Source of the DNA: Lachnospiraceae bacterium
GTDB lineage: Bacteria > Bacillota > Clostridia > Lachnospirales > Lachnospiraceae
DNA length: 64,000 bases
Direction of reading: 5' to 3'
Assembly (NCBI GenBank): GCA_017500935.1
Contig: JAFVXW010000016.1
Span: 62,001 to 126,000 of the forward strand
Shown: one piece after another, positions 1 to 64,000 of the stretch
Numbering within the stretch: position 1 is the stretch's first letter
Layout of the letters: every line of letters begins with the position of its first letter
Translations under genes and position numbers: made by a program
Notes under the pieces: model-generated
The model's database searches: none
Seen by the model: the letters and a program-made list of their open reading frames with translations, nothing else
Told to the model about the DNA's origin: nothing

Positions 1-265
1 ATTTATCGATGCCGACAGTGCGTTCTGCATTATCTTCCAGTGTGACAGGCTCGATACCGGTGACGGCACCGCAGTTTCCGGCCAGTGAAAAATTCAGGAC
101 ATAGTCCCAGTCAAAGGCGGTCATGGCAATTTCTTTTGCGCTGGCCCCCTGTCTGCGCCATTCAGCTTCCAGCTGATATAAAGGCCCGAAAAGCTCGCAG
201 AACATTTCGCGGCCGGTGTATTCAAAATTACAGTGAGCAAGATAACGTTCTCTGTCCCAGATCAT
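1..265 (-). CDS. 5' part of a possible uroporphyrinogen-decarboxylase-family protein
   Basis: An open frame runs from an ATG at 265 leftwards off the window edge, giving about 88 residues. It begins MIWDRERYLAHCNFEYTGRE and contains the stretch MTAFDWDYVLNFSLAGNCG. A good Shine-Dalgarno (AAAGGAG) lies about 8 bases upstream of the ATG. The N-terminal pattern recalls the Lachnospiraceae branch of the uroporphyrinogen decarboxylase / cobamide methyltransferase superfamily, but the barrel and catalytic residues lie outside the window, so this assignment is tentative. It is transcribed divergently from the AraC regulator at 521, which suggests that regulator may control it. Confidence 0.5.
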   Translation of the reverse strand, partial: MIWDRERYLAHCNFEYTGREMFCELFGPLYQLEAEWRRQGASAKEIAMTAFDWDYVLNFSLAGNCGAVTGIEPVTLEDNAERTVGIDK

Positions 266-421
266 AGATAACTCCTTTTTGCGGGTGCAGGGTTTATAAG
301 GCTTTTGGAACTGTGGAAATATTTATTTATTTCGTCATTTTCAGTGTAATCTGTCCGAACTGAAAACACCATGCAGAAAGGGTTGAAACATGGACAAAAT
401 TCCAGTATGATTACGATGAAA

Positions 422-485
422 GCCCCGTCCGGCGGCCGCACGTCTGCCATGCTTGCATGGGCAGACGTGCGGACATCGGACGGGC
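422..485. repeat. Long GC-rich palindrome upstream of the AraC gene
   Basis: Arms CGCACGTCTGCC and GGCAGACGTGCG pair around an ATGC/GCAT core. An outer pair CCCGTCCG / CGGACGGG extends the structure to about 64 bases. It lies between the divergent genes and just before the preferred AraC start. There is no T-tract, so it looks more like a palindromic intergenic repeat or a regulator site than a terminator. Confidence 0.6.
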
Positions 486-520
486 AAGACGAAATGAGCA
501 AGCAGGGCGGAAATCATATT

Positions 521-1312
521 ATGGAAAATAAACCGACTTCATTCCCGGTTGAAATGACCTACTTTGTACGGCGCGTCACATTTGACGGCTACAGGATCGA
601 ACCTCGCACCATTGATGACTATGAACTGGTATTTGTCACAGACGGTGAGGGCTGGGTGCAGCTTGGAGAGCGCACTTTTCGCGTGAAGGCAGGAAATGTG
701 ATCTTTGTAAGACCGGGCGTTATCAACAGCTTCCGGGTGGATAAAGAACCTTTTATGGTATTTTATGGTGTACATTTTCAGCCGCTGAATCAGGAAGCCG
801 GACCGGAAACACCGATCGGCATTCTGCCGGATGTATTTGAGGTTTCCTCGATACATAAGGTGGAAAGTCTGTTTCGCGAGCTGCACAAGATTCACCGGCA
901 GAAAGGATATTTGGCAGCATGGCGGGAGAATCTGCTGACAGAAACCATTCTGTGCGAATTATGCGGAATGGTTCATCAGAATCATGCCCCTGCTGCGCAG
1001 AACCGGATCCGCAAAGTGCTGGATCATATTCATGAAAATCCATACAGAAGTTATTCTCTGGAGGAGCTTATGCAGATCGCAGGAATCAAAAAAACGCTGT
1101 TTTTGCAGGAATTCCGCAGTGTGACAGGAACCACGCCCAATCAGTATGTGACGGATCAGCGGCTGGAATATGCCCGCGAACTTCTGATGGAAACAGATGC
1201 TTCTGTGATGCAGATCGCGCGGCAGTGCGGTTTTGAGGATGTGTTTTATTTCAGCCGGTGCTTTAAAAAGCGATTTCATCTGTCACCGCGGGAGTATCGG
1301 AAGGAAATATAG
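521..1312 (+). CDS. AraC-family transcriptional regulator
   Basis: A 263-residue transcription factor. Residues 1-130 resemble a cupin-type sensing domain (ELVFVTDGEGWVQLGERTF and GNVIFVRPGV fit its beta strands). The last 100 residues form the double helix-turn-helix of the AraC family, with MQIAGIKKTLFLQEFRSVTG in the first HTH and IARQCGFEDVFYFSRCFKK in the second. The open frame extends upstream to 371, but that extension would translate through the palindrome at 422-485. ATG 521 is preferred; ATG 494 is the alternative. Such proteins usually sense a sugar or small metabolite and act on adjacent genes, here probably the divergent gene at 1-265. The ligand is unknown. Confidence 0.85.
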   Translation: MENKPTSFPVEMTYFVRRVTFDGYRIEPRTIDDYELVFVTDGEGWVQLGERTFRVKAGNVIFVRPGVINSFRVDKEPFMVFYGVHFQPLNQEAGPETPIGILPDVFEVSSIHKVESLFRELHKIHRQKGYLAAWRENLLTETILCELCGMVHQNHAPAAQNRIRKVLDHIHENPYRSYSLEELMQIAGIKKTLFLQEFRSVTGTTPNQYVTDQRLEYARELLMETDASVMQIARQCGFEDVFYFSRCFKKRFHLSPREYRKEI

Positions 1313-1855
1313 TGTTCATCATGCAAAAAAGGTGATTTTTGGGGTTCTTACATGCCGCAAATTTGTCTCTTTGCTTATCAGTACATGTAGGGATGGTCAA
1401 AAAACAAACTTTTACTTGATGCCAAATTTGGATTATCAAGCAGCAATGCAGAAAAAAGCTGACTTACATGTAATGATCACATGGAATTTGATATACCTGA
1501 CTTGTATTAACATGTAAAAGTTCAAGTTTTTATGGCTGCTGCATGTTCTGAGCCTGAATAGATGAAATTTTGTACCAGCAGGTGAAGCAAAAATGGTACA
1601 CATACATGTTGAGGGAAAAATTTGTACATGTAACAAAGGTGATTTTCACGCTTCCTGCGTGTCGGGCAGCAAAACAGCCGTATTAAATATTTGATTGTGC
1701 CCTTGACATTGGGGTACTTCAGCAAAAAGCTGCAATAAAAGCATCCCACAAATGTCCCAAAAACAAAAATGAGCAGGCAAAATCGCAGAAATAACGATTT
1801 TGCCTGCTTGTTTTTAGTTTAAAGGCATCAGACAACTGTACAGACAGTTTCCGGT
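1313..1855. other. Gene-free 543-bp stretch with repeated ACATGT motifs
   Basis: No credible gene is seen; the short frames here lack ribosome binding sites and family resemblance. The stretch is more AT-rich than its surroundings. ACATGT recurs five times: full TACATGTA at 1382-1389, 1465-1472 and 1625-1632, and partial copies near 1510-1516 and 1603-1609. A further half-type TTACATG lies near 1349. An inverted repeat CTTGAT...ATCAAG encloses CCAAATTTGG near 1416-1441. The right end holds the terminator described separately. Confidence 0.6.
1772..1815. terminator. Terminator at the convergent end of the AraC and Na/Pi genes
   Basis: A 14-bp stem (AGCAGGCAAAATCG with CGATTTTGCCTGCT) is followed by GTTTTT on the plus strand and by a U-rich run on the minus strand, so it can stop transcription from both sides. 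It lies 40 bases past the stop codon of the minus-strand phosphate transporter. Confidence 0.85.
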
Positions 1856-3625
1856 TTACTGTTCTTCCGGGAATGCGTACTGTGCTTTATACTTGGCAAA
1901 CTGCTGGTTGAAGGCAACGCTTTCGTGAAGTTCGCCGGATTTTAAAGCGTTGAGGTACTCATGTGCTTCCAGCTTGCCTTCGGAAACCTGCAGCATTTCG
2001 ACGGCCACATTGGAGCAGTGGTCAGCGGTACGTTCACATGCGGTAAGCAGATCTTCCAGAACGAAGCCGTACTCCACCGTGCACAGACCGTCTCTTAAAC
2101 GGCGGACATGGCGGGATTTTACCTCACGCACGAGACTGTCAACAACCTGTTCCTGGGGTTCAATCTTAATAGCGGAAGCCAGATCGAAGTTTTTATATGC
2201 TGCGACAGTGTGGTCAATAATATCCAGTACCGCCTGTTCCAGAACAGCAAGCTCACCTTTGGCCTGATTGGAAAATTCGATGTTCTTATCTTTGATTTCC
2301 AGTGCGGATTTGGCAACTGCCAGTGCATGGTCACCCATACGTTCAATATCGGAGGTGGTGTACAGCAGGGTGTTTAAAATGCGGTTGTCGCTGACATACA
2401 GATTCATGGCAGACAGTTTTACCAGATAAGTGCCCAGTGCGTCCTGATAGCGGTCTGTGTTGTCTTCCAGTTCTGCAACCTGTTTCATGATTTCGGCATC
2501 AAAGCTTTTGGTCAGTCCGATTGCAAGGTGCATCGCCTGTGCGGCATCCGCAGCCATCTGACCTGCAATTTCATGGGCACGCTGCACCGCAACGGCGGGA
2601 GTTGCCAGCAGACGTTCGTCCAGAAGTTCGATTTTCTGGGGATCCTGCTCCTTGGGGATGAACAGGTATGCCAGTTTTACCAAAAGACCGTTTAAGGGAA
2701 GCAAAACGGCGGTTGCGATCAGGTTAAAGCCGGTATGGATCACGGAAATGTTCCATGCCTGTACAGAATCATTCAAAAAGTTCCATTCTACAAACAAGCC
2801 GATGCCGTAGAACAGGACTGCGAACATCGTGGCGCCTACGACGTTGAATAAAAGATGTACCATCGCAGTGCGGCGCGCGTTGCGGTTGGCACCGATGGCG
2901 CCCATGATGGCGGTGACACAGGTACCGATGTTCTGCCCCAGGATGATCGGAATCGCCGCACCGTATGTGACGGCACCGGTCACACACAGTCCCTGCAAAA
3001 TACCGACAGAAGCGGAGGAGGACTGGATGACAGCGGTTAAAACCGCACCAAACAGGATACCGATCACAGGATTGGAGAAGGAGATCATCAGATCTGCGAA
3101 CCAGCTTTCTGTTTTTAAGAAGGCCATGGAGCTGCTCATCAGATCCATACCCGTCATCAGTGCCATAAAGCCCAGCATAATGGTACCGATGCCTTTTCTC
3201 TTTTCGGATTTTCCCATGTACAGGACAATGCCGATGATACCGATCAGAGGTGACAGGGTGGAAGGCTTGAAAAGATTGATAAGAAAGCTGTCGCCTTCCA
3301 GGCCGCTTAAGGATAAGATCCATGCGGTAATGGTGGTACCTACGTTGGAACCCATGATAACACCGACTGCCTGTTTTAAGGTCATAATACCGGAGTTAAC
3401 AAAGCCCACTACCATGACTGTGGTTGCGGAAGAAGACTGAATCACTGCAGTAACTGCCGCACCCAGCAGAAAACCTTTCCAAACAGTGCCGCTCATTTTT
3501 GCAAGGATCGTCTGCAGTTTACCGCCGGCCTGGCGTTCCAGGGATTTGCCCATCACGTCCATGCCGAATAAAAACAGGGCAAGACCGCCGAAAAGGGCAA
3601 TAATGTTAAAAACATATGTTGTCAT
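1856..3625 (-). CDS. Na/Pi cotransporter family protein with PhoU-like C-terminus
   Basis: A 589-residue inner-membrane protein of the NptA / Na-Pi cotransporter II family. The N-terminal 330 residues hold about nine hydrophobic segments with the two characteristic inverted repeats, each with a QSSSA signature (AVTAVIQSSSATTVMVVGF near 60, and AVLTAVIQSSSASVGILQG near 200). The C-terminal 230 residues are charged and helical and resemble a PhoU domain (TSDIERMGDHALAVAKSALE). It should import phosphate with sodium and may couple to phosphate signalling. It is a single gene with its own promoter and terminator. The PhoR/PhoB-like pair at 6972-9276 is a plausible but unproven regulator. Length is normal for this fused architecture. 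Confidence 0.92.
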   Translation of the reverse strand: MTTYVFNIIALFGGLALFLFGMDVMGKSLERQAGGKLQTILAKMSGTVWKGFLLGAAVTAVIQSSSATTVMVVGFVNSGIMTLKQAVGVIMGSNVGTTITAWILSLSGLEGDSFLINLFKPSTLSPLIGIIGIVLYMGKSEKRKGIGTIMLGFMALMTGMDLMSSSMAFLKTESWFADLMISFSNPVIGILFGAVLTAVIQSSSASVGILQGLCVTGAVTYGAAIPIILGQNIGTCVTAIMGAIGANRNARRTAMVHLLFNVVGATMFAVLFYGIGLFVEWNFLNDSVQAWNISVIHTGFNLIATAVLLPLNGLLVKLAYLFIPKEQDPQKIELLDERLLATPAVAVQRAHEIAGQMAADAAQAMHLAIGLTKSFDAEIMKQVAELEDNTDRYQDALGTYLVKLSAMNLYVSDNRILNTLLYTTSDIERMGDHALAVAKSALEIKDKNIEFSNQAKGELAVLEQAVLDIIDHTVAAYKNFDLASAIKIEPQEQVVDSLVREVKSRHVRRLRDGLCTVEYGFVLEDLLTACERTADHCSNVAVEMLQVSEGKLEAHEYLNALKSGELHESVAFNQQFAKYKAQYAFPEEQ

Positions 3626-3667
3626 AAAAAACTCCTTTGCGGATTATGTTATTTTTGCACTGTTTAT

Positions 3668-3695
3668 AGTATAGGTATTATCTGCCGATAATACC
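3668..3695 (-). promoter_or_regulatory. -10 element and perfect dyad upstream of the Na/Pi transporter
   Basis: On the minus strand a TATACT (-10 type) reads 3673 to 3668, about 43 bases before the start codon. Immediately upstream lies the perfect inverted repeat GGTATTATC-tgcc-GATAATACC (3674-3695), where the promoter spacer should be. No good -35 is seen, which fits an activator- or repressor-controlled promoter. The binding protein is unknown. Confidence 0.5.
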
Positions 3696-3821
3696 ATAGA
3701 GCAGATGAAAAGCTTATGTAAAATCTGTGTAAAATGAAAACTGCACCTTTTGGGTACGGTTTTTCAGCAAGGGGTCCGGGAAGATCCCGGCATGCGGAAC
3801 CGTGTCGCAGTATAACATACA

Positions 3822-3850
3822 TTGACACAATAGGCAGATAAATATATACT
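3822..3850 (+). promoter_or_regulatory. Sigma-A promoter of the methyltransferase-like/permease pair
   Basis: Perfect -35 TTGACA (3822-3827), a 17-base spacer and a near-perfect -10 TATACT (3845-3850). The start codon at 3925 leaves a leader of about 70 bases, AT-rich and without an obvious riboswitch fold. The promoter should be intrinsically strong. Confidence 0.8.
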
Positions 3851-3924
3851 GAATTTATATATTATAATTTTTAATATATGCAGAATTTTTGCTGAAAACA
3901 AGAGTGAAACATGGAGGGATACAT

Positions 3925-5283
3925 ATGGATTTTCTGAACATCGTTGCCAGAGGATATACCGGAGAAGCGGTATCCAAGGAGGACTGGGATCTGGATTATG
4001 TGGCATTGCCCCTTAAGGAAATCGTGGATGAATACGAATTGAAACGGCCTGTGGATGAGCTGCTGCTCACAGATCAGGAAAAAGCAGTTCAATATTTTGA
4101 AGCAGCAGTAGAATTTCTTGCGCAAACCGGTATCTACAATCAGTCTACCGGTCGTATCATCCGTCTTACAAAAGAGGAAATTCTGGAAGCGGCTGCCGGT
4201 ATGAACAGGGCGGTTACCGTAGGAAGCGGTAAGGACGCTTTTGTTTTTGAACCCCGTAAGCCCGATTCCACCGTACTGCCCGGCGTGGTAGCGGGAAATC
4301 CCGGCTGCCCCATGAATGAAGATATTTTTTACCGCACAGTGCTTTCCTGGGCCAAGGAACCTGTAGTGGATATGATCACCTGCGGATCTATCGTAGAGGT
4401 GGACGGACATACTGTGCTTCGTGCCGCACCCTCCGAAGTGATCGCTCTTCGCAGGGAGATGAAATACCTCAACCAGATCTGTGAAGAAGTGGGACGTCCC
4501 AATCTGGGCCGTCTTGCTGCAGAGAGCAGTGTTTCTGAGATCGGTGATCTTGCGGCTATGGCACCCGGCGGGTTCCGCCGCGGCGATGCGCACCTGATCG
4601 CGCTGAAAAATGAGTTGACCATCGATAATGACAACCTGATCCGCGTGGCCAATTCCATTGACTCCCCTGTACTTAATGCCTCTCTTGCCTGTGTCATGAT
4701 CGGCGGTATGGCCGGCGGACCGGAAGGCGCTGCAGTGTGTATGATCGCCTCCCTGCTGGCGGATGCGGTGATCGGACGGAGCGATTATCATCTGTGTCAT
4801 CCTATTCATCTGAAATATATTGCTACCTCCACAGCTGAGTGCATGTGGCTGCAGAGTGTAGTATGTCAGGCTTTTGCAGCATGCGCACCTGCTGTTATTG
4901 TCTGTGATATTTATCCCAAGAGCGGTGCAGGTACCAGAGAACTGCTGTGGGAAGTGGCGGCAAACGCTTTGGCAGTCACTGTTTCCGGCGGTCATCTGGA
5001 AGGCGTGGGCTCCTGTGACGGTCTTAAGCCTCACTGCTCCGGTCTGGAAGCCCGTCTGATGGGAGAGGTTGGAAAGGCGGCTGCCCGTCAGGGGCTTACC
5101 AGAGAAACAGCAGCCCCCATCATCCGCGCACTTCTGAAGAAGTACGAGCATATTTTCTCCACAGGCAATGAAGGTCTGCACTTTGATGAGGTGTACGGAG
5201 AAAACGGTGAACCTTGTGACTTCTGGCTGAAGATGTATGAAGAGGTATGGCAGGATCTGGAAGCATTGGGATTACAAAAGTAA
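3925..5283 (+). CDS. MtmB-like methyltransferase lacking pyrrolysine
   Basis: A 452-residue soluble protein that lines up along its length with monomethylamine:corrinoid methyltransferase MtmB of methanogens (about 458 residues). Shared landmarks are DDWDL-type near 20, GIYNQSTGRIIRLTKEEI near 80, GSGKDAF near 115, an AGNPGCPMNEDIF block near 135, EVGRPNLG near 190 and GLEARLMGEVGKA near 380. In MtmB an in-frame amber codon encodes pyrrolysine within GRPGMGVOGPETS. Here the matching segment is GRPNLGRLAAESS with Leu197 (CTT, 4513-4515), and no in-frame TAG occurs. The start at 3925 is supported by GGAGG 8 bases upstream; longer starts lack one. A permease gene follows after 45 bases. The substrate is probably not monomethylamine but another methylated compound. 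No corrinoid protein or reactivase gene is in the window, so a different cofactor partner or a distant locus must be assumed. Confidence 0.8.
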   Translation: MDFLNIVARGYTGEAVSKEDWDLDYVALPLKEIVDEYELKRPVDELLLTDQEKAVQYFEAAVEFLAQTGIYNQSTGRIIRLTKEEILEAAAGMNRAVTVGSGKDAFVFEPRKPDSTVLPGVVAGNPGCPMNEDIFYRTVLSWAKEPVVDMITCGSIVEVDGHTVLRAAPSEVIALRREMKYLNQICEEVGRPNLGRLAAESSVSEIGDLAAMAPGGFRRGDAHLIALKNELTIDNDNLIRVANSIDSPVLNASLACVMIGGMAGGPEGAAVCMIASLLADAVIGRSDYHLCHPIHLKYIATSTAECMWLQSVVCQAFAACAPAVIVCDIYPKSGAGTRELLWEVAANALAVTVSGGHLEGVGSCDGLKPHCSGLEARLMGEVGKAAARQGLTRETAAPIIRALLKKYEHIFSTGNEGLHFDEVYGENGEPCDFWLKMYEEVWQDLEALGLQK

Positions 5284-5328
5284 AAGACAGGCAAAGCCTG
5301 TAAAGAAGTATAAAGGAGGAAATCCAAC

Positions 5329-6912
5329 ATGGAAAAGAAAAAGAGTCTTATTCCATTCTTTACCAAGGGTGATGTCGGTGGATTGGTGTATATGGTTGCC
5401 AACAATATCGTCAATTACATCATCATCATCGCAACTCTGCAGGGGTTCGGCTGGCCGGATGATATTATTTTCGGCCGTGTGATTCCTGCACTGTCTATCG
5501 GCCTTTTGGCCGGCGGCATATATTATGCCTGGATGGCCTGCAAGCTGTCCAGAGAACTGCAGACACCGGATGTTACAGCGCTGCCTTCCGGTATTTCCAC
5601 TCCCGCGATGTTCGTTATTCTTTTTGGCGTGATCAGCCCTTTGCATTATGCTATCGGTGATCCCGAGATTGAATGGGCGGCAGCAGCTGCAGCCTGCTTC
5701 ATCGGTGGCTTTGTGGAATTTCTGGGCGGTTTTGTCGGCCCCTGGATCAAAAAGCATCTGCCCCGTGCAGCCCTGCTTGGTACCGTAGCAGGTATCGGTT
5801 TCATCTGGATGGCTACCGAAGGTGTGTTTGATGTGTTCGCTGATCCTGTTGTGGGTCTGCCTGTACTGGGTGTGGCTATGCTGGGGCTGTTCGCTGGCTA
5901 CGCTTTCCCCAAGAAGATTTCTCCTTTCATGGTAGCTATCGTGGGCGGCATTGTGTATGCTTTCTGCCTGGGCCGTACCAGTTTCGATTTCACTCAGGTG
6001 GGCTTCTATTTCCCCAACCCTGTGAACACGGTACAGGCTCTGATCAATGGTTTTGTGTATGTTATTCCTTATCTTACAGTGGTTATTCCTGTTGAGATCT
6101 ACAACTTTGTTGAAACCATGGATAATGTGGAATCTGCCAATGCTGCAGGTGACGGTTACAGTGTACGTGAAGCACAGTTTGCTGACGGTATCTGCACCAT
6201 GGTCTCTGCTATGCTGGGCGGTGTTGTTCCCAATACTGTATGGCTGGGTCATCCCGGTCTGAAAAAGACCAAAGCCGGTGCCGGATACAGCTGGATCAGC
6301 GGTGTCATTTTGGGACTGGCAGGCGTGCTGGGTCTGTTCACCGTGCTGGACGGTCTGGTGCCTCCGGCTGTGGCGGCCATTACCTTCCTGTGGTGTGCTG
6401 TTATCATCGTGGCACAGGCATTCAAGGAATGCAAACCCAAACATTATGCAGCGATCAGTATCGCTATGGTGCCCTCTATTGCAGACTATCTGTTCACTCA
6501 GGTTGAGGCTGCTCTTGCCACCGGTTCCATGATGGAAGGCGGCTGGGGTATCTGGTCTGAAATGATGGACAGCGGTATCAAGACTTTCCAGCCTGAAGTA
6601 AACGAACTGCTTCTGGTAAACGGCGCAATGTGGTCCGGTGTGCCGGAAGTAAAGGCAGGTGCGATCATTATTGGTATCCTGCTTGGTACACTCGTGGTAT
6701 TTATGATCGACAGAAAGCTGCGCAACGCTTCCTACATCTGTTTTGCAGGTGCTGTTTTATCCATGTTCGGCTTCATCCATCACGGTGCACTTGGATTCTA
6801 TCCTTTATCTCCTTTCGTGATCGGTTGGTTTATCCTTGCAGTCATCCTCTTTGTCCTTGATTTTGGTAAGGGTAAATGGTTTGATGCACCCGATGATTTC
6901 GAATACGTTTGA
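5329..6912 (+). CDS. NCS2-type (xanthine/uracil/AzgA-like) permease
   Basis: A 527-residue polytopic membrane protein with about 12 to 14 hydrophobic segments. The motif block ETMDNVESANAAGDGY, then a GHPG-containing segment and AGAGYSWISGVILGLAG, resembles the signature region of nucleobase:cation symporter-2 proteins of the AzgA type. TPDVTALPSGISTP near 80 corresponds to the conserved TM3 region. It is preceded by a strong AAAGGAGG and lies 45 bases behind the MtmB-like gene, so both are probably on one transcript that ends at the terminator 6920-6952. It presumably brings in the substrate of the methyltransferase-like enzyme. A methylated nucleobase or related ring compound is a guess from the transporter family only. 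Confidence 0.8.
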   Translation: MEKKKSLIPFFTKGDVGGLVYMVANNIVNYIIIIATLQGFGWPDDIIFGRVIPALSIGLLAGGIYYAWMACKLSRELQTPDVTALPSGISTPAMFVILFGVISPLHYAIGDPEIEWAAAAAACFIGGFVEFLGGFVGPWIKKHLPRAALLGTVAGIGFIWMATEGVFDVFADPVVGLPVLGVAMLGLFAGYAFPKKISPFMVAIVGGIVYAFCLGRTSFDFTQVGFYFPNPVNTVQALINGFVYVIPYLTVVIPVEIYNFVETMDNVESANAAGDGYSVREAQFADGICTMVSAMLGGVVPNTVWLGHPGLKKTKAGAGYSWISGVILGLAGVLGLFTVLDGLVPPAVAAITFLWCAVIIVAQAFKECKPKHYAAISIAMVPSIADYLFTQVEAALATGSMMEGGWGIWSEMMDSGIKTFQPEVNELLLVNGAMWSGVPEVKAGAIIIGILLGTLVVFMIDRKLRNASYICFAGAVLSMFGFIHHGALGFYPLSPFVIGWFILAVILFVLDFGKGKWFDAPDDFEYV

Positions 6913-6919
6913 TTTTGGT

Positions 6920-6952
6920 TTCCCGGGACTGTAAAAGGTCCTGGGAATTTTT
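6920..6952 (+). terminator. Terminator after the permease gene
   Basis: Stem TTCCCGGGAC / GTCCTGGGAA (one wobble pair) with an 8-base loop, followed by TTTTT. It lies 8 bases after the permease stop codon and separates this operon from the convergent sensor kinase gene. Confidence 0.85.
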
Positions 6953-6971
6953 ATGCGAATAACTTTCTTTT

Positions 6972-8606
6972 TTAAAACGCAATGGTAACGGAAGTTCCTT
7001 TTTGCGGGGCGCTTTCCAGCGTGATCTCAGCGTTGTGATAGGCTGCGGCATGCTTGACAATGGAAAGACCAAGACCGGTACCGCCGGATTGCCGGGAGTG
7101 ACTTTTGTCCACACGGTAAAAGCGTTCAAAAATACGGCTGTGATGTTCCGGCGGAATGCCGATACCGGTATCACTGACAGTCAGGCGTCTGTTTTCGACA
7201 TTGATGACAACACTGCCGCCGGGAATATTGTATTTGATGGCGTTGTCGCAAAGATTGTACACCGCTTCCTGAAGAAGACGGCGGATACCTGTTAACGTAA
7301 AGCCATTGCCGGTAAGGGATATGGTAATATTTTTTTGAGCGGCGCTTTTTTCGAGAAGCGCTTTTACTTCCGATGCAAGCTCCAGCATATCCACAGCTTC
7401 CGTAGGCATTACGATACCTTCATCCAGCTGTGACAGGCGTAAGATGTCTTCCACCAGATTAAACAGCCTGGCAGCTTCCCTGCGGATATGTCCGATGAAA
7501 CGAAGCGAATCCTCCGGTTTGACCAGACCGTTTTCCAACAGTTCTGCACTGCCGATAATACTCTGTAAAGGCGTTTTTAATTCATGGGAAACATTGGCGG
7601 AAAACTCCCGGCGCATCTGTTCGGAGCGAAGCTGTTCTGTAATATCAAAAGCAAGCACAACAGCGCCGATCACGCTGCCGTTGGACTGGATACGGCTTAA
7701 GTCAAACTGATAATCCCGTCCGTTTCGTTTGTCTCTGGTATGACCGTGGCCGGAGTCCAGAGCGCGGTTGACAGCCTCACGCATGGTGCTGGTTCTGTCG
7801 ATCTGCAGGAAATTTTTGCCGATACAGTCCTGGCTGGCTTCAAACAGCTGCCGGGCAGCGGGATTGATGCTGAGAATGGTGCCGTCGCTGTCAAGCAGGA
7901 CGAGTCCCTCCTGCATACTGCCTGTGATCTGGTCAAATTCATCGGTTTTTCGCCGCAGCGTTTCCATCTGGGAGCTGATCTGATTGTGCTGGCGGTGGAT
8001 ACGGTGAAGCAGCGGATAAATTTCTTCATACGCTTCATATTTTAAAGGCTGCTCCAGATCCAGTCTGTTGAGCGGCTCCACAATTTTCTGTGCCATCCGG
8101 CGGGCTAAAAATGCGGAGAGGCTGATGGCAATGGCGGCGATCAGAATGATGGGCCAGAGCATGCCAAGCATCAGGGACCATGCGGATTTCTGATTGGCGG
8201 AAATCCTGAGGATCGTGCCGTCTTTTAACTTTTGGGCTTCATAATAGGTCTGTTCCGTCAGAGTGGAGGAAGTGCGGACAGAACTGCCGGAGCCGGTTTT
8301 GAGTGCTGTCTGAATTTCTTCGCGGTCTGCATGATTTTCCATAGAAGTCTGGTCTGCCTGAGTATCAAACAAAACTGTGCCGTCGGCGGATACCCAGGTA
8401 ATACGGAAACGATCAGCTTCCACATTTTCTAAAAAGGCGTTGCCGTACTGCTCTGTGGCGGTTACAGCAAGGCTCAGTTCGTCTTTTAACTGTGCGATCT
8501 GTACCTGGGTGAAATGGGTATACAAAACGCCCATGACCACGCTTAAGCTGCATAAAAGAACCACTGCGGCCACCAAAACCGTGGAACGAAAAATCTTACT
8601 TGTCAT
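6972..8606 (-). CDS. PhoR-like membrane sensor histidine kinase
   Basis: A 544-residue two-component sensor. It has a first transmembrane segment at about 8-30, an extracytoplasmic region to about 145, a second transmembrane segment (LGMLWPIILIAAIAISLSAF), a HAMP-like linker, and a PAS domain (GSMQEGLVLLDSDGTILSIN). The dimerisation/phosphoacceptor segment ANVSHELKTPLQSI has His at about residue 341. The HATPase domain has LCDNAIKYN, DTGIGIPPEH and GGTGLGLSIVKH. This is the order found in PhoR/WalK-type kinases of Bacillota. Its start codon overlaps the end of the response regulator gene by 11 bases, so the two are co-translated. A phosphate stimulus is plausible from the architecture but not shown. 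Confidence 0.92.
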   Translation of the reverse strand: MTSKIFRSTVLVAAVVLLCSLSVVMGVLYTHFTQVQIAQLKDELSLAVTATEQYGNAFLENVEADRFRITWVSADGTVLFDTQADQTSMENHADREEIQTALKTGSGSSVRTSSTLTEQTYYEAQKLKDGTILRISANQKSAWSLMLGMLWPIILIAAIAISLSAFLARRMAQKIVEPLNRLDLEQPLKYEAYEEIYPLLHRIHRQHNQISSQMETLRRKTDEFDQITGSMQEGLVLLDSDGTILSINPAARQLFEASQDCIGKNFLQIDRTSTMREAVNRALDSGHGHTRDKRNGRDYQFDLSRIQSNGSVIGAVVLAFDITEQLRSEQMRREFSANVSHELKTPLQSIIGSAELLENGLVKPEDSLRFIGHIRREAARLFNLVEDILRLSQLDEGIVMPTEAVDMLELASEVKALLEKSAAQKNITISLTGNGFTLTGIRRLLQEAVYNLCDNAIKYNIPGGSVVINVENRRLTVSDTGIGIPPEHHSRIFERFYRVDKSHSRQSGGTGLGLSIVKHAAAYHNAEITLESAPQKGTSVTIAF

Positions 8607-9276
8607 TTCCTGCCTCCAGACGGTAGCCTACATTACGGACTGTTTCAATGATATGCCCGTAACTGCCCAGTTTCTGGCGCAGCGTGCGGATGTGCATATC
8701 TACCGTGCGCGTTTCCACAGAAACGGCAGACTGCCAGACATCGGCCAGAAGCTGTTCTCTGGTAAAGGCAAAACCGGGATGGGATAAAAACAGATGAAGA
8801 AGTTCATATTCTTTGAAAGTTAAAGGTACGCGTTCTCCGTCAATGGTGACGATGTGTTCGGCGGCATTCAGCGCCAGAGTACCAATCTGGAAAAGTGCCG
8901 GATTCTGCGCAGGTTTGCAGCGGCGCAGCACAGCCTTGACACGGCTGATCATTTCCATAATACCAAAGGGCTTGACCAGATAATCGTCAGCACCAAGGTC
9001 CAGACTCTGGATCTTGTCATATTCGGTTCCGCGGGCAGTAGCCATGATGACAGGAATATCCCGGTATTCTTTGGAAGCTTTCAGCATTTTTAAAAGTGTA
9101 ACCCCGTCTTTTCCGGGGAGCATGACATCCAGGATGATGAGTGTTGGCTTTTCATACTGCAGGGCTTCATAAAAACTGTCACCGTCTTCAAAGCCCCGTG
9201 CACAAAAACCGGTGGAAGTCAGGGCATATACTTCGATGTCACGGATACTGGAATCATCTTCCACACACCAGATCAT
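8596..9276 (-). CDS. PhoB/OmpR-family response regulator
   Basis: A 226-residue regulator. The receiver domain (1-115) has the acidic pair at the N-terminus (WCVEDDSS), the phosphoacceptor Asp in ILDVMLPGKDG and the conserved Lys in DDYLVKPFG. The C-terminal winged helix (130-226) has LTFKEYELLHLFLSHPG and VDMHIRTLRQKLG, typical of OmpR/PhoB DNA-binding domains. It is the first gene of a two-gene unit with the sensor kinase and carries AAAGGAGG before the ATG. Its targets are unknown; the Na/phosphate symporter 5 kb away is one candidate. Confidence 0.92.
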   Translation of the reverse strand: MIWCVEDDSSIRDIEVYALTSTGFCARGFEDGDSFYEALQYEKPTLIILDVMLPGKDGVTLLKMLKASKEYRDIPVIMATARGTEYDKIQSLDLGADDYLVKPFGIMEMISRVKAVLRRCKPAQNPALFQIGTLALNAAEHIVTIDGERVPLTFKEYELLHLFLSHPGFAFTREQLLADVWQSAVSVETRTVDMHIRTLRQKLGSYGHIIETVRNVGYRLEAGNDK

Positions 9277-9345
9277 AGCGATTCCTCCTTTGTTGTTTCG
9301 TATTCAAAAACAGGCAGCACCAAAGTCAGGTACTGCCCGGAAAAA

Positions 9346-10806
9346 TTATTTGGTTTTGGGTTCGCAGGTCAGATGCATGCCCAGTTTTTTGAGGATTCCT
9401 TCATCCACTGCAGACAAAAGCACTGTGGAATGGATCTCGCATCCCTTTAACAGAGGCAGGGCTTCCAGCGCGCGCGCTGCATTGGGATCGTTGGCTGCAC
9501 TGATGGAAAGTGCGATCAGAATCTCGTCTGTATGCAGACGGGGATTGCTGCTGCCAAGATAGCTGGTCTTTAAGGACTGGATGGGGCGGATCGCATCGGG
9601 GGAAACAAGATGCAGTTCATGTCCCAGATTTGCCAGAACTTTCAGGGCATTCAGCAGACAGGCAGAAGCAGCTCCTAAAAGCGGGGAAGTCTTGCCGGTC
9701 ACAATGGAACCGTCCGGAAGCTGGATCGCAACTGCCGGTGCGCCGGTTTCTTCTTCGCGTGCTGCCGCAGCGGCGATCACCTTGCGGTCTGCCACGCCGA
9801 TGCCGGCCTGTTTCATTAACAGTTCCAGTTTATATAATACGGAAGGAGAGCTGTTGCCGCGTTTTAAGTCTACAAGACAGTTGTAATAGCGGCGGATGAT
9901 CTCCTGCCAGGAAGCCTCTTTACAGATCTGATCGTCCACAATACAGTTGCCGACCATGTTCACGCCCATATCGGTGGGAGATTTGTAAGGGCATTCGCCG
10001 GAAATCTGTTCCATGATGGCGCTGACAACCGGGAAAATCTCCACATCGCGGTTATAGTTGACGGTGGTGACACCGTAAGCTTCCAGATGGAAGGGGTCGA
10101 TCATGTTGACATCGCTTAAATCTGCGGTGGCAGCCTCGTAAGCTAAGTTGACAGGGTGCTTAAGCGGCAGATTCCAGATGGGGAAAGTCTCAAATTTGGC
10201 ATAACCGGCGTTGATCCCCTTTTTGTGGTCATGGTAAAGCTGGGAAAGACAGGTAGCCATCTTGCCGCTGCCGGGACCGGGAGCAGTCACCACGATCAGG
10301 GGACGGGTGGTTTCGATGTATTCGTTGCGTCCGTAGCCGTCATCGCTGACAATACGCTCTACGTTGGCCGGATAGCCTTCGATCATATAATGGATATAAC
10401 ACTTTATGTTCAGATTCTGCAGCTTTTTGCGGAAATTGTCAGCGGCAGGCTGACCGCTGTACTGGGTGATGACAACACTGCCCACCATCAGACCGATCTT
10501 TTCAAAAGATTCGATGAGACGGATCACCTCCAGATCATAGGTCAGACCGGAATCGCGGCGCATCTTGTTGGCTTCGATGGAACCGGCGCTGATGGCGATC
10601 ACCACTTCTGCCTGATCCTTCAGCTGCAAAAGCATCTTCAACTTACTGTCGGGTTCAAACCCGGGCAGAACACGGGATGCATGGTAATCATCAAAAAGCT
10701 TGCCGCCGAATTCCAGATACAGCTTGTCGCCAAACATAGCGATGCGCTGACGGATATGCTCAGACTGCATCTGCAGATATTTTTGATTATCAAATCCAAT
10801 ATTCAT
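9346..10806 (-). CDS. DUF1846 family protein
   Basis: A 486-residue cytoplasmic protein with the hallmarks of DUF1846, a family widespread in Bacillota. It opens with MNIGFDNQKYLQMQSEHIRQ, carries a KLYLEFGGKLFDDYHASRVL block, and contains a P-loop-like VVTAPGPGSGKMATCLSQLY near 175. Length is as expected for the family (about 490-500). The family's biochemical role is unproven. The glycine-rich loop and conserved acidic residues suggest nucleotide or phosphate binding, which is inference. It lies 69 bases upstream of the response regulator on the same strand and may share a transcript with the two-component genes. Confidence 0.88.
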   Translation of the reverse strand: MNIGFDNQKYLQMQSEHIRQRIAMFGDKLYLEFGGKLFDDYHASRVLPGFEPDSKLKMLLQLKDQAEVVIAISAGSIEANKMRRDSGLTYDLEVIRLIESFEKIGLMVGSVVITQYSGQPAADNFRKKLQNLNIKCYIHYMIEGYPANVERIVSDDGYGRNEYIETTRPLIVVTAPGPGSGKMATCLSQLYHDHKKGINAGYAKFETFPIWNLPLKHPVNLAYEAATADLSDVNMIDPFHLEAYGVTTVNYNRDVEIFPVVSAIMEQISGECPYKSPTDMGVNMVGNCIVDDQICKEASWQEIIRRYYNCLVDLKRGNSSPSVLYKLELLMKQAGIGVADRKVIAAAAAREEETGAPAVAIQLPDGSIVTGKTSPLLGAASACLLNALKVLANLGHELHLVSPDAIRPIQSLKTSYLGSSNPRLHTDEILIALSISAANDPNAARALEALPLLKGCEIHSTVLLSAVDEGILKKLGMHLTCEPKTK

Positions 10807-10930
10807 ACACTTGCCTCTTTCTTATGGTACATTTATGCACGACCAAATTCAAAGTTTATTATATACCGGTCACAGGGGAAAAATCCACTGTTTTATAGAA
10901 AAAATTCAGAATACTTTCATAGTTTCACTA

Positions 10931-10959
10931 TTGATTTATCTGTATCCTCTGACTATAAT
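10931..10959 (+). promoter_or_regulatory. Sigma-A promoter of ftsH
   Basis: -35 TTGATT (10931-10936), a 17-base spacer and a perfect -10 TATAAT (10954-10959), 79 bases before the ftsH start codon. Confidence 0.78.
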
Positions 10960-11038
10960 TAGTAAATACTTGTGTAAAATATAAGGAAATCATGAATGAT
11001 ACTGTTTGTAATACAGCAGTTAGAGAAAGGTAATGTAA

Positions 11039-13288
11039 ATGGATAATAATACGAATCCGTATAACAACGGAAATGGACGCGGACCCGGAAACGGACCGGG
11101 AAGAGGTCCCGGAAACGGAGGTCACGGCAATGGAAACGGCGGCCCCGGCGGTTCCGGACAGAATCCCAAAAAGACCAATCTGGTCATGCTGGCGATCGCG
11201 GCGGTTGTAACACTGATCGGTATGAGCATTTTTATGAAGACATTTGAAAATGCAACCAATCAGGAGATCAGCTACTCTGAATTCCAGCAGATGGTCAAGG
11301 ACGGCGAGGTGGAAAGGGTCGTTTTTGACGATGAGAAGGTTTATATTGAGCCAAAGGATGAACAGCAGCAGAGTATTTTCAGAACTTCACCGCAGATTAC
11401 GTACTGGACAGGAAAAGTACAGTCCAACGATGCGCTGCATGAGTTTCTGGAAGAGCACGGTGTGGAGCATGACAGGGATACGCCGGAGAATTCCAGCTTT
11501 CTGCTGACAATGATTTTATATTATGTGCTTCCCATGGCACTGATGTGGCTTTTATTGAGCGTGCTGTTCCGCAGGATGGGCGGCAGCGGCGGTCCCATGG
11601 GTGTGGGCAAGAGCAACGCCAAGGTTTATGTGCAGAAGGAAACCGGTGTGACATTCAAGGACGTAGCCGGCGAGGATGAAGCCAAGGAATCCTTACAGGA
11701 AGTAGTGGATTTTCTGCATAATCCCCAGAAATATGTTAAGATCGGTGCAAAGCTTCCCAAGGGTGCGCTTTTGGTGGGCCCTCCCGGTACCGGTAAGACA
11801 CTGCTTGCAAAAGCGGTTGCAGGTGAGGCGAAAGTACCGTTTTTCTCCCTGACAGGCTCTGACTTTATTGAATTGTACGTTGGTGTGGGTGCCTCCCGTG
11901 TGCGTGATCTGTTTAAGGAAGCCACCAAGAATGCACCGTGCATCATTTTTATCGATGAGATCGATGCCATCGGCCGCAGCCGTGACAACAAATACGGCGG
12001 CAATGAAGAACGTGAGCAGACTTTAAACCAGCTGCTTTCCGAGATGGACGGCTTTGATACCTCCAAGGGTATTCTGGTGCTTGGTGCGACCAACCGCCCT
12101 GAGATTCTGGATAAGGCACTGCTTCGCCCGGGCCGTTTTGACAGACGCATCATTGTTGACAAACCGGACTTGAAAGGACGTGTGGATATCCTGAAAGTGC
12201 ATGCCAAGGGCGTGAACATGGATGAAACCGTGGATTTTGAAGAGATCGCACTGGCAACCAGCGGCGCGGTGGGTTCTGATCTTGCCAATATGATCAACGA
12301 AGCGGCGATCAATGCCGTAAAACAGGGAAGAAACTTTGTCAGCCAGAAGGATCTGTTTGAAGCTGTGGAACAGGTGCTTGTGGGCAAAGAGAAAAAAGAC
12401 CGTATCATGAGTGCCAAGGAGCGCCGGATCGTGTCTTATCACGAGGTAGGCCATGCGCTGATCGCAGCCCTGCAGAAAAATTCCGAACCTGTACAGAAAA
12501 TTACCATTGTACCCCGTACCATGGGTGCACTGGGATATGTGATGCATGTACCCGAGGAAGAAAAATATCTTAACACCAAAGCAGAGATCCACGATATGCT
12601 GGTTGGGTATCTGGGAGGACGCGCAGCGGAAGAAATCGTGTTTGAAACGGTGACCACCGGTGCGGCCAATGACATTGAACAGGCCACCAACCTTGCAAAA
12701 TCCATGGTAACACGCTTTGGTATGAGTGAAAAGTTTGGTCTGATCGGTCTGGCTTCCATTGAAAACCAGTATCTGGACGGCCGCTCCGTACTCAACTGTT
12801 CCGATATCACGGCAGCAGAGATCGACCAGGAAGTTATGAAGATCTTAAAAGAGTGCTATCAGGAAGCGCTGGAGCTTTTGTCTGACAACCGCGAAGTGAT
12901 GGATAAGCTGGCAGATTTCCTGATCGAGCGCGAAACCATTACAGGCAAGGAGTTTATGCGTATTTACCGCGAGATCAAGGGTATTCCCGAACCGCCCGAA
13001 GAAGAACCGGTAAAAAAACATGAACATGGCGAACTGGTCAGAAAATGTGCCGAACAGAGAATGGCTGATGAAGAGCACAAAAAAGTAGAACGGCCGGAGG
13101 AACTTGGTCAGAAGGAAGAAAAAGCGGAAGCTGAGCCTGAAAACACACAAGCTGCAGCGCCTGCAGAATCCGAAGCGCCGGTTTTGGAACGCTGGATGCC
13201 GCCTGCCCCTAAGCCTGAGAAAAACGAGGGTTCCAAAGGAAGATTTTCGGGAGCAGCCCTGCCTAAGGATGACGAAGATAACAAATAA
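11039..13288 (+). CDS. ftsH: ATP-dependent zinc metalloprotease FtsH
   Basis: A 749-residue membrane-anchored AAA+ protease that degrades misfolded membrane proteins and some regulators. The first 45 residues are an unusual Gly/Asn/Pro-rich low-complexity stretch ahead of transmembrane segment 1 ([18 protein letters not shown]). A short external domain and a second membrane segment near 160-180 follow. The AAA domain has Walker A GPPGTGKT from residue 247, Walker [12 protein letters not shown] and the second-region-of-homology segment [18 protein letters not shown]. The protease domain has the zinc site HEVGH at 468-472. The C-terminus has a long charged and Pro-rich tail of about 110 residues beyond the usual end. 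RBS AGAAAGG precedes ATG 11039. A terminator separates it from uvrC. Confidence 0.97.
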
Positions 13289-13296
13289 GTAAAAGG

Positions 13297-13336
13297 CAAA
13301 AGGCCATCTGTGATCATGATTGCAGGTGGCTTTTTA
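13297..13336 (+). terminator. Terminator between ftsH and uvrC
   Basis: Imperfect stem AAAAGGCCATCTG / CAGGTGGCTTTTT with an AT-rich loop, ending in TTTTT, directly after the ftsH stop codon. The uvrC start codon lies 19 bases beyond it, so some read-through or a promoter within this short gap must serve uvrC. Confidence 0.75.
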
Positions 13337-13354
13337 GACAACAGGAAATTACTT

Positions 13355-15217
13355 ATGTTCAATATTGAAGAAGAATTGAGAAAAATGCCGGAAAAACCCG
13401 GTGTATACATTATGCACGACGCGCAGGATGCGGTTATTTATGTGGGAAAAGCCATCCGCCTGCGCAGCCGTGTGCGCTCCTATTTCAGGGAAAATATCGG
13501 CAGAGGTCCCTCCATCGATAAGATGGTGACACAGATCGCACGTTTTGAGTATATTGTGACGGATTCAGAACTGGAAGCTCTGGTTTTGGAGAATAACCTG
13601 ATTAAGGAGCACAATCCCAAATATAACACGCTGCTCAAAGACGATAAAACCTACCCCTATATCAAGGTGACGGTGGGAGAAGCCTATCCGCGCGTCTTGT
13701 TCAGCCGTTTGATGAAAAAGGACAAATCCAGATATTTTGGCCCCTTTACCTCCGCGGCAGCGGTAAAAGATACCATCGAACTGCTCAATAAGCTGTTTAA
13801 GCTGCGGACCTGCAGCCGGGTGCTGCCCAGAGACTGCGGTACAGAGAGACCCTGCTTAAATTACCATATCGGACAGTGCATGGCGCCCTGTGAAGGAAAG
13901 ATCAGTCAGGCTGAGTACCGCAAAAACGTGGATAAAGCGCTGGAATTTTTAAACGGCAATTACAATATGATCCTGGATGAACTGCAGGCGAAGATGGAAG
14001 CGGCAGCAGAAGAGCTGGAATTTGAAGAGGCAGCCCGTTACCGGGATCTGTATAATTCCGTCAAACAGGTTTCCCAGAAGCAGAAGATCACAGACAGTGA
14101 TCTGGAGGACAAGGATATCATTGCGCTGGACAAAGACGGCGGCGAAGCTGTCGTGCAGGTGTTTTTTGTGCGTGCGGGCAAGCTGATCGGCAGAGAGCAT
14201 TTTTATATGACCCATGTGGAGGATGCAGACAAGGCACAGATCCTGCTGGATTTTGTCAAACAGTTTTATGCCGGAACGCCTTTTGTACCGAGAGAGCTGA
14301 TTTTGCAGAAGGAAATCGACGAAGTGGAGATTTTACAGGAATGGCTTTCCCTGCGGCGAGGCTCAAAGGTGCATATCCGCGTGCCCAAAAAAGGACAGAA
14401 AGAAAAGCTGGTGGAACTGGCAGCACAGAATGCGCGTCTGGTGCTGGAAAAGGACAGAGAGCGCATTCAGAGAGAACAGGCCCGCACCGTGGGGGCGGTG
14501 CGCCAGATCGCACAGCTTCTGGATCTGCCTATTCTGGAACGTATGGAAGCCTTTGATATTTCCAATATCAGCGGTTTTGAAAACGTGGGTTCTATGGTGG
14601 TTTTTGAAAAAGGAAAAGAAAAACGCAGTGATTACCGCAAATTCAAGATCCGTGCGGTGTCAGGACCGGATGACTATGCCTGCATGAAGGAAGTGCTGAC
14701 AAGGCGTTTTGTACATGGCATGGAAGAAGCGCAGAAACTGGAAGAAAAGCAGATCGCACAGCAGTTCGGCAGTTTTACCAGATTCCCGGATCTGATCTTA
14801 ATGGACGGCGGCAAAGGGCAGGTCAATATCGCATTGCAGGTGCTTGAGGAGCTGCAGCTGTCCATTCCTGTCTGTGGAATGGTAAAAGATGACAATCACA
14901 GGACACGCGGTCTGTATTATAATAATGAAGAGATACCGATCGACAGAAATTCGGAAGGTTTTAAACTGATCACACGGATTCAGGATGAAGCACACCGGTT
15001 TGCCATTGAGTATCACAGACTGCTGCGTACCAAAGATCAGGTAAAAAGTATTCTGGATGAGATCCCCGGTGTGGGACCTGCCAGAAGAAAGGCATTGATG
15101 CGGCATTTTTCCTCTCTTGAAGAGATCAAAGCTGCGTCTGCGGAAGAAATCGCCCAAAAAGCGCAGCTGCCTCTTTCGGTAGCGGAGGAAATTTGCCTGT
15201 TTTTTGGTAAAAACTGA
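13355..15217 (+). CDS. uvrC: Excinuclease ABC subunit C
   Basis: A 620-residue nucleotide-excision-repair nuclease that makes both incisions around a lesion held by UvrA/UvrB. The N-terminal GIY-YIG domain starts at [12 protein letters not shown] and includes [19 protein letters not shown] cysteine-containing region ([23 protein letters not shown] in part) lies near 165-190. The UVR motif is near 205-240 ([19 protein letters not shown]). The RNase H-like C domain holds [21 protein letters not shown] and the DD/H-type residues. The C-terminal helix-hairpin-helix reads [22 protein letters not shown] 13355 is chosen because family members begin [16 protein letters not shown]; the frame upstream runs through the terminator. 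Confidence 0.96.
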
Positions 15218-15318
15218 TTTCCTGTTGCAGACAGATATGATAAAATGTAACTGTTCAGCAGGGCTGTGCATTTTGGACAGCTTGGAACAGCAGGATCTTA
15301 GGCAGGAAGGAGCAGCTC

Positions 15319-16263
15319 ATGGCAAGCATCAGTTTGGTAAAGATCATCGAAAAGATGAAGCTGGAGAATCTCACACCGGAGGTTTCCGTGAAAGGAATCC
15401 GTATCACGCAGCCGGACATCAACAGACCGGCGCTGCAGCTGGCGGGATATTTTGAACATTTTGAGGCTACCCGACTGCAGGTGATCGGTTTTGTGGAGTA
15501 TTCCTATATCGCCAGTCTCCCTCTGGAGGAAGAACGCAGGGTTTTGGAGAAGCTTTTTTCTTATCCCATTCCGGGTATTGTGTTCTGCAGGGAGCTGCAT
15601 CCGGATGAGCTTTTCAGAAAGATCGCCATTGAGAAGAATGTGCCGCTTCTGATGACCCGCAAGGCAACTTCCGGCTTTATGGCAGAGATCATCCGCTGGC
15701 TGAATGTGGAGCTGGCGCCCTGTATTTCCGTGCACGGTGTTTTGGTTGACGTATTCGGTGAAGGTCTTTTGATCACCGGTGAAAGCGGCATCGGCAAATC
15801 CGAGGCAGCGCTTGAGCTGGTAAAAAGAGGACACCGTCTGGTGACGGACGATGTGGTGGAGATCCGCAAGGTAAGTGAAGATACCCTGGTGGGAAGAGCC
15901 CCGGATATTACAAAGAATTTTATAGAATTGAGAGGTATCGGCATCGTCGATATCAAGGCACTGTTTGGTGCATCCAGCGTTAAGGAGACACAGAGTATCG
16001 ATCTGGTCATCCGTCTGGAGGAATGGGACCGTGACAAGGAATATGACCGTCTGGGTCTGGAAGAGGAATACACAGAGTATCTTGGGAATAAGATAGTGTG
16101 TCACAATATTCCGATCCGTCCGGGCCGTAATCTGGCGATGATCTGTGAATCGGCGGCGGTCAACCACCGTCAGAAAAAAATGGGCTACAACGCGGCTCAG
16201 GAACTCTATGCGCGTGTGCAGAAATCGCTGGCACGCAAGCGCGGGGAAGAAGAGGAAGACTGA
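15319..16263 (+). CDS. hprK: HPr kinase/phosphorylase
   Basis: A 314-residue bifunctional enzyme that phosphorylates and dephosphorylates Ser46 of HPr (and Crh) and so controls carbon catabolite repression with CcpA. It has an N-terminal domain (1-130), Walker A GESGIGKSEAAL starting at about residue 154, and the HprK signature around LRGIGIVDIKALFG. Length is normal. GAAGGAG precedes the ATG. It begins 101 bases after uvrC and is followed by the ROK kinase after 66 bases. Its likely substrate, the HPr-like protein encoded at 20169, lies 4 kb downstream on the same strand. Confidence 0.96.
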   Translation: MASISLVKIIEKMKLENLTPEVSVKGIRITQPDINRPALQLAGYFEHFEATRLQVIGFVEYSYIASLPLEEERRVLEKLFSYPIPGIVFCRELHPDELFRKIAIEKNVPLLMTRKATSGFMAEIIRWLNVELAPCISVHGVLVDVFGEGLLITGESGIGKSEAALELVKRGHRLVTDDVVEIRKVSEDTLVGRAPDITKNFIELRGIGIVDIKALFGASSVKETQSIDLVIRLEEWDRDKEYDRLGLEEEYTEYLGNKIVCHNIPIRPGRNLAMICESAAVNHRQKKMGYNAAQELYARVQKSLARKRGEEEED

Positions 16264-16329
16264 CTGTCTGGTGTTTTGGCATTTAAGAATGACAGTTGCA
16301 GGATAAAGAAAACAGGAGGACTTTTAGAA

Positions 16330-17268
16330 ATGAGCAAGTATTGTTTTGGTGTTGACGTAGGCGGAACCACTGTCAAACTGGGTCTTTTCAGCACAGAAGG
16401 AACCCTTTTGGATAAATGGGAGATCAAGACCCGCACAGAAGAAGGCGGAACTCTGATCCTGCCCGATATCGCAGACAGCATTCTGGCAAAAATGAACGAA
16501 AAAGGCATCGATAAGGCTGATGTGGCCGGTGTCGGTGTTGGTGTGCCCGGACCTGTTGATAAAGACGGCATTATTCACAATGCGGTTAACCTTGGCTGGG
16601 GAACCTTCAGCGTAAAGGAGGCACTCCAGAAAGTAATTGATATGCCCGTTGCAGTGGGCAATGATGCCAACGTGGCAGCTCTCGGCGAAATGTGGCAGGG
16701 CGGTGCGCGCGGTTATCAGGATGTTGTTCTGGCAACCCTGGGTACCGGTGTAGGCGGCGGCATTATCGTGCAGGGTAAGATTTTAAACGGTTCCATCGGT
16801 GCTGCAGGTGAGATCGGCCATATCCATGTGGAAGACAACGAAACTGACAGCTGCGGCTGCGGCAATGTGGGCTGTCTGGAACAGTACGCATCTGCTACCG
16901 GCGTGGTGCGTCTTGCAAATAAAAAACTGGCATCCTGCGATACTCCCAGCGTGCTGCGCGGTATCGAAGTGACTGCAAAGGATGTCTGGGACGCAGTCAA
17001 AGCCGGTGATGCGCTGGCGATCGAAGTTGCTGATCAGTTCGGCTGGTATCTGGGAAGAGCGTTTGCCAATATCGGCAACGTGGTAAATCCTGAGATCTTC
17101 GTACTGGGCGGCGGTGTGTCCAAAGCTGGTAATATTCTGATCGAATATGTGAAAAAATATTATAAGCCCTATGCATTCCATGCATCCAGAGAAGTACTTT
17201 TCGGCCTTGCAACCCTTGGCAATGACGCAGGTATCTACGGTTCTGCCAAGATGGTACTGAATGACTGA
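16330..17268 (+). CDS. glcK: ROK-family glucokinase
   Basis: A 312-residue sugar kinase. The phosphate-binding loop is at the N-terminus (FGVDVGGTTVKLGLF), the glucose/catalytic region has NDANVAALGEMW, and GEIGHIHVEDN is followed by the ROK zinc motif CGCGNVGCLEQYAS. The ATP-binding LGGGVSKAG lies near 260. These identify a ROK glucokinase, which makes glucose 6-phosphate from glucose and ATP. ATG 16330 follows a strong AGGAGG with 9-base spacing; the extra upstream codons of the frame have none. The gene sits between hprK and murB, a common order in Lachnospiraceae. Confidence 0.93.
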   Translation: MSKYCFGVDVGGTTVKLGLFSTEGTLLDKWEIKTRTEEGGTLILPDIADSILAKMNEKGIDKADVAGVGVGVPGPVDKDGIIHNAVNLGWGTFSVKEALQKVIDMPVAVGNDANVAALGEMWQGGARGYQDVVLATLGTGVGGGIIVQGKILNGSIGAAGEIGHIHVEDNETDSCGCGNVGCLEQYASATGVVRLANKKLASCDTPSVLRGIEVTAKDVWDAVKAGDALAIEVADQFGWYLGRAFANIGNVVNPEIFVLGGGVSKAGNILIEYVKKYYKPYAFHASREVLFGLATLGNDAGIYGSAKMVLND

Positions 17269-17302
17269 CCGTAACTGCAAAGTTACATAAACGGCTGCGC
17301 TT

Positions 17303-17347
17303 CGGCGGGTTATACCGGATTTTTATCAGATCCGGCATGATCCGCCG
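17303..17347. repeat. Nested hairpin between glucokinase and murB
   Basis: Outer arms CGGCGG / CCGCCG enclose inner arms CCGGAT / ATCCGG. A further small hairpin GTGCG-cataa-CGCAC follows near 17381-17395. No T-tract is present, so it may stabilise or process mRNA or belong to the palindromic elements seen elsewhere in the window. Confidence 0.55.
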
Positions 17348-17426
17348 TCCGCCTGCATAGATATAGAAGACGGCAGATCGTGCGCATAACGCACAGAGGT
17401 TTTTACAAAAGCCGGAGTGAGGAAGA

Positions 17427-18335
17427 ATGAGCAAAGCATTACAGGAATATTTAAAAACAGTATTGCCCGAAGATCATATCCGTATGGAAGAACCGATGGA
17501 CAGGCATACCACGTTCCGTGTCGGCGGACCGGCGGAATGTTTTATTACGGTTGATACAAAAGAACAACTGAAAAAAGTGCTGACTTATCTGAAACAGACC
17601 GGATGGGATTATTTTCTTGTGGGAAACGGCAGCAATCTGCTGGTAAGCGATAAAGGTTACCGCGGTGTGATCATCACGCTGGGCGGTGATTTTTGCAAAA
17701 TGGAGAGAAACGGGGACAGAATCCGTGCGGGAGCCGGTGTGCTTTTGGGAAGCGCAGCGCAGGAAGCATTGAGAGGCGGTCTGACAGGACTGGAATTTGC
17801 AGCAGGTATTCCTGGAACAGTGGGCGGCGGTGTACGCATGAATGCCGGTGCCTATGGCGGAGAGCTTTCCCAGGTTGTGACAGAAGTGGAAGTCATGAAC
17901 GATGACGGAGAGCTTCTGGTACTGGATAATGCGGCCATGGAGTTTGGATACCGGACAAGTGCGGTAAAAGACCGTCCCTATGTGGTGACAGCCATGGAAG
18001 TCAGGCTGACAGAGGGCGATCCGGAGGCGATCCGGGAGAGAATGCTTGAACTGGCAAAACAGCGCCGGGACAAACAGCCGCTGGAACTGCCCAGCGCCGG
18101 AAGTACCTTTAAGCGTCCGGAAGGGATGTTTGCCGGAAAACTGATTCAGGACAGCGGGCTGCGCGGTCATAAGCACGGCGGTGCACAGATTTCCGAAAAA
18201 CACTGCGGATTTATCGTAAACTGCGGCAATGCCACAGCGACTGATATCATAGAACTGATCGAAGAAACAAAAGAAACTGTTGAGAAAAATTTCGGCGTGG
18301 AACTGGAGCCGGAAGTGATCTTTCTGGGAGAATAA
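17427..18335 (+). CDS. murB: UDP-N-acetylenolpyruvoylglucosamine reductase
   Basis: A 302-residue FAD enzyme that reduces UDP-GlcNAc-enolpyruvate to UDP-MurNAc in peptidoglycan precursor synthesis. Visible landmarks are HTTFRVGGPAE near 27, the FAD-binding segment LVGNGSNLLVSDKG near 68, GIPGTVGGGVRMNAGAYGGE near 130, the catalytic-serine segment PSAGSTFKRPEG near 225, and a C-terminal Glu in ELEPEVIFLG. Length fits the type IIb form of Bacillota. Shine-Dalgarno GAGGAAG precedes the ATG. It heads a tight run with rapZ (25-base gap), whiA (3 bases) and the HPr-like gene (14 bases). Confidence 0.96.
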   Translation: MSKALQEYLKTVLPEDHIRMEEPMDRHTTFRVGGPAECFITVDTKEQLKKVLTYLKQTGWDYFLVGNGSNLLVSDKGYRGVIITLGGDFCKMERNGDRIRAGAGVLLGSAAQEALRGGLTGLEFAAGIPGTVGGGVRMNAGAYGGELSQVVTEVEVMNDDGELLVLDNAAMEFGYRTSAVKDRPYVVTAMEVRLTEGDPEAIRERMLELAKQRRDKQPLELPSAGSTFKRPEGMFAGKLIQDSGLRGHKHGGAQISEKHCGFIVNCGNATATDIIELIEETKETVEKNFGVELEPEVIFLGE

Positions 18336-18360
18336 AACATTCTTCGGATTGTGAGGAAAC

Positions 18361-19218
18361 ATGAGATTTGTGATCGTTACCGGTATGAGCGGAGGCGGCA
18401 AAAGCACCACAATGAGAATGCTGGAGGATATGGGATTTTACTGTGTTGATAATCTCCCTGTTCCCCTGATCGAAAAATTTATGGAACTTTTTACCGCGCC
18501 CAACATGGAGATCTCCAAGGTTGCACTGGGACTGGATGTGCGTACGGACCAGTCTTTTTCGCAGGCGCATCAGATTCTGCGCACCATGCGCCAGAACGGT
18601 TTTATCTTTGAAGTTTTGTTTATGGATGCTTCCAATGAGGTGATCTTAAAGCGCTACAAGGAAACGCGCCGCGTACATCCGCTGCAGTCTGATGAGGTTT
18701 TGCGGGTGGAAGACGGGATCGCCAGGGAACGTGACATCTTAAAGCAGATGAAAAAAGACGCAGATTACGTGATCGACACCTCCAAACTGCTGACCAGAGA
18801 GTTAAAAGAGGAATTGGACCGGATTTTTGTCAAAAACGAGGAATACAACAGCCTGATGGTAAATATCGTATCCTTTGGATTCAAGCACGGTATTTTATCG
18901 GATGCAGATCTGGTGTTTGATGTGCGTTTTTTACCGAATCCGTATTATATAGATGAACTGAAATATCTGACCGGCAATGACAGAGGCGTACAGGATTATG
19001 TCATGAACTGCCCCGAATCGGAAGCATTTCTGGATAAGCTGACGGATATGCTGGAATTTCTGATTCCCAATTATATCAAAGAGGGAAAATATCAGCTGGT
19101 CATCGGCATTGGATGCACCGGCGGCAAACACAGAAGTGTTACACTGGCCAATGAGCTTTACAGGCGGTTGAAAAACCGTGGAGGTTATGGTCTGAGTTTG
19201 AGTCACAGGGATATTTAA
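18361..19218 (+). CDS. rapZ: RapZ/YvcJ-type RNase adapter, P-loop nucleotide-binding protein
   Basis: A 285-residue protein. The N-terminal P-loop VTGMSGGGKSTTMRMLEDMG starts at residue 6, a nucleotide-binding DVRTD segment is near 59, and the C-terminal domain carries VIGIGCTGGKHRSVTLANEL. In E. coli RapZ controls GlmZ sRNA decay. In Bacillus the homologue YvcJ binds GTP and affects competence and phosphorylation; its exact role in Clostridia is not known. It lies 25 bases after murB and 3 bases before whiA. The usual intervening yvcK gene of Bacillus is absent here. Confidence 0.94.
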   Translation: MRFVIVTGMSGGGKSTTMRMLEDMGFYCVDNLPVPLIEKFMELFTAPNMEISKVALGLDVRTDQSFSQAHQILRTMRQNGFIFEVLFMDASNEVILKRYKETRRVHPLQSDEVLRVEDGIARERDILKQMKKDADYVIDTSKLLTRELKEELDRIFVKNEEYNSLMVNIVSFGFKHGILSDADLVFDVRFLPNPYYIDELKYLTGNDRGVQDYVMNCPESEAFLDKLTDMLEFLIPNYIKEGKYQLVIGIGCTGGKHRSVTLANELYRRLKNRGGYGLSLSHRDI

Positions 19219-19221
19219 AAT

Positions 19222-20154
19222 ATGTCTTTTTCAGGAAGTGTAAAAGAAGAACTGTACAAGCATATCAGCAGCGCACGGCATTGCCAGATTGCGGAGCTGG
19301 CGGCGATTTTAGCCTTCTGCGGCAGTATCGGATGCCGGGAAGATGTGAATTTTCTGCAGATTGAGGCGGAAAATGCATTAGTTGTCAGAAAATGCTTTAC
19401 ATTGTTAGAGAAAACATTTAATATAGGGAGTAATATTTCTGTCCGCAAGGAAGGCAAAAACGGCGGTTACGGGTTTCATATTGCACAGGAAGCGGTGATG
19501 GAACGGATTTTGACCGAAACCGGTTTTTGGCAGAAGGATCAGTTTTTTGCCGGACTGCGTGAACCTGTCAGCCAAAAGCTGATCGAGGAAGTCTGCTGCA
19601 GGAGAGCTTTTTTAAGGGGGGTTTATCTGGCAGCAGGATCAATGAGCGATCCGGAAAAGAGCAACCATCTGGAGATGGTATGCAGCCAGGAGATGCAGGC
19701 TGTGCAGATACAAAAGCTTCTGCAGGAATTTGAAATAGAGGCACATATTGTTCTGCGCAAACGATATTTCGTGGTTTATATCAAAGAAGGTTCTGCAATC
19801 TCCGATTTTTTGAATGTGACGGAAGCGCATCTGGCGCTGATGGAATTTGAAAACTGCAGAATCGTCCGGGATATGCGCAATTCGATCAACCGCAGGGTAA
19901 ACTGCGAGACTGCCAACATCACCAAAACAGTTTCCGCAGCAGCACGACAGACAGAAGATATACTTTTTTTAAGAGATAAATACGGATTTGAAAATTTACC
20001 GGAGAATCTGCGCGAGATGGCCGAAGTCCGTCTGGAATATCCGGATGTACCGCTTCGGGAGCTGGGGGCTTATCTGGACCCGCCGGTTGGGAAATCGGGC
20101 GTGAATCACCGTTTACGGAAATTATGCGAGTTGGCAGACCGTATCAGGTCGTAG
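19222..20154 (+). CDS. whiA: Sporulation/division regulator WhiA
   Basis: A 310-residue DNA-binding protein. It contains the LAGLIDADG-like N-terminal domain (RRAFLRGVYLAAGSMSDPEKSNHLEM near 130-155, given here in part) and a C-terminal helix-turn-helix (LREMAEVRLEYPDVPLRELG and SGVNHRLRKLCELAD). WhiA is conserved in Gram-positive bacteria, where it influences cell division and chromosome segregation. Its position between rapZ and a Crh-like gene is the same as in Bacillus subtilis. It is translationally close to both neighbours. Confidence 0.95.
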   Translation: MSFSGSVKEELYKHISSARHCQIAELAAILAFCGSIGCREDVNFLQIEAENALVVRKCFTLLEKTFNIGSNISVRKEGKNGGYGFHIAQEAVMERILTETGFWQKDQFFAGLREPVSQKLIEEVCCRRAFLRGVYLAAGSMSDPEKSNHLEMVCSQEMQAVQIQKLLQEFEIEAHIVLRKRYFVVYIKEGSAISDFLNVTEAHLALMEFENCRIVRDMRNSINRRVNCETANITKTVSAAARQTEDILFLRDKYGFENLPENLREMAEVRLEYPDVPLRELGAYLDPPVGKSGVNHRLRKLCELADRIRS

Positions 20155-20168
20155 AAGGAGGAAATGTT

Positions 20169-20441
20169 ATGAAACAGAAGTCTGTAATGATCAAGCTGGA
20201 TCATGGACTGGAAGCAAGACCGGTTGCAATGCTTGTACAGGTAGCAAGCAGACACAACAGCACCGTGTATCTGGAAGCAGAAGGCAAGAAAGTAAATGCG
20301 AAGAGCATCATGGGCATGATGAGCCTTGGTCTTGACAATGGCGAGATGGTGAATGTAATCGCAGACGGCAGCGATGAAGAAGAAGCAATCTTTAACATCG
20401 AAGAGTATTTAAGCGGCAATCATCAGGCAGCAGTACAATAA
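20169..20441 (+). CDS. crh: Crh-like HPr protein without the PTS histidine
   Basis: A 90-residue HPr-fold protein. In PTS HPr the phospho-accepting His15 sits in a GLHARPA motif; here the sequence is DHGLEARPVAML, with Glu15 (GAA, 20211-20213). The regulatory serine is kept as Ser46 in KKVNAKSIMGMMSLG. This pattern matches Bacillus Crh, which has Gln15 and Ser46 and acts only in catabolite regulation through HPr kinase and CcpA. The protein therefore should not carry phosphate in sugar transport but may be a target of the HprK encoded upstream. ATG 20169 follows AGAAGGAGG with 7-base spacing, 14 bases after whiA. General HPr must be encoded elsewhere. Confidence 0.9.
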   Translation: MKQKSVMIKLDHGLEARPVAMLVQVASRHNSTVYLEAEGKKVNAKSIMGMMSLGLDNGEMVNVIADGSDEEEAIFNIEEYLSGNHQAAVQ

Positions 20442-20452
20442 CAACACGAAAA

Positions 20453-20505
20453 AGAGGGGGCACTCATGACGTAAATAAAACGGATGAGCAGCTCCTTTTT
20501 TTTTA
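20453..20505 (+). terminator. Probable terminator after the whiA/crh operon
   Basis: The arms GCACTCAT and ATGAGCAGCTCC can form an imperfect stem that ends in a run of nine T residues (20496-20504). It lies directly behind the HPr-like gene. Confidence 0.5.
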
Positions 20506-20534
20506 AGACAGGAGTATTCCTGTCTTAAAAAAAA
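20496..20534. repeat. Perfect 18-bp AT-flanked palindrome
   Basis: Nine T residues, AAGACAGGA, a 4-base loop, TCCTGTCTT and eight A residues form one uninterrupted stem. The T run lies before rather than after the hairpin, so alone it is not a classical terminator on either strand. Confidence 0.7.
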
Positions 20535-20640
20535 GACGCTCTGCGGTGGATGCGCACTCGCACATGTGGAATTTGCCGCTGACGCGGCTGCGCTCGGCGC
20601 AAAGCGTGTGTTGTAACACACGCTATTAAAAGAGGTTTTA
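20535..20640. repeat. GC-rich multi-hairpin intergenic element
   Basis: Contains GCGCACTCGCAC, a GC-rich segment with CGCTGACGCGGC and GCGCTCGGCGC, and a perfect hairpin AGCGTGTGTT-gt-AACACACGCT just before the lipid-kinase gene. Similar GC-rich words occur in the elements near 22.6, 25.4 and 50.8 kb. Confidence 0.5.
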
Positions 20641-20642
20641 AC

Positions 20643-21542
20643 ATGGAAAAGAAGCTTTTATTTATCTATAATCCCAGGTCAGGAAAAGGGCAGATTAAGG
20701 GAAATCTGCTGGATATCATTGATGTTTTTGTAAAAGCCGGATATGAGGTTACGGCGCGGCCGACCCAGTATCCCGGTGAAGCCATTGAGCTGGCGGAAAA
20801 TATCAGGGAAGAATATGAAATGGTGGTCTGCAGCGGCGGCGACGGAACCCTGGATGAGGTGGTTTGCGGCATCATGCGCAGCGGGCGGCAGATTCCCATC
20901 GGTTACATACCGGCCGGCAGCACCAATGATTTTGCAAACAGCTTAAATCTTTCCAAAGATATGAAAAAGGCGGCGCAGGCTGCGGTTGGCGGAAAGGAAT
21001 TTCTCTGTGACATCGGGGAGTTTAACAACAGCAGTTTTGTATATATCGCGGCCTTTGGCATGTTTACGGATGTGTCCTATGAGACCAATCAGGGCATGAA
21101 AAATTTGCTGGGACATATGGCATACGTTCTGGAAGGCGCCAAAAAGCTGACTTCGATCAAATCCTATCCCATGAAGATCCATACCGAAGATACGGTGATC
21201 GAGGATGACTTTTTGTTCGGCATGGTGACAAATTCTGTTTCGGTCGGCGGATTTAAAGGCATCACCGGTAAGTTTGTGGATTTAAGTGACGGCAAATTTG
21301 AGGTGACTCTGATCAAGCGTCCCAGAAATCTGGATGATCTGAATCAGATCATCAGTTCCCTGACCCTGCGGGATATCGATGCGGCCCAGATGTACTGCTT
21401 TAAGACATCCCGCCTTGTTTTTGAGAGCAGCGAACCGGTGGCATGGACTCTGGACGGCGAATTTGGCGGACGGCATACCTCTGTATTGCTGGAAAACCGG
21501 AAACAGGCGATGAAAATCATGATTCCGGATGAAAATGATTGA
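20643..21542 (+). CDS. Diacylglycerol/lipid kinase family protein (YegS/DgkB type)
   Basis: A 299-residue member of the DAGK catalytic-domain family. It starts with KLLFIYNPRSGKGQIKGNLL, followed by the nucleotide-binding CSGGDGTLDEVVCGIM near 63 and the PAGSTNDFANSL motif near 92. The C-terminal half holds the lid region and ends with SEPVAWTLDGEFGG, matching the conserved D-GE pattern. Such enzymes phosphorylate diacylglycerol or related lipids at the membrane, recycling lipid from lipoteichoic acid synthesis. The ATG follows AAGAGG. The gene stands alone between two hairpin-rich intergenic regions. Confidence 0.93.
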   Translation: MEKKLLFIYNPRSGKGQIKGNLLDIIDVFVKAGYEVTARPTQYPGEAIELAENIREEYEMVVCSGGDGTLDEVVCGIMRSGRQIPIGYIPAGSTNDFANSLNLSKDMKKAAQAAVGGKEFLCDIGEFNNSSFVYIAAFGMFTDVSYETNQGMKNLLGHMAYVLEGAKKLTSIKSYPMKIHTEDTVIEDDFLFGMVTNSVSVGGFKGITGKFVDLSDGKFEVTLIKRPRNLDDLNQIISSLTLRDIDAAQMYCFKTSRLVFESSEPVAWTLDGEFGGRHTSVLLENRKQAMKIMIPDEND

Positions 21543-21562
21543 TTTTTCTTGAAAATTTATGC

Positions 21563-21599
21563 AACCCATATTTCCTTTTTGGAAAAGATGGGTTATAAT
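21563..21599 (+). promoter_or_regulatory. -10 element with adjacent inverted repeat upstream of fba
   Basis: A perfect TATAAT (21594-21599) is directly preceded by the inverted repeat AACCCAT...ATGGGTT (21563-21594) with inner TTTCC/GGAAA pairs. No clear -35 is seen at the usual distance. The hairpin could be a regulator site for fba or the terminator of the preceding gene. Confidence 0.5.
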
Positions 21600-21682
21600 A
21601 ACAGAGATTGAAATAAAGAGGCCGCATTGTGTGTGCTTTTTATATGTTCAATATAAATACTTTTTCATGGAGGTAAATGAAA

Positions 21683-22546
21683 ATGTTAGTTTCTGCTGCA
21701 GAAATGCTGAAAAAAGCAAAAGCTGGTCATTATGCAGTTGGCCAGTTCAACATCAACAACCTTGAGTGGACCAAAGCTATCCTGCTTACCGCTCAGGAAT
21801 GCAACTCCCCTGTAATCCTTGGCGTATCTGAAGGCGCTGGTAAGTACATGGGCGGTTACAAGACTGTTGTTGGCATGGTAAAAGGTATGATCGAATGCCT
21901 GAACATTACTGTTCCCGTTGCTATCCATCTGGATCACGGTTCTTACGATCACTGCTACAAGTGCCTGGAAGCTGGTTTCTCTTCCATCATGTTCGACGGT
22001 TCTCACTATCCCATCGAAGAAAACGTTGCTAAGACTACTGAGCTGGTTGCTAAGGCTCACGCTATGGGCGTTTCCATCGAAGCTGAAGTTGGTTCCATCG
22101 GCGGCGAAGAAGACGGCGTTGTTGGTATGGGCGAATGTGCAGATCCCGCAGAATGCAAGAAGATCGCTGATCTTGGCGTAGACTTCCTTGCAGCTGGTAT
22201 CGGCAACATCCACGGAAAATATCCTGCAAACTGGGCTGGTCTGTCCTTCGAAACTCTGGATGCTATCCAGCAGCTGACCGGCGAACTTCCTCTGGTTCTT
22301 CACGGTGGTACCGGTATCCCCGCTGAAATGATCAAGAAAGCGATCTCTCTCGGCGTTGCTAAGATCAACGTTAACACCGAGTGCCAGCTGGCATTCGCTG
22401 CTGCTACCAGAGAGTACATCGAAGCTGGTAAGGATCAGCAGGGCAAGGGCTACGACCCTCGTAAGCTTCTGGCTCCCGGCTTTGAAGCAATCAAGGCTAC
22501 CGTTAAGGAAAAAATGGAACTGTTCGGTTCTGTTGGCCAGGCTTAA
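21683..22546 (+). CDS. fba: Class II fructose-1,6-bisphosphate aldolase
   Basis: A 287-residue zinc-dependent glycolytic aldolase (fructose 1,6-bisphosphate to dihydroxyacetone phosphate and glyceraldehyde 3-phosphate). Metal ligands appear in AIHLDHGSYD near 83 and in the GNIHG and LHGGTG segments near 180 and 210. The phosphate-binding region is VAKINVNTECQ near 230. Codon use is much more biased than in neighbours (GCT, GTT, AAC and GAA dominate), as expected for a very highly expressed gene. ATG 21683 is preferred over ATG 21677: its spacing from GGAGG is better and homologues begin MLVSAAEML. A terminator follows at 22569. Confidence 0.97.
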   Translation: MLVSAAEMLKKAKAGHYAVGQFNINNLEWTKAILLTAQECNSPVILGVSEGAGKYMGGYKTVVGMVKGMIECLNITVPVAIHLDHGSYDHCYKCLEAGFSSIMFDGSHYPIEENVAKTTELVAKAHAMGVSIEAEVGSIGGEEDGVVGMGECADPAECKKIADLGVDFLAAGIGNIHGKYPANWAGLSFETLDAIQQLTGELPLVLHGGTGIPAEMIKKAISLGVAKINVNTECQLAFAAATREYIEAGKDQQGKGYDPRKLLAPGFEAIKATVKEKMELFGSVGQA

Positions 22547-22568
22547 TCTGAATAAGATTGCACATTTT

Positions 22569-22597
22569 AAGGCGCTTCCGCAAGGGGGCGCCTTTTT
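22569..22597 (+). terminator. Terminator of fba
   Basis: Stem AAGGCGC / GCGCCTT with the loop closed by TTCCGCAAGG, followed by TTTTT, 23 bases after the stop codon. Confidence 0.85.
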
Positions 22598-22611
22598 GCG
22601 CGTCGGCAATG

Positions 22612-22731
22612 AGCCGTGCACATCCAAAGAGTAAAGCGTTTTGCGAGCTTGCTCGCGAAAATGCTTTGCACTTTGGATGTATAGGGCGAAGCCCGCGAAC
22701 GAGCAAGCGTAAGCTTGCGAGTGTGCACGGC
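22612..22731. repeat. Branched multi-hairpin intergenic element
   Basis: Outer arms CCGTGCAC (22614-22621) and GTGCACGG (22723-22730) can pair. Inside are (a) a long arm ACATCCAAAG / CTTTGGATGT (22620-22680) that itself holds GCGAGC-tt-GCTCGC, (b) GGGC-gaa-GCCC (22684-22694), and (c) CAAGC-gtaa-GCTTG (22704-22717). Drawn out, this is a cruciform with three internal arms. No reading frame of interest crosses it. It occupies most of the fba-dedA gap, and the remaining 110 bases hold GC-rich words but no clear site. Confidence 0.65.
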
Positions 22732-22843
22732 GTGGCAGCGGAGTGCGCACAGCGCAGCAAGGCAAAAGAATCACACATCGGCAGCATTCCGCATATTCTA
22801 TAGATAAAACCTGTTGCCCAACTGACGGCAGACAGGAGCTGCA

Positions 22844-23467
22844 ATGCAGGAATTTATCTTTTCCGTTATGGAACGTTTTGGCTATCCGGGTCTTCTTTTT
22901 CTGATCATGCTGGAAAATCTGTTTCCGCCGATTCCGTCAGAGATCATTTTGCCCTTTGGCGGATTTATGACAACTTATACCAACCTGAGCGTAGGAGGCG
23001 TTGTCTTTTTTTCCACGATCGGATCGACAGCAGGCGCCTGGGTGCTGTACCGCATCGGCGCGCTTTTTTCACCGCAGCAGCTGGAACGTATTCTTGACAA
23101 CAGAGTGTGCAGACTTGTTGGATTTAAGAGAGGAGAAGTGGAAAAGGCGGTCAGCTGGTTTGAACAAAAGGGCAGCCGCTGCCTTTTGTATGGAAGATGT
23201 GTGCCTATCATCAGAAGTCTGATCTCGATTCCGGCAGGAATGGCAGGCGTGGAGATGACGCGTTTTTTACTGTATACCGTAATTGGCAGTCTGGTGTGGA
23301 ATCTGGCACTGGTATCAGCCGGCGCATGGCTTGGCGCTTCCTGGGAAGGAATCTGTAAGTGGATACAGCTGTATTCGGATGCGGTCGTTTGGGGGCTTGT
23401 GTGTATGGCGGTGCTGTTTTTACTGGGAAAACTGGTGCATGACAGACACAGAATACGGAAAGAATAA
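22844..23467 (+). CDS. DedA family membrane protein
   Basis: A 207-residue inner-membrane protein with the DedA/SNARE-associated layout. The early segment MLENLFPPIPSEIILPFGGF is the family signature, SRCLLYGRCVPIIRSLISIPAG in the middle matches the conserved RFxPxxR-type segment, and about five hydrophobic helices follow. DedA proteins support membrane homeostasis, and several act as undecaprenyl-phosphate or phospholipid flippases; which one applies here cannot be told. Shine-Dalgarno CAGGAG precedes the ATG. Cardiolipin synthase follows, but after a hairpin and with its own promoter. Confidence 0.92.
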   Translation: MQEFIFSVMERFGYPGLLFLIMLENLFPPIPSEIILPFGGFMTTYTNLSVGGVVFFSTIGSTAGAWVLYRIGALFSPQQLERILDNRVCRLVGFKRGEVEKAVSWFEQKGSRCLLYGRCVPIIRSLISIPAGMAGVEMTRFLLYTVIGSLVWNLALVSAGAWLGASWEGICKWIQLYSDAVVWGLVCMAVLFLLGKLVHDRHRIRKE

Positions 23468-23799
23468 GGAAAAAATCCCCATAAAAAGGGAGGACGGCAG
23501 GTAGCTCGCATCTACCTGCCGTTAATTATGAAAAAGCTATTTAAAAAGGATAGGAAAAAGTTGTTTCTTCATTTGCTTTATCTTATGGTCTTAGTATAAA
23601 AAGAGAAAGTGACAAAAGAGTGTTGATGAAAAAAACATTCCGTTAAAGAATTATGAACAAAATATGAACACGTAAAAATGCGGAATGTGACATGAAAATG
23701 TAAAAAAATGACAAAAGTAAAGAAAACGTGATTTGATGCCCTGTTTGGAACGTGCTAAGATATTCCATGGAGGAATAAGGAAAGAAAGGATTGATCCTG
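23468..23799. other. 332-bp intergenic region between dedA and cls
   Basis: It holds a perfect 10-bp hairpin CGGCAGGTAG / CTACCTGCCG (23495-23521) soon after the dedA stop, followed by an AT-rich stretch. There is also an inverted repeat ACATTCCG (23635-23642) / CGGAATGT (23681-23688), arms 38 bases apart, and the cls promoter. No gene is seen. Confidence 0.6.
23733..23761 (+). promoter_or_regulatory. Sigma-A promoter of cardiolipin synthase
   Basis: -35 TTGATG (23733-23738), 17-base spacer, -10 TAAGAT (23756-23761), 38 bases before the start codon. The inverted repeat ACATTCCG/CGGAATGT lies 45 bases upstream and could bind a regulator. Confidence 0.65.
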
Positions 23800-25338
23800 A
23801 TGCGCGCAGAAGAAAAAACAGCAGTTAAAAACAGTATAGGGAGAATGGCTTTTGTCCTGCTCAGTCTGATGATACAGGTAGGATGGCTTTTATTTCTGGT
23901 GATCCGGCTGAATCAGTACTCGGCTGGTATTTCTTTGTTCACAACGATGTTTGCGATGCTGGTGGTACTACGTATTTACGGTATGCACAGCAATGCCGCC
24001 ATGAAAATGCCATGGATCATTACCATACTGGTGCTGCCGGTGCTGGGGGTCTGTCTGTATCTTTTGCTGGGACGGCCGGGACTGACAAAAAACATGCAGA
24101 AACGCTTTGAAAGAGTGGATGCAGAGCTTTTGCCGGAATTAAAAAATGATACAGTGGTGATGCAAGAGCTGGAAACGCGTGATCTGGGAATTGCAAATCA
24201 GTTTAGGTATGTGGAACGTCTGGGACATTATCCGGTTTATCATAATTCAGATATTGTGTTTTTCAAAAGAGCAGAGGATGGTCTGGCAGCGCAGCTTGAA
24301 GAACTGAAAAAAGCGGAAAAGTTTATTTTTATGGAATACCATGCGATTGAGGATGACAAAGCCTTTGACAGTCTCAAACAGATTCTGGCCCAAAAGGCGG
24401 CATCCGGTGTTGAGGTGCGTCTTTTTTATGATGATGTGGGCAGCGTGGGCTTTATTGATCCGGATTTTATCAAGCGGATGGAAAAGGTCGGTGTACAGTG
24501 CAGGGTATTCAATCCGCTGTTTCCGGTTTTGAATATGTTTATGAATAACCGTGATCACAGAAAGATTACGGTTATCGACGGAAAAGTGGGATTTACCAGC
24601 GGCTACAATCTGGCCAACAAATATTTTAATCTGACAAGCCCCTACGGACAGTGGAAGGATACCGGAATTAAACTGACAGGCGAAGCGGTGAAAAGCCTGA
24701 CGGTGATGTTTCTGGAAATGTGGAATGTGATGAAAAAAACGGACACAGATTACAGCCCGTATCTGTCTGTACCCCAATATCAGGCTCAAAAGCCGGGATT
24801 TGCGGCGCCTTATGCAGACAGTCCTCTGGATGGGGAGACGGTCGGTGAAAATGTGTACCTGAATCTGATCAAAAATGCAAAGAAATATGTCTGGTTTACG
24901 ACGCCGTATCTGATCATCAGTGATGAAATGAGCAGGGAACTGACGCTGGCCCAAAAACGCGGCGTGGATGTGCGGCTCATCACACCGGGAATTCCGGACA
25001 AAAAGACCGTCTTTATGCTGACCCGTTCCTATTATGGGCAGCTGGCAAAAAGCGGTGTCCGGATTTTTGAATATTCGCCGGGCTTTATGCATGCAAAACA
25101 GTGTGTCAGCGATGGAGAGATTGCGGTGGTGGGAACGATCAATCTGGATTACCGGAGTCTTTATCTGCATTTTGAAAATGCGGTGCTGTTTTATGACTGT
25201 GATGCCGTCAGGGATGTGGAAGCTGATTTTTGTGAGACATTTCCGGTTTGCGAAGAGGTGACGGAAAGATACCGGGACAGAAAGGCGCCGCTTCGGATCT
25301 GGCAGTGCATTCTGCGTCTGTTTGCGCCGCTGATGTAA
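23800..25338 (+). CDS. cls: Cardiolipin synthase (phospholipase D family)
   Basis: A 512-residue membrane enzyme that joins two phosphatidylglycerol molecules into cardiolipin. Two hydrophobic helices lie in the first 90 residues (FVLLSLMIQVGWLLFLVIRL and MPWIITILVLPVLGVCLYLL). Two HKD motifs follow: NNRDHRKITVIDGKVGFTSG near 250 and FMHAKQCVSDGEIAVVGTIN near 430. This is the standard bacterial Cls layout. ATG 23800 is used, with AAAGGA 10 bases upstream; an in-frame TTG at 23791 is possible. It is a single gene under its own promoter. Confidence 0.95.
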   Translation: MRAEEKTAVKNSIGRMAFVLLSLMIQVGWLLFLVIRLNQYSAGISLFTTMFAMLVVLRIYGMHSNAAMKMPWIITILVLPVLGVCLYLLLGRPGLTKNMQKRFERVDAELLPELKNDTVVMQELETRDLGIANQFRYVERLGHYPVYHNSDIVFFKRAEDGLAAQLEELKKAEKFIFMEYHAIEDDKAFDSLKQILAQKAASGVEVRLFYDDVGSVGFIDPDFIKRMEKVGVQCRVFNPLFPVLNMFMNNRDHRKITVIDGKVGFTSGYNLANKYFNLTSPYGQWKDTGIKLTGEAVKSLTVMFLEMWNVMKKTDTDYSPYLSVPQYQAQKPGFAAPYADSPLDGETVGENVYLNLIKNAKKYVWFTTPYLIISDEMSRELTLAQKRGVDVRLITPGIPDKKTVFMLTRSYYGQLAKSGVRIFEYSPGFMHAKQCVSDGEIAVVGTINLDYRSLYLHFENAVLFYDCDAVRDVEADFCETFPVCEEVTERYRDRKAPLRIWQCILRLFAPLM

Positions 25339-25354
25339 AAAATAGGCATATAAA

Positions 25355-25431
25355 AAAGTGTGCGCTTTGCGTACACTCCGCGCCGAGCGCGGTTGCCGTA
25401 AGGCAATATTTACCGAGCGCGCGAGTGCGCA
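25355..25431. repeat. GC-rich triple-hairpin intergenic element
   Basis: Three small perfect hairpins in series: AGTGT...ACACT, CCGCGC-cga-GCGCGG and TTGCC-gtaa-GGCAA, followed by CGAGCGCGCGAGTGCGCA. Words such as GCGCCGAGCGC and the GCGCACTCG inverse recur in the elements at 20.5 and 22.6 kb. Confidence 0.55.
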
Positions 25432-25465
25432 TAAAAAAAGTGGGCTGAACGGATTCGTTCAGCCC
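25432..25465 (-). terminator. Terminator of the cyclophilin gene
   Basis: Perfect 10-bp stem GGGCTGAACG / CGTTCAGCCC with a 4-base loop. On the minus strand it is followed by ACTTTTTTT. It lies 30 bases past the cyclophilin stop codon. Confidence 0.85.
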
Positions 25466-25494
25466 TTTGCTGGTTTGCTTATCTGGCGAAAGGA

Positions 25495-26025
25495 TTATCT
25501 TTCTTTGAGTTTGTTGGGTTCGGGATAGGTTACGCCAAAGGTTTCCACGGTCATGGATTTGATCTTCTGTTCCTGAACGGGACGGTCGGACCAGTTGGTG
25601 CGGGTCTCAGCGATCTTGTTGACAACATCCATACCTTCGGTTACTTTACCGAAAGCTGCATACTGACCGTCAAGATGGGGAGCGTCCTTGTGCATTAAGA
25701 AGAACTGGCTGCCTGCGGAGTCGGGGATCATGGTGCGTGCCATGGAAAGAACGCCTGCGGTGTGCTTTAAGTCGTTTTTAAAGCCGTTGCTTGCAAATTC
25801 GCCCTTGATGCAGTAGCCGGGGCCGCCCATGCCGGTGCCTTCGGGGTCGCCACCCTGGATCATGAAGCCCTTGATAACGCGGTGGAAAATGATACCGTCG
25901 TAGAATTTTTTGTTGATCAGGCTGATAAAGTTGTTAACGGATTCGGGAGCGATCTCAGGGTAAAGCTCAGCTTTCATGACATCGCCGTTTTCCATGGTAA
26001 TGGTAACGATAGGATTCTGTGCCAT
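25495..26025 (-). CDS. Peptidyl-prolyl cis-trans isomerase, cyclophilin type
   Basis: A 176-residue cytoplasmic cyclophilin that speeds proline isomerisation during protein folding. Core motifs are YDGIIFHRVIKGFMIQGGDP near 45-65, the GTGMGGPGYCIKGEF loop, the GVLSMAR and GSQFFLMHKDAPHLDGQYAAF segments, and VTEGMDVV. Catalytic Arg and Phe residues of cyclophilins are present in these segments. There is no signal peptide. GGAACG-type spacing leads into the ATG at 26025. Confidence 0.95.
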   Translation of the reverse strand: MAQNPIVTITMENGDVMKAELYPEIAPESVNNFISLINKKFYDGIIFHRVIKGFMIQGGDPEGTGMGGPGYCIKGEFASNGFKNDLKHTAGVLSMARTMIPDSAGSQFFLMHKDAPHLDGQYAAFGKVTEGMDVVNKIAETRTNWSDRPVQEQKIKSMTVETFGVTYPEPNKLKER

Positions 26026-26126
26026 TTTGTATTTCGTTCCTTTCTTTTCAGTGATTATACCGCAGAACTATTTACGGACTGCGGTGCTATAAGGTATTCT
26101 AATAGAAATAAAGGAAAAGGTAAAGA

Positions 26127-27056
26127 ATGAAGCGGGAAATTTTTCTGAAAAAAATAAATTTGACAGGATGTCCATATGTGGAAGCCGAAAAATACAGGCT
26201 GGAAGCGATAGGCGCACGGCAGACAAAAGCAGGCGTATCCGGGGTAGCAGATACAAAAAAAGCCGGTGCCCCCTGTGTCTGGCTGACAGATGACGCAGAA
26301 ACCCTTGAAGCGTTAGAGCGGGAGGGGGAGTGTGTTGTGTATCTTCTGACACCTCATAATCGTGACCGGTTCTGTCCGCAGGCAAAGTGGTGCGTGGAAG
26401 TGCCGGAGGAATTTTGTGCGCTGCAAGCGGCTGGCCCGGATGCGGCTAAACAGAACATGGCTTGGGGTGAGACGGACTGTCCTGATTTTATTGATCCGGA
26501 TTTTCTCTGGCGTGTATGGCTGCGCAGACAGAATCTGCCCTGGCAGATCTGCGAGACGGACAGGCTTTATCTGCGGGAAATGACAGAAGATGATCTGGAT
26601 TTTTTATATCAGTGCCGGCAGGATGAACAGTCTGCGCGTTTTGTGGCAGGACCGACGGCTGACAGGCAGACAGAAACGGAAAAACTGGCGGCATACCGGA
26701 AGCTGATCTACGGTTTTTATGGGTTTGGTCTCTGGATGGTGTGCGAAAAAAATACAGGTGAGCCCGTGGGACGGGCGGGGCTGCAGATCAGGGAAGACAG
26801 TGAGCTTCTGGAGCTGGGATTTGAAACGGCAGCGCAGTATCGCGGCAGGGGATATGCCCGGGAAGCGGTGAAGGCTGTGCTTGCATATGCCCGGGAGGAA
26901 CTGGAGCAGGATAAGCTGTGCGTCTGGGTGGAGGAAGAGAATCCGGCATCACAGCGACTGTGCAGCAGTCTTGGGTTTACCGAAACAAAGCGGATGACAA
27001 AGGATGAAAAACAATGGATCATTTACCATGTTTTTTTACGGGAGGAAGAAAAATGA
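26127..27056 (+). CDS. GNAT acetyltransferase with an N-terminal extra domain
   Basis: A 309-residue protein. The C-terminal part (about 145-305) is a GNAT domain of the RimJ/RimL sort: ETDRLYLREMTEDDLDFLY, then the acetyl-CoA-binding AAQYRGRGYAREAVKAVLAY and VEEENPASQRLCSSLGF. The first 140 residues are of unknown type; they resemble a HAD-like or helper domain found fused to some Lachnospiraceae acetyltransferases (PCVWLTDDAETLEALEREG), but I cannot name it. The stop codon overlaps the next start (ATGA). Substrate unknown. Confidence 0.85.
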   Translation: MKREIFLKKINLTGCPYVEAEKYRLEAIGARQTKAGVSGVADTKKAGAPCVWLTDDAETLEALEREGECVVYLLTPHNRDRFCPQAKWCVEVPEEFCALQAAGPDAAKQNMAWGETDCPDFIDPDFLWRVWLRRQNLPWQICETDRLYLREMTEDDLDFLYQCRQDEQSARFVAGPTADRQTETEKLAAYRKLIYGFYGFGLWMVCEKNTGEPVGRAGLQIREDSELLELGFETAAQYRGRGYAREAVKAVLAYAREELEQDKLCVWVEEENPASQRLCSSLGFTETKRMTKDEKQWIIYHVFLREEEK

Positions 27057-27817
27057 TCAGAATTTTAGCGATCGGCAACAGTTTTTCAGAAGATGCGACC
27101 TGTTATCTGCATGGAATCGCGCAGGCAGCAGGCGTGGAAGTGCAGGTTTTGAATCTCTATATCGGCGGCTGTCCGCTGGAAAAGCACTGGCGCAATATTG
27201 AAACAAAGCAGGAACCTTATCAGTATCAGGAAAACGGTGTGCTGACTGACCGCTATGGAAGTATTGAAGAGGCTCTTGAACAGGAAAAATGGGATTTTAT
27301 TGTGACCCAGCAGGCAAGTCATGACAGCGGATGGATCAATACCTATGAACCTTTTTTAGGATGGATCACGCAATGGCTTCAAAAGAAAGCACCGCAGGCA
27401 AAGCTTTGTCTGCATGAAACCTGGGCCTATGAGATTGACAGCGACCACTGGGGCTTTGCGCGGTATGAACGCAGTCAGCAGAAGATGTATGACAGACTGC
27501 GGGAATGTTATCACAGTATGGCAGAAAAATATGACCTGGAGCTGATCCAGAGCGGGGATATCATTCAGCAGATGCGCGGTATGGAGGCATTTCATGTACC
27601 AAGCGGCGGCATGTCTTTGTGCCGGGACGGCTTTCATATGAGCTTTGTGTACGGAAGATATCTGCTGGCGTGCATCTGGGCAAAGAAGCTTTTGGGCGTC
27701 AGTCTGAAAGAGAATGCTTTTGTGCCGGTTTCTGCTTTTACGGATGAGCAGGCCGACCCGGAAATGCTTGCAAAGATCAGAGAGATCGTTGATTCCTACG
27801 ATATGGCAGGAGTGTGA
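27053..27817 (+). CDS. DUF4886 / SGNH-like hydrolase
   Basis: A 254-residue protein that begins MIRILAIGNSFSEDATCYLH, the GNSFS-type block I of DUF4886, a branch of the SGNH hydrolases in which Ser is the presumed nucleophile. Later blocks are WDFIVTQQASHDSG near 80 and DGFHMSFVYGRYLLACIW near 190, which supplies the Asp/His pair. Substrate unknown; related domains often act on carbohydrate esters. ATG 27053 overlaps the GNAT stop codon with GGGAGGAAG upstream, so the two are translationally coupled. The next gene starts 4 bases after its stop. Confidence 0.82.
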   Translation: MIRILAIGNSFSEDATCYLHGIAQAAGVEVQVLNLYIGGCPLEKHWRNIETKQEPYQYQENGVLTDRYGSIEEALEQEKWDFIVTQQASHDSGWINTYEPFLGWITQWLQKKAPQAKLCLHETWAYEIDSDHWGFARYERSQQKMYDRLRECYHSMAEKYDLELIQSGDIIQQMRGMEAFHVPSGGMSLCRDGFHMSFVYGRYLLACIWAKKLLGVSLKENAFVPVSAFTDEQADPEMLAKIREIVDSYDMAGV

Positions 27818-27821
27818 AAAC

Positions 27822-28925
27822 ATGATGACTGAAACAAAAGGGCTGGTCTGGCCTGATTATGAAAATTGTATCGCCAATCTGCCCAATTCCATCTTAAAGA
27901 GCTGGAAGCTGCCCACAGTGGGGAAAACGCTGGCGCTTGCAGATCAATATGTGGAAAAAGAATATAAAAATGTGGTGGTCTTTCTTCTGGACGGCATGGG
28001 AAAGCACATTTTGGAAAAAATGCTTTCAGAAAACGGATTTTTCAGAAGTCATCTGGCGGGGATTTATCAATCGGTATTTTTGTCGACAACCGTGGCTGCC
28101 ACAACCTCTGTTTTGTCGGGACTGCAGCCCTGTGAGCACTGCTGGCTGGGCTGGGACTGTTATTATCCGCAGCTGGATCAGAATGTGACGGTGTTCCGCA
28201 ATACCATTCAGAATACAAAGGAGCCTGCGGCGGATTACAATGTGGCGTGGACGCTGACTCCTTATGCAGATATCGTTTCTAAAATTAAGAAAGCCGGCGG
28301 GAAGGCTTACAGCTGTGCGCCCTTTTTTCCGCCCTTTCCCAAGAGTCTGGATGAAATCTGTGCACAGGTGAAAGCATTGTGCCGCGAACCGGAACACAAA
28401 TTCATTTATGCTTACTGGGATCAGCCGGATGATTGTCTGCACCGCTGCGGAAGCGGTTCGGAGCAGGTAAAAGAGACGCTTTTGCAGATTGAGGAAACGC
28501 TCAGGACGCTTGCCGGAGAACTGGAAGATACACTTTTGTTCATCACCGCAGATCACGGGCATATCGATACAGAGTATGTTTTGCTGCAGGATTATCCGCA
28601 GATTTGTGACTGTCTGGTGCGTCTGCCTTCGCTGGAGCCGCGGGCTTTGAACTTTTTTGTGCAGGAAGGAAAAAAAGAAATCTTTGCGAGAGAGTTTCAG
28701 AAGGCATTTGGCGATAAATTCCTGCTGCTGACTAAAGAAGAAGTGATTGCGCGCGGTCTTTTCGGCAATGGTACGCCTCATGCGCTCTTTGCGTCCATGC
28801 TGGGGGATTATCTGGCGGTCGCGACGGGAAACCTTTCCATTTATTTTGACGATGACAGGTGGCTGTCCATGCATGGCGGTCTGACAAAAGAGGAGATGCT
28901 GATTCCGCTGATCGTGTGTGAATAA
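27822..28925 (+). CDS. Alkaline-phosphatase-superfamily phosphodiesterase-like enzyme
   Basis: A 367-residue metalloenzyme of the nucleotide pyrophosphatase / phosphodiesterase branch. The first metal-site Asp is in VVVFLLDGMGKHI near 48. The presumed nucleophile Thr is in SVFLSTTVAATTSVLSGLQP near 90. Further ligands are in YWDQPDDCLHRCG (Asp, His) near 205, LFITADHGHID (Asp, His) near 245 and SMHGGLTKEEM (His) near 350. No signal peptide is seen, so it is probably cytoplasmic. ATG 27822 lies 4 bases after the preceding gene and forms the third member of a GNAT/DUF4886/phosphatase operon. Substrate unknown. Confidence 0.85.
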   Translation: MMTETKGLVWPDYENCIANLPNSILKSWKLPTVGKTLALADQYVEKEYKNVVVFLLDGMGKHILEKMLSENGFFRSHLAGIYQSVFLSTTVAATTSVLSGLQPCEHCWLGWDCYYPQLDQNVTVFRNTIQNTKEPAADYNVAWTLTPYADIVSKIKKAGGKAYSCAPFFPPFPKSLDEICAQVKALCREPEHKFIYAYWDQPDDCLHRCGSGSEQVKETLLQIEETLRTLAGELEDTLLFITADHGHIDTEYVLLQDYPQICDCLVRLPSLEPRALNFFVQEGKKEIFAREFQKAFGDKFLLLTKEEVIARGLFGNGTPHALFASMLGDYLAVATGNLSIYFDDDRWLSMHGGLTKEEMLIPLIVCE

Positions 28926-28940
28926 GTATGGGAAAAAAGA

Positions 28941-28980
28941 AAAGCCGGGCAGCATTATGGAATGCCGTCCGGCCTTTGTT
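28941..28980 (+). terminator. Terminator between convergent phosphatase and PHP genes
   Basis: Stem AAGCCGGGCAGCATT / AATGCCGTCCGGCCTT with one mismatch region, followed by TGTTGTTT. The minus-strand side ends in TTTCTTTTTTCCC, so it probably also serves the PHP gene. Confidence 0.8.
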
Positions 28981-29033
28981 GTTTCACGGATTTATTTAAA
29001 AACCTGTTTTTCTGTTTTGCTGACTGTCAGAAT

Positions 29034-29966
29034 TCAGTCAAGAAAGATCGGGTTTGTCCATGCGTATCTGCCGTCTTCGTCGATCACGGTTGCACGGACA
29101 TATTTGTAAGGGCCTGCCCAGCCTTTGCTGATATCAAATTCAGCGCGGGTGATGTCGCCGTCAGCAGAGGTGCGGATCTGGGTAGGATGCATGTCGCTGT
29201 GGAGGCGGACCTTGGCAGCTGCGGAACATTCCACGATCGCTTTGCCGTCTTCAATGTAGAAGTTCGTGATCTCGGGACCGCAGGAAGCATAAAAGGCACC
29301 GTTTTTGAGTGCTTCCAGAATGGAATTGATGTCATTTTTTGCATTGACCATAACCCAGCCGTGGCAGTGGTGCATCATGCCGTGGCCGTCATCGGTGGCA
29401 ACGCCGTAGATCACTTTGCCCTGTCCCAGCAGTTCATCCCAGTATGCAGCGTCGGTGTCCATGTCGTTTTCGATCACGCAGCCGCTGTTCCAGATTTCCA
29501 TCGCAAAATCGCCCTGCAGCTTGTTGAAAAGGCTGGCGGGAGTGGAGCTCCATTCGGGATGGCAGTAAATGGTCAGATTGTTTTTGGCATGGATTTCGTC
29601 CAGATAAGGCTGGTATTCTTCCTGACAGGTTGCTTTGCCGGATTCTAAGCGTTCATCCTGATCAAAACCGTTGCCGTCTTTCTTGGAAGGACCGATGCAG
29701 ACGGTGTGGAAGCAGCGGAAGCCCTGGTCATGGATGAAGGTGTTGTCATATTCCATGCCGGGGATGATGGTCATGGGAACTTCGGGAGCAAAATTGGTGT
29801 AGTTGTAATATCTGTGGTCGGTCAGAGCCAGAAAATCATAACCGTTCTGGTAGTGAAGACGGATTACGTCTGCGGGATCGCCGTCGCCGTCAGAACGGGT
29901 GGTATGGCAGTGAAGACCGCCTTTTAACATTTTTTCATTTCCAGTAAAAGCCTGCTGCTGTTTCAT
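29034..29966 (-). CDS. PHP-domain metal-dependent phosphoesterase
   Basis: A 310-residue hydrolase. GGLHCHTTRSDGDGDPADVI near 18 is PHP motif I (HxH), LALTDHRYYNY near 50 is motif II, and ECSAAAKV with later His residues (YCHPEW near 165, ATDDGHG near 205) completes the metal site. The C-terminal part has a beta-rich segment (EFDISKGWAGPYKYVRATVI) of the kind seen in CehA/McbA-like proteins. It probably cleaves a phosphate ester or diester; the substrate is unknown. It is transcribed alone from the promoter at 30044-30071. Confidence 0.85.
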   Translation of the reverse strand: MKQQQAFTGNEKMLKGGLHCHTTRSDGDGDPADVIRLHYQNGYDFLALTDHRYYNYTNFAPEVPMTIIPGMEYDNTFIHDQGFRCFHTVCIGPSKKDGNGFDQDERLESGKATCQEEYQPYLDEIHAKNNLTIYCHPEWSSTPASLFNKLQGDFAMEIWNSGCVIENDMDTDAAYWDELLGQGKVIYGVATDDGHGMMHHCHGWVMVNAKNDINSILEALKNGAFYASCGPEITNFYIEDGKAIVECSAAAKVRLHSDMHPTQIRTSADGDITRAEFDISKGWAGPYKYVRATVIDEDGRYAWTNPIFLD

Positions 29967-30043
29967 AAATATTGTCCTCTCTTTTGATGAATGCTGTTGT
30001 TTGCGCTGGCTGTAAGAAACCGGTGCAGCTACGCTATATGTTT

Positions 30044-30071
30044 AATATAGCATATCCGGACAGGAAGACAA
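30044..30071 (-). promoter_or_regulatory. Probable promoter of the PHP gene
   Basis: On the minus strand TTGTCT (30071-30066), a 16-base spacer and TATATT (30049-30044), 78 bases before the start codon. Confidence 0.5.
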
Positions 30072-30116
30072 TGGTTTTTTGCGTGCAATCTGCACAGAAA
30101 ACAGTGATTTTTGGCA

Positions 30117-30145
30117 TTGCGCAAAAGTGTGTATATTGCTATATT
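30117..30145 (+). promoter_or_regulatory. Probable promoter of the acetyltransferase at 30214
   Basis: TTGCGC (30117-30122), a 17-base spacer and TATATT (30140-30145), 69 bases before the start codon. It is back-to-back with the PHP promoter. Confidence 0.55.
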
Positions 30146-30213
30146 ATAGCTATTCAGGGGAGCAGTGTTTTTGGCAGGTACAGGCTGTAAAAACATGATT
30201 TGGAGGAGCTGTT

Positions 30214-30762
30214 ATGAATTATCCGGAAAAAGAGATCCATACAAAAGACGGACACAGCGTGATCGTGCGCAGTGTACAGACACAAGATGCGGAAATTATG
30301 CTGGATTATCTGAAGGCTGTGGCGGTGGAGACTCCTTTTTTGGTCAATGAGCCGGAGGAGATTACCCTGACAATGGATCAGGAAGTGCGTTTTATTCAGG
30401 CGAATCTGGATAATCCCAAAGCGATGATGATCGCCGGTTTTGCAGACGGCAGACATGTGGGCAATGCTTCTTTTTACATGGTCAGCGGGAAAAAACGATT
30501 TCTGCACAGATGCAGCATTGGGATTGCCCTGTATCAGGAATTTACCGGTCTTGGGATCGGGCGGCAGATGATGGAAATTTTGCTGTATGAGGCAAAAAAA
30601 TGCGGATACGAACAGGCGGAGCTGGAAGTGATCGCAGCCAACAGCGGTGCGATCGCGCTTTATAAAAGCCTTGGCTTTGAAATCTGCGGTACGATGAAAC
30701 ATGCCATGAAGTATAAGGACGGTACTTATGCGGACATGTATACGATGGCAAAACAGCTGTAA
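30214..30762 (+). CDS. GNAT family N-acetyltransferase
   Basis: A 182-residue single-domain GNAT protein. Its core IGIALYQEFTGLGIGRQMMEIL (shown in part) carries the acetyl-CoA pyrophosphate loop near 105, and EVIAANSGAIALYKSLGFEI near 145 is motif B. It resembles the family that includes RimI-like and YhhY-like enzymes; the substrate cannot be told. GGAGG lies 8 bases before ATG 30214. It may head the run of genes that continues with the isomerase at 30807 (44-base gap). Confidence 0.88.
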   Translation: MNYPEKEIHTKDGHSVIVRSVQTQDAEIMLDYLKAVAVETPFLVNEPEEITLTMDQEVRFIQANLDNPKAMMIAGFADGRHVGNASFYMVSGKKRFLHRCSIGIALYQEFTGLGIGRQMMEILLYEAKKCGYEQAELEVIAANSGAIALYKSLGFEICGTMKHAMKYKDGTYADMYTMAKQL

Positions 30763-30806
30763 CGATTGGCGGCTTGCTGCAGGACGTTATAAAGGAAGGT
30801 TTAGCG

Positions 30807-31622
30807 ATGAGCGAAATTTTATGTTCCACGGGAACCATGATCGGAAGGCCAAACGGCCGTGATTTTAAGCTGTTGGCACAGTTTGCCAAACGCCTTTCCT
30901 GTGACGGATTTGAATTTATGATGTATGATTCCTGGTATGAACAGGTTGATAAACTGCTGGATTTTTTGAAGGAACAGCATCTGTACATACCGGTGGTTCA
31001 CTGTGAAAAGCGGATCGGGGAGCTGATCAGCAAAGGAGAAGAAACGGAGACTGTTTTTGAAAAATTCCGCGTAAACTGCCGGGCGGCACAGGAGCTTGGC
31101 GCCAAGAAGCTGGTGATGCATCTTTGGGACGGGCTGACTTCGGATGCTTTTTTTGAAAACAATATCAGAACATACCCTGTTTTACAGGAGATCGCCGCTG
31201 CGCACGGTCTTACTTTGCTGGTAGAAAATGTGGTCTGCAATCATGAGGCACCTTTTAAGCATTGGTGCGAACTGGCGGAGAAATATCCGGATATCGGTTT
31301 TATTTTTGATACGAAAATGGCGGCCTTTCATGAGGAACTGGAGCAGCTGTATGCGCCCGAAATGCGCTGGATGATGGAAAACGGACATATTCAGCATTTT
31401 CATGTGAACGACTATGCCGGCGGATATAAGGACTGGAAAAATCTGCGCACGCTGCCCATCGGAAGCGGACATGTGGATTTTGACAGATTTTTTGCGTTTG
31501 TCCGGGAAATGGGGTATGATCAGACCTTTACGGTGGAATCCACGGCCTTTGATGCAGAGGGAAAAGTGGATTTTGAGATGCTCAACAGGCAGTTTGATTT
31601 TATACGGGAGAAGATGGGATAA
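30807..31622 (+). CDS. Sugar phosphate isomerase/epimerase-type TIM barrel
   Basis: A 271-residue protein of the xylose-isomerase-like / AP endonuclease 2 superfamily. Metal-site residues appear in order along the barrel: VMHLWDGL (His) near 97, LTLLVENVVCN (Glu) near 135, IGFIFDTKM (Asp) near 165, IQHFHVNDYAG (His, Asp) near 195 and FTVESTAF (Glu) near 235. Such enzymes isomerise or epimerise sugars or inositols; the substrate is unknown. AAAGGAAGG precedes ATG 30807. A GNAT gene follows after 12 bases. Confidence 0.85.
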   Translation: MSEILCSTGTMIGRPNGRDFKLLAQFAKRLSCDGFEFMMYDSWYEQVDKLLDFLKEQHLYIPVVHCEKRIGELISKGEETETVFEKFRVNCRAAQELGAKKLVMHLWDGLTSDAFFENNIRTYPVLQEIAAAHGLTLLVENVVCNHEAPFKHWCELAEKYPDIGFIFDTKMAAFHEELEQLYAPEMRWMMENGHIQHFHVNDYAGGYKDWKNLRTLPIGSGHVDFDRFFAFVREMGYDQTFTVESTAFDAEGKVDFEMLNRQFDFIREKMG

Positions 31623-31634
31623 GAGGAGGTTTTT

Positions 31635-32186
31635 ATGATCAATCAAGGCACCAAAACACTGGAAACCAAACGCCTGATTCTCAGGCGCTACACCATAGAA
31701 GATGCAGAGCAGATGTATTTAAACTGGGCATCTGATCCGGCTGTTACCCATTTTCTGACCTGGCCGACGCATAAAAGTATCGATGTGACAAAACGGGTTG
31801 TCAACGACTGGGTATCCCATTATAGGGAGTTAAACTATTATAATTGGGGGATCGAGCTGAAAGAAAACGGTGCTCTGATCGGCAATATTGCGGTTGTAGG
31901 GCTGGAGGAAGAGATTGACGCGGCTGAGATCGGCTATTGTCTTGGAAAAGCCTGGTGGGGACAGGAAATCATGCCGGAAGCTTTGGACAGAGTGATTGAT
32001 TTTTTATTTGATGAGGCAGGAGCAAACCGCGTGTGCGCACATCACGACGAAAATAATCCCAAATCGGGACGGGTTATGGAAAAGGCCGGTATGAAACAGG
32101 AAGGCATTATGCGCGCGGCGGCAAAGAATAATCAGGGTATCTGCAATAAGGTTTGCTGGGCAGTTTTAAAAAGCGACCGAAAGTGA
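31635..32186 (+). CDS. RimJ/RimL-type GNAT acetyltransferase
   Basis: A 183-residue acetyltransferase that opens LETKRLILRRYTIEDAEQMY, the classic RimJ/RimL N-terminus. AEIGYCLGKAWWGQEIMPEA near 100 is the acetyl-CoA-binding region, and DENNPKSGRVMEKAGMKQEG near 138 is the C-terminal motif. It may acetylate a protein N-terminus, an amino acid or an antibiotic-like amine; the target is unknown. A strong GAGGAGG precedes the ATG. It is the second gene of a close run (isomerase, GNAT, DUF89, HExxH protein, Nudix). Confidence 0.88.
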   Translation: MINQGTKTLETKRLILRRYTIEDAEQMYLNWASDPAVTHFLTWPTHKSIDVTKRVVNDWVSHYRELNYYNWGIELKENGALIGNIAVVGLEEEIDAAEIGYCLGKAWWGQEIMPEALDRVIDFLFDEAGANRVCAHHDENNPKSGRVMEKAGMKQEGIMRAAAKNNQGICNKVCWAVLKSDRK

Positions 32187-32204
32187 GAAAGGATCATAAA
32201 TCGT

Positions 32205-33089
32205 ATGAAGGCCAATTCCATGTGTATGTCCTGTCTGGTTTCCAAACAGGAAAAAACCATCCGGGATTTTGCGGATGAACAGAAAAAATCCGATTATATG
32301 CACGAGTTGCTGGGGATTTTATATAAACGTGCACAGACAGAGTCTGCGCCGGCGCTGACTGTGTATATCAATGAACTTTTTGAAAGCTTCTGGGGAATCC
32401 GTGAGGATTACGGCCCGTTAAAAAAGAAATACAATCAGCTGTTACTGGAAAAAGAAGCGGAACTGTCAGCGCGGATCGATAATGCTGCGGACCCGGTCAA
32501 GGAGTGCATCAAGTATGTCTGTGCCGGAAATTACATTGATTTTTCGGCGGTGGACAACGTAAATGAAGAAACCTTTGAAAAGCTTTTGGAAAAAGCAGCA
32601 TGTGAGCAGGTGGCGCAGCAGGAGTATGAAAGATTTGCAGCTGACCTTGCAGCAGCAAAATCACTGGTTTATCTGACGGATAACTGCGGCGAAGTGGTGC
32701 TGGACAAGCTGTTTATTAAGTATATGAAGGCGGCTTATCCTGAACTTAAGATTACGGTCATTGTCAGAGGGCAGGATGTGCTCAATGATGCGACCATGGA
32801 GGATGCGCAGGAGGTTGGTCTGACAGAGCTTGTCACCTGTATCGGCAACGGAGACAGCGCGCCGGGAACCATTCCCCAGCGGATCAGTGTCAGGGCAAGG
32901 GAGCTTATGGAAACGGCAGATGTGATCATTTCCAAGGGACAGGGTAATTTTGAAAGTTTGTATGGCGAAGGATTTAACCCGTATTTCCTGTTTTTATGTA
33001 AATGTAAACTGTTTGTGCGCCGGTTTGGGCTGGAACAGTTTTCCTCTGTTTTTATCAGGGAAGAACGTATTGAGATGAAAATTGAGTAA
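32205..33089 (+). CDS. DUF89 / ARMT1-like metal-dependent phosphatase
   Basis: A 294-residue protein of the DUF89 family, whose studied members are metal-dependent damage-control phosphatases acting on sugar phosphates and related metabolites. The N-terminus has a Cys pair (MCMSCLVSKQEKT) followed by a helical domain. The active-site block is SLVYLTDNCGEVVLDKLF near 160, and VIVRGQDVLNDATMEDAQ near 188 and DVIISKGQGNFESLYGE near 245 complete the family pattern. The Cys pair suggests an extra metal site in this bacterial branch. It lies 18 bases after the GNAT gene and 16 bases before the next gene. Confidence 0.85.
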   Translation: MKANSMCMSCLVSKQEKTIRDFADEQKKSDYMHELLGILYKRAQTESAPALTVYINELFESFWGIREDYGPLKKKYNQLLLEKEAELSARIDNAADPVKECIKYVCAGNYIDFSAVDNVNEETFEKLLEKAACEQVAQQEYERFAADLAAAKSLVYLTDNCGEVVLDKLFIKYMKAAYPELKITVIVRGQDVLNDATMEDAQEVGLTELVTCIGNGDSAPGTIPQRISVRARELMETADVIISKGQGNFESLYGEGFNPYFLFLCKCKLFVRRFGLEQFSSVFIREERIEMKIE

Positions 33090-33105
33090 TGGATCGGTGT
33101 GGATT

Positions 33106-33807
33106 ATGAGAAGTTATGAGACAGCCAGCTATATTTTTTACTATACTGAAAATTCGCCGGCAGAACGTGATATAGAAAAGATTGCGGCCATGCAGGAAAG
33201 CTGTTTTTCCTATATTTGTGATGTTCTGCGGGTAAAACCGTCGTTTCGGATACAGTATTTTTTGTGTGAGACTGCACAGCAGGTAGGCGAAATCTATGGT
33301 GACAATGTGCCGTGCAATGGATTTGCCAGTATGCCGGACAAAGTGTATGCAGTATACAATGAACAGGTAAAGTGCATTGGTTTTCATGAGGATGCCCATG
33401 TGATCAGCTATTTAAGAAACCGGCCTTTAAGTGCCGCTGTCCGTGAGGGCCTCGCCATGTTTTTTGACCGGAAATGGTGGGGGATTTCCAATCAGGAGTG
33501 GACAGAATACTATATAAAGAACGGAATGTTTGCAGGTCTTTCATCGTATTTGAAGGATGAGGTCTTTTTTGAGATCGACTGCAGTATTTCCTATCCTATA
33601 ATGGGAAGCTTTACCGAATATCTGATCCATACCTATGGCATGGAAAAATATCTTGCTTTCTGGGACTGGAAAGGAGATATGGCAGAAGCTGCCAGACAAG
33701 TGTTTGGATGCAGCGTCGGGCAGCTGGATGAGGCATTTTGTAATTATATCACGCTGTTTCGGATGGATGAAGCTGTGGAAGCGCGGATTGAGCAGTTGGT
33801 GAAGTGA
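33106..33807 (+). CDS. Uncharacterised protein with a HExxH metal-protease motif
   Basis: A 233-residue protein I cannot place in a named family. It carries CIGFHEDAHVISYLRN near 92-107, in which HEDAH fits the zinc-binding HExxH motif. About 25 residues on comes REGLAMFFDRKWW, whose Glu would be the third ligand of a gluzincin. No signal peptide or membrane segment is visible, so if it is a protease it acts inside the cell. ATG 33106 is used; the frame runs 8 codons further up to a TTG. It sits between the DUF89 and Nudix genes with gaps of 16 and 1 bases. Confidence 0.6.
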   Translation: MRSYETASYIFYYTENSPAERDIEKIAAMQESCFSYICDVLRVKPSFRIQYFLCETAQQVGEIYGDNVPCNGFASMPDKVYAVYNEQVKCIGFHEDAHVISYLRNRPLSAAVREGLAMFFDRKWWGISNQEWTEYYIKNGMFAGLSSYLKDEVFFEIDCSISYPIMGSFTEYLIHTYGMEKYLAFWDWKGDMAEAARQVFGCSVGQLDEAFCNYITLFRMDEAVEARIEQLVK

Positions 33808-33808
33808 A

Positions 33809-34327
33809 ATGGAACGTTTATTTGTTGTGGATCAGAAGAATTACGATGAAGCATGGCCGCGTTTTGTGCGTCCTTCCGTGCGGGGGATCGTCAGGCGTGG
33901 TGACAGGATCGCCATGATCTATAATCACAAGTATCGGGGCTATATTTTTCCCGGCGGCGGCATTGAGCCCGGGGAAAGTCTGGAACAGGCACTTGTCCGC
34001 GAAGTCGGTGAGGAGACCGGTCTGAGGATCATCCCGGAATCTGTTCAGGAATACGGCTCGGTTTTGTCTGTGTTCAAGCGTTTTAATGACGAGATATTTG
34101 TGCAGGAGAATTATTTTTACCTTTGTGAAGCGTATGAGACAGGCGGCGAACAGAAGCTGGACGCTTACGAAGCAGAGGAAGGATTTGTGCCGGAATTTGT
34201 GACGCTGCAGGAAGCTTTACGGGTAAACAGCGCTCCAGGACACGGTGAAGCTGACGGCAGTGCCTGGTTTGAGCGGGACATCAGGGTGCTGAAGCGGCTG
34301 ATGGAGGAGAACTCAAGAGTTTTATGA
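33809..34327 (+). CDS. Nudix hydrolase
   Basis: A 172-residue protein with a full Nudix box, beginning GGGIEPGESLEQALVREVGE and continuing ETGL, so the GX5EX7REUXEEXGU pattern is satisfied with its metal-binding glutamates. It hydrolyses a nucleoside diphosphate linked to another moiety; the substrate is unknown. The preceding RPSVRGIVRRGDRIAMIYN forms the usual first strands. The start codon is one base after the stop of the HExxH gene, so the two are coupled. It ends the run of genes that starts at 30807. Confidence 0.88.
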   Translation: MERLFVVDQKNYDEAWPRFVRPSVRGIVRRGDRIAMIYNHKYRGYIFPGGGIEPGESLEQALVREVGEETGLRIIPESVQEYGSVLSVFKRFNDEIFVQENYFYLCEAYETGGEQKLDAYEAEEGFVPEFVTLQEALRVNSAPGHGEADGSAWFERDIRVLKRLMEENSRVL

Positions 34328-34536
34328 GATGAAGGATATGTAAGGCAGATTTTTTGAGTGTTTCTACATGTGCTGAAAGCTGGATGATAGGAGATGATAC
34401 ATGTAGAGAGTCAAATTAATAGGTAGCTGCATATATAACACAGTAAATGGGCAGCGTATGTACATGTAAGAAGATAAAAAAACCTATTTTTGCGCGGAAA
34501 GGCAGGTGTGACAATATACACCTACTTTTTTTAATC
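34328..34536. other. AT-rich intergenic stretch with TACATGTA copies
   Basis: No gene is seen. TACATGTA occurs at 34398-34405 and 34461-34468, and ACATGT at 34366-34371, the same word that recurs in the gap at 1313-1855. The composition is more AT-rich than the flanking genes. Confidence 0.55.
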
Positions 34537-34565
34537 TTGAAATCGAACAAAAGTTCGATTATAAT
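34537..34565 (+). promoter_or_regulatory. SOS promoter of the Y-family polymerase with a LexA box
   Basis: -35 TTGAAA (34537-34542), a 17-base spacer and a perfect -10 TATAAT (34560-34565). The spacer contains CGAAC-AAAA-GTTCG (34544-34557), a perfect dyad matching the Bacillus/Clostridium LexA (DinR) consensus CGAACNNNNGTTCG. LexA bound there would block RNA polymerase. AAAGGAGG follows 8 bases after the -10. Confidence 0.9.
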
Positions 34566-34586
34566 AAAGAGAGAAAGGAGGCAAAA

Positions 34587-36119
34587 ATGGAACAGACAAA
34601 GAACAGAACCTATATTGCCATTGATTTAAAGTCCTTTTATGCCTCCGTGGAATGCGTGGAGAGGTATCTGGACCCGCTGACCACCAATCTGGTGGTGGCT
34701 GATGCCAGCCGTACCACCAAGACAATCTGTCTTGCGGTTTCGCCGGCGCTGAAGGCATACGGCATCCCGGGAAGAGCGCGTCTGTTTGAGGTGGTGCAGA
34801 AGGTGAAGGAGGCCAACGCGAACCGGCTGCGCAGAGCGCCGGGCGGGCAGTTTACGGGAAAATCAGCCAGCAGTATAGATTTAAAGGAGAACCCATCGCT
34901 TGCCATTGATTATGTGATCGCTACACCGCGTATGGCTCACTATATTGAATACAGCACCCGCATTTACAAGGTTTATCTGAAATATGTGGCACCGGAGGAT
35001 ATTCACACTTATTCCATTGATGAAGTGTTCATTGATGTGACGGAATATCTGCAGGTTTACCGCATGACACCAAGAGAACTTGCCATGAAGATGATTCTGG
35101 ATGTACTGGAGACTACAGGAATTACGGCGACAGCCGGAATCGGAACCAATATGTATCTGTGCAAAGTGGCAATGGACATTGAGGCCAAGCATATTTTGCC
35201 GGATGAAAACGGTGTACGCATTGCGCAGCTGGATGAGATGACTTACCGGCAGAAGCTCTGGACACACCGGCCGCTGACTGATTTCTGGCGGGTAGGAAGC
35301 GGCTATGCCAAAAAGCTGGAGGCGCAGGGGCTGTTTACGATGGGGGATATTGCCCGGTGTTCCCTGGGGCAGCCGACAGATTATTATAATGAAGAACTTT
35401 TATATAAGATGTTTGGCGTAAACGCGGAGCTTCTGATCGACCATGCATGGGGATGGGAGCCGTGTACACTGGCGGATGTGAAGGCTTACAGACCCGAAAG
35501 CAGCAGTGTGGGATCCGGTCAGGTTCTGCAGTCACCGTATACAGCTGAGAAGGCAAGGCTGATCGTGCAGGAAATGACAGATTTACTGGTACTTGATTTG
35601 GTGGACAAAAGACTGGTCACAGATCAGATCGTACTTCATGTGGGATATGACATCGAAAGTCTGACACGGCCGGAAATTGCAAGGCATTACAAAGGACCTG
35701 TCAAAACAGACCATTACGGAAGAAAAGTCCCCAAATCTGCCCATGGATCGGTGACGCTGGAACGACAGACTTCATCCACGCAGGAAATCATGGATGCAGT
35801 GCTGGATTTATATGACAGTATCGTGAATCCCATCCTTTTGGTACGAAGGATCAATGTGACTGCCGGACGGATAGAGGATGAAACAAAAGCACAGCAGAAG
35901 GAATGCTATGAGCAGCTGAGTCTGTTTGCGATGGATATGACACAGGCACAGGAAAGTGAACAAGAACAGCAGCAGGCCCAAAAGGAAAAAAAGCTGCAGC
36001 ATGCGATGCTGGATATCAAGAAAAAATACGGCAAAAACGCGATCTTAAAAGGTATGAATCTGGAAGAAGGCGCTATGACCATACAGAGAAACAATCAGAT
36101 TGGAGGCCATAAGGCGTGA
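34587..36119 (+). CDS. Y-family DNA polymerase (UmuC/DinB type), SOS-regulated
   Basis: A 510-residue translesion polymerase. The catalytic palm starts with YIAIDLKSFYASVECVERYL (first metal-binding Asp and steric-gate region) and continues with YSIDEVFIDVTEYL near 147, which holds the second Asp-Glu pair. A helix-hairpin-helix-type region around WRVGSGYAKKLEAQGL and the little-finger domain follow. QLSLF at 443-447 is a canonical beta-clamp-binding motif. It resembles the UmuC/YqjW/UvrX branch of Bacillota more than short DinB. A LexA box lies in its promoter. A small gene follows 1 base after the stop and is probably co-translated. Confidence 0.92.
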   Translation: MEQTKNRTYIAIDLKSFYASVECVERYLDPLTTNLVVADASRTTKTICLAVSPALKAYGIPGRARLFEVVQKVKEANANRLRRAPGGQFTGKSASSIDLKENPSLAIDYVIATPRMAHYIEYSTRIYKVYLKYVAPEDIHTYSIDEVFIDVTEYLQVYRMTPRELAMKMILDVLETTGITATAGIGTNMYLCKVAMDIEAKHILPDENGVRIAQLDEMTYRQKLWTHRPLTDFWRVGSGYAKKLEAQGLFTMGDIARCSLGQPTDYYNEELLYKMFGVNAELLIDHAWGWEPCTLADVKAYRPESSSVGSGQVLQSPYTAEKARLIVQEMTDLLVLDLVDKRLVTDQIVLHVGYDIESLTRPEIARHYKGPVKTDHYGRKVPKSAHGSVTLERQTSSTQEIMDAVLDLYDSIVNPILLVRRINVTAGRIEDETKAQQKECYEQLSLFAMDMTQAQESEQEQQQAQKEKKLQHAMLDIKKKYGKNAILKGMNLEEGAMTIQRNNQIGGHKA

Positions 36120-36120
36120 T

Positions 36121-36351
36121 ATGGGGGATCAGATGAAACAGAATGAAAACAAAAATACAGACGCATCTCAGACATATGCAGACATTATACATCTTCCCCA
36201 TCATGTTTCTGACAGACATCCCCAGATGCCGCTAAAGACCCGGGCAGCACAGTTTCTGCCCTTTGCGGCGCTGATCGGATACGATGCAGCGATCGAAGAA
36301 ACAGTGCGGCAATTACAGGCTGTATCAGAAAATACAGGATATGCAGAATGA
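36121..36351 (+). CDS. YolD-like small protein paired with the polymerase
   Basis: A 76-residue protein with the core DIIHLPHHVSDRHPQMPLKT, then RAAQFLPFAALIGYDAAIEE. The same pattern is found in small genes next to Y-family polymerase genes in Clostridia and is annotated YolD-like in Bacillus relatives. In Bacillus subtilis YolD-type proteins are partners of the UvrX/YqjW polymerases, which supports a role as a polymerase accessory. ATG 36121 is used (ATG 36133 is possible). The start is one base beyond the polymerase stop codon, so it is within the SOS transcript. Confidence 0.78.
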   Translation: MGDQMKQNENKNTDASQTYADIIHLPHHVSDRHPQMPLKTRAAQFLPFAALIGYDAAIEETVRQLQAVSENTGYAE

Positions 36352-36422
36352 CCAAAGCGGTGTATGATAGTGGTAAATACCGGTGAATGCAAAAGCATGG
36401 AACCGTCAAAGGAGAACAGGAT

Positions 36423-36800
36423 ATGAAGCAGATTGAAAATTATGCGGCAGATAAATACAGCAATGAAGCGTATAAGGAAGTGGAGGCAAATATTTACAGA
36501 ATTCTGGATGAGGATGACGAGGATTTATTTGTGACTTCTTTATCTTTTGTACAGGAACCGGAACTGAAAGAAGGCAGCAGCCCGGCTGAAATTTCCGACT
36601 ATCCTCTGGAAGATATCATGGATAAATTTTACTGCCATATTTCTGATTTTTATACGGAACTGAATGAAAAGAGCGAGGAAATCTGCTATCTGGAATTTGG
36701 AAGTCCGGAACTTGTGGACGTGGTAAATCTGCGCTCCATCATCGGAAAGCATGTGTACAACGTGGAAGACGGCGACAATGTAACACTTGTGATCGAGTGA
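36423..36800 (+). CDS. Small acidic protein of unknown function
   Basis: A 125-residue protein, strongly acidic (ILDEDDEDLFVTSLSF, NVEDGDNVTLVIE), without a recognised motif, membrane segment or signal. It has an N-terminal helical part and what look like alternating strands to the end. ATG 36423 follows GGAGAACAGG. It lies 71 bases after the YolD-like gene and could still be on the SOS transcript, but no promoter or terminator decides this. I do not recognise the family. Confidence 0.55.
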   Translation: MKQIENYAADKYSNEAYKEVEANIYRILDEDDEDLFVTSLSFVQEPELKEGSSPAEISDYPLEDIMDKFYCHISDFYTELNEKSEEICYLEFGSPELVDVVNLRSIIGKHVYNVEDGDNVTLVIE

Positions 36801-36872
36801 GACGGCAGCAGGGCAGATGATATGATGCAGTACAACAAGATTGGGCGGACTGCATTTGAGGTAAAACAGAGC

Positions 36873-37478
36873 ATGCAAAGTATGAACATATACCTTCTTC
36901 GCCACGGCGAAACAGACTGGAATATCGAAAAGCGGTTTCAGGGTCAGCGGGATATTCCCTTAAACGCCAATGGAATCTCACAGATTGAAAAGTCGGCGGA
37001 GATTTTAGCGGAAATGATCGATGGCGTGGATCATATTCTGACCAGCCCTTTGTGCAGAGCGCAAAAGACTGCGCAGACAGCCGCAGACAAGCTGGGATTT
37101 GACAAAAAAAATATTGAGATGGCACCGCTGTTCATCGAAAGGGCATTCGGTGAGGGAGAAGGCGTGGCCGGTGATGACCTGTGGGATGAAACCGTGATCG
37201 CGCAGTTTCAGGGAGCAGAAACGCTGGATGAACTCTGTTGTCGGGCACAGGCTGCATTGCAGATGACTGCTAAAGAGTACAGCGGCAAAAATGTGCTGGT
37301 TGCCGCACATGGCGCAATCCTGCGTGCAGTGCTGGCGGCAGTTTTGGGACGGCAGTTTGTCTATGAAGAAAAGAAAATGAAGCTGGAATCAGGCTGTGTA
37401 CACTGGCTGCAGTATGATAGTGTCAGCTGGAAGGTTTATAAGTGTGATCTGGGTGAAAAACAGTGGAAAAAGATATGA
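36873..37478 (+). CDS. Histidine phosphatase family protein (phosphoglycerate-mutase-like)
   Basis: About 201 residues. NIYLLRHGETDWNIEKRFQG near the N-terminus is the RHG catalytic motif (phospho-accepting His); LTSPLCRAQKTAQTAA has the conserved Arg, the Glu region is FIERAFGEGEG, and LVAAHGAILRAVL holds the second catalytic His. Such enzymes dephosphorylate small phospho-metabolites or proteins. ATG 36873 has GAGG 11 bases upstream; ATG 36882 (first residue of MNIYLLRHG) or the longer frame from 36822 are alternatives. Its stop overlaps the start of the next gene by 4 bases. Confidence 0.85.
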   Translation: MQSMNIYLLRHGETDWNIEKRFQGQRDIPLNANGISQIEKSAEILAEMIDGVDHILTSPLCRAQKTAQTAADKLGFDKKNIEMAPLFIERAFGEGEGVAGDDLWDETVIAQFQGAETLDELCCRAQAALQMTAKEYSGKNVLVAAHGAILRAVLAAVLGRQFVYEEKKMKLESGCVHWLQYDSVSWKVYKCDLGEKQWKKI

Positions 37479-38224
37479 ACTATCAGGAGATTAATTCAAA
37501 AACCATAGATTTATGGTGTAAGGAAGGCTGGGAATGGGGTAAGCCCATCAGTCATGAAAGCTATGAAAAAGCATTGAACGGTGAGTGGGAGGTTCTCCTT
37601 TCACCGACCAAACCGGTGCCTCATGCATGGTTTGGAGAATTGAAGGGGAAAAAGCTGCTTGGTCTTGCCAGCGGCGGCGGTCAGCAGATTCCGATTTTTG
37701 CTGCGCTTGGCGCAGAATGTACGGTGCTGGATTATTCGGAGCATCAGTGTGAGAGTGAGAGGCTGGTAGCCCAAAGAGAAGGCTATCAGGTGCAGATCAT
37801 TCAGGGAGATATGACAAAGCGTCTGCCTTTTGAAGAGGAAGCATTTGATATGATCTTTCATCCGGTATCCAACTGTTACGTGGAGGATGTAAAATCCATT
37901 TTTAAGGAATGTTACCGGGTTTTGAAAAAAGGCGGTATTTTGCTTTGCGGGCTGGATAACGGCATGAATTTTATTTTTGATGACGATGAAACAACCGTAA
38001 AGTATACCTTGCCGTTCAATCCGCTCAAAGATGAAAAGCTGTACGAAGATTCCGTGAAAAATGACTGGGGAATTCAGTTTTCGCACACATTTGAGGAGCA
38101 GATCGGCGGGCAGCTGGAAGCAGGATTTATCCTGACCAATGTATATGAAGATACCAATGGTGCAGGCAATCTGCATGAGCACAATGTGCCGTCATTCTGG
38201 GTGACAAGAGCTGTGAAAGGTTAA
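37475..38224 (+). CDS. SAM-dependent methyltransferase, class I
   Basis: A 249-residue methyltransferase. The SAM-binding glycine motif is KKLLGLASGGGQQIPIFAAL near 60-80, the acidic residue after strand 2 is in CTVLDYSEHQ, motif II is IIQGDMTKRLPFEEEAFDMI, and HPVSNCYVEDV is motif III-like. It resembles UbiE/methyltransf_11 proteins; the substrate is unknown. ATG 37475 overlaps the stop of the phosphatase gene (ATGA), so the two are translationally coupled. Confidence 0.88.
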   Translation: MNYQEINSKTIDLWCKEGWEWGKPISHESYEKALNGEWEVLLSPTKPVPHAWFGELKGKKLLGLASGGGQQIPIFAALGAECTVLDYSEHQCESERLVAQREGYQVQIIQGDMTKRLPFEEEAFDMIFHPVSNCYVEDVKSIFKECYRVLKKGGILLCGLDNGMNFIFDDDETTVKYTLPFNPLKDEKLYEDSVKNDWGIQFSHTFEEQIGGQLEAGFILTNVYEDTNGAGNLHEHNVPSFWVTRAVKG

Positions 38225-38252
38225 AGACAGAGGTTAAATAGAGAGGTTTTTC

Positions 38253-39044
38253 ATGCTGGATCGGATTGCGGAAAATATCAATATATTAGGGCGCTTCTGC
38301 GGGAAACGTGATATCCCGGAACTGACAGGTGCGGCATTAAAAGAAGCTTGCGGCGCAGAGCAGGCAGATGTATTTGTTTTGTTTGGAGGCAGTATCATGT
38401 GCGGAGGGGATGTGCTGGCGGAAGCGATGCGGCAGCATATTGCCAGAACCTATGTGATCGTGGGCGGTGCCGGACATACCACGGAGACACTACGGGTGAA
38501 AATGCATACGGAATTTCCGCAGATCGAAACTGCAGGAAAGCCGGAGGCAGAGGTTTTTGCGGCATATTTAAAATATCGTTATGGTCTGGAAGCAGATTTT
38601 TTAGAGTGTGAGTCCACAAACTGCGGCAACAATATCACTAATCTGCTGGAACTGCTCCGGAAAAATGATATACCGTTTAAAAATATCATTCTGGCGCAGG
38701 ATGCCACCATGCAGCATCGGATGGAAGCCGGACTGCGCAAATATGCAGAGGATGTTCAGATCATTAACTATGCGGTTTATGCTGCAAATGTGGTGGTACA
38801 GGAAAATAACTTGTGCTATGCGGAAGACATCTGGGGCATGTGGGACATGGAACGTTACATCAGCCTTCTGATGGGCGAAATTCCGCGTCTGGCAGACGAT
38901 GAAAACGGCTATGGACCTTCCGGCAAGGATTTCATTGCCCATGTGGATATTCCGGAAAATGTGCGGTGTGCTTTTGAAGAACTGCGCACAGAGTATGCAG
39001 AGCTGGTCAGAGAGGCCAATCCGCTGTATGCCACAAAGCAGTAA
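38253..39044 (+). CDS. YdcF/ElyC-family DUF218 protein
   Basis: A 263-residue protein of the YdcF branch of DUF218. VFVLFGGSIMCGGDVLAEAM near 45 and YVIVGGAGHTTETLRVKM near 68 form the Rossmann-like core, and ECESTNCGNNITNLLELL near 115 holds the family's Asn/Glu cluster. The E. coli YdcF structure binds S-adenosylmethionine, while ElyC and SanA relatives affect envelope sugar-lipid metabolism; which role applies is unknown. GAGAGG precedes the ATG. It lies 28 bases after the methyltransferase gene. Confidence 0.85.
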   Translation: MLDRIAENINILGRFCGKRDIPELTGAALKEACGAEQADVFVLFGGSIMCGGDVLAEAMRQHIARTYVIVGGAGHTTETLRVKMHTEFPQIETAGKPEAEVFAAYLKYRYGLEADFLECESTNCGNNITNLLELLRKNDIPFKNIILAQDATMQHRMEAGLRKYAEDVQIINYAVYAANVVVQENNLCYAEDIWGMWDMERYISLLMGEIPRLADDENGYGPSGKDFIAHVDIPENVRCAFEELRTEYAELVREANPLYATKQ

Positions 39045-39111
39045 GAAATCCGGAAAAATTATGAGCGAAATTCTGAGAGGGTACTGAACAGTTACAAAAG
39101 AGGAAACAAGA

Positions 39112-40203
39112 ATGAGCAATACATACGCAGTGGTACAGAAAGTTGATTTTTCATCTTATCGCCGTGTGATCGCCATCAGCGATATTCACGGTGATATAGA
39201 CGGTTTTAACGGTGTACTGGAAAAAGTGGGATTTTCACAGGAAGATGCCCTGGTTGTCGTGGGAGATATTCTGGAAAAAGGAGAGCATTCGCTGGCTCTT
39301 TTGCAGAGAGTAAAGAGCCTGTCGGAAAACGGCAATGTGTTTATGGTGATCGGCAATAATGATACCGCATTCCGGAATCTGTACTCAGATTTTTTCTCGG
39401 ATAAGGATATCTGCTGGTACATGAATTCCAGCAAAAAGACCATTCTTGTGGAAATGGCGGATGCGCTGGGGATGCCCTATTCTACTGAAGGGGAGGTTGC
39501 ACTGCTCAAAAAAGCCATCCGGCAGCATTATGATGCAGAGTATCGCTGGCTGGAAAGTGTGCCTCATATCATAGACAGTAAACAGGCGATTTTTGTACAT
39601 GCCGGACTTGAATCAGAGGATCTGTATCATCAGAATCCGCAGTACTGTATGGCGGCACCGGCCTTTTCCGGGCAGACGCATCGGTTTGAACGTCTGGTGG
39701 TGGTGGGACACTGGCCTGCGACCAATTATTGTGAGACCATTATTGATGCCAATGCTTTTTATAAAGAAGAAACCAATGTATACAGTATTGACGGCGGCAA
39801 CAGCATGAAAAGCTGGGAACAGATCAACTATCTGATCTTTCACAGTGACGGCAGTATTGAAAAGGGTTATTACGATGCCCTGCCAAAAATAAGACTTCTG
39901 CAGGATCAGGAAGCATCAAACAATCCGCTGACTCTGGTTTTTCCCAATACTTTGCTGGAAGTGCGCAGACAGCTTGGTGACAGCAGTCTTTGTTTTGTGC
40001 CGCATCTGGACAGGGAAATGGAAGTTCCCAATAACAGGATGTATCGCTATGGTGGAAAGACATACCGCTGGGATTATACCGATTATCACCTGCAGGTAAA
40101 TGCAGGGAAAGTGGTTTCCTTCTGCGGTGAGATGGACGGAGAAGTTTTGATCAAGCGGGATGGCATTGTCGGAAAATACAGCGGTGAGTATGTATTTGTG
40201 TAA
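39112..40203 (+). CDS. Calcineurin-like metallophosphoesterase
   Basis: A 363-residue protein. The first 225 residues hold the five metallophosphatase blocks in order: IAISDIHGDID, LVVVGDILEKG, VIGNNDT, FVHAGLE and VVVGHWPATNYC. The last 135 residues are a less conserved domain of mixed strands (TLLEVRRQLGDSSLCFVPH). It resembles the Ser/Thr protein phosphatase or diadenosine tetraphosphatase branch; the substrate is unknown. AGAGGAAAC precedes ATG 39112. It follows the YdcF-like gene by 67 bases and precedes the deacetylase by 37 bases. Confidence 0.88.
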   Translation: MSNTYAVVQKVDFSSYRRVIAISDIHGDIDGFNGVLEKVGFSQEDALVVVGDILEKGEHSLALLQRVKSLSENGNVFMVIGNNDTAFRNLYSDFFSDKDICWYMNSSKKTILVEMADALGMPYSTEGEVALLKKAIRQHYDAEYRWLESVPHIIDSKQAIFVHAGLESEDLYHQNPQYCMAAPAFSGQTHRFERLVVVGHWPATNYCETIIDANAFYKEETNVYSIDGGNSMKSWEQINYLIFHSDGSIEKGYYDALPKIRLLQDQEASNNPLTLVFPNTLLEVRRQLGDSSLCFVPHLDREMEVPNNRMYRYGGKTYRWDYTDYHLQVNAGKVVSFCGEMDGEVLIKRDGIVGKYSGEYVFV

Positions 40204-40240
40204 GACAAAGCTGAAACAGAAAATAAGCAGGAGGGATGAG

Positions 40241-41101
40241 ATGAAATATCGTTTTTTGAGATTTCCGGAAGGAAAGGCGAAAGCAGTTACATTCAGTTAT
40301 GATGACGGATGCAGGGATGATATCCGTTTTGCCCGGACCATTGACCGGTATGGAATCAAATGTACTTTCAACATCAATAGCCGCTTACTTGGAAATTCTG
40401 ATACGGACGGGCGTCTGATGCTGGATGAGATCAAACAGTATCTGCTGCCGGGCGGACATGAAATTGCGGTACATGGCGCGCTGCATAAGGCACCGGGCGC
40501 AGTGAGTGCGGCAGAAGGGATTCAGGATGTATTAAGCTGCCGACTGGATCTGGAAAAGATGTTTGGGAAGATCATCCGCGGTATGGCGTATCCGGATTCC
40601 GGTATTACGCGGTTTTCCAATGGGACTTCTTACGAAATGATCAGACAGTATCTGACTGATCTGGGAATTGTATATTCCCGTACGCTTGCCGGAGACAATA
40701 ATCTGTTTTTGCTGCCCACGGACTGGCATGCATGGATGCCGACCGCGCATCATAACAATCCTCAGGTACTGGAATATATCGATGAATTTGTAAAGATCGA
40801 TGCTGATACACTCTACAGTGCCAGCCGTTATCCCAGACTTTTTTATCTCTGGGGACACAGTTATGAGTTTGAAAGAGACTGCAACTGGGAACTTCTGGAT
40901 ACGATCTGTGAACGACTGGGACGCAAAGAAGATATCTGGTATGCCACAAATATGGAAATCTATGAATATGTGAAAGCATATGATTCGCTGGTGATCAGTG
41001 CAGACGGCATGACCATTTATAATCCCACTCTGCTTACGGTCTGGTTTGATGTGGACGGAACCGTTTATAAGATCGGTTCCGGTGAAACGGTGGTTTTGTA
41101 A
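40241..41101 (+). CDS. Polysaccharide deacetylase (NodB-type) family protein
   Basis: A 286-residue protein. The NodB-type start is VTFSYDDGCRDDIRFARTID with the catalytic/metal Asp pair, followed by HEIAVHGALHKAPG near 75 (metal His), a GMAYPDSG segment near 112 replacing the usual RxPxG, and a late YLWGHSYEFERD block near 200 with the last catalytic His. There is no signal peptide, so it acts inside the cell, unlike typical chitin deacetylases. ATG 40241 with AGGAGGG upstream is preferred over the longer frame, which overlaps the preceding gene. Confidence 0.85.
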   Translation: MKYRFLRFPEGKAKAVTFSYDDGCRDDIRFARTIDRYGIKCTFNINSRLLGNSDTDGRLMLDEIKQYLLPGGHEIAVHGALHKAPGAVSAAEGIQDVLSCRLDLEKMFGKIIRGMAYPDSGITRFSNGTSYEMIRQYLTDLGIVYSRTLAGDNNLFLLPTDWHAWMPTAHHNNPQVLEYIDEFVKIDADTLYSASRYPRLFYLWGHSYEFERDCNWELLDTICERLGRKEDIWYATNMEIYEYVKAYDSLVISADGMTIYNPTLLTVWFDVDGTVYKIGSGETVVL

Positions 41102-41139
41102 TCGTATTATCATTTACTCCATTTTGCATGGAGAAAGAA

Positions 41140-41184
41140 AAAAGTGCAGCAGAAATCAAAGGTTATGATTTTTACTGCACTTTT
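41140..41184. terminator. Bidirectional terminator
   Basis: Arms AAAAGTGCAG and CTGCACTTTT with an additional inner ATCA/TGAT pairing, flanked by A- and T-rich runs. It lies between the convergent deacetylase and PLP-enzyme genes. Confidence 0.8.
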
Positions 41185-41207
41185 CCATATACTAACAAAG
41201 GGAAAAA

Positions 41208-42377
41208 TCAGATTTTCCGTGTTTTATTCCCACGGATATCCACAGGAATCCATTCTGTCACCTGATCCTGTTCATTTACCATAATATAGTAATCGGTCAG
41301 ATTGGCTGAGGAGCAGGCATGATTGGGGATGATGCGGATGCGGTCACCAATCTTTAAATCGGTTATGCCGTCAACATGCAGTTTGCCCACTTCTTCGGAA
41401 AGACCGCAGACTGTCAGTTCAGGATGACCGATCACATAGCCGTAGCCTTTTACGGAGGCGTTTCCGTGAGCGCCCTGGTCCAGACCAAGGCATTTGGCGC
41501 CTGCATCGCAGATGAAAAGATCCCCGGCGGGGTGTGCAATGACAGTAGCGTAAACACTTAATGCGCATTCTTCTTCGGTGGCTGTGCGGTTGCCGATCTG
41601 AATGGCATCGTGGAAAACATAGTTGCCCGGATGATAGATATTGATACAGGGGTCTGCAACTGCATAGCGGAAAGTAGGTGTGGCGCCGGTGGTGACAAGC
41701 TGTATTTCATAACCTGCTTTTTCCAAAACAGCAGCGGCAGTGTGCAGGGCATTCTGCTCATCCTGCGCATAAATGGCAATTTTGTCCGGATCAGCCTCTC
41801 CGTATACATGACCGCTGTGAGTAGAAATACCGGCAAAACGCAGATGCTCAAACTGCTTTAGCTGATCTGCAAATACAGCGGCGTTTTCGGGAGCAATTCC
41901 GAAACGGTGCAGGCCGCAGTCAATAATAAGTGTGTAAGAAATGGTGACGGGGGCAGAAACATCGGGGGAACCAGTGCCGTCGGCAGCTGCAGTGTTTGCG
42001 TTAAACCTGGCTGCCGCTTCATCGAGCATACCGGCTGATTCTATACTGTCAAGGCGTACATAAAAATTGCATTTGGATGCCAGCTTTGCAATGCGGCTGC
42101 AGCTGATAGTGCCTGCTGCCGGGTAGGCATACATGATATTCTGAAAACCTTTTTCGCAGAGGGCTTCGCATTCATCCAGTGTGCCGCATAAAAAGCCGTC
42201 GGCACCGATTTCCTGCTGCATTTTGCAGAAGGCAGAAGCTTTATGGGTTTTGACCATCGGCCAGAGTTTTTTGCCGTATTTATCACATTCGGACTGGTAT
42301 TTTTGCATGTTTTGGGTGAGAATATCCTGCCGTACCAAAATGGCGGGCGTTTCCAGATTCTGTATATGCTGCATCAT
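41208..42377 (-). CDS. D-serine dehydratase-like / D-threonine aldolase-type PLP enzyme
   Basis: A 389-residue fold-type III PLP protein. The alanine-racemase-like N-terminal barrel has LETPAILVRQDIL and the PLP-binding lysine in WPMVKTHKASAF near 40. Metal-dependent D-amino acid enzymes of this family carry C-terminal zinc ligands, here IIPNHACSSANLTDYY (His, Cys) near 355. It should eliminate or cleave a D-hydroxy amino acid. ATG 42377 is taken because GGAG lies 5 bases upstream; the adjacent ATG 42374 is equally possible, and the longer frame from 42431 lacks such a site. A residue stretch rich in Ala/Gly near 120-140 looks like a loop insertion. Confidence 0.85.
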   Translation of the reverse strand: MMQHIQNLETPAILVRQDILTQNMQKYQSECDKYGKKLWPMVKTHKASAFCKMQQEIGADGFLCGTLDECEALCEKGFQNIMYAYPAAGTISCSRIAKLASKCNFYVRLDSIESAGMLDEAAARFNANTAAADGTGSPDVSAPVTISYTLIIDCGLHRFGIAPENAAVFADQLKQFEHLRFAGISTHSGHVYGEADPDKIAIYAQDEQNALHTAAAVLEKAGYEIQLVTTGATPTFRYAVADPCINIYHPGNYVFHDAIQIGNRTATEEECALSVYATVIAHPAGDLFICDAGAKCLGLDQGAHGNASVKGYGYVIGHPELTVCGLSEEVGKLHVDGITDLKIGDRIRIIPNHACSSANLTDYYIMVNEQDQVTEWIPVDIRGNKTRKI

Positions 42378-42529
42378 GAAGTCTCCTTTATGGCGTTTAT
42401 GGAACGATTCATTTTCAATATAATACATCACAAAAGGCTTGACTGTAAACCGGGTTTATACTGTAATGATATTAAGCATATGCAGGAATCCGCCTGTGCT
42501 GCCTCAGTGTCTGAAAAGGAGAAATGCTT

Positions 42530-43333
42530 ATGATCGCGCAAAATGGAACAATTCATATAGCTGATACCCAAATGCCCTATATTGCCTTTGGCTGTGGCAG
42601 GAAAAATCTCATCATGATCCCGGGACTGGGAGAGGGTTTAAAAACGGTAAAGGGAATGGCAGTTCCTTTTGCACTTATGTACCATAAGCTGATCAAAGAT
42701 TACAGAGTCTATGTGTTCAGCCGCAGAATGGTGATGCCGCAGGGATTTTCCGTCCGTGATATGGCGGAAGATATTTATCAGGCCATGCAGCAGCTGCATA
42801 TAAAATCGGCCAATATTCTTGGTGTTTCCCAGGGCGGCATGATCGCACAGTGGCTGGCTCTTGACCATCCGCAGGCGGTGGAAAAACTGATCCTGACTGT
42901 GACGATATCCAGACAAAATGCGACGGTGCAGAATGTCATCAGCTCCTGGAAGCAGATGGCGCTGCAGGGTGATTATAAAGGGATTATGGTGGATACATCC
43001 GAAAAATCCTATACAGAAGCTTATCTGAAAATAGCCCGACCGATGTACGGTCTGCTGGGGCTTGCGGGAAAACCCAAAAGTATGGACAGATTTTTAGTAC
43101 AGGCGGATGCCTGTCTGAATCAGGATACCTATGATAAACTGTCCCGGATTTCCTGTCCGACGCTGGTGATTGGCGGCAGACAGGATAAGATTGTATCGCC
43201 GGAAGCTTCAGAAGAGATTGCGGAGCGCATTCCGGGATGCCGGCTTTATATGTATGAAAAATACGGTCATGGACTGTATGAAGAGGCGAAGGATTTTCTG
43301 AAACGGGTAACCGCATTTATAGAAGAAGGATAA
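42530..43333 (+). CDS. Alpha/beta hydrolase
   Basis: A 267-residue hydrolase of the alpha/beta fold. The oxyanion strand is KNLIMIPGLGEG near 25, the nucleophile elbow is ILGVSQGGMIAQWLALDHP near 95 (Ser in GxSxG form), the acid is in LVIGGRQDKIVSP near 215, and the catalytic His is in EKYGHGLYEEA near 245. Substrate unknown. ATG 42530 follows AAAAGGAG with 8-9 base spacing; ATG 42524 is too close. It starts an operon-like run with an aldo/keto reductase (5-base gap) and a DMT transporter (20-base gap). Confidence 0.87.
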   Translation: MIAQNGTIHIADTQMPYIAFGCGRKNLIMIPGLGEGLKTVKGMAVPFALMYHKLIKDYRVYVFSRRMVMPQGFSVRDMAEDIYQAMQQLHIKSANILGVSQGGMIAQWLALDHPQAVEKLILTVTISRQNATVQNVISSWKQMALQGDYKGIMVDTSEKSYTEAYLKIARPMYGLLGLAGKPKSMDRFLVQADACLNQDTYDKLSRISCPTLVIGGRQDKIVSPEASEEIAERIPGCRLYMYEKYGHGLYEEAKDFLKRVTAFIEEG

Positions 43334-43338
43334 AGGAA

Positions 43339-44319
43339 ATGAAAAAAATACAGTTTAACAATACCAATCTGCAGGTGTCAGAGCTTTGTCTTGGCACTGC
43401 CAATTTTGGAACAATACGCAGCGCAGAGGAAAGTTTTGCCCAGATGGATCTGTTTGCAGAACTTGGCGGCAATTTTATCGATACGGCGCTGGTTTACGGT
43501 GACTGGGGATGCGATGAGCGCGGCAGAAGTGAAAAAGTGATCGGACAATGGCTTTCTGACCGGAAAAAGCGTCAGGATGTGATCATTTCCACCAAAGGCT
43601 GTCATCCGCCCTTTGAGGATATGTCGATTCCGCGGGTGAGTGCGGCAGAGATCAGGGACGATATTGCGCTGAGTCTTGAAAATCTCAGGACAGGCTATAT
43701 TGATCTTTACTTTCTGCACAGGGACAATCCGCTTGTGCCTGTCGCAGAGATTTTGGAAACGCTGGAAGAGCAGGTGAAAAAAGGAAATCTCCGCTATTAC
43801 GGCTGTTCCAATTGGACTTTGGATAGGGTAAAAGAAGCGGCAGCTTATGCAAAAGCGCATAAGCTGCAGGGATTTGCCTGCAATCAGATCATGATGACAC
43901 TGGCGGATGTGGATATGAGTTCCATCGAGTGGACAAAGATGTTGATTCTGGATGAGGATTTTTATGATTATCATAAGGAGAGCGGACTGAATCTGATGGC
44001 CTTTCAGTGTATTGCCGGCGGTTATTTTTCCAAAAAGATCGCAGGAAAAGAGATCGGTGACGGACAAAAGGCAATGTATGACTGTGCGGCCAATGATGCC
44101 ATTGCTGCTAAAATGGCAGATTTTGCAAAAGAAGGATATGAGCCGATGGACTTTATGCTCCGGTATGTGACAAAAGCGGCGTTTCCGGCAATTCCCATCT
44201 CATCCTGCAGTACAGCAGAGCAGCTGCGTGATCTGACCAGATCCGTGGAAAAACAGGTGCCCGATGAAATGCTGGATGAACTGATCTCTTTGAAAAAAGT
44301 ACAGAAATATAACCGGTAA
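43339..44319 (+). CDS. Aldo/keto reductase
   Basis: A 326-residue NAD(P)H-dependent oxidoreductase with the AKR TIM barrel. It begins LQVSELCLGTANFGT, has the catalytic block GNFIDTALVYGDWG (Asp, Tyr) near 48, VIISTKGCHPP (Lys) near 82, YIDLYFLHRDNPLVPVAEIL near 120 with the catalytic His, and a cofactor-binding RYYGCSNW segment near 155. The C-terminal phosphate-binding helix IPISSCSTAEQLRDLTRSV is also present. The substrate is unknown. It starts 5 bases after the hydrolase stop and is followed by a transporter, suggesting one small metabolic unit. Confidence 0.9.
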   Translation: MKKIQFNNTNLQVSELCLGTANFGTIRSAEESFAQMDLFAELGGNFIDTALVYGDWGCDERGRSEKVIGQWLSDRKKRQDVIISTKGCHPPFEDMSIPRVSAAEIRDDIALSLENLRTGYIDLYFLHRDNPLVPVAEILETLEEQVKKGNLRYYGCSNWTLDRVKEAAAYAKAHKLQGFACNQIMMTLADVDMSSIEWTKMLILDEDFYDYHKESGLNLMAFQCIAGGYFSKKIAGKEIGDGQKAMYDCAANDAIAAKMADFAKEGYEPMDFMLRYVTKAAFPAIPISSCSTAEQLRDLTRSVEKQVPDEMLDELISLKKVQKYNR

Positions 44320-44339
44320 AAATCAGGAGGCGTAAAAAG

Positions 44340-45188
44340 ATGCAGTATATGCTTTTGGCAGTGGTCATTTCCCTGATTACGGTGCAGAATGTTTTACAGA
44401 AAAGTTATCCCAGGGTGAGTGAAAAGCCCAATGTATTTTTATTTTCATCCCTTACTACAGTGGTGGCAATGCTGTTTTTTGTGGTCAGCTCAGGATTTAA
44501 GCTTCATTTTACCATGGAGTTTGTACCCTATTCCATCGGATTTGGTCTGGCCTTTGGCTGTGCCATGTTCGGCAATGTGCTGTCCTTAAAACTGGGTTCA
44601 CTGGCGCTTACGTCGCTGGTGACTTCCTATTCCCTGCTGATTCCCACATTGTATGGTATGATCTTTTTAAAAGAGCCTATCAGTGTACTGGGATATGTGG
44701 GAATTGTGCTGCTGATCATTTCGATTTTTCTTCTGAATGCCAAAAAAGAGAGTGTTTCCATCACGCTTCCCTGGGTTTTGGTGGTAGGTCTTACCTTTGT
44801 GACCAATGGTATGTGTTCCACCGTTCAGAAGATGGAGCAGATCCGGTTTGACGGCGGTTATAAAAATGAATTCATGATCGTGGCGCTTGCCATTGCCGCG
44901 ACGTTTTTGTTTATTCTGGCGCTGTTCCAGAAAGGGGATATCAAAAAAGAAGCGCGGATTAGTCTGCGCATTGCCGTGCCCAACGGTCTGGCAAACGGTA
45001 TCGTGAATCTGCTGGTGATGGTGCTGACCGGTCTGATTCCCAATGCAATCCTGTTTCCCAGCATTTCCGCAGGCGGCATTGTGTTAAGCTGGGTGCTGGC
45101 GACCTTTGTCTATAAGGAAAAATTGTCCCGGATGCAGCTGATCGGTTATGTGATCGGTATTGCTTCCGTGATCTGTCTGAATCTGTAA
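44340..45188 (+). CDS. DMT-superfamily (EamA-like) transporter
   Basis: A 282-residue inner-membrane protein with about ten hydrophobic helices arranged as two repeated halves, typical of drug/metabolite transporters. TSYSLLIPTLYGMIFLKEPI near 100 and WVLATFVYKEKLSRMQLIGY near 245 mark the ends of the two EamA repeats. It may export or import a metabolite handled by the preceding hydrolase and reductase; the substrate is unknown. AGGAGG lies 8 bases before the ATG. A strong terminator follows. Confidence 0.87.
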   Translation: MQYMLLAVVISLITVQNVLQKSYPRVSEKPNVFLFSSLTTVVAMLFFVVSSGFKLHFTMEFVPYSIGFGLAFGCAMFGNVLSLKLGSLALTSLVTSYSLLIPTLYGMIFLKEPISVLGYVGIVLLIISIFLLNAKKESVSITLPWVLVVGLTFVTNGMCSTVQKMEQIRFDGGYKNEFMIVALAIAATFLFILALFQKGDIKKEARISLRIAVPNGLANGIVNLLVMVLTGLIPNAILFPSISAGGIVLSWVLATFVYKEKLSRMQLIGYVIGIASVICLNL

Positions 45189-45205
45189 AGAAAGGAACAT
45201 AATGT

Positions 45206-45247
45206 GAGCCTGCAGAATCCGGAAATTGATTCTGCAGGCTCATTTTT
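45206..45247. terminator. Terminator after the DMT transporter
   Basis: Perfect 13-bp stem GAGCCTGCAGAAT / ATTCTGCAGGCTC followed by ATTTTTA. It sits between convergent genes. Confidence 0.88.
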
Positions 45248-45280
45248 ACTGTGTATTTTGCGTTTGTGAATAAGGAAAGA

Positions 45281-47281
45281 TTAAAAAAGCCGGATCGGTG
45301 CACAGGTGAAGCCTTCTATTTTGTCGATGATGATTTTGCTGCCTTCGCCGATATACTGCCAGGTGCCGTCCTTTAACAGGCGTTCTGCCTTTGCAGGGGT
45401 TTTTAAGCGCAGTGTTACATTTTCGGCATCATCAAAGTCCATGCTGAACAGGAAGCAGATCAGATCGTTGCTGCCCTGCCACAGTGCCTGTCCGATACGG
45501 CAGTCTGTGTCGATGCGTACGGGCATGCCGCCGCAGAGCCAGTCCAGAATATTTAAGATCTGGCAGCTCTTGGGGAAGGACTGAATGTCATCAGACCAGG
45601 GAGCGCGGGCTAAAACGGCAGCGCGGCCGCCTTCCGGTGTATTGTATACAGCCGTTCCTACGGGAAGGGCGTTATTGCTTTTTGCGCAGGCTCTGCAGTC
45701 GTCTGTAAGGTTTGTACTTTCCAAAGGACCGGGAGTCGCAGAAGGATTGGAGGAAACAGAAAGGGCTGTGGCGCCGACACATTTCATATCTGCGCAGCCG
45801 TTGCCGTATCCTGCCCAGTGACCGCCGCGGATAAAGCCGGTGTAAGGGGCATTCAGGGCATCGTCGGTGAAAACTTCGCTGTTGTCGGTGACAGGTCCCG
45901 TGATCTCTACGCCCAGTGCATGGCGTCCAAGCTTGGTATCAATATAGCCGACAGCTTCTGCATCGGCATAGATTGCTTTGCCCAGCCATTTTTCCAGTTC
46001 GGCATTGGGCATGGCTTTTACCAGATTGCCGCCAAGGATCACACCCAGCGCATTGTCGGCAGACGGGGTGAGCGGCACACCGATTTTTAATAACTGATGG
46101 GACAGACCGAAGGGAAGATCGTGCATTTCCCTTAAATGGGAAGCTGTCTCGGCATAAACCCACTGTTCTTCAGAAAAATAGGGATAAAAACCGATCTGCT
46201 TATGGTCTGCAAGGCTGTCGGATAAGGCGGACAGAAAAGGTCGTTCCTGATCCATACGGGCAATATAGCCGTTCATTTCGGCAATCATATTCTGGATGGC
46301 TTCAAAAGTGACGCCTTCAGCGCCGCCAAGGCCGATGTGCAGAGCTGCTTCCCACGCGGTGATCTTATGGGATTTGCCGCGCTTGAAATAAGGGCAGATC
46401 ACGATTTCGGAGTAGCTGTTGGCATTTTTGATCAGAGAATGCTCATTGGTGACAGCGATGGAAAAAGCTTTTTTGACCGATTCAAAAGGCGTCTGGTCAT
46501 TGTAGAAAAAGGCGCCCGGACGGAAATAAACCTTACCGTCGGGATTTGCCAGTGCATTGGCATAGTCTTTAAAATTACCCTGCGCGAAGTTGTCATATTC
46601 CACACCGGCAGTCATAAGTCCCATGATGATATCGGGATTGACTGCATGAACAGCCTGTGCGATACTGCGCAGCAGTTCTGTCATGCCTTCGTGGGTAAAA
46701 TACAGCCATTCCCGGCGGATTGTGTTGTCTTTGGGAAAGTGATCTGTCAGCAATTCGGCGTTTAACTGTTCGCGGGTAAAAGTATGGTGATACTGTTTGT
46801 TGAAGGCTGCGATACATTCATCACAGAAACATGCGCTCTGTATGGGAGAGTGGTCGTAGACGCGGAAATCGTCGTCGATCCACATACATTCCGGTTCCAG
46901 ACGTGCGAAGCGGGCAAAAACGGCAGAGACTCTTTCTTTGAGCTCTGCGCTGCGCGGACATACAGAAACCACACCGGTTTCCCCTTCCGGTCCTACCATA
47001 TGGCGGACAATGGCAGGACGTTTGGTCTGAAAGTCGCCGTGTCCCAGAACATAACCGATGTTAAACTGGACAGAAAGGCCCTGTTTTTTGGCGATGCGCA
47101 CATCTTCTGCGAATTTCAGCAGTTTCGCTTCGCTTTCTTCGGGGGTGTCATTGAAGTCGGCAGGTGTAAAGAGCATGATACTGTCCCAGGAACCGGGATA
47201 TTTTTTTGCGGAATCCATAAGGTCCTGGATGGTGGTCTGTTTACTTGCGCCTACGCGCTGGATACATTTGTAGCGGCTCAT
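45281..47281 (-). CDS. Uncharacterised TIM-barrel, glycoside-hydrolase-like protein
   Basis: A 666-residue soluble protein without signal peptide. The first 350 residues look like a TIM barrel (SWDSIMLFTPADFNDTPEES, GLSVQFNIGYVLG, CMWIDDDFRVYDHSP with a cluster of acidic residues, CFCDECIAAFN). The CFCDECIAAFN block recalls the C-x-C-x2-C element seen in beta-galactosidase-like (GH42-type) and related uncharacterised hydrolases. The rest resembles a glutamine-amidotransferase-like and a terminal beta domain (AKAERLLKDGTWQYIGEGSK). I cannot name a family with certainty. It lies 29 bases downstream of the kinase gene on the same strand. Confidence 0.55.
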   Translation of the reverse strand: MSRYKCIQRVGASKQTTIQDLMDSAKKYPGSWDSIMLFTPADFNDTPEESEAKLLKFAEDVRIAKKQGLSVQFNIGYVLGHGDFQTKRPAIVRHMVGPEGETGVVSVCPRSAELKERVSAVFARFARLEPECMWIDDDFRVYDHSPIQSACFCDECIAAFNKQYHHTFTREQLNAELLTDHFPKDNTIRREWLYFTHEGMTELLRSIAQAVHAVNPDIIMGLMTAGVEYDNFAQGNFKDYANALANPDGKVYFRPGAFFYNDQTPFESVKKAFSIAVTNEHSLIKNANSYSEIVICPYFKRGKSHKITAWEAALHIGLGGAEGVTFEAIQNMIAEMNGYIARMDQERPFLSALSDSLADHKQIGFYPYFSEEQWVYAETASHLREMHDLPFGLSHQLLKIGVPLTPSADNALGVILGGNLVKAMPNAELEKWLGKAIYADAEAVGYIDTKLGRHALGVEITGPVTDNSEVFTDDALNAPYTGFIRGGHWAGYGNGCADMKCVGATALSVSSNPSATPGPLESTNLTDDCRACAKSNNALPVGTAVYNTPEGGRAAVLARAPWSDDIQSFPKSCQILNILDWLCGGMPVRIDTDCRIGQALWQGSNDLICFLFSMDFDDAENVTLRLKTPAKAERLLKDGTWQYIGEGSKIIIDKIEGFTCAPIRLF

Positions 47282-47310
47282 GTTTTGACCTCCTTAAAAA
47301 AGTGGGCGTT

Positions 47311-48387
47311 TTACCGGTTCTGTATCGGTATGATCAGGCTGCAGCGTTCTTTGACCTGCATAGCTTCAAAATATTTGTGTTCCATGGGAATCCATTCGTT
47401 GAAAAAACGCTGGGAAAAGCCGGAAGAGTTGCGTTTTAAGATACGTTTTTTCTGTAAATCTGCGTCAATATCCAGAAATACAGAAAAATCATAAAAACCG
47501 GACAGCTCCGGATGCATGCTGTAAGCACCTTCTATTACAGTAAGTCTGCCGGGAGTGATCATAACCGGCGGCTGCACGGTAAAGCTGGAACAGTCAAAAC
47601 GGCGGTAAGCGATCGTTTCTTTTTGGGAAAGCGGCAGCAGCACTTCTTCCAGAAAACGTTCTCTGTCCACATTGCCGCCAGGCTGGGCAAAGCGCTCGGG
47701 AGTGCGCTGCTCGGGGCGTAAAAAGAAATCATCCATATGCAGCAGCGTACATCCGTAAACCTCTTCCAAAAGTGCGCCCAGAGTGGATTTGCCGCTGGCG
47801 CTGCCGCCTTCTATGGCGAGGGTGACAGGAGCGGAGGCGTTTTGCAGCAAGCTGTCAATTGTGGCAAACAAAGAGAGGAATAAAGCGTATTCTTTTCTGA
47901 TCAGCCGGTAAGCCGGATGATATGCCTGACGGAAAGCTTCGGAATGATGACGTGCGGGGAAGCCTTGTGCGCGCCACTTCGCAATTTCGGCAGCGGTTTC
48001 TTCAGCTGAAAAAGGAAGAAGTCCTTTTTGGGTCATTTCCTGTAATAGGATAAGTTTTTCTTCCAGACGTTCCCGGCCGTCAGCAACCGGTTTTGCAGAG
48101 AGGAAAAACAGTTTCCCGAATGTTTGGGCAGAGATTCCGTTTTTTAGAAGGTCCAGATGTACACGGCAGTAATCGCCGTCCAGAACTTCGATCATTTCGC
48201 CGCTGTGGGGGATACAGTGTTTGGCTTCCTGCTCGATATAGGCAGTCGCTGCGCTGGGATCAGCCAGCAGATGTTCACAGCCGAAGGCGCTTTGGTGCAG
48301 GAATTTGAGGATATCCGTTAAGGTAAGCTGCGGGTAAGTCTGCAGGTGGGAAAGCAGCAGGCAGCAGGTCTGTGTGTTTGTGTCCAT
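47311..48387 (-). CDS. Uridine-kinase-like P-loop kinase with an N-terminal helical domain
   Basis: A 358-residue protein. The C-terminal half is a phosphoribulokinase/uridine kinase/pantothenate kinase-type domain: Walker A AIEGGSASGKSTLGALLEEV near 190, then LLHMDDFFLRPEQRTPERFA with the catalytic Asp, and a TVIEGAYSMHPELSGFYDF segment. The first 170 residues are helical and of unknown role (FGCEHLLADPSAATAYIEQE). The phosphate acceptor could be a nucleoside, a vitamin or another small alcohol. It lies 94 bases downstream of the ECF substrate-binding gene, but a terminator lies in the gap. Confidence 0.75.
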   Translation of the reverse strand: MDTNTQTCCLLLSHLQTYPQLTLTDILKFLHQSAFGCEHLLADPSAATAYIEQEAKHCIPHSGEMIEVLDGDYCRVHLDLLKNGISAQTFGKLFFLSAKPVADGRERLEEKLILLQEMTQKGLLPFSAEETAAEIAKWRAQGFPARHHSEAFRQAYHPAYRLIRKEYALFLSLFATIDSLLQNASAPVTLAIEGGSASGKSTLGALLEEVYGCTLLHMDDFFLRPEQRTPERFAQPGGNVDRERFLEEVLLPLSQKETIAYRRFDCSSFTVQPPVMITPGRLTVIEGAYSMHPELSGFYDFSVFLDIDADLQKKRILKRNSSGFSQRFFNEWIPMEHKYFEAMQVKERCSLIIPIQNR

Positions 48388-48424
48388 GGGAGAAATCTCC
48401 TGATTTTTTTAGAAGTTATTTTAC

Positions 48425-48446
48425 AAAAGGCCGCCTGCAGGCGGCC
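48425..48446 (-). terminator. Terminator of the ECF component gene
   Basis: The perfect palindrome GGCCGCCTGCAGGCGGCC (48429-48446) is followed on the minus strand by TTTTGTAAAA. It lies 36 bases past the ECF component stop codon. Confidence 0.75.
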
Positions 48447-48481
48447 ATGATTTTGGTATTGGGAATTGTCAAAACGGAGTG

Positions 48482-49021
48482 TCAGTCGTTTGGGGTGGTG
48501 AGTCTGTATTTTTCCAGCACGATCACCAGAATGGGAATGAGCACGATCTGCACGATGATGCCTGGGATTGCATTCAGGACAGCGCCTGCCAAAAAGGCAG
48601 AAAATCCAAAGCTGCTTCCCTGTATGCCAAGGCAGATAAGCATCGCTGCGCCCCATACAAGACGGCCTGCCAGCATGGCAATGATCAGAGAAATGTATAC
48701 AGAGCGTTTCTTTTTGGGAAGAATGCTGTGCAGCATTCCGGACACTGCACCGTATGCGGCAAGTTCAAAGGCCATGCACACAGCGGTGGGAAACATGGGC
48801 GGCATGCCCAGAGTCAGAGAACGAAGCAGAGGCGCGATAAAACCAACGGCAAGCCCCCACGGCCATCCACAGATAAAACCGCATAACAATACGGGGATGT
48901 GCATCGGACAGAGCATGGCGCCAATCTGCGGAATCTGACCGGTCAAAAAGGGCAGTACATAGGCAAGTGCCAGAAACATGGCTGCCAGGATCATGGTGCG
49001 GGTGTTGTTTGTTTTTTTCAT
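48482..49021 (-). CDS. ECF transporter substrate-binding (S) component
   Basis: A 179-residue hydrophobic protein with six membrane segments. The N-terminal MILAAMFLALAYVLPFLTGQ and the MPPMFPTAVCMAFELAAYGA block are typical of S components of energy-coupling factor vitamin transporters. The bound vitamin cannot be read from the sequence; pantothenate-, thiamine- or queuosine-precursor-type relatives are possible. The shared ATPase and T component must be encoded elsewhere. Its mRNA has a leader of about 150 bases with switch-like pairing (described separately). AAAGGA lies 7 bases before the ATG. Confidence 0.85.
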   Translation of the reverse strand: MKKTNNTRTMILAAMFLALAYVLPFLTGQIPQIGAMLCPMHIPVLLCGFICGWPWGLAVGFIAPLLRSLTLGMPPMFPTAVCMAFELAAYGAVSGMLHSILPKKKRSVYISLIIAMLAGRLVWGAAMLICLGIQGSSFGFSAFLAGAVLNAIPGIIVQIVLIPILVIVLEKYRLTTPND

Positions 49022-49173
49022 AGGAAGTTCCTTTCTTTGCGGTTACCCAAAAAGATGCTGCTGCCCTGCAGGGTAAACAACACCTTGTGGTATCGTGCAA
49101 ATTTATAATGATAAAAAATAATTAAAGGAACTTCTGTTCCGAAACCGATCTTCTGAGTCGGGTGATTATCTTT
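49022..49173 (-). promoter_or_regulatory. Structured mRNA leader, candidate translational riboswitch
   Basis: Reading the minus strand, the leader contains GGAAC-agaa-GTTCC (49140-49127), then a U-rich run, hairpin-forming segments (CCCTGCAGGG; TTACCC/GGGTAA) and finally the Shine-Dalgarno AAAGGAACTTC (49034-49024). The segment GAAGTTCCTTT (49134-49124) is exactly complementary over 11 bases to that Shine-Dalgarno region. It can thus pair either with the upstream GGAAC or with the ribosome site. I do not recognise a known riboswitch class in it. Confidence 0.55.
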
Positions 49174-49201
49174 ATTATAAGTGATATGAGAAACTTTTCA
49201 A
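49174..49201 (-). promoter_or_regulatory. Promoter of the ECF component gene
   Basis: On the minus strand TTGAAA (49201-49196), a 16-base spacer and a perfect TATAAT (49179-49174). It places the transcript start near 49167, giving a leader of about 145 bases. Confidence 0.65.
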
Positions 49202-49336
49202 GGATTTTTGCGTCAATTTAAATAGAAAGCAGGAATGCAAAAAGGATGGAATGAATTGCCAGTGTAGACAAAATCCTGTAAAACCATCAAAACAGGAAAT
49301 TTGCATGCCGGCTCCAGATATACCGAAGGATATGGC
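49202..49336. other. Intergenic stretch upstream of the ECF promoter
   Basis: Together with the leader and promoter this completes a gene-free gap of 330 bases. This part is AT-rich. A second TTGACG on the minus strand near 49215-49210 has no matching -10. Nothing else is seen. Confidence 0.5.
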
Positions 49337-49370
49337 AATAATCGGCGGGGATTATTCCCCGCCGATTATT
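49337..49370 (-). terminator. Perfect 15-bp hairpin overlapping the DUF3842 stop codon
   Basis: Arms AATAATCGGCGGGGA and TCCCCGCCGATTATT with a 4-base loop that contains the stop codon. The last five sense codons of the gene form one arm. Only a short T-rich part (TTATT) lies at its end, so it may be a weak terminator or an mRNA-stabilising 3' end. Confidence 0.65.
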
Positions 49371-49777
49371 GCTTCCAGGCGTTTCATAACATCTTCAATC
49401 ATGGCGGTCATGGTCAGGTCAGAAACTCCTGCCACCAGATTTTCACATTTGTTCATGGGAATCAGAATACGGGTGGCATCAGCCTGACCTACGGCAACAG
49501 CCATCTGCGGGGTGATCTCGCCGTATAAGGAATCTGCGATCACGATACCGATGGGGCCGATGATGATGTCGGCTTTACGGCAGGCTACAATGACAGGATT
49601 TTCGCCGGTGGCGGCCTGTCTGGCACCGGCTTTTAACATGGAGGCGGTGGCTGTTGCGTTGGTGCCGACTGCCATAATGTGCAGCAGCTGCGCAGATGTA
49701 CTGAAGCGGGAAGAGATTGCCTTGATAAGCTGGGCACCGAGCTGTCCGCCCTGCCCGTCAATGATCAGAATATTCAT
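49352..49777 (-). CDS. DUF3842 family protein
   Basis: A 141-residue protein of a small family common in Clostridia. It begins MNILIIDGQGGQLGAQLIKA, a Rossmann-like nucleotide-binding start, and continues HIMAVGTNATATASMLKAGA near 33 and IIIGPIGIVIADSLYGEITP near 72. Length and pattern are normal for the family. Its function is unknown; the glycine-rich start suggests it binds a dinucleotide or similar ligand, which is inference. It is transcribed alone, divergently from the HAD gene. Confidence 0.85.
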   Translation of the reverse strand: MNILIIDGQGGQLGAQLIKAISSRFSTSAQLLHIMAVGTNATATASMLKAGARQAATGENPVIVACRKADIIIGPIGIVIADSLYGEITPQMAVAVGQADATRILIPMNKCENLVAGVSDLTMTAMIEDVMKRLEAIIGGE

Positions 49778-49887
49778 ATAAAACTCCGTTCTGCTGCCTT
49801 TTGACAGCTCTCTGATTGTTTCAGTATAGCACGAAACAGGTGGGTATGATAGAATGAAATCAAAATTTACAACCTACGGAGACAGCC

Positions 49888-50703
49888 ATGAAAACACTTT
49901 ATGTGACAGATCTGGACGGCACACTGCTGCGCAGTGACCAGACCATTTCAGCATATACCAATGAAACGATCAATCGACTGGTGGAACAGGGGATGCTGTT
50001 TTCCTATGCGACGGCCCGTTCTTATATTACCGCCCGCAAGGTGGCAGGGGAGCTTAGAGCGCAGATTCCGCTGATCGTTTATAACGGGACTTTTATCATA
50101 GACAATGTGAGCGGAAAACTGCTGCACGGGCATTTTTTCGGGGAACAGGCAAAAGAAATTCTGGATGATCTGATCGCGCACGGCATTTTCCCGATTGTGT
50201 ATGCCTATATTGACGGTGTGGAGAAGTTCAGCTATCTGGAATCTGCCGTGACACCGGGCATGCAGGCTTTTTTAGATACAAGGCAGGGAGATATCCGCAG
50301 AACCGCTGTCAGGGAGGCGGCAGATCTGTATCGGGGAGATATTTTTTATTTTACCTGTATCGATGAAACGGATAAATTGGAGCCGATGCTGCACAAATAC
50401 CGGGATCAGCACCATTGTATTTATGCGCCGGATATTTATTCGGGAAAACAGTGGCTTGAGATCACACCGGCCGGTGTTTCCAAGGCCAATGCCATCCGCA
50501 GGCTGCAAAAGCTGCTTGGATGTGACCGGGTGGTGGTGTTTGGAGACGGAAAAAACGATATGGATATGTTTGAAATGGCAGATGAATGCTATGCGGTGGA
50601 AAATGCCGCAGAGGAACTAAAAGCCATTGCAACAGGCGTCATCGGCAAAAATGATGAGGATGCCGTGGCGCAGTGGCTGTTGAAAAATGCAGACTGTAAA
50701 TAA
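49888..50703 (+). CDS. HAD-superfamily Cof-type phosphatase
   Basis: A 271-residue hydrolase of the Cof/YidA branch. Motif I LYVTDLDGTLLRSDQTIS carries the nucleophile Asp. Motif II is in SYATARSYITARKVA, and motif III/IV is VVVFGDGKNDMDMFEMADEC near 210. A cap domain lies between. Such enzymes dephosphorylate sugar phosphates or flavin-type phosphates; the substrate is unknown. The ATG follows ACGGAGA. It is a single gene bounded by hairpin-rich DNA. Confidence 0.9.
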   Translation: MKTLYVTDLDGTLLRSDQTISAYTNETINRLVEQGMLFSYATARSYITARKVAGELRAQIPLIVYNGTFIIDNVSGKLLHGHFFGEQAKEILDDLIAHGIFPIVYAYIDGVEKFSYLESAVTPGMQAFLDTRQGDIRRTAVREAADLYRGDIFYFTCIDETDKLEPMLHKYRDQHHCIYAPDIYSGKQWLEITPAGVSKANAIRRLQKLLGCDRVVVFGDGKNDMDMFEMADECYAVENAAEELKAIATGVIGKNDEDAVAQWLLKNADCK

Positions 50704-50745
50704 AAAAACTGCGGGCGGGGATGCTGTGTAAAACACCCCGCCCGC
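50702..50745 (-). terminator. Terminator of the Fe-S aldo/keto reductase gene
   Basis: Perfect 10-bp stem GCGGGCGGGG / CCCCGCCCGC with a 15-base loop, followed on the minus strand by AGTTTTTTTA. It lies between convergent genes. Confidence 0.82.
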
Positions 50746-50800
50746 GGTATATGCGCGCACGGGAGTATATCGCTGACGCGTCAGGAGCCGACGCAGTTTT
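50746..50800. repeat. GC-rich palindromic words between HAD and reductase genes
   Basis: Contains the palindrome CTGACGCGTCAG and, further right, GCCGACGCAG followed by TTTTTT, so it may form a second, plus-strand terminator for the HAD gene. Its words resemble those of the other GC-rich intergenic elements in the window. Confidence 0.45.
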
Positions 50801-50807
50801 TTCGTGT

Positions 50808-51953
50808 TCAATACCCAAACAATTCGGCGGTCTGTTTCATGCGGTCTGTGATTTTTACTTCAAAAGGACATCTGCCTTCGCAGGCTCTGCAGGAAATGCA
50901 GTCAGAAGCATGGGCTTGCAGTGCCGCATAATGCTCTTTGACAGAGGCAGGAATCTCTTCCTGCATTACGGCAAGGTCATAAAGCTTGTTGACCATGGCG
51001 ATATCGATGTTTTTGGGGCAGGGCTTGCAGTGGCCGCAGTAGGTGCACTGGCCTTTATAGGCATGGCGGGGCGCACCGGCTAAGACAGAAGCATAGTCTT
51101 TTGCGTCATCGTCAGCACTTTCGTAGGCAATGGAGGCCGGAACCTGACCGGGATTGTCAAAGCCGATCAGCACGGAGGCTACGGCAGGGCGGGTCAGGGC
51201 ATAGTGCAGACACTGTACAGGGGTGAGGGCTGTGCCGAAGGGAGAACGTTTTTCATCCAGCAGACGGCCGCCGGCAAAGCCTTTCATGACTGTCAGTGCC
51301 ACGCCTTTTTGTTCGCAGAGCTTATAAAGCTGCGCGCGGCCCGGATCGATACCGGCAAGAGAGGTGTCATATTCGGCAACAAAATAGTCATCAATATTTT
51401 CAGTGGCGGGAAGCAGGTCATAAGCAGGATTTAAACTGAAAAGAATGACCTCCACGGCGCCGTGTTCCACAGCAAGACGGGCAATGTCGGGATTATGGGT
51501 ACTCAAACCGATGTGACGGATCGCACCGTCAGCCTTTAACTGCAGCATATAGTCCATGAACCCATTTTCAAGAACGGTGTTCCAGTCGTCGAAGCGGTCC
51601 ACGAAATGGATCATGCCCAGGTCCATATAGCTGGTGTGGAAGCGTGCCAAGAGATCTGCAAAGGCTTCTTTTACCTCGGCAAGATCACGGGTGCGCACGT
51701 ACTGGCCATTGCGCCAGGCGGAACCGATATGGCCCTGGATGATCCAGTTTTCACGGTCATTTTGGATGGCATTTCCGATGTTGGAACGGACATTGGGTTC
51801 AGACATAAAACAGTCAATGATATTGATGCCTTCTGCGCGGCAGGCATCCACCACAGCCTTTACTTCCTCTGCGTTGTGGCGTTCCAGCCATTCGCCGCCG
51901 AGTCCGATCTCGCTGACCAAAAGGCCGGTATTTCCAAGTTTTCTGTAGATCAT
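50808..51953 (-). CDS. Aldo/keto reductase with a C-terminal ferredoxin-type Fe-S domain
   Basis: A 381-residue oxidoreductase. Residues 1-280 form the AKR barrel (MIYRKLGNTGLLVSEIGLGG, then MDLGMIHFVDRFDDWN near 115 with the catalytic His, and LSTHNPDIARLAVEHG). The last 90 residues contain two cysteine clusters, QCTYCGHCKPCPKNIDIAM and CISCRACEGRCPFEVKITDR, which should bind two [4Fe-4S] centres. This fused form is frequent in anaerobes and suggests electron exchange with ferredoxin. ATG 51953 follows AGGAGGTT; the longer frame has no such site. Substrate unknown. Confidence 0.92.
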   Translation of the reverse strand: MIYRKLGNTGLLVSEIGLGGEWLERHNAEEVKAVVDACRAEGINIIDCFMSEPNVRSNIGNAIQNDRENWIIQGHIGSAWRNGQYVRTRDLAEVKEAFADLLARFHTSYMDLGMIHFVDRFDDWNTVLENGFMDYMLQLKADGAIRHIGLSTHNPDIARLAVEHGAVEVILFSLNPAYDLLPATENIDDYFVAEYDTSLAGIDPGRAQLYKLCEQKGVALTVMKGFAGGRLLDEKRSPFGTALTPVQCLHYALTRPAVASVLIGFDNPGQVPASIAYESADDDAKDYASVLAGAPRHAYKGQCTYCGHCKPCPKNIDIAMVNKLYDLAVMQEEIPASVKEHYAALQAHASDCISCRACEGRCPFEVKITDRMKQTAELFGY

Positions 51954-52083
51954 AAGCAGGAACCTCCTGTTTTTTATGTGATAGGGGCAGGGCAGCACAT
52001 CCGGCTGCCGCATTTTATTTTAGCACAGCTATGCCCTGTTTTGTTTAAAATCTGTAAAGAATTGCAAAAAAAGAACAAATCAC

Positions 52084-52114
52084 TTGACCTTCTGCCTTAT
52101 AGAAGGTTTATGCT
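52084..52114 (+). promoter_or_regulatory. MerR-type promoter with a 19-base spacer and dyad operator
   Basis: -35 TTGACC (52084-52089) and -10 TATGCT (52109-52114) are separated by 19 bases, too long for normal sigma-A use. The spacer holds the perfect dyad ACCTTCT (52087-52093) / AGAAGGT (52101-52107). Overlong spacers with such a dyad are the hallmark of promoters activated by MerR-family proteins (CueR- and ZntR-type sites look much the same). No merR gene is in the window. Confidence 0.72.
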
Positions 52115-52148
52115 TTGCATATAAAATGTTTTTAACGGAGGAACAGAC

Positions 52149-53090
52149 ATGACAGCAGAAAAGATCATGATCGGAGCAGGCACAGAATACCCGCTGAAAG
52201 GAATGCTGGTACTGCCGGACGATTTAAAAAAGCCGGTGCCGGCGGTGGTGTTTGTACACGGTTCCGGCTCCAGCAATATGGATGAAAAGGTGATGAAGCT
52301 GACACCTTTTAAGGATCTGGCAGAGGGACTTGCAAAGCATGGCATTGCGTCGGTCAGATATGATAAAAGAAGCTTTGCGCACGGATTCAAAATGCTTCGT
52401 AAGGGAAACATCACTGTAAGGGAAGAAACCATTGAGGATGCGGTGCTGGCGGCCAATTTTTTGAGAAAAGACCGCCGGATTCATGCAAAGCAGATTTTTA
52501 TCGTGGGACACAGCATGGGGGCCATGCTGGCACCGCGCATTGACGCAGAAGGCGGCGATTTTAAAGGACTGATCCTGATGGCGGGAATTACCCGCAGGCT
52601 GGAAGAGGTTCTGATCGAACAGAACAGGGAAACCTATGACCAGATGAACGGACTGTTAAAGAAAATCGCGGGAAAGCAGATCATGAAGCTTAACAGCACC
52701 TTTGACGGTCTTTATGAATTGTCCGACGAACAGGCAAAACGCAAAAAAATCGGAGGCGGCACCACCTTATATTATTTTAAGGAAATGGGAGAGCATCCGG
52801 TGTCCGGATATCTGGAAAAGAGCCGGAAACCTATGCTTATCATGCAGGGCGGAAAAGATTTTCAGGTGAAGGCAGACGTGGATTTTAAACTTTATCAGGA
52901 ACTTCTGGGAGACAGGGAAAATGTGACTTTTAAGCTGTATCCGGAACTGAATCATGTGTTTGTGCCTTCTGTTTACGGTGTGATCGCAAAGGCAAAGCAG
53001 GAATACAATGTGGAGCAGCATATCGGGGAAGACGTGATCGGTGACATTGCGGCCTGGATATGGGAAAACACCGCGAAAAAAAGCATCTGA
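52149..53090 (+). CDS. Alpha/beta hydrolase (esterase-like)
   Basis: A 313-residue alpha/beta hydrolase. The oxyanion strand is PAVVFVHGSGSSNMDEKV near 35, the nucleophile elbow is IFIVGHSMGAMLAPRIDAEG near 120, the acid lies in MLIMQGGKDFQVKADVDFKL near 235, and the catalytic His is in PELNHVFVPS near 265. The pattern resembles acyl esterases or dienelactone-hydrolase-like enzymes. A MerR-type promoter precedes it, so a toxic or signal compound may induce it. The start follows ACGGAGG. The substrate is unknown. Confidence 0.87.
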   Translation: MTAEKIMIGAGTEYPLKGMLVLPDDLKKPVPAVVFVHGSGSSNMDEKVMKLTPFKDLAEGLAKHGIASVRYDKRSFAHGFKMLRKGNITVREETIEDAVLAANFLRKDRRIHAKQIFIVGHSMGAMLAPRIDAEGGDFKGLILMAGITRRLEEVLIEQNRETYDQMNGLLKKIAGKQIMKLNSTFDGLYELSDEQAKRKKIGGGTTLYYFKEMGEHPVSGYLEKSRKPMLIMQGGKDFQVKADVDFKLYQELLGDRENVTFKLYPELNHVFVPSVYGVIAKAKQEYNVEQHIGEDVIGDIAAWIWENTAKKSI

Positions 53091-53101
53091 GCCGGGATGC
53101 A

Positions 53102-53130
53102 TTGCACAAAGAAGGCAGATATGCTAGAAT
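53102..53130 (+). promoter_or_regulatory. Probable promoter of the DUF1638 gene
   Basis: TTGCAC (53102-53107), 17-base spacer, TAGAAT (53125-53130), 37 bases before the start codon. Confidence 0.55.
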
Positions 53131-53166
53131 TTTGACAGAAACCGTGAAGGCAGAGAGGTTGGAGTC

Positions 53167-53916
53167 ATGAGATATTTTAAGGTTCTGGCATGTAAAATTT
53201 TTCAGAGAGAACTGGCGCAGGTGATGCTGCAGTGCCCGAATGCGCTGGATATTTCTTTTATCAGACAGGAGCTGCATATGACGCCCGCAAAGCTGCGGGA
53301 TGCACTGCAAAAAGAGATCGACCTGATCGAATCCGGGCAGGATGTGCATACAAATGAGGGATATTTTGGCAAAATGGAAGCCATTCTTTTGGGTTACGGG
53401 CTGTGCTCCAATGCGATCGTTGGTTTGAAAAGCAGCCGTCTGCCCATTGTCATTCCCAGAGCCCATGACTGCATTACCATGTTTATGGGCAGCAAAGAGC
53501 GCTATGCCGAATATTTTGAAAAAGTAAAAGGCACCTATTTTTACAGTCAGGGCTGGCTTGATCTGGGTGTGGATATCGGTCATGCGGATATCGAGCGTAA
53601 GCGCAATGAATATATGGAGAAGTTTGACGGCGATGAGGACACGGTGGAGTATCTTCTGGAAATGGATAAGGAGATGCTCAAAAATTACCATTATGTTACC
53701 TACATCACCTGGCCGGGCATGGCAAATGAAAAAAATATGCAGCTGGCGCAGAAGATCGCGGCAGATGCAGGAATGGAGCTTTTGCCTTATGAGGGCTCCA
53801 ACCGGCTGATGGCAGATTTTGTGAACGGAAACTGGAATGAGGAGGACTTTCTGATCCTGAAACCGGGGCAGGAAGTGCAGCCGTCCTATGATGAACGGAT
53901 TTTAAAAGGAATCTGA
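53167..53916 (+). CDS. DUF1638 family protein
   Basis: A 249-residue protein with the DUF1638 core LLGYGLCSNAIVGLKSSRLP near 75 and IVIPRAHDCITMFMGSKERY near 98, then YSQGWLDLGVDIG near 130. Conserved Cys and His residues in these blocks could bind a metal. The family occurs in methanogens and anaerobic Bacillota, often beside corrinoid-dependent methyltransferase genes, but its biochemical role is unproven. No corrinoid protein is next to it here; a flavin reductase gene follows after 38 bases. GAGAGGTTGGAG precedes the ATG. Confidence 0.85.
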   Translation: MRYFKVLACKIFQRELAQVMLQCPNALDISFIRQELHMTPAKLRDALQKEIDLIESGQDVHTNEGYFGKMEAILLGYGLCSNAIVGLKSSRLPIVIPRAHDCITMFMGSKERYAEYFEKVKGTYFYSQGWLDLGVDIGHADIERKRNEYMEKFDGDEDTVEYLLEMDKEMLKNYHYVTYITWPGMANEKNMQLAQKIAADAGMELLPYEGSNRLMADFVNGNWNEEDFLILKPGQEVQPSYDERILKGI

Positions 53917-53954
53917 AAAAAAGGTTATCCCTGTAAGAAAAGGAGAATTGTGCA

Positions 53955-54470
53955 ATGAAAGAAATCAATGTAAAAGAGCTTCAGATGAATCCTATGACTT
54001 TGATCGGCAATGAGTGGATGCTGATCACTGCCGGCAATGAAGAAAATGGATATAATACCATGACCGCTTCCTGGGGACATTTGGGTTCTATCTGGGGACA
54101 TGGCGGAAAATCAGCTACTTCTACCATTTTTGTCCGCCCCCAGCGTTATACCAAGGAGTTTGTGGACAGGGAAGAATTATATACACTGTGCTTTTTCCCG
54201 GAAGGATACAGAGAACAGCTGGCATATTTAGGTTTCCATTCCGGCAGGGATGAGGATAAGGTGGCAAAGGTTGGCCTGACACCTGTTTTTTCGGACGGAA
54301 CCACTTATTTTAAAGAGGCAAATCTGGTGCTGATCTGCAAAAAACTGTACAGAGCGCCGATTCTGGAGGAAGGTTTTATCGATAAGAGTATCGTGGATGA
54401 CTGTTATCCGGACAAGGATTTTCATGACATGTACATCGGCAGCATTGAGAAGGTGCTGATCGCTGAATAG
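53955..54470 (+). CDS. Flavin reductase family / FMN-binding protein
   Basis: A 171-residue protein of the flavin-reductase-like (split barrel) family. NEENGYNTMTASWGHLGSIW near 30 is the FMN-binding N-terminal block. STIFVRPQRYTKEFVDREEL near 57 matches the conserved RPxRYT segment, and YTLCFFPEGYREQLAYLGFH near 78 follows. Members reduce flavins or store FMN for partner enzymes. AAAGGAGAA precedes the ATG. It probably shares a transcript with the DUF1638 gene. Confidence 0.9.
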   Translation: MKEINVKELQMNPMTLIGNEWMLITAGNEENGYNTMTASWGHLGSIWGHGGKSATSTIFVRPQRYTKEFVDREELYTLCFFPEGYREQLAYLGFHSGRDEDKVAKVGLTPVFSDGTTYFKEANLVLICKKLYRAPILEEGFIDKSIVDDCYPDKDFHDMYIGSIEKVLIAE

Positions 54471-54508
54471 GCAGGGAATTGGATACAGAATACATGACAA
54501 ATAAGTAA

Positions 54509-54544
54509 GGGAAGCGGACACAAGCGGTTCGCTTCCCTTTTTTT
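54509..54544 (+). terminator. Terminator after the flavin reductase gene
   Basis: Perfect 8-bp stem GGGAAGCG / CGCTTCCC with a 13-base loop and a run of seven T residues, ending at the stop codon of the convergent MATE gene. Confidence 0.88.
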
Positions 54545-55956
54545 CAGGCTTCGTTTTTATTGAGTTTGATGGTTTTCCATTTTCCGCGTTTGTATGCCAG
54601 AAGACCCAGCAGACAGCGGACCACATTATCGGTACACATACAAATGCATACAGTGTAGAGGCCAAAGCCAAGCAGACGGACAAAAATGACACAGCCAAGT
54701 ACGCGAACGCCCCATACAGAGATCAGGGAAATGTAGAGAGGCGTTTTGGTATCGCCTGCACCCTGCAGCGCGCCGTTGGTACAAAAGGAGATCATCTGCG
54801 GAATCTGGATAATAGCCAGGATCTTTAACAGAACGCCGCCATGGCGGATGACTTCCGGATCCGGTGTAAACAGACTCATGATAAAGGTGGAACCAAAGAA
54901 CAGGGCAAAAGAGGTAAACAGCATGACGATGGCGCCCAGTTTGATGGCATTTAACAAATATTTCTGCGCCAGGTCCGGTCTTTTAGCGCCCAGGGACTGG
55001 CCAAACAGGGTGGTTACTGCGGTTGCAAAGGCAAAACCGGGCATAAAGCTTAAGGATTCTGCGGTGCCCGCAAGGCTTTGGGAAGCCACGGCCACTGTGC
55101 CAAGGGATGCAACGGTACTGGTAACGATGATAAAGGAACTGCTCATGGCAAACTGCTGCAGGGCAGCCGGAATACCCAGCTGGACAACATTGTGAAGCTC
55201 TTCTTTGTCAGGTGCAAAACTGTCGTGGATGGAGATACGCATCTCACCCTTGACGGTAAAGCAATGAACCAGCAGGATCAGGGAGCCGATGGTTGCGGAA
55301 AGAGAGGTGGCAATCGCCGCGCCGGTTACACCCCAGCCGAAACCGAACATGGTGAAGGTAAAACCAAAGATGCTGAGTTCTCTGGTGGAGAAGATCATCA
55401 GATAGTTGCCGATGACATTCAGCACATTGATAAAAATGTTGACCTTCATCGGGGTCTTGGAGTCGCCGTAACCGCGGTGAATGGAAGTTAAAACCATGGT
55501 CAGGCAGCGGAACAGCGTGGAACATGCAAAAATACGGTTATAGGAAGCAGCAGTGTCCAGAATCTCTTCTGCACCGCCCATCCACATGGGAATATAGCGG
55601 GCAAGGCCAAACAGCAGGGCTGTTACAGGAATACTCAGGACAGAGATGGTCAGAATCGCCTGACGGATCAGGGTACGGGCGCGGTTTAAATCGCCTGCGC
55701 CCACGCATCTGGCGATCAGGGAGGTAAAACCGACGCCCAGTGCCATCACAACGCTGTTGATCAGCATGTTAGGTGCACTGCTGATGGAAACAGAAGCGGT
55801 GGCAACAGCGCCAAGAGAGCCGACCATTGCGGTATCTACGGCCTGTGCCAGAGAAGCCAGGATCTGTTCAAAGAAAATGGGGCCGGCTAAAAGCAGTATG
55901 GTGACCCAGGGATTTCTGCTTTCGTCGATCAGGGAAACATTGTTTTTCTTGTTCAT
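54544..55956 (-). CDS. MATE-family efflux transporter
   Basis: A 470-residue inner-membrane antiporter of the NorM/DinF type with twelve hydrophobic segments. Typical repeats are seen: FEQILASLAQAVDTAMVGSL near 30, MALGVGFTSLIARCVGAGDL near 75, TSIHRGYGDSKTPMKVN near 155, and in the second half ALQGAGDTKTPLYISLISVW near 400. It should expel cationic drugs or metabolites in exchange for sodium or protons. ATG 55956 is preferred because GAGGA lies 8 bases upstream. It is a close paralogue of the gene just upstream (56001-57428). Confidence 0.92.
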   Translation of the reverse strand: MNKKNNVSLIDESRNPWVTILLLAGPIFFEQILASLAQAVDTAMVGSLGAVATASVSISSAPNMLINSVVMALGVGFTSLIARCVGAGDLNRARTLIRQAILTISVLSIPVTALLFGLARYIPMWMGGAEEILDTAASYNRIFACSTLFRCLTMVLTSIHRGYGDSKTPMKVNIFINVLNVIGNYLMIFSTRELSIFGFTFTMFGFGWGVTGAAIATSLSATIGSLILLVHCFTVKGEMRISIHDSFAPDKEELHNVVQLGIPAALQQFAMSSSFIIVTSTVASLGTVAVASQSLAGTAESLSFMPGFAFATAVTTLFGQSLGAKRPDLAQKYLLNAIKLGAIVMLFTSFALFFGSTFIMSLFTPDPEVIRHGGVLLKILAIIQIPQMISFCTNGALQGAGDTKTPLYISLISVWGVRVLGCVIFVRLLGFGLYTVCICMCTDNVVRCLLGLLAYKRGKWKTIKLNKNEA

Positions 55957-56000
55957 GGGCTGAATCCTCGTTGGTGTATTAATTATGATAAAATTTGTTT

Positions 56001-57428
56001 TCAGGCTTTTCTTTTGGTGGAAGCCTTTGCAGCAATGGATTTCCATCTGCCGCTCTTATACGCGATCAGATTTAAGATACAGCGTACCACATTGTCGGTA
56101 CACATACAGATACATACGGTATAAAGGCCAAATCCCAGAATACGTACAAATATGATACAGCCCAGAACGCGCACGCCCCACATGGAGATCATGGTGATAT
56201 AAAGCGGAGTTTTTGTGTCGCCTGCACCCTGCAGCGCACCGCTGACACAAAAGGCGATCATCTGCGGAATCTGGATCACGGCAAGGATTTTCAACAGCAC
56301 ACTGCCGTGTCTGATGACATCGGCATCGGGAGTGAAAATGCCCATGATAAAGGCGGAACCAAAGAACAGCACACAGGTCATGAATGCCATTACAACGGCA
56401 CCCAGTGCGATGGTCTTAAACAAAAAGTCGTGTGCCTTGTCTTCGCGTCTGGCTCCCAGGGACTGTCCGAAAAGTGTGGTGACTGCTGTGCCGAAGGCAA
56501 ATCCGGGCATAAAGCTTAAAGATTCCGCGGTCATGGCAAGGCTTTGTGCCGCAACTGCGACAGTGCCCAGAGTGGCAATGGTACTGGTTACAATGATGGA
56601 AGCGCTGCTCATGGCAAAACGCTGGATCATGGCAGGCAGACCGAGGCGGAAGACGATCCGCAGTTCCTCCCAGTTGGGCGCGAAGCTGTCATGGATGGAA
56701 ATACGCATGTCGTTGTCAACTGTGAAGCAGCGTACCAACAGGAACAGACAGCCGATGGTTGCAGAAAGGGAAGTGGCGATCGCCGCACCTGCAACGCCCC
56801 AGCCAAAGCCGAACATGGTGAAGCTGATGCCAAATACAGTCAGTGTTCTGGTGGGGAAGATCATCAGGAAGTTGCCAATCACGTTGAGCACGTTTACCAT
56901 AATGTTGATCTTCATGGGAGTCTTGCTGTCACCGTAACCGCGGTAGATGGAAGTCAGTACCATAGTCAGACAGCGGAACAGTGTGGAGCATGCAAAAATA
57001 CGGTTATAGGTTTCGGCGGTATCCAGAATCTCCGGTGCGCCGCCCATCCACATGGGTATGTATCTGGCAAGGCAAAACAGCAGGATCGTCATGGGAATGC
57101 CAAGTGCAGTGATGGTCAGGATTGCCTGACGCACCAGCTCGCGTGCACGGTCATGGTCTCCGGCACCTACGGAACGTGCGATCATGGAAGTAAAACCTAC
57201 ACCGAGAGCCATGATGACGCCGTTGATCAGCATATTCGGTGAGGAACTGATAGAAACGGATGCAGTGGCGATCGCGCCGAGGGAACCGACCATTGCGGTA
57301 TCCACCGCCTGGGCCAGGGATGTCAGAATCTGTTCGATCAGGATCGGCCATGCCAGCATGACAATGGTCAGCCAGGGACTGCGCTGGTCATCCACAACAG
57401 AGAATTTTGCTTTTGATTTTGTATTCAC
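56001..57428 (-). CDS. MATE-family efflux transporter, tandem paralogue
   Basis: A 475-residue MATE protein that matches the neighbouring one almost block for block (IEQILTSLAQAVDTAMVGSL, TSIYRGYGDSKTPMKINIMV, ALQGAGDTKTPLYITMISMW), so the pair arose by tandem duplication. It ends in a short basic tail (AKASTKRKA). The GTG at 57428 has GGGGAAAG 8 bases upstream and is chosen over an ATG at 57458 that lacks one. The second copy starts 44 bases after this stop, so both are probably co-transcribed. Substrates unknown. Confidence 0.9.
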   Translation of the reverse strand: MNTKSKAKFSVVDDQRSPWLTIVMLAWPILIEQILTSLAQAVDTAMVGSLGAIATASVSISSSPNMLINGVIMALGVGFTSMIARSVGAGDHDRARELVRQAILTITALGIPMTILLFCLARYIPMWMGGAPEILDTAETYNRIFACSTLFRCLTMVLTSIYRGYGDSKTPMKINIMVNVLNVIGNFLMIFPTRTLTVFGISFTMFGFGWGVAGAAIATSLSATIGCLFLLVRCFTVDNDMRISIHDSFAPNWEELRIVFRLGLPAMIQRFAMSSASIIVTSTIATLGTVAVAAQSLAMTAESLSFMPGFAFGTAVTTLFGQSLGARREDKAHDFLFKTIALGAVVMAFMTCVLFFGSAFIMGIFTPDADVIRHGSVLLKILAVIQIPQMIAFCVSGALQGAGDTKTPLYITMISMWGVRVLGCIIFVRILGFGLYTVCICMCTDNVVRCILNLIAYKSGRWKSIAAKASTKRKA

Positions 57429-57619
57429 GTAACTTTCCCCTTTGCTATAAAAATTCATTTTACAGTTTAACACAAAAAGAACGAAAAATCCCTGTATTTT
57501 TGTGCACAATTCATGTAAAAAAACAACAGGTCTTTTGGGATGCAGAGGTGGTTATTCTCTTCTGTCTGTGTTATGATTTTACTGATTCTGTTGTTTGGAA
57601 CGTAAATGGAGAAGTGAAG

Positions 57620-58141
57620 ATGATCGAGACAAAAAGACTGATTTTCAGAGAATATACTTCGGCGGATTATGATGATCTGGCGGCAGTGATCTCAGACCCG
57701 GAAACGATGAAGCATTACCCCAGACCCTATGATGCCAACGGCGTCAACCGCTGGCTGAACTGGAATTTCGACAATTACAGAGAATACGGCTTTGGTCTGT
57801 GGGCTCTTGTGTTAAAGGAAACAGGAGAGTTTATCGGTGACTGCGGTATTACCATGCAGAATATCGATGGAGAACAGCTTCCTGAGATCGGGTATCATAT
57901 CAATAAAAAATACTGGCGTCAGGGTCTGGCTTCGGAGGCTGCAAGGGCTGTCAGGGACTGGACTTTTGAAAATACAGAGTTTAAGGCCCTGTATTCCTAT
58001 ATGACACAGGGAAATACCGCGTCGTGGTCAACAGCTGCGTCTGCCGGTATGAAGCGGATCAAAGAATACAGCGATGATTATTACGGAGAAATGTGCGTAT
58101 ATGCCATCACAAGACAGGAATGGGAGGAAATAAAGGGATGA
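57620..58141 (+). CDS. RimJ/RimL-type GNAT acetyltransferase
   Basis: A 173-residue acetyltransferase opening MIETKRLIFREYTSADYDDL. LPEIGYHINKKYWRQGLASE near 95 is the acetyl-CoA-binding region, and YMTQGNTASWSTAASAGMKR near 133 is the C-terminal motif, with TAS replacing the more usual N-S/A-V pattern. The substrate is unknown. ATG 57620 with GGAG upstream is preferred to the long frame that starts at 57407. Its stop overlaps the MATE start (ATGA), so acetylation and export may be linked, which is inference. Confidence 0.87.
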   Translation: MIETKRLIFREYTSADYDDLAAVISDPETMKHYPRPYDANGVNRWLNWNFDNYREYGFGLWALVLKETGEFIGDCGITMQNIDGEQLPEIGYHINKKYWRQGLASEAARAVRDWTFENTEFKALYSYMTQGNTASWSTAASAGMKRIKEYSDDYYGEMCVYAITRQEWEEIKG

Positions 58142-59514
58142 CAAAAGATACCAAAGATCTGACACAGGGGCCTATTTTGCCCTCTTTGATACGGTTTGCC
58201 GTACCGCTTTTGTTTGCCATGTTTTTACAGGCGCTTTACGGCGGCGTTGACCTTTTAGTGGTGGGACAGTTTGCGACCACCGGTGATGTTTCCGGCGTTT
58301 CAACGGGAAGTACGCTGATGCATACGATCACCATGATCGTAACCGGACTTGCCATGGGACTGACCATCTATGTGGGGCAGAAGATCGGTGAAAAAAACAC
58401 CGAAGAAGCCGGCCGGGCCATCGGTGCCGGCATTGCCGTATTTTTAGTCTGCGGTCTGATCATGACTGTGATGATGAGTGTGTTTACCTCATTTTTTGCA
58501 AATCTGATGCATGCGCCGGCAGAAGCGTACACGCAGACCTGTGCATATATCAGAATCTGCGGTCTGGGCTCTGTTTTCATTGTTGCGTACAATGTGCTGG
58601 GTGCGGTCTTCCGCGGGATCGGTGATTCCAAAACACCGCTTCTGACCGTGGCGATCTCCTGTGTATTCAATATTTTCGGAGATTTACTGTTTGTGGCAGT
58701 ATTCGGAATGGGCGCAGCCGGTGCCGCACTGGCAACAGTGATCTCTCAGGCAAGCAGCGTATTTCTTTCTTTATATATTATTCGCAAAAAGAAACTGCCC
58801 ATCAGCTTCCGCAGGGAATATATCGGATTCCCGCGCCGGATCGTGGAACGTATCTTTACACTGGGCGCGCCCATTGCGCTGCAGGAGCTTCTGGTTGGTG
58901 TTTCTTTCCTGGTAATTCAGGCAATTGTCAATTCTATCGACGTGGTGTCCTCCGCCGGTGTTGGTGTGGCAGAAAAAGGATGTTCCTTTATTATGCTGAT
59001 CTCTTCTGCGATTTCGCAGGCAATGGCAACCTTTGTGGCACAGAATGTGGGTGCTGCACAGATGGAGCGTGCAAAAAAAGCTCTGCGTATCGGCATTACC
59101 GTGTCACTGGCCATCGGTTTTGTGATCGGAACCTTTACGTTCTTCCGCGGTGATCTGATCGCGGGTATTTTCTCCAAGGATGCGCAAGTTATTATAAAAG
59201 CCCATGAATATCTGCGCTGTTATGCGATCGATACCGTGTTTACCGCGATCATGTTCTGCTGGGTAGGTTATTATAACGGCTGCGGGCATACTTTGTTTGT
59301 CATGACACAGGGACTTGTTGGTGCCCTTTTGGTGCGTGTGCCGGTGGTGTATCTGATGAGTCGTCTGGAAAACACAAATCTGTTTTTGATCGGACTTGGT
59401 ACCCCTGCGGCAACCGTGGTGCAGATTCTGATGTGCGCGGTGTTCTGGGGATGGCTGAAAAAACAGGCAGAGCAAACAGCAAAATCTTCCATTCCGAAAG
59501 AGAACATTACATAG
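58138..59514 (+). CDS. MATE-family efflux transporter, third copy
   Basis: A 458-residue MATE protein, more distant from the tandem pair. LIRFAVPLLFAMFLQALYGG near 20, VDLLVVGQFATTGDVSGVST near 37, VLGAVFRGIGDSKTPLLTVA near 155 and TLGAPIALQELLVGVSFLVI near 250 mark the MATE halves. It starts within the stop codon of the GNAT gene (ATGA overlap), with GGGAGGAAAT upstream. No terminator is seen after it; the next gene begins 81 bases on. Confidence 0.92.
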   Translation: MTKDTKDLTQGPILPSLIRFAVPLLFAMFLQALYGGVDLLVVGQFATTGDVSGVSTGSTLMHTITMIVTGLAMGLTIYVGQKIGEKNTEEAGRAIGAGIAVFLVCGLIMTVMMSVFTSFFANLMHAPAEAYTQTCAYIRICGLGSVFIVAYNVLGAVFRGIGDSKTPLLTVAISCVFNIFGDLLFVAVFGMGAAGAALATVISQASSVFLSLYIIRKKKLPISFRREYIGFPRRIVERIFTLGAPIALQELLVGVSFLVIQAIVNSIDVVSSAGVGVAEKGCSFIMLISSAISQAMATFVAQNVGAAQMERAKKALRIGITVSLAIGFVIGTFTFFRGDLIAGIFSKDAQVIIKAHEYLRCYAIDTVFTAIMFCWVGYYNGCGHTLFVMTQGLVGALLVRVPVVYLMSRLENTNLFLIGLGTPAATVVQILMCAVFWGWLKKQAEQTAKSSIPKENIT

Positions 59515-59595
59515 TATAATGAAAACAGCATCAGGTATCTGCAAAAAACGCGTGAAAAACTGAACACAGACCAATCGGAAAGGGGAATTTGATTT

Positions 59596-60780
59596 ATGAT
59601 CTTCAAAACGTATCAGGACAAAAGGCTGTCCATGCTGGGATTTGGTGCAATGCGTCTGCCGCTTTTGGAAAACGGGCAGATCGACGAAGCACAGACTGCC
59701 GAAATGACACGCATTGCCATCGAAAACGGCGTTAATTATTTTGATACAGCTTATCCGTATCACGGCGGTATGTCTGAAGTGGTGATGGGACGTATTCTCA
59801 AAGAATACCCGCGCGACAGCTACTATCTGGCAACCAAATATCCCGGTCATCAGATCGCATCTTCTTATGACCCGGCTGAGATCTTTGAAGAACAGCTGAA
59901 AAAATGCGGCGTGGACTATTTTGATTTTTATCTGCTTCACAATGTATATGAAAATTCCATTCCGGTATATCTGGATCCCAAGTGGGGAATTCTGGATTAT
60001 TTCAAAGAACAAAAAAAGCTGGGACGTATCAGACATCTGGGTTTTTCTACCCATGCGTCCGTGCCTGCGCTGAAGGAATTTCTGGATATCTGCGGAGAAG
60101 ACATGGAATTCTGTCAGATTCAGTTAAACTATCTGGATTGGACACTGCAGGATGCAAAGGCGAAATATGCGCTTTTGTCTGAACGCAAGATTCCCATCTG
60201 GGTTATGGAGCCGGTGCGCGGCGGAAAACTGGCATCTTTTGGCGAGGATATCACACAGAAACTGCGCGATCTGCGTCCCGAAGAAAGCACTGCATCCTGG
60301 TGTTTCCGTTTCCTGCAGGATCTGCCCAATGTGACGATGGTATTGAGCGGTATGTCTGATCTGGCGCAGATGCAGGATAACTTAAAGACGTTTGACAGGG
60401 AAAGGAAGCTGACTGCAGAAGAAAAGGAATTTCTGTTTGCCGTCGCCGACAGTATGAAAAATTCCGTTCCCTGTACAGCCTGTCGATATTGCTGTGACGG
60501 CTGTCCGATGGGACTGGATATCCCGAGACTTTTGACTACCTACAATGAAATCCGTATTCTGCCTTCCACCAACAGCATTATGTGGCTGGAGGCGCTGCCT
60601 GAGGATAAAAAGCCTTCCGCATGTATTGGCTGTGGAAAATGCAGCAGAATCTGCCCGCAAGGAATTGACATTCCCAAGGCAATGGAAGATCTGGATGCAC
60701 TGCTCCAGACGATCCCCAGCTGGCAGAAAATCTGCAGGGAAAGAGAAGAGGCCGCAAGAAGACTGAAAGAAGGAAAATAA
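59596..60780 (+). CDS. Aldo/keto reductase with two ferredoxin-type Fe-S clusters
   Basis: A 394-residue oxidoreductase built like the one at 50808. The AKR barrel has MLGFGAMRLPLLENGQ, NGVNYFDTAYPYHGGMSEVV near 48 (Asp, Tyr), YLATKYPGH (Lys) and DYFDFYLLHNVYENSIPVYL (His) near 108. The C-terminus has CTACRYCCDGCPMGLDIPRL near 295 and CIGCGKCSRICPQGIDIPKA near 340 for two [4Fe-4S] centres. It starts 81 bases after the MATE gene with AAAGGGG upstream, and the rhamnosidase follows 2 bases after its stop, so it may act on a sugar-derived carbonyl. Confidence 0.93.
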   Translation: MIFKTYQDKRLSMLGFGAMRLPLLENGQIDEAQTAEMTRIAIENGVNYFDTAYPYHGGMSEVVMGRILKEYPRDSYYLATKYPGHQIASSYDPAEIFEEQLKKCGVDYFDFYLLHNVYENSIPVYLDPKWGILDYFKEQKKLGRIRHLGFSTHASVPALKEFLDICGEDMEFCQIQLNYLDWTLQDAKAKYALLSERKIPIWVMEPVRGGKLASFGEDITQKLRDLRPEESTASWCFRFLQDLPNVTMVLSGMSDLAQMQDNLKTFDRERKLTAEEKEFLFAVADSMKNSVPCTACRYCCDGCPMGLDIPRLLTTYNEIRILPSTNSIMWLEALPEDKKPSACIGCGKCSRICPQGIDIPKAMEDLDALLQTIPSWQKICREREEAARRLKEGK

Positions 60781-60782
60781 AC

Positions 60783-63071
60783 ATGACAAACAAAGCGGTT
60801 TGTTTACAGAATGCTTCATGGATCTCGACGGGAGGTGCATGCAGCACTCCCATGTTCAGGGGAAGTTTTGATGCTTTTGATGTGAAGCAAGCCAGACTGA
60901 CCATTGCCGGACTGGGAACCTATGAATGTTATATCAATGGAAAAAGAGTCGGCGAGGATCTTTTTTTGCCGCTGAGCACAGATTTTAATGCCCGTCCTCA
61001 TATGACCTATATGGGGCATCCTTTTTTGGAGGAGATGGGACACAGACTGTACTGTCCGGTTTATGATGTGACTTCTTATCTGAAAGAGGGGAAAAATGCG
61101 GTCTGCTTTCTGATGGGACCGGGCTGGTATGAGCTGAATGAATGGGACTGCGGTTACGGCAGAATAAAGCTGGCATTTATGCTTACAATGACAGATTCTT
61201 ACGGAAATATTTCGTATGCAGTTTCCGGTCCTGATATGGAATGGAAGGAAAGTTTTGTAAAAGAAGCCTTTCTGACTACTGGCGAAAAGCAGGATTACCG
61301 CGGTTATGATGACAACTGGATGATTCTGGATGAAAACGGAGAATGGGCGGACGGTATGACGGAAACCGGTAGCGGCAAATCCACGACTGTCACAGATAGG
61401 TTCTGGAAGCCTGTTGTGACAGAGCCTGCTCCGGAAACCTGCCTTTATGAGCAGGATTGTCCGGCGGACAGGATCGCACGCTATATTACTCCTGTGCTTT
61501 TATCAGAAAAAGACGGTGTCCGTCTTTATGATCTGGGGGAAATGATCACCGGTTATCAGATTTTTTATACAAAGGCAGAGGCTGGCAGCGAGATTAAGGT
61601 TCGTTATGGAGAGTCACTGGATGAAAACGGCAGGCTGGATGAGGAGAAGATTTTTAACCAGCACACGGATTTTATCACGGATGGAAAAGAACGTGCTTTG
61701 CACTGTCATTTTACCTGGCTGTGTTTCAGGTACTTTGAAGTGACCGGTGATGCGCAGGTGGGAGAATGCGCGGTGATCCACAGTGATATTGCGGTGAATT
61801 CTTCCTTTGAAAGCAGCAGTCCGGTATTAAACTGGCTGCGGGATGCCTATATCCGTACACAGTTAAACAATATGCACTGCGGTATTCCCTCTGATTGTCC
61901 GCATATCGAGCGCCGCGGCTATACCGGCGACGGTCAGCTTACCTGTCATACGGCCATGCTGCAGCTGGATGCGCAGAAATTTTATAAAAAATGGATTTAT
62001 GATATTGCAGACTGTCAGGATAAAAAAACCGGACATGTGCAGTATACCGCACCCTTTATGCCCTCCGGCGGCGGTCCGGGCGGCTGGGGATGCGCCATCG
62101 TGGTGGTGCCGTATATGTATTATAAGCATTACGGCGACACAGAAATTCTGCGGGAACTGTATCCGCAGATGCTGTTCTGGTTTGAGTCACTGGAAGCACA
62201 CAGTGAAAATGAGCTGGTGACCTCCGATTTTCCGGATGCGTGGTGTCTGGGGGACTGGTGTGCGCTTGCCATGGGCTTTAATGTGCTGAAAGCTATGGTG
62301 CTGCCGGAGCCGTTGGTAAATACCTATTTTTATATCAAATCCATGGAAAGGGTTCTGGAGATCGGACGGATTCTGGGAATCCATGAAAATGATGAACTGC
62401 TGAAAAAGCGGATCGCCCGTAAAAATAAGGCTCTTGTGGAAGTATATTTTGACCCGGAAACGGGCAATTTTGCCAACAACGAGCAGGGAAGCAATGTGTT
62501 TGCACTGGATCTGGGACTGGGAGATGCGCGTACGCTTGTAAATACGGTACGGTTTTATGAGGAATTCGGACAGTATGATACCGGTATTTTTGCTACGGAT
62601 ATTCTGACCGGATATCTGTTTGACAATGGCAGGGCAGATCTGGCGATTCGGCTTCTGACCTCTGAAAAAGAATATACTTTTTATGACCGGATGAAAATGG
62701 GAGCAACCACGATACCTGAATACTGGACAGGCCATCGTTCCCAGTGTCATCCCATGTTTGGCGCGGTCTGCCGCTGTTTGTTTGAATATGTACTGGGCAT
62801 TCGCCAGACCCCTGATTCCGTACGCTTTGAAAAGGTGATCATTGAGCCTATGTGCATGGAACAGGTAAAACGGGCAAAAGGACACATCACCACAGCTTCC
62901 GGTGTGATTTCGGTGGAATACGATGAAGAGAAAATCTGCGTGCATGTGCCGGAAGGCGTAAAAGCAGTGCTTAAGCTTGATGGTGAGGAAATTGAGCTGA
63001 ACAGTGTAATGCATCCAGCAGGTGCAATGCATCCGGCAGGTGCAATGGAGTTTTTTAGAAAGAAAGTGTGA
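60783..63071 (+). CDS. Alpha-L-rhamnosidase (GH78)
   Basis: A 762-residue cytoplasmic glycoside hydrolase. The N-terminal carbohydrate-binding-like part has TIAGLGTYECYINGKRVGED near 40 and FLPLSTDFNARPHMTYMGHP. The (alpha/alpha)6 catalytic domain starts near 330 and holds CGIPSDCPHIERRGYTGDGQ near 370, equivalent to the GH78 signature with the general-acid Glu, and TTIPEYWTGHRSQCHPMFGA near 640. It should release rhamnose from plant glycosides or polysaccharides imported into the cell. A 6-residue MHPAGA repeat sits near the C-terminus. There is no signal peptide. Co-transcription with the reductase upstream is likely. Confidence 0.92.
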   Translation: MTNKAVCLQNASWISTGGACSTPMFRGSFDAFDVKQARLTIAGLGTYECYINGKRVGEDLFLPLSTDFNARPHMTYMGHPFLEEMGHRLYCPVYDVTSYLKEGKNAVCFLMGPGWYELNEWDCGYGRIKLAFMLTMTDSYGNISYAVSGPDMEWKESFVKEAFLTTGEKQDYRGYDDNWMILDENGEWADGMTETGSGKSTTVTDRFWKPVVTEPAPETCLYEQDCPADRIARYITPVLLSEKDGVRLYDLGEMITGYQIFYTKAEAGSEIKVRYGESLDENGRLDEEKIFNQHTDFITDGKERALHCHFTWLCFRYFEVTGDAQVGECAVIHSDIAVNSSFESSSPVLNWLRDAYIRTQLNNMHCGIPSDCPHIERRGYTGDGQLTCHTAMLQLDAQKFYKKWIYDIADCQDKKTGHVQYTAPFMPSGGGPGGWGCAIVVVPYMYYKHYGDTEILRELYPQMLFWFESLEAHSENELVTSDFPDAWCLGDWCALAMGFNVLKAMVLPEPLVNTYFYIKSMERVLEIGRILGIHENDELLKKRIARKNKALVEVYFDPETGNFANNEQGSNVFALDLGLGDARTLVNTVRFYEEFGQYDTGIFATDILTGYLFDNGRADLAIRLLTSEKEYTFYDRMKMGATTIPEYWTGHRSQCHPMFGAVCRCLFEYVLGIRQTPDSVRFEKVIIEPMCMEQVKRAKGHITTASGVISVEYDEEKICVHVPEGVKAVLKLDGEEIELNSVMHPAGAMHPAGAMEFFRKKV
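63009..63044 (+). repeat. Two tandem 18-bp repeats within the rhamnosidase gene
   Basis: ATGCATCCAGCAGGTGCA is repeated immediately with one base change. The pair encodes MHPAGA twice near the C-terminus. The in-frame unit length allows copy-number change without frameshift. Confidence 0.85.
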
Positions 63072-63845
63072 GTTTTACGAAATATCATAAGAAGAAAAAG
63101 TACAGGGGACGCAGTCTGTTCTGGATTGTGCTTTTACTGGCAGGATGTCTGACGGCAGTGCGGTCGGGAGAGATTGGGCTGCCTGGGCGTGAAAAAGAAG
63201 AGACAAAGCTTTCCGAGGGGATTTTTTCAGAATACAGAGAGCAGTTTTTGGGAGACGGCAGCCAGCTGCCAAGCTACAGCGGACAGCCTTATGTGGAGAT
63301 CAATGGAAATCAGCCTTTTTTTACAAAGGAAGAAATGACGACCGAAAGCTTTGAAAGCTACAGTGAACTGGACAGTCTGGGGCGCTGTCAGACAGCTTTT
63401 GCCTGTCTGTCGCAGGAACTGATGCCCACAGGAGAGCGCGGTAAGATCGGGCAGATCAGACCGACCGGCTGGCAGACTGTGAAATATTCGGATTTGATCG
63501 AGGACCGCTATCTGTATAATCGCTGCCATCTGATCGCCTGGTGTCTTGCCGGGGAAAATGACAATGTGCAGAATCTGATCACCGGCACGCGCTATATGAA
63601 TATGGAAGGGATGCTGCCTTTTGAGGAAAAGACAGCCCGCTATCTGGACCGGACCGGCAATCATGTGCTGTACCGTGCGACACCGGTTTTTGGGGGGGGA
63701 AAATCTGGTGGCAAGCGGCGTTTTGCTGGAAGCGTATTCCGTGGAAGATGACGGCCAAGGGATTTGCTTTTGCGTATACTGTTTTAATGTACAGCCGGGA
63801 ATTGAGATCGATCACAGAACGGGTGACAGCAGACCTTCTGCGTGA
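63068..63845 (+). pseudogene. DNA-entry-type non-specific endonuclease, frameshifted in a G8 tract
   Basis: The first frame gives a lipoprotein-like start (a basic N-terminus, then LFWIVLLLAGCLTAV with an LAGC lipobox) and a nuclease domain with EDRYLYNRCHLIAWCLAGEN, NLITGTRYMNMEGMLPFEEK and NHVLYRATPVF. At eight G residues (63692-63699) the frame shifts. The natural continuation ENLVASGVLLEAYSVEDDGQ to PGIEIDHRTGDS is read in the next frame to a stop at 63845. Seven G residues would restore a full-length protein of about 258 residues. Such nucleases of Clostridia and streptococci degrade DNA at the cell surface. The start is a GTG overlapping the rhamnosidase stop codon. This may be a real mutation, phase variation or a sequencing error. 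Confidence 0.82.
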
Positions 63846-63861
63846 AAAATGGGAAAAAAAT

Positions 63862-64000
63862 ATGATATCAGTACAGGAAAATACTTTTATTTTATCAACA
63901 GAAAATACCGACTATATTTTCCGGATCATGGAAACAGGACATCCGGAGCATTTATATTACGGGAAAAAATTGAATTTTCACAAGCAGAAGCCGGGTGTAA
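63862..64000 (+). CDS. Alpha-galactosidase (GH36), 5' end only
   Basis: About 46 residues before the window ends, beginning MISVQENTFILSTENTDYIF and continuing RIMETGHPEHLYYGKKL. This matches the N-terminal beta-sandwich start of GH36 alpha-galactosidases of Bacillota, in which ST-NT-Y-F and ETGHxEHLYYG are typical. The catalytic barrel lies outside the window. It follows the nuclease gene by 16 bases with GGGAAAAAAA upstream. Together with the rhamnosidase it suggests a glycoside-degrading region. Confidence 0.8.
   Translation, partial: MISVQENTFILSTENTDYIFRIMETGHPEHLYYGKKLNFHKQKPGV

Follow-up and report, generated by a model that had tools for sequence, protein, structure and literature searches.

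The MttB family is a protein family distinct from MtmB. MttB, MtbB and MtmB share no significant sequence homology with one another (PMC9842639, in the part drawn on here). MtmB homologues that lack pyrrolysine are an already known family: a tree published in 2026 comprises 1,061 MtmB sequences, pyrrolysine and non-pyrrolysine alike, and in the part of that paper drawn on here the non-pyrrolysine functions are said to "have remained elusive", with one assigned (PMC13044021). That one member with demonstrated activity is MtqB, a non-pyrrolysine MtmB homologue of Methanococcoides methylutens Q3c for tetramethylammonium and choline (PMC13044021). The window analysed here, a 64,000-nucleotide stretch of a Lachnospiraceae genome, carries a further gene of this kind together with a permease gene:

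3822..3850, + strand: sigma-70-type promoter-like site, TTGACA-N17-TATACT, with 11/12 consensus matches, the best in the scanned region
3925..5283, + strand: MtmB-family methyltransferase without pyrrolysine, 452 aa (PF05369); ATG start, GGAGGG upstream at 3913-3918
4513..4515, + strand: CTT codon, Leu197, at the position of MtmB pyrrolysine 202, from a structure-sequence match and an alignment
5329..6912, + strand: purine-type permease by context, 527 aa, with no Pfam family; ATG start, AAGGAGG at 5313-5319
6920..6947, + strand: terminator-like hairpin followed by a T run, from a scan

The 452-residue product covers positions 2-450 of 450 in the MtmB profile PF05369 and scores 280.3 bits against a cut-off of 25 (E 3.6e-83), bearing out a sequence-only reading of this DNA that had seen likeness to MtmB along the whole length. 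In a phmmer search (E up to 1) the solved structures matched all proved to be M. barkeri MtmB1, in two distinct sequences (1l2q/1nth; 1tv2-1tv4), at E about 1e-57, and from the homology to 1nth/1l2q a TIM-barrel fold is expected for the 3925-5283 product. The same reading had placed Leu197 at the pyrrolysine site and had seen no in-frame TAG, and both points held. The phmmer match runs without gaps through the site and pairs pyrrolysine 202 of MtmB (X in 1l2q) with residue 197 of the window protein; when 58 MtmB gene hits were aligned with MAFFT, the single TAG of 12/12 pyrrolysine genes fell in the Leu197 column. Leu occupies this site in all nine members of the clade described below, and the in-frame TAG that marks MtmB proper is absent from the window gene. 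The residues that we take to contact pyrrolysine in MtmB, namely Glu229, Glu259 and Gln333, have Leu224, Leu254 and Asp328 as their counterparts in 9/9 clade members; Trp308 is present in 9/9 clade members and 27/29 other non-pyrrolysine sequences but in 0/12 pyrrolysine sequences, and the glycines and acidic residues conserved throughout the family are retained. Since it has no TAG and no internal stop and falls in a separate clade, we rejected the idea that the gene encodes a pyrrolysine enzyme or is the decayed remnant of such a gene. A tRNA scan of the window returned none.

The methyltransferase and permease genes are 45 bp apart. The promoter and terminator said in the sequence-only reading to be shared by both genes are recovered as the promoter-like site at 3822-3850 and the hairpin at 6920-6947, which flank the pair; the scanned region holds 11 promoter-like sites (4.2 +/- 2.0 expected in shuffles; 3822-3850 the best) and 10 terminator-like sites including 6920-6947 (3.5 +/- 1.9 expected). 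No purine riboswitch was found in the window and eight related loci at Rfam gathering thresholds, the only Rfam match among these being a T-box at one related locus (L076). In a search for an ancestral empty site in genus members, the full-length relatives of the upstream Na/Pi cotransporter gene proved to be only 34-45% identical.

In the MtmB tree the window gene belongs to a clade of nine loci, eight of them present as full-length rows, with support of 100/100, and does not group with the pyrrolysine MtmBs, whose 11 rows form a separate group (100/100); the tree omits 8 of the 58 hits (<380 aa), and three duplicate hits were dropped from the tallies. Also left aside were partial MtmB hits (G047:C13, G315:C7, two in G186 and a second one in G321), a fragment (L037) in G418, and two pyrrolysine genes from a class-wide sample of 391 genomes, which apart from these two returned only the window genome and added no clade member. 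The permease lies directly downstream of mtmB in 7/9 clade loci, with gaps of 18-66 bp; the pairing is real and conserved. Within the family, the window type of mtmB occurs in 6 of 200 genera (a seventh has a pyrrolysine gene) and a close permease in 5 of 200 (a sixth match, 26% identical, was left uncounted); both occur in 4 of 200, adjacent every time (Fisher p 1.2e-6). Since the pair recurs in 7/9 loci amid differing surroundings, a chance neighbourhood was rejected.

The permease had been called NCS2-type, a label that fares unevenly. By HMM it was rejected as a member of the Pfam NCS2 family, there being no PF00860 match for the window permease (E up to 1) or for six relatives (E up to 10), in a search that did score 141 bits on a different transporter gene at L162; a PDB search with a profile of nine permease relatives likewise returned nothing at E up to 10. 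Some plasmid relatives do bear nucleobase or NCS2 names, 'xanthine/uracil/vitamin C permease' at 36-38% identity and 'NCS2 family permease' at 27%, and others are labelled 'regulator' or 'hypothetical protein'; a plasmid search for the methyltransferase gave no match. Close permeases (47-64% identity) without an adjacent mtmB adjoin adenine deaminase at 3/3 loci (L161, L212 and L213, with 630, 621 and 625 bits for TIGR01178, cut-off 472.5). Permeases of 36-38% identity directly follow xdhA-xdhB-xdhC in 4/5 Rhodobacterales records viewed, with guaD next in three, while the fifth, from Paroceanicella, has AtzE and cysteine hydrolase genes in place of xdh. That close relatives are kept beside purine-catabolism genes points to a purine permease by function. 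The transporter family as a whole appears broader than purines, because more distant relatives (about 27-34%) adjoin fdrA/DUF1116/carbamate kinase, AtzE, nucleoside deaminase and other amidohydrolase genes. Purine markers were absent at 8/17 permease loci scanned, none of the 17 with a clade mtmB; the scan left out L195 and L162, the locus of the 26% relative, and at L212, L215 and L216 (no genes called) and L227 (one) only the marker searches count.

Adenine deaminase recurs beside the pair itself, as a divergently oriented gene at two mtmB-permease loci (L038, 628 bits; L075, 595 bits; TIGR01178, cut-off 472.5). Genome-wide it exceeds the cut-off in 6/9 clade genomes against 0/9 of the non-carrier genus members searched, a comparison not controlled for relatedness; the best match in the window genome, at 443 bits, falls below it. 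In G418, which lacks the close permease genome-wide, mtmB (L078) is directly preceded by a Bmp-type nucleoside-like ABC transporter and by apt. Purine markers (xanthine-dehydrogenase-type, 8-oxoguanine-deaminase/SsnA-type and Bmp-type genes; tblastn, E 1e-10) lie within 8 kb of 3/9 clade genes, adenine deaminase counted too; at the other 6/9 loci the permease is the sole purine-type neighbour, or there is none at all (L074). Among the other non-pyrrolysine genes they lie within 8 kb of 17/34 (11/19 genomes), against 0/12 pyrrolysine genes and 1/20 control stretches of 8.9-19.5 kb, the controls being stretches of the window genome, of genus relatives and of other clade hosts, with none taken from genomes that carry the other non-pyrrolysine genes, and most being chosen for corrinoid or activase genes (L228, fetched for an adenine-deaminase-like gene, was excluded). 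The remaining 17/34 have no strict marker; nor does the sister pair of the clade, L043 and L049, the latter with only a PucR-type gene. The other non-pyrrolysine genes with purine neighbours sit in distant clades, mostly at 23-33% identity. The marker seeds came partly from the same loci and were picked after the neighbourhoods had been viewed, a recount without same-genome seeds giving the same totals; many flanks end at contig ends. The purine direction is thus supported by several separate neighbourhoods and not by all those viewed.

We found no corrinoid protein or activase in the window, in agreement with the sequence-only reading; the host's single matches to PF02607 and to PF14574 are both on contig C63, whereas the window lies on contig C84. 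A corrinoid-protein gene is adjacent (within 8 kb or the contig end) in 0/9 clade loci versus 32/34 other non-pyrrolysine genes (Fisher p 1e-7 between these two) and 12/12 pyrrolysine genes. Beside the clade genes the corrinoid protein stays missing, but the host genome encodes one, a putative partner, along with an activase, on C63. The same holds more widely: each of the six family genomes with a clade gene has an activase-type gene as well as a stand-alone corrinoid protein, and among the matches listed the stand-alone protein (an open frame <300 aa; counted by hand) occurs in 6/6 such genomes versus at least 32/194 without the clade gene. The activase match, found in 18/19 genomes searched, is not specific to carriers, and the C63 corrinoid cluster holds URO-D-type methyltransferases of its own and is also present in genus members that lack mtmB (G596, G601). 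In G608, a 1.8 Mb MAG that is host to an 88% relative, searches found neither corrinoid protein nor activase. A PF00809 search for a methyl acceptor gave one match in the window genome, a methionine-synthase-like gene, and some match in 7/9 clade genomes.

From these gene contexts we propose, with a probability of roughly 50%, that the pair takes up a methylated purine, in all likelihood an N-methyladenine, and removes its N-methyl group in a corrinoid-dependent reaction. The permease would import the N-methylated base, and the MtmB-like protein would bind it where pyrrolysine would hold methylamine; a protein encoded elsewhere, putatively the one on C63 beside the activase and URO-D-type methyltransferases, would accept the methyl group on its Co(I) corrinoid, with tetrahydrofolate or homocysteine as the next acceptor. 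Once freed, the purine would enter salvage or deamination through adenine phosphoribosyltransferase or adenine deaminase. Uptake and demethylation of another methylated compound, perhaps an N-methylated ring such as a methylated purine, had been suggested in the sequence-only reading, and the conserved pair and the purine context now lend that suggestion partial support; demethylation and the exact substrate are what we infer. More tentatively, and with appreciable doubt, the whole clade may be an oxygen-independent, pyrrolysine-free N-methyladenine demethylase with a corrinoid protein from another locus and an adenine-type permease, and many bacterial non-pyrrolysine MtmBs may demethylate methylxanthines, methylguanines or methyladenines.

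The breadth of the transporter family leaves some room for a substrate other than a purine. The methyltransferase could be corrinoid-dependent and act on a non-purine N-methylated ring or ureide (for instance methylhydantoin, methyluracil or methylnicotinate) carried by the permease, as the ureide- and amidohydrolase-type neighbours of the distant permeases would allow; we consider this unlikely given the adenine deaminase beside all three close permeases that lack an adjacent mtmB, and N-methylhydantoin, named earlier as a candidate, found no support as a clade substrate in the neighbourhoods viewed. Less likely again is a quaternary or simple amine demethylase like MtqB, which is described as the first non-pyrrolysine MtmB of demonstrated function and acts on tetramethylammonium and choline (PMC13044021, in the part drawn on here). 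The permease would then be incidental, or would salvage adenine independently, and an incidental role is hard to argue because of its direct adjacency in 7/9 loci with otherwise differing surroundings; inspection by eye noticed no amine transporter beside the clade.

The lack of corrinoid neighbours, so consistent across the clade and so rare outside it, could also mean that these proteins have left corrinoid chemistry, have no corrinoid partner, and serve in binding or regulation or as some other purine-linked enzyme. Four cysteines of the clade's own (C256, C306, C314 and C327; 9/9 clade members, 0/12 pyrrolysine sequences) would fit such a change. We judge this the least probable of the alternatives in view of the stand-alone corrinoid protein and activase-type gene in all six family carrier genomes and of the retained family-wide glycines and acidic residues. 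Corrinoid-dependent demethylation of a methylated purine remains our preferred reading.

The neighbourhoods point to methylated purines as a testable substrate class for a large share of the bacterial non-pyrrolysine MtmBs sampled, and for the window clade they name a specific candidate, methyladenine. If the proposal is right, anaerobic demethylation of purines, including methylated nucleic-acid bases and perhaps caffeine-type compounds, would be linked to one-carbon metabolism, and anaerobes, gut-dwelling ones among them, would regain both base and methyl group from methylated DNA and RNA bases. The nearest known counterparts of the host live in animal guts. Among the matches listed in our literature searches (the best 10-20 in several of them, with most subscription journals outside their scope) no such system is described.

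Compared with MtmB (PF05369; 1nth/1l2q), the window protein has homology along 450 positions, the same site region and the same expected TIM-barrel fold, but it has Leu197 for pyrrolysine, the residues that contact pyrrolysine in MtmB are replaced, and its gene has a purine-type permease beside it instead of a corrinoid gene. With MtqB, compared here by its description, it shares membership of the non-pyrrolysine MtmBs and predicted corrinoid methyl transfer; MtqB differs in having its corrinoid partner MtqC at the neighbouring locus tag and quaternary amines as substrates (PMC13044021, in the part drawn on here). The likeness to the non-pyrrolysine MttB family (MtgB, MtcB, MtyB) is one of functional analogy, pyrrolysine loss combined with new N-methyl substrates. 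MtpB also belongs to that family. The permeases in Roseobacteraceae plasmid operons of the xdhABC(-guaD) type, annotated 'xanthine/uracil/vitamin C permease', are 36-38% identical over 89-92% of the window permease and stand in a purine operon in 4/4 viewed, but an MtmB-family methyltransferase is absent from the stretches viewed, and their hosts are aerobes. Removal of N-methyl groups from purines is also carried out by the methylxanthine N-demethylases of aerobic bacteria (e.g. the alkylxanthine N-demethylase of P. putida CBB5), unrelated proteins that use oxygenase chemistry, whereas the system proposed here would run without oxygen and conserve the methyl group.

The sequence-only reading had described an MtmB-like methyltransferase with Leu197 in place of pyrrolysine, paired with a permease under a common promoter and terminator. 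This is borne out by the family match, the residue alignment, the TAG column and the promoter-like site and hairpin that enclose both genes:

3822-3850: promoter-like site, 5' bound of the pair
3925-5283: MtmB-family protein, 452 residues, matching PF05369 end to end (280 bits)
4513-4515: CTT codon of Leu197, opposite pyrrolysine 202 of MtmB in an ungapped alignment
5329-6912: membrane transporter (permease), 527 residues, 45 bp downstream of the MtmB-family gene
6920-6947: terminator-like hairpin, 3' bound of the pair

The sole PDB match of the protein is M. barkeri MtmB1. In the alignment of 58 MtmB gene hits the pyrrolysine column is TAG in 12/12 pyrrolysine genes and Leu in all nine members of the window clade; in the remaining non-pyrrolysine genes the residue is Thr, Met, Gly, Ala, Ile, Val, Cys, Lys or Tyr, and two fragments are gapped. 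The host genome spans 3.56 Mb in 87 contigs (completeness 95%, contamination 5.7%), with the window on contig C84. Both flanks of the pair are on the opposite strand: a Na/Pi cotransporter with PhoU domains (1856-3625), whose full-length relatives within the genus are just 34-45% identical, and, judged by eye, an apparent sensor kinase/response regulator pair (6972-9276).

PF05369 occurs in 28 of 398 genomes of the phylum sample, pyrrolysine genes counted in; in 7 of 200 genera of the family sample, one of the seven being a pyrrolysine gene; in 3 of 391 of the class sample (the window genome plus two that have pyrrolysine genes); and in 1 of 13 genomes of the genus sample, again the window's own. 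A scan of named genomes contributed 3 loci. The window clade comprises nine loci: the window gene, L038 from a goat caecum MAG (88% identity to the window), L039 from a horse faeces MAG (72%), L040 from Clostridium sp. MCC353 (53%), and L074-L078 from five further genera of the same family. The maximum-likelihood tree was built from 50 of the 58 hits, L078 being among the eight that were too short; it supports the clade at 100/100, joins L043 and L049 to it at 100/99 and sets 11 pyrrolysine rows apart at 100/100, with deep group order weakly supported and a long-branch warning that includes the L043/L049 join. By eye, L049 (genome G198) lies near an apparent glycine cleavage system, a lipoate ligase and a glycine/sarcosine reductase subunit. 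The MtmB-like gene of L071 (G060) is split into two overlapping pieces, each in its own frame, and looks broken or affected by an assembly error.

The pair is a conserved two-gene unit, in a new clade inside a known family. The permease lies directly 3' of mtmB on the same strand in seven of the nine clade loci, with gaps of 18-66 bp; the assemblies of the other two, G478 (L074) and G418 (L078), hold no such permease anywhere, and in G418 the genes just upstream of mtmB are instead apt and those of a nucleoside-like ABC transporter of Bmp type. Among 200 family genera, window-type mtmB is present in 6 and a close permease in 5 (a count that excludes a sixth match, 26% identical); both occur in 4, adjacent every time (Fisher p 1.2e-6). 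Three loci, one without mtmB, have a small ORF of ~87 aa just after the permease (L040:12965-13228, L075:11091-11354, L213:9464-9718). It has no Pfam family over cut-off (the L040 copy matches CDC48_N weakly, 18 bits vs 35) and no match alongside the window pair. At L040 an ADP-ribosylglycohydrolase-family gene (8470-9492; PF03747, 193 bits) precedes the mtmB-like gene; speculatively, its product could free a base from a nucleoside-like precursor.

The Pfam NCS2 model does not recognise the permease, which is most likely a purine transporter given the adenine deaminase, xdhABC and other purine genes beside its relatives. Close permeases without mtmB alongside (47-64% identity) adjoin adenine deaminase in three of three cases (TIGR01178, cut-off 472.5 bits: 630 in G542, L161; 621 in G006, L212; 625 in G213, L213), each with a second deaminase-like gene; G213 carries MtmB-family genes at other sites, and near one of these (L047) lies another permease, at 53% identity. 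A divergent adenine deaminase lies upstream at two mtmB-permease loci (L038, 628 bits; L075, 595 bits). Genome-wide, adenine deaminase exceeds the cut-off in 6/9 clade genomes vs 0/9 non-carrier genus members searched; the best match in the window genome, at 443 bits, falls short. That match is an adenine-deaminase-like gene, directly adjoined by an amidohydrolase whose best match is 5'-deoxyadenosine deaminase (368 bits, below cut-off), at L228:8817-11971 (minus strand, host contig C74). Further out, permeases of 36-38% identity directly follow xdhA-xdhB-xdhC in four Roseobacteraceae plasmid records, with guaD next in three; in the fifth Rhodobacterales record viewed, that of Paroceanicella (34%), genes for AtzE and cysteine hydrolase take the place of xdh. 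Enterobacterial and Pseudomonas relatives (27-29%) adjoin fdrA/DUF1116/carbamate kinase, nucleoside deaminase or amidohydrolase genes. Permease matches occur in 65 Escherichia plasmid records, those listed being 28-29% identical and mostly annotated hypothetical; in the one viewed (E. coli plasmid p135-3, L181) the neighbours are fdrA, DUF1116 and carbamate kinase genes. A marker scan of 17 permease loci, close and distant, found adenine deaminase at 3, PucR-type genes at 3, seed-type amidohydrolase at 2 and a xanthine-dehydrogenase-type gene within ~4 kb at 1, with none of these purine markers at 8. By eye, L161, L223 and L224 are also near purine-biosynthesis genes. Our best guess is that the close permease group carries adenine.

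Purine genes also accompany part of the wider family. Strict markers (xanthine-dehydrogenase-type large subunit, 8-oxoguanine-deaminase/SsnA-type amidohydrolase, Bmp-type transporter) lie within 8 kb of 17 of 34 non-pyrrolysine genes outside the clade (11/19 genomes) and of none of the 12 pyrrolysine genes; among 20 control stretches, taken from clade genomes, genus relatives and the window genome, 1 has them. By genome, clade counted in, the figures are 14/28 vs 0/9 (Fisher p 0.007). HMM scores of representative neighbours were 679 bits for PucD/xanthine dehydrogenase (below the cut-off of 784), 637 (L042, over 532) and 523 (L055, below) for 8-oxoguanine deaminase, 688 for SsnA (over 455), 186 for Bmp (PF02608), 102 for PucR (PF07905) and 367 for methyltetrahydrofolate:corrinoid methyltransferase (over 259). 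On these counts and names, purine context marks about half of the sampled bacterial genes, not all. Good candidates for the breakdown of methylxanthines or methylpurines are the dense clusters at L052-L055 (G028, G295). They hold two mtmB-like genes in each genome, along with corrinoid proteins, SsnA, an MtrH-type methyltransferase, a Bmp-type ABC transporter and xanthine-dehydrogenase-type subunits.

At MtmB Glu229, Glu259 and Gln333, which we take to be pyrrolysine contacts, all nine clade members have Leu224, Leu254 and Asp328. Trp308 is found in 9/9 clade, 2/2 sister and 27/29 other non-pyrrolysine sequences and in 0/12 pyrrolysine ones. Such changes would suit a pocket remodelled to take a substrate that is flat or cationic, which is only a hint. 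Around neutral pH, adenines methylated on the ring are in part cationic, which may ease their demethylation.

A corrinoid-protein gene lies within 8 kb of 32/34 non-pyrrolysine genes outside the clade and 12/12 pyrrolysine genes, and of 0/9 clade genes (searched to 8 kb or contig end); nor do the 10 kb that precede the window (L041) hold one. Host contig C63 (L131) encodes a stand-alone corrinoid protein together with a corrinoid activase of the AcsV/RamA type, a PocR-type regulator and two URO-D/MtaA-type methyltransferases, all named by similarity with scores below NCBIfam cut-offs. A stand-alone corrinoid protein is present in 6/6 family genomes with a clade gene vs at least 32 of 194 others. 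Among the named-genome relatives, G609 and G610 each have an activase match and a PF02607 protein <300 aa, both of which G608 lacks; activase matches are not specific, since 18/19 genomes searched have them, non-carriers included. No corrinoid gene is near the clade genes, yet most carrier genomes have corrinoid proteins, so the partner is probably encoded elsewhere in the genome, each protein named being a candidate only. The host's methionine-synthase-like protein (L229:6181-7920, minus strand, contig C13; 580 aa) has homocysteine and pterin domains only, without a B12 domain. In each of 10 genus relatives examined PF02607 matches within an open frame of at least 819 aa, presumably full MetH. 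The host's single PF02607 match is the C63 protein, which may thus act in concert with the methionine-synthase-like protein.

The contextual evidence for a purine substrate is good, and we infer, at a probability of about 0.5, that the window protein is a corrinoid-dependent demethylase of a methylated purine. The 8/17 marker-less permease loci and the 4/5 count in Rhodobacterales do not change these odds, as the argument rests on the clade loci and on the close group of permeases. A methyladenine as the specific substrate is a tentative and rather doubtful refinement.

Among the literature matches listed, on MtmB homologues and on anaerobic or corrinoid-dependent purine demethylation, none describes such a system. 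MttB, MtbB and MtmB are described as sharing no significant sequence homology (PMC9842639). Within the MtmB superfamily, a non-pyrrolysine member was the most increased protein in dichloromethane-grown strain DCMF (PMC9768040). PMC13044021 (2026) gives the function of most non-pyrrolysine enzymes in its 1,061-sequence tree as unknown, the exception being MtqB. For this MtmB homologue without pyrrolysine it reports demethylation of tetramethylammonium and choline, and terms this the first demonstrated function among such homologues.
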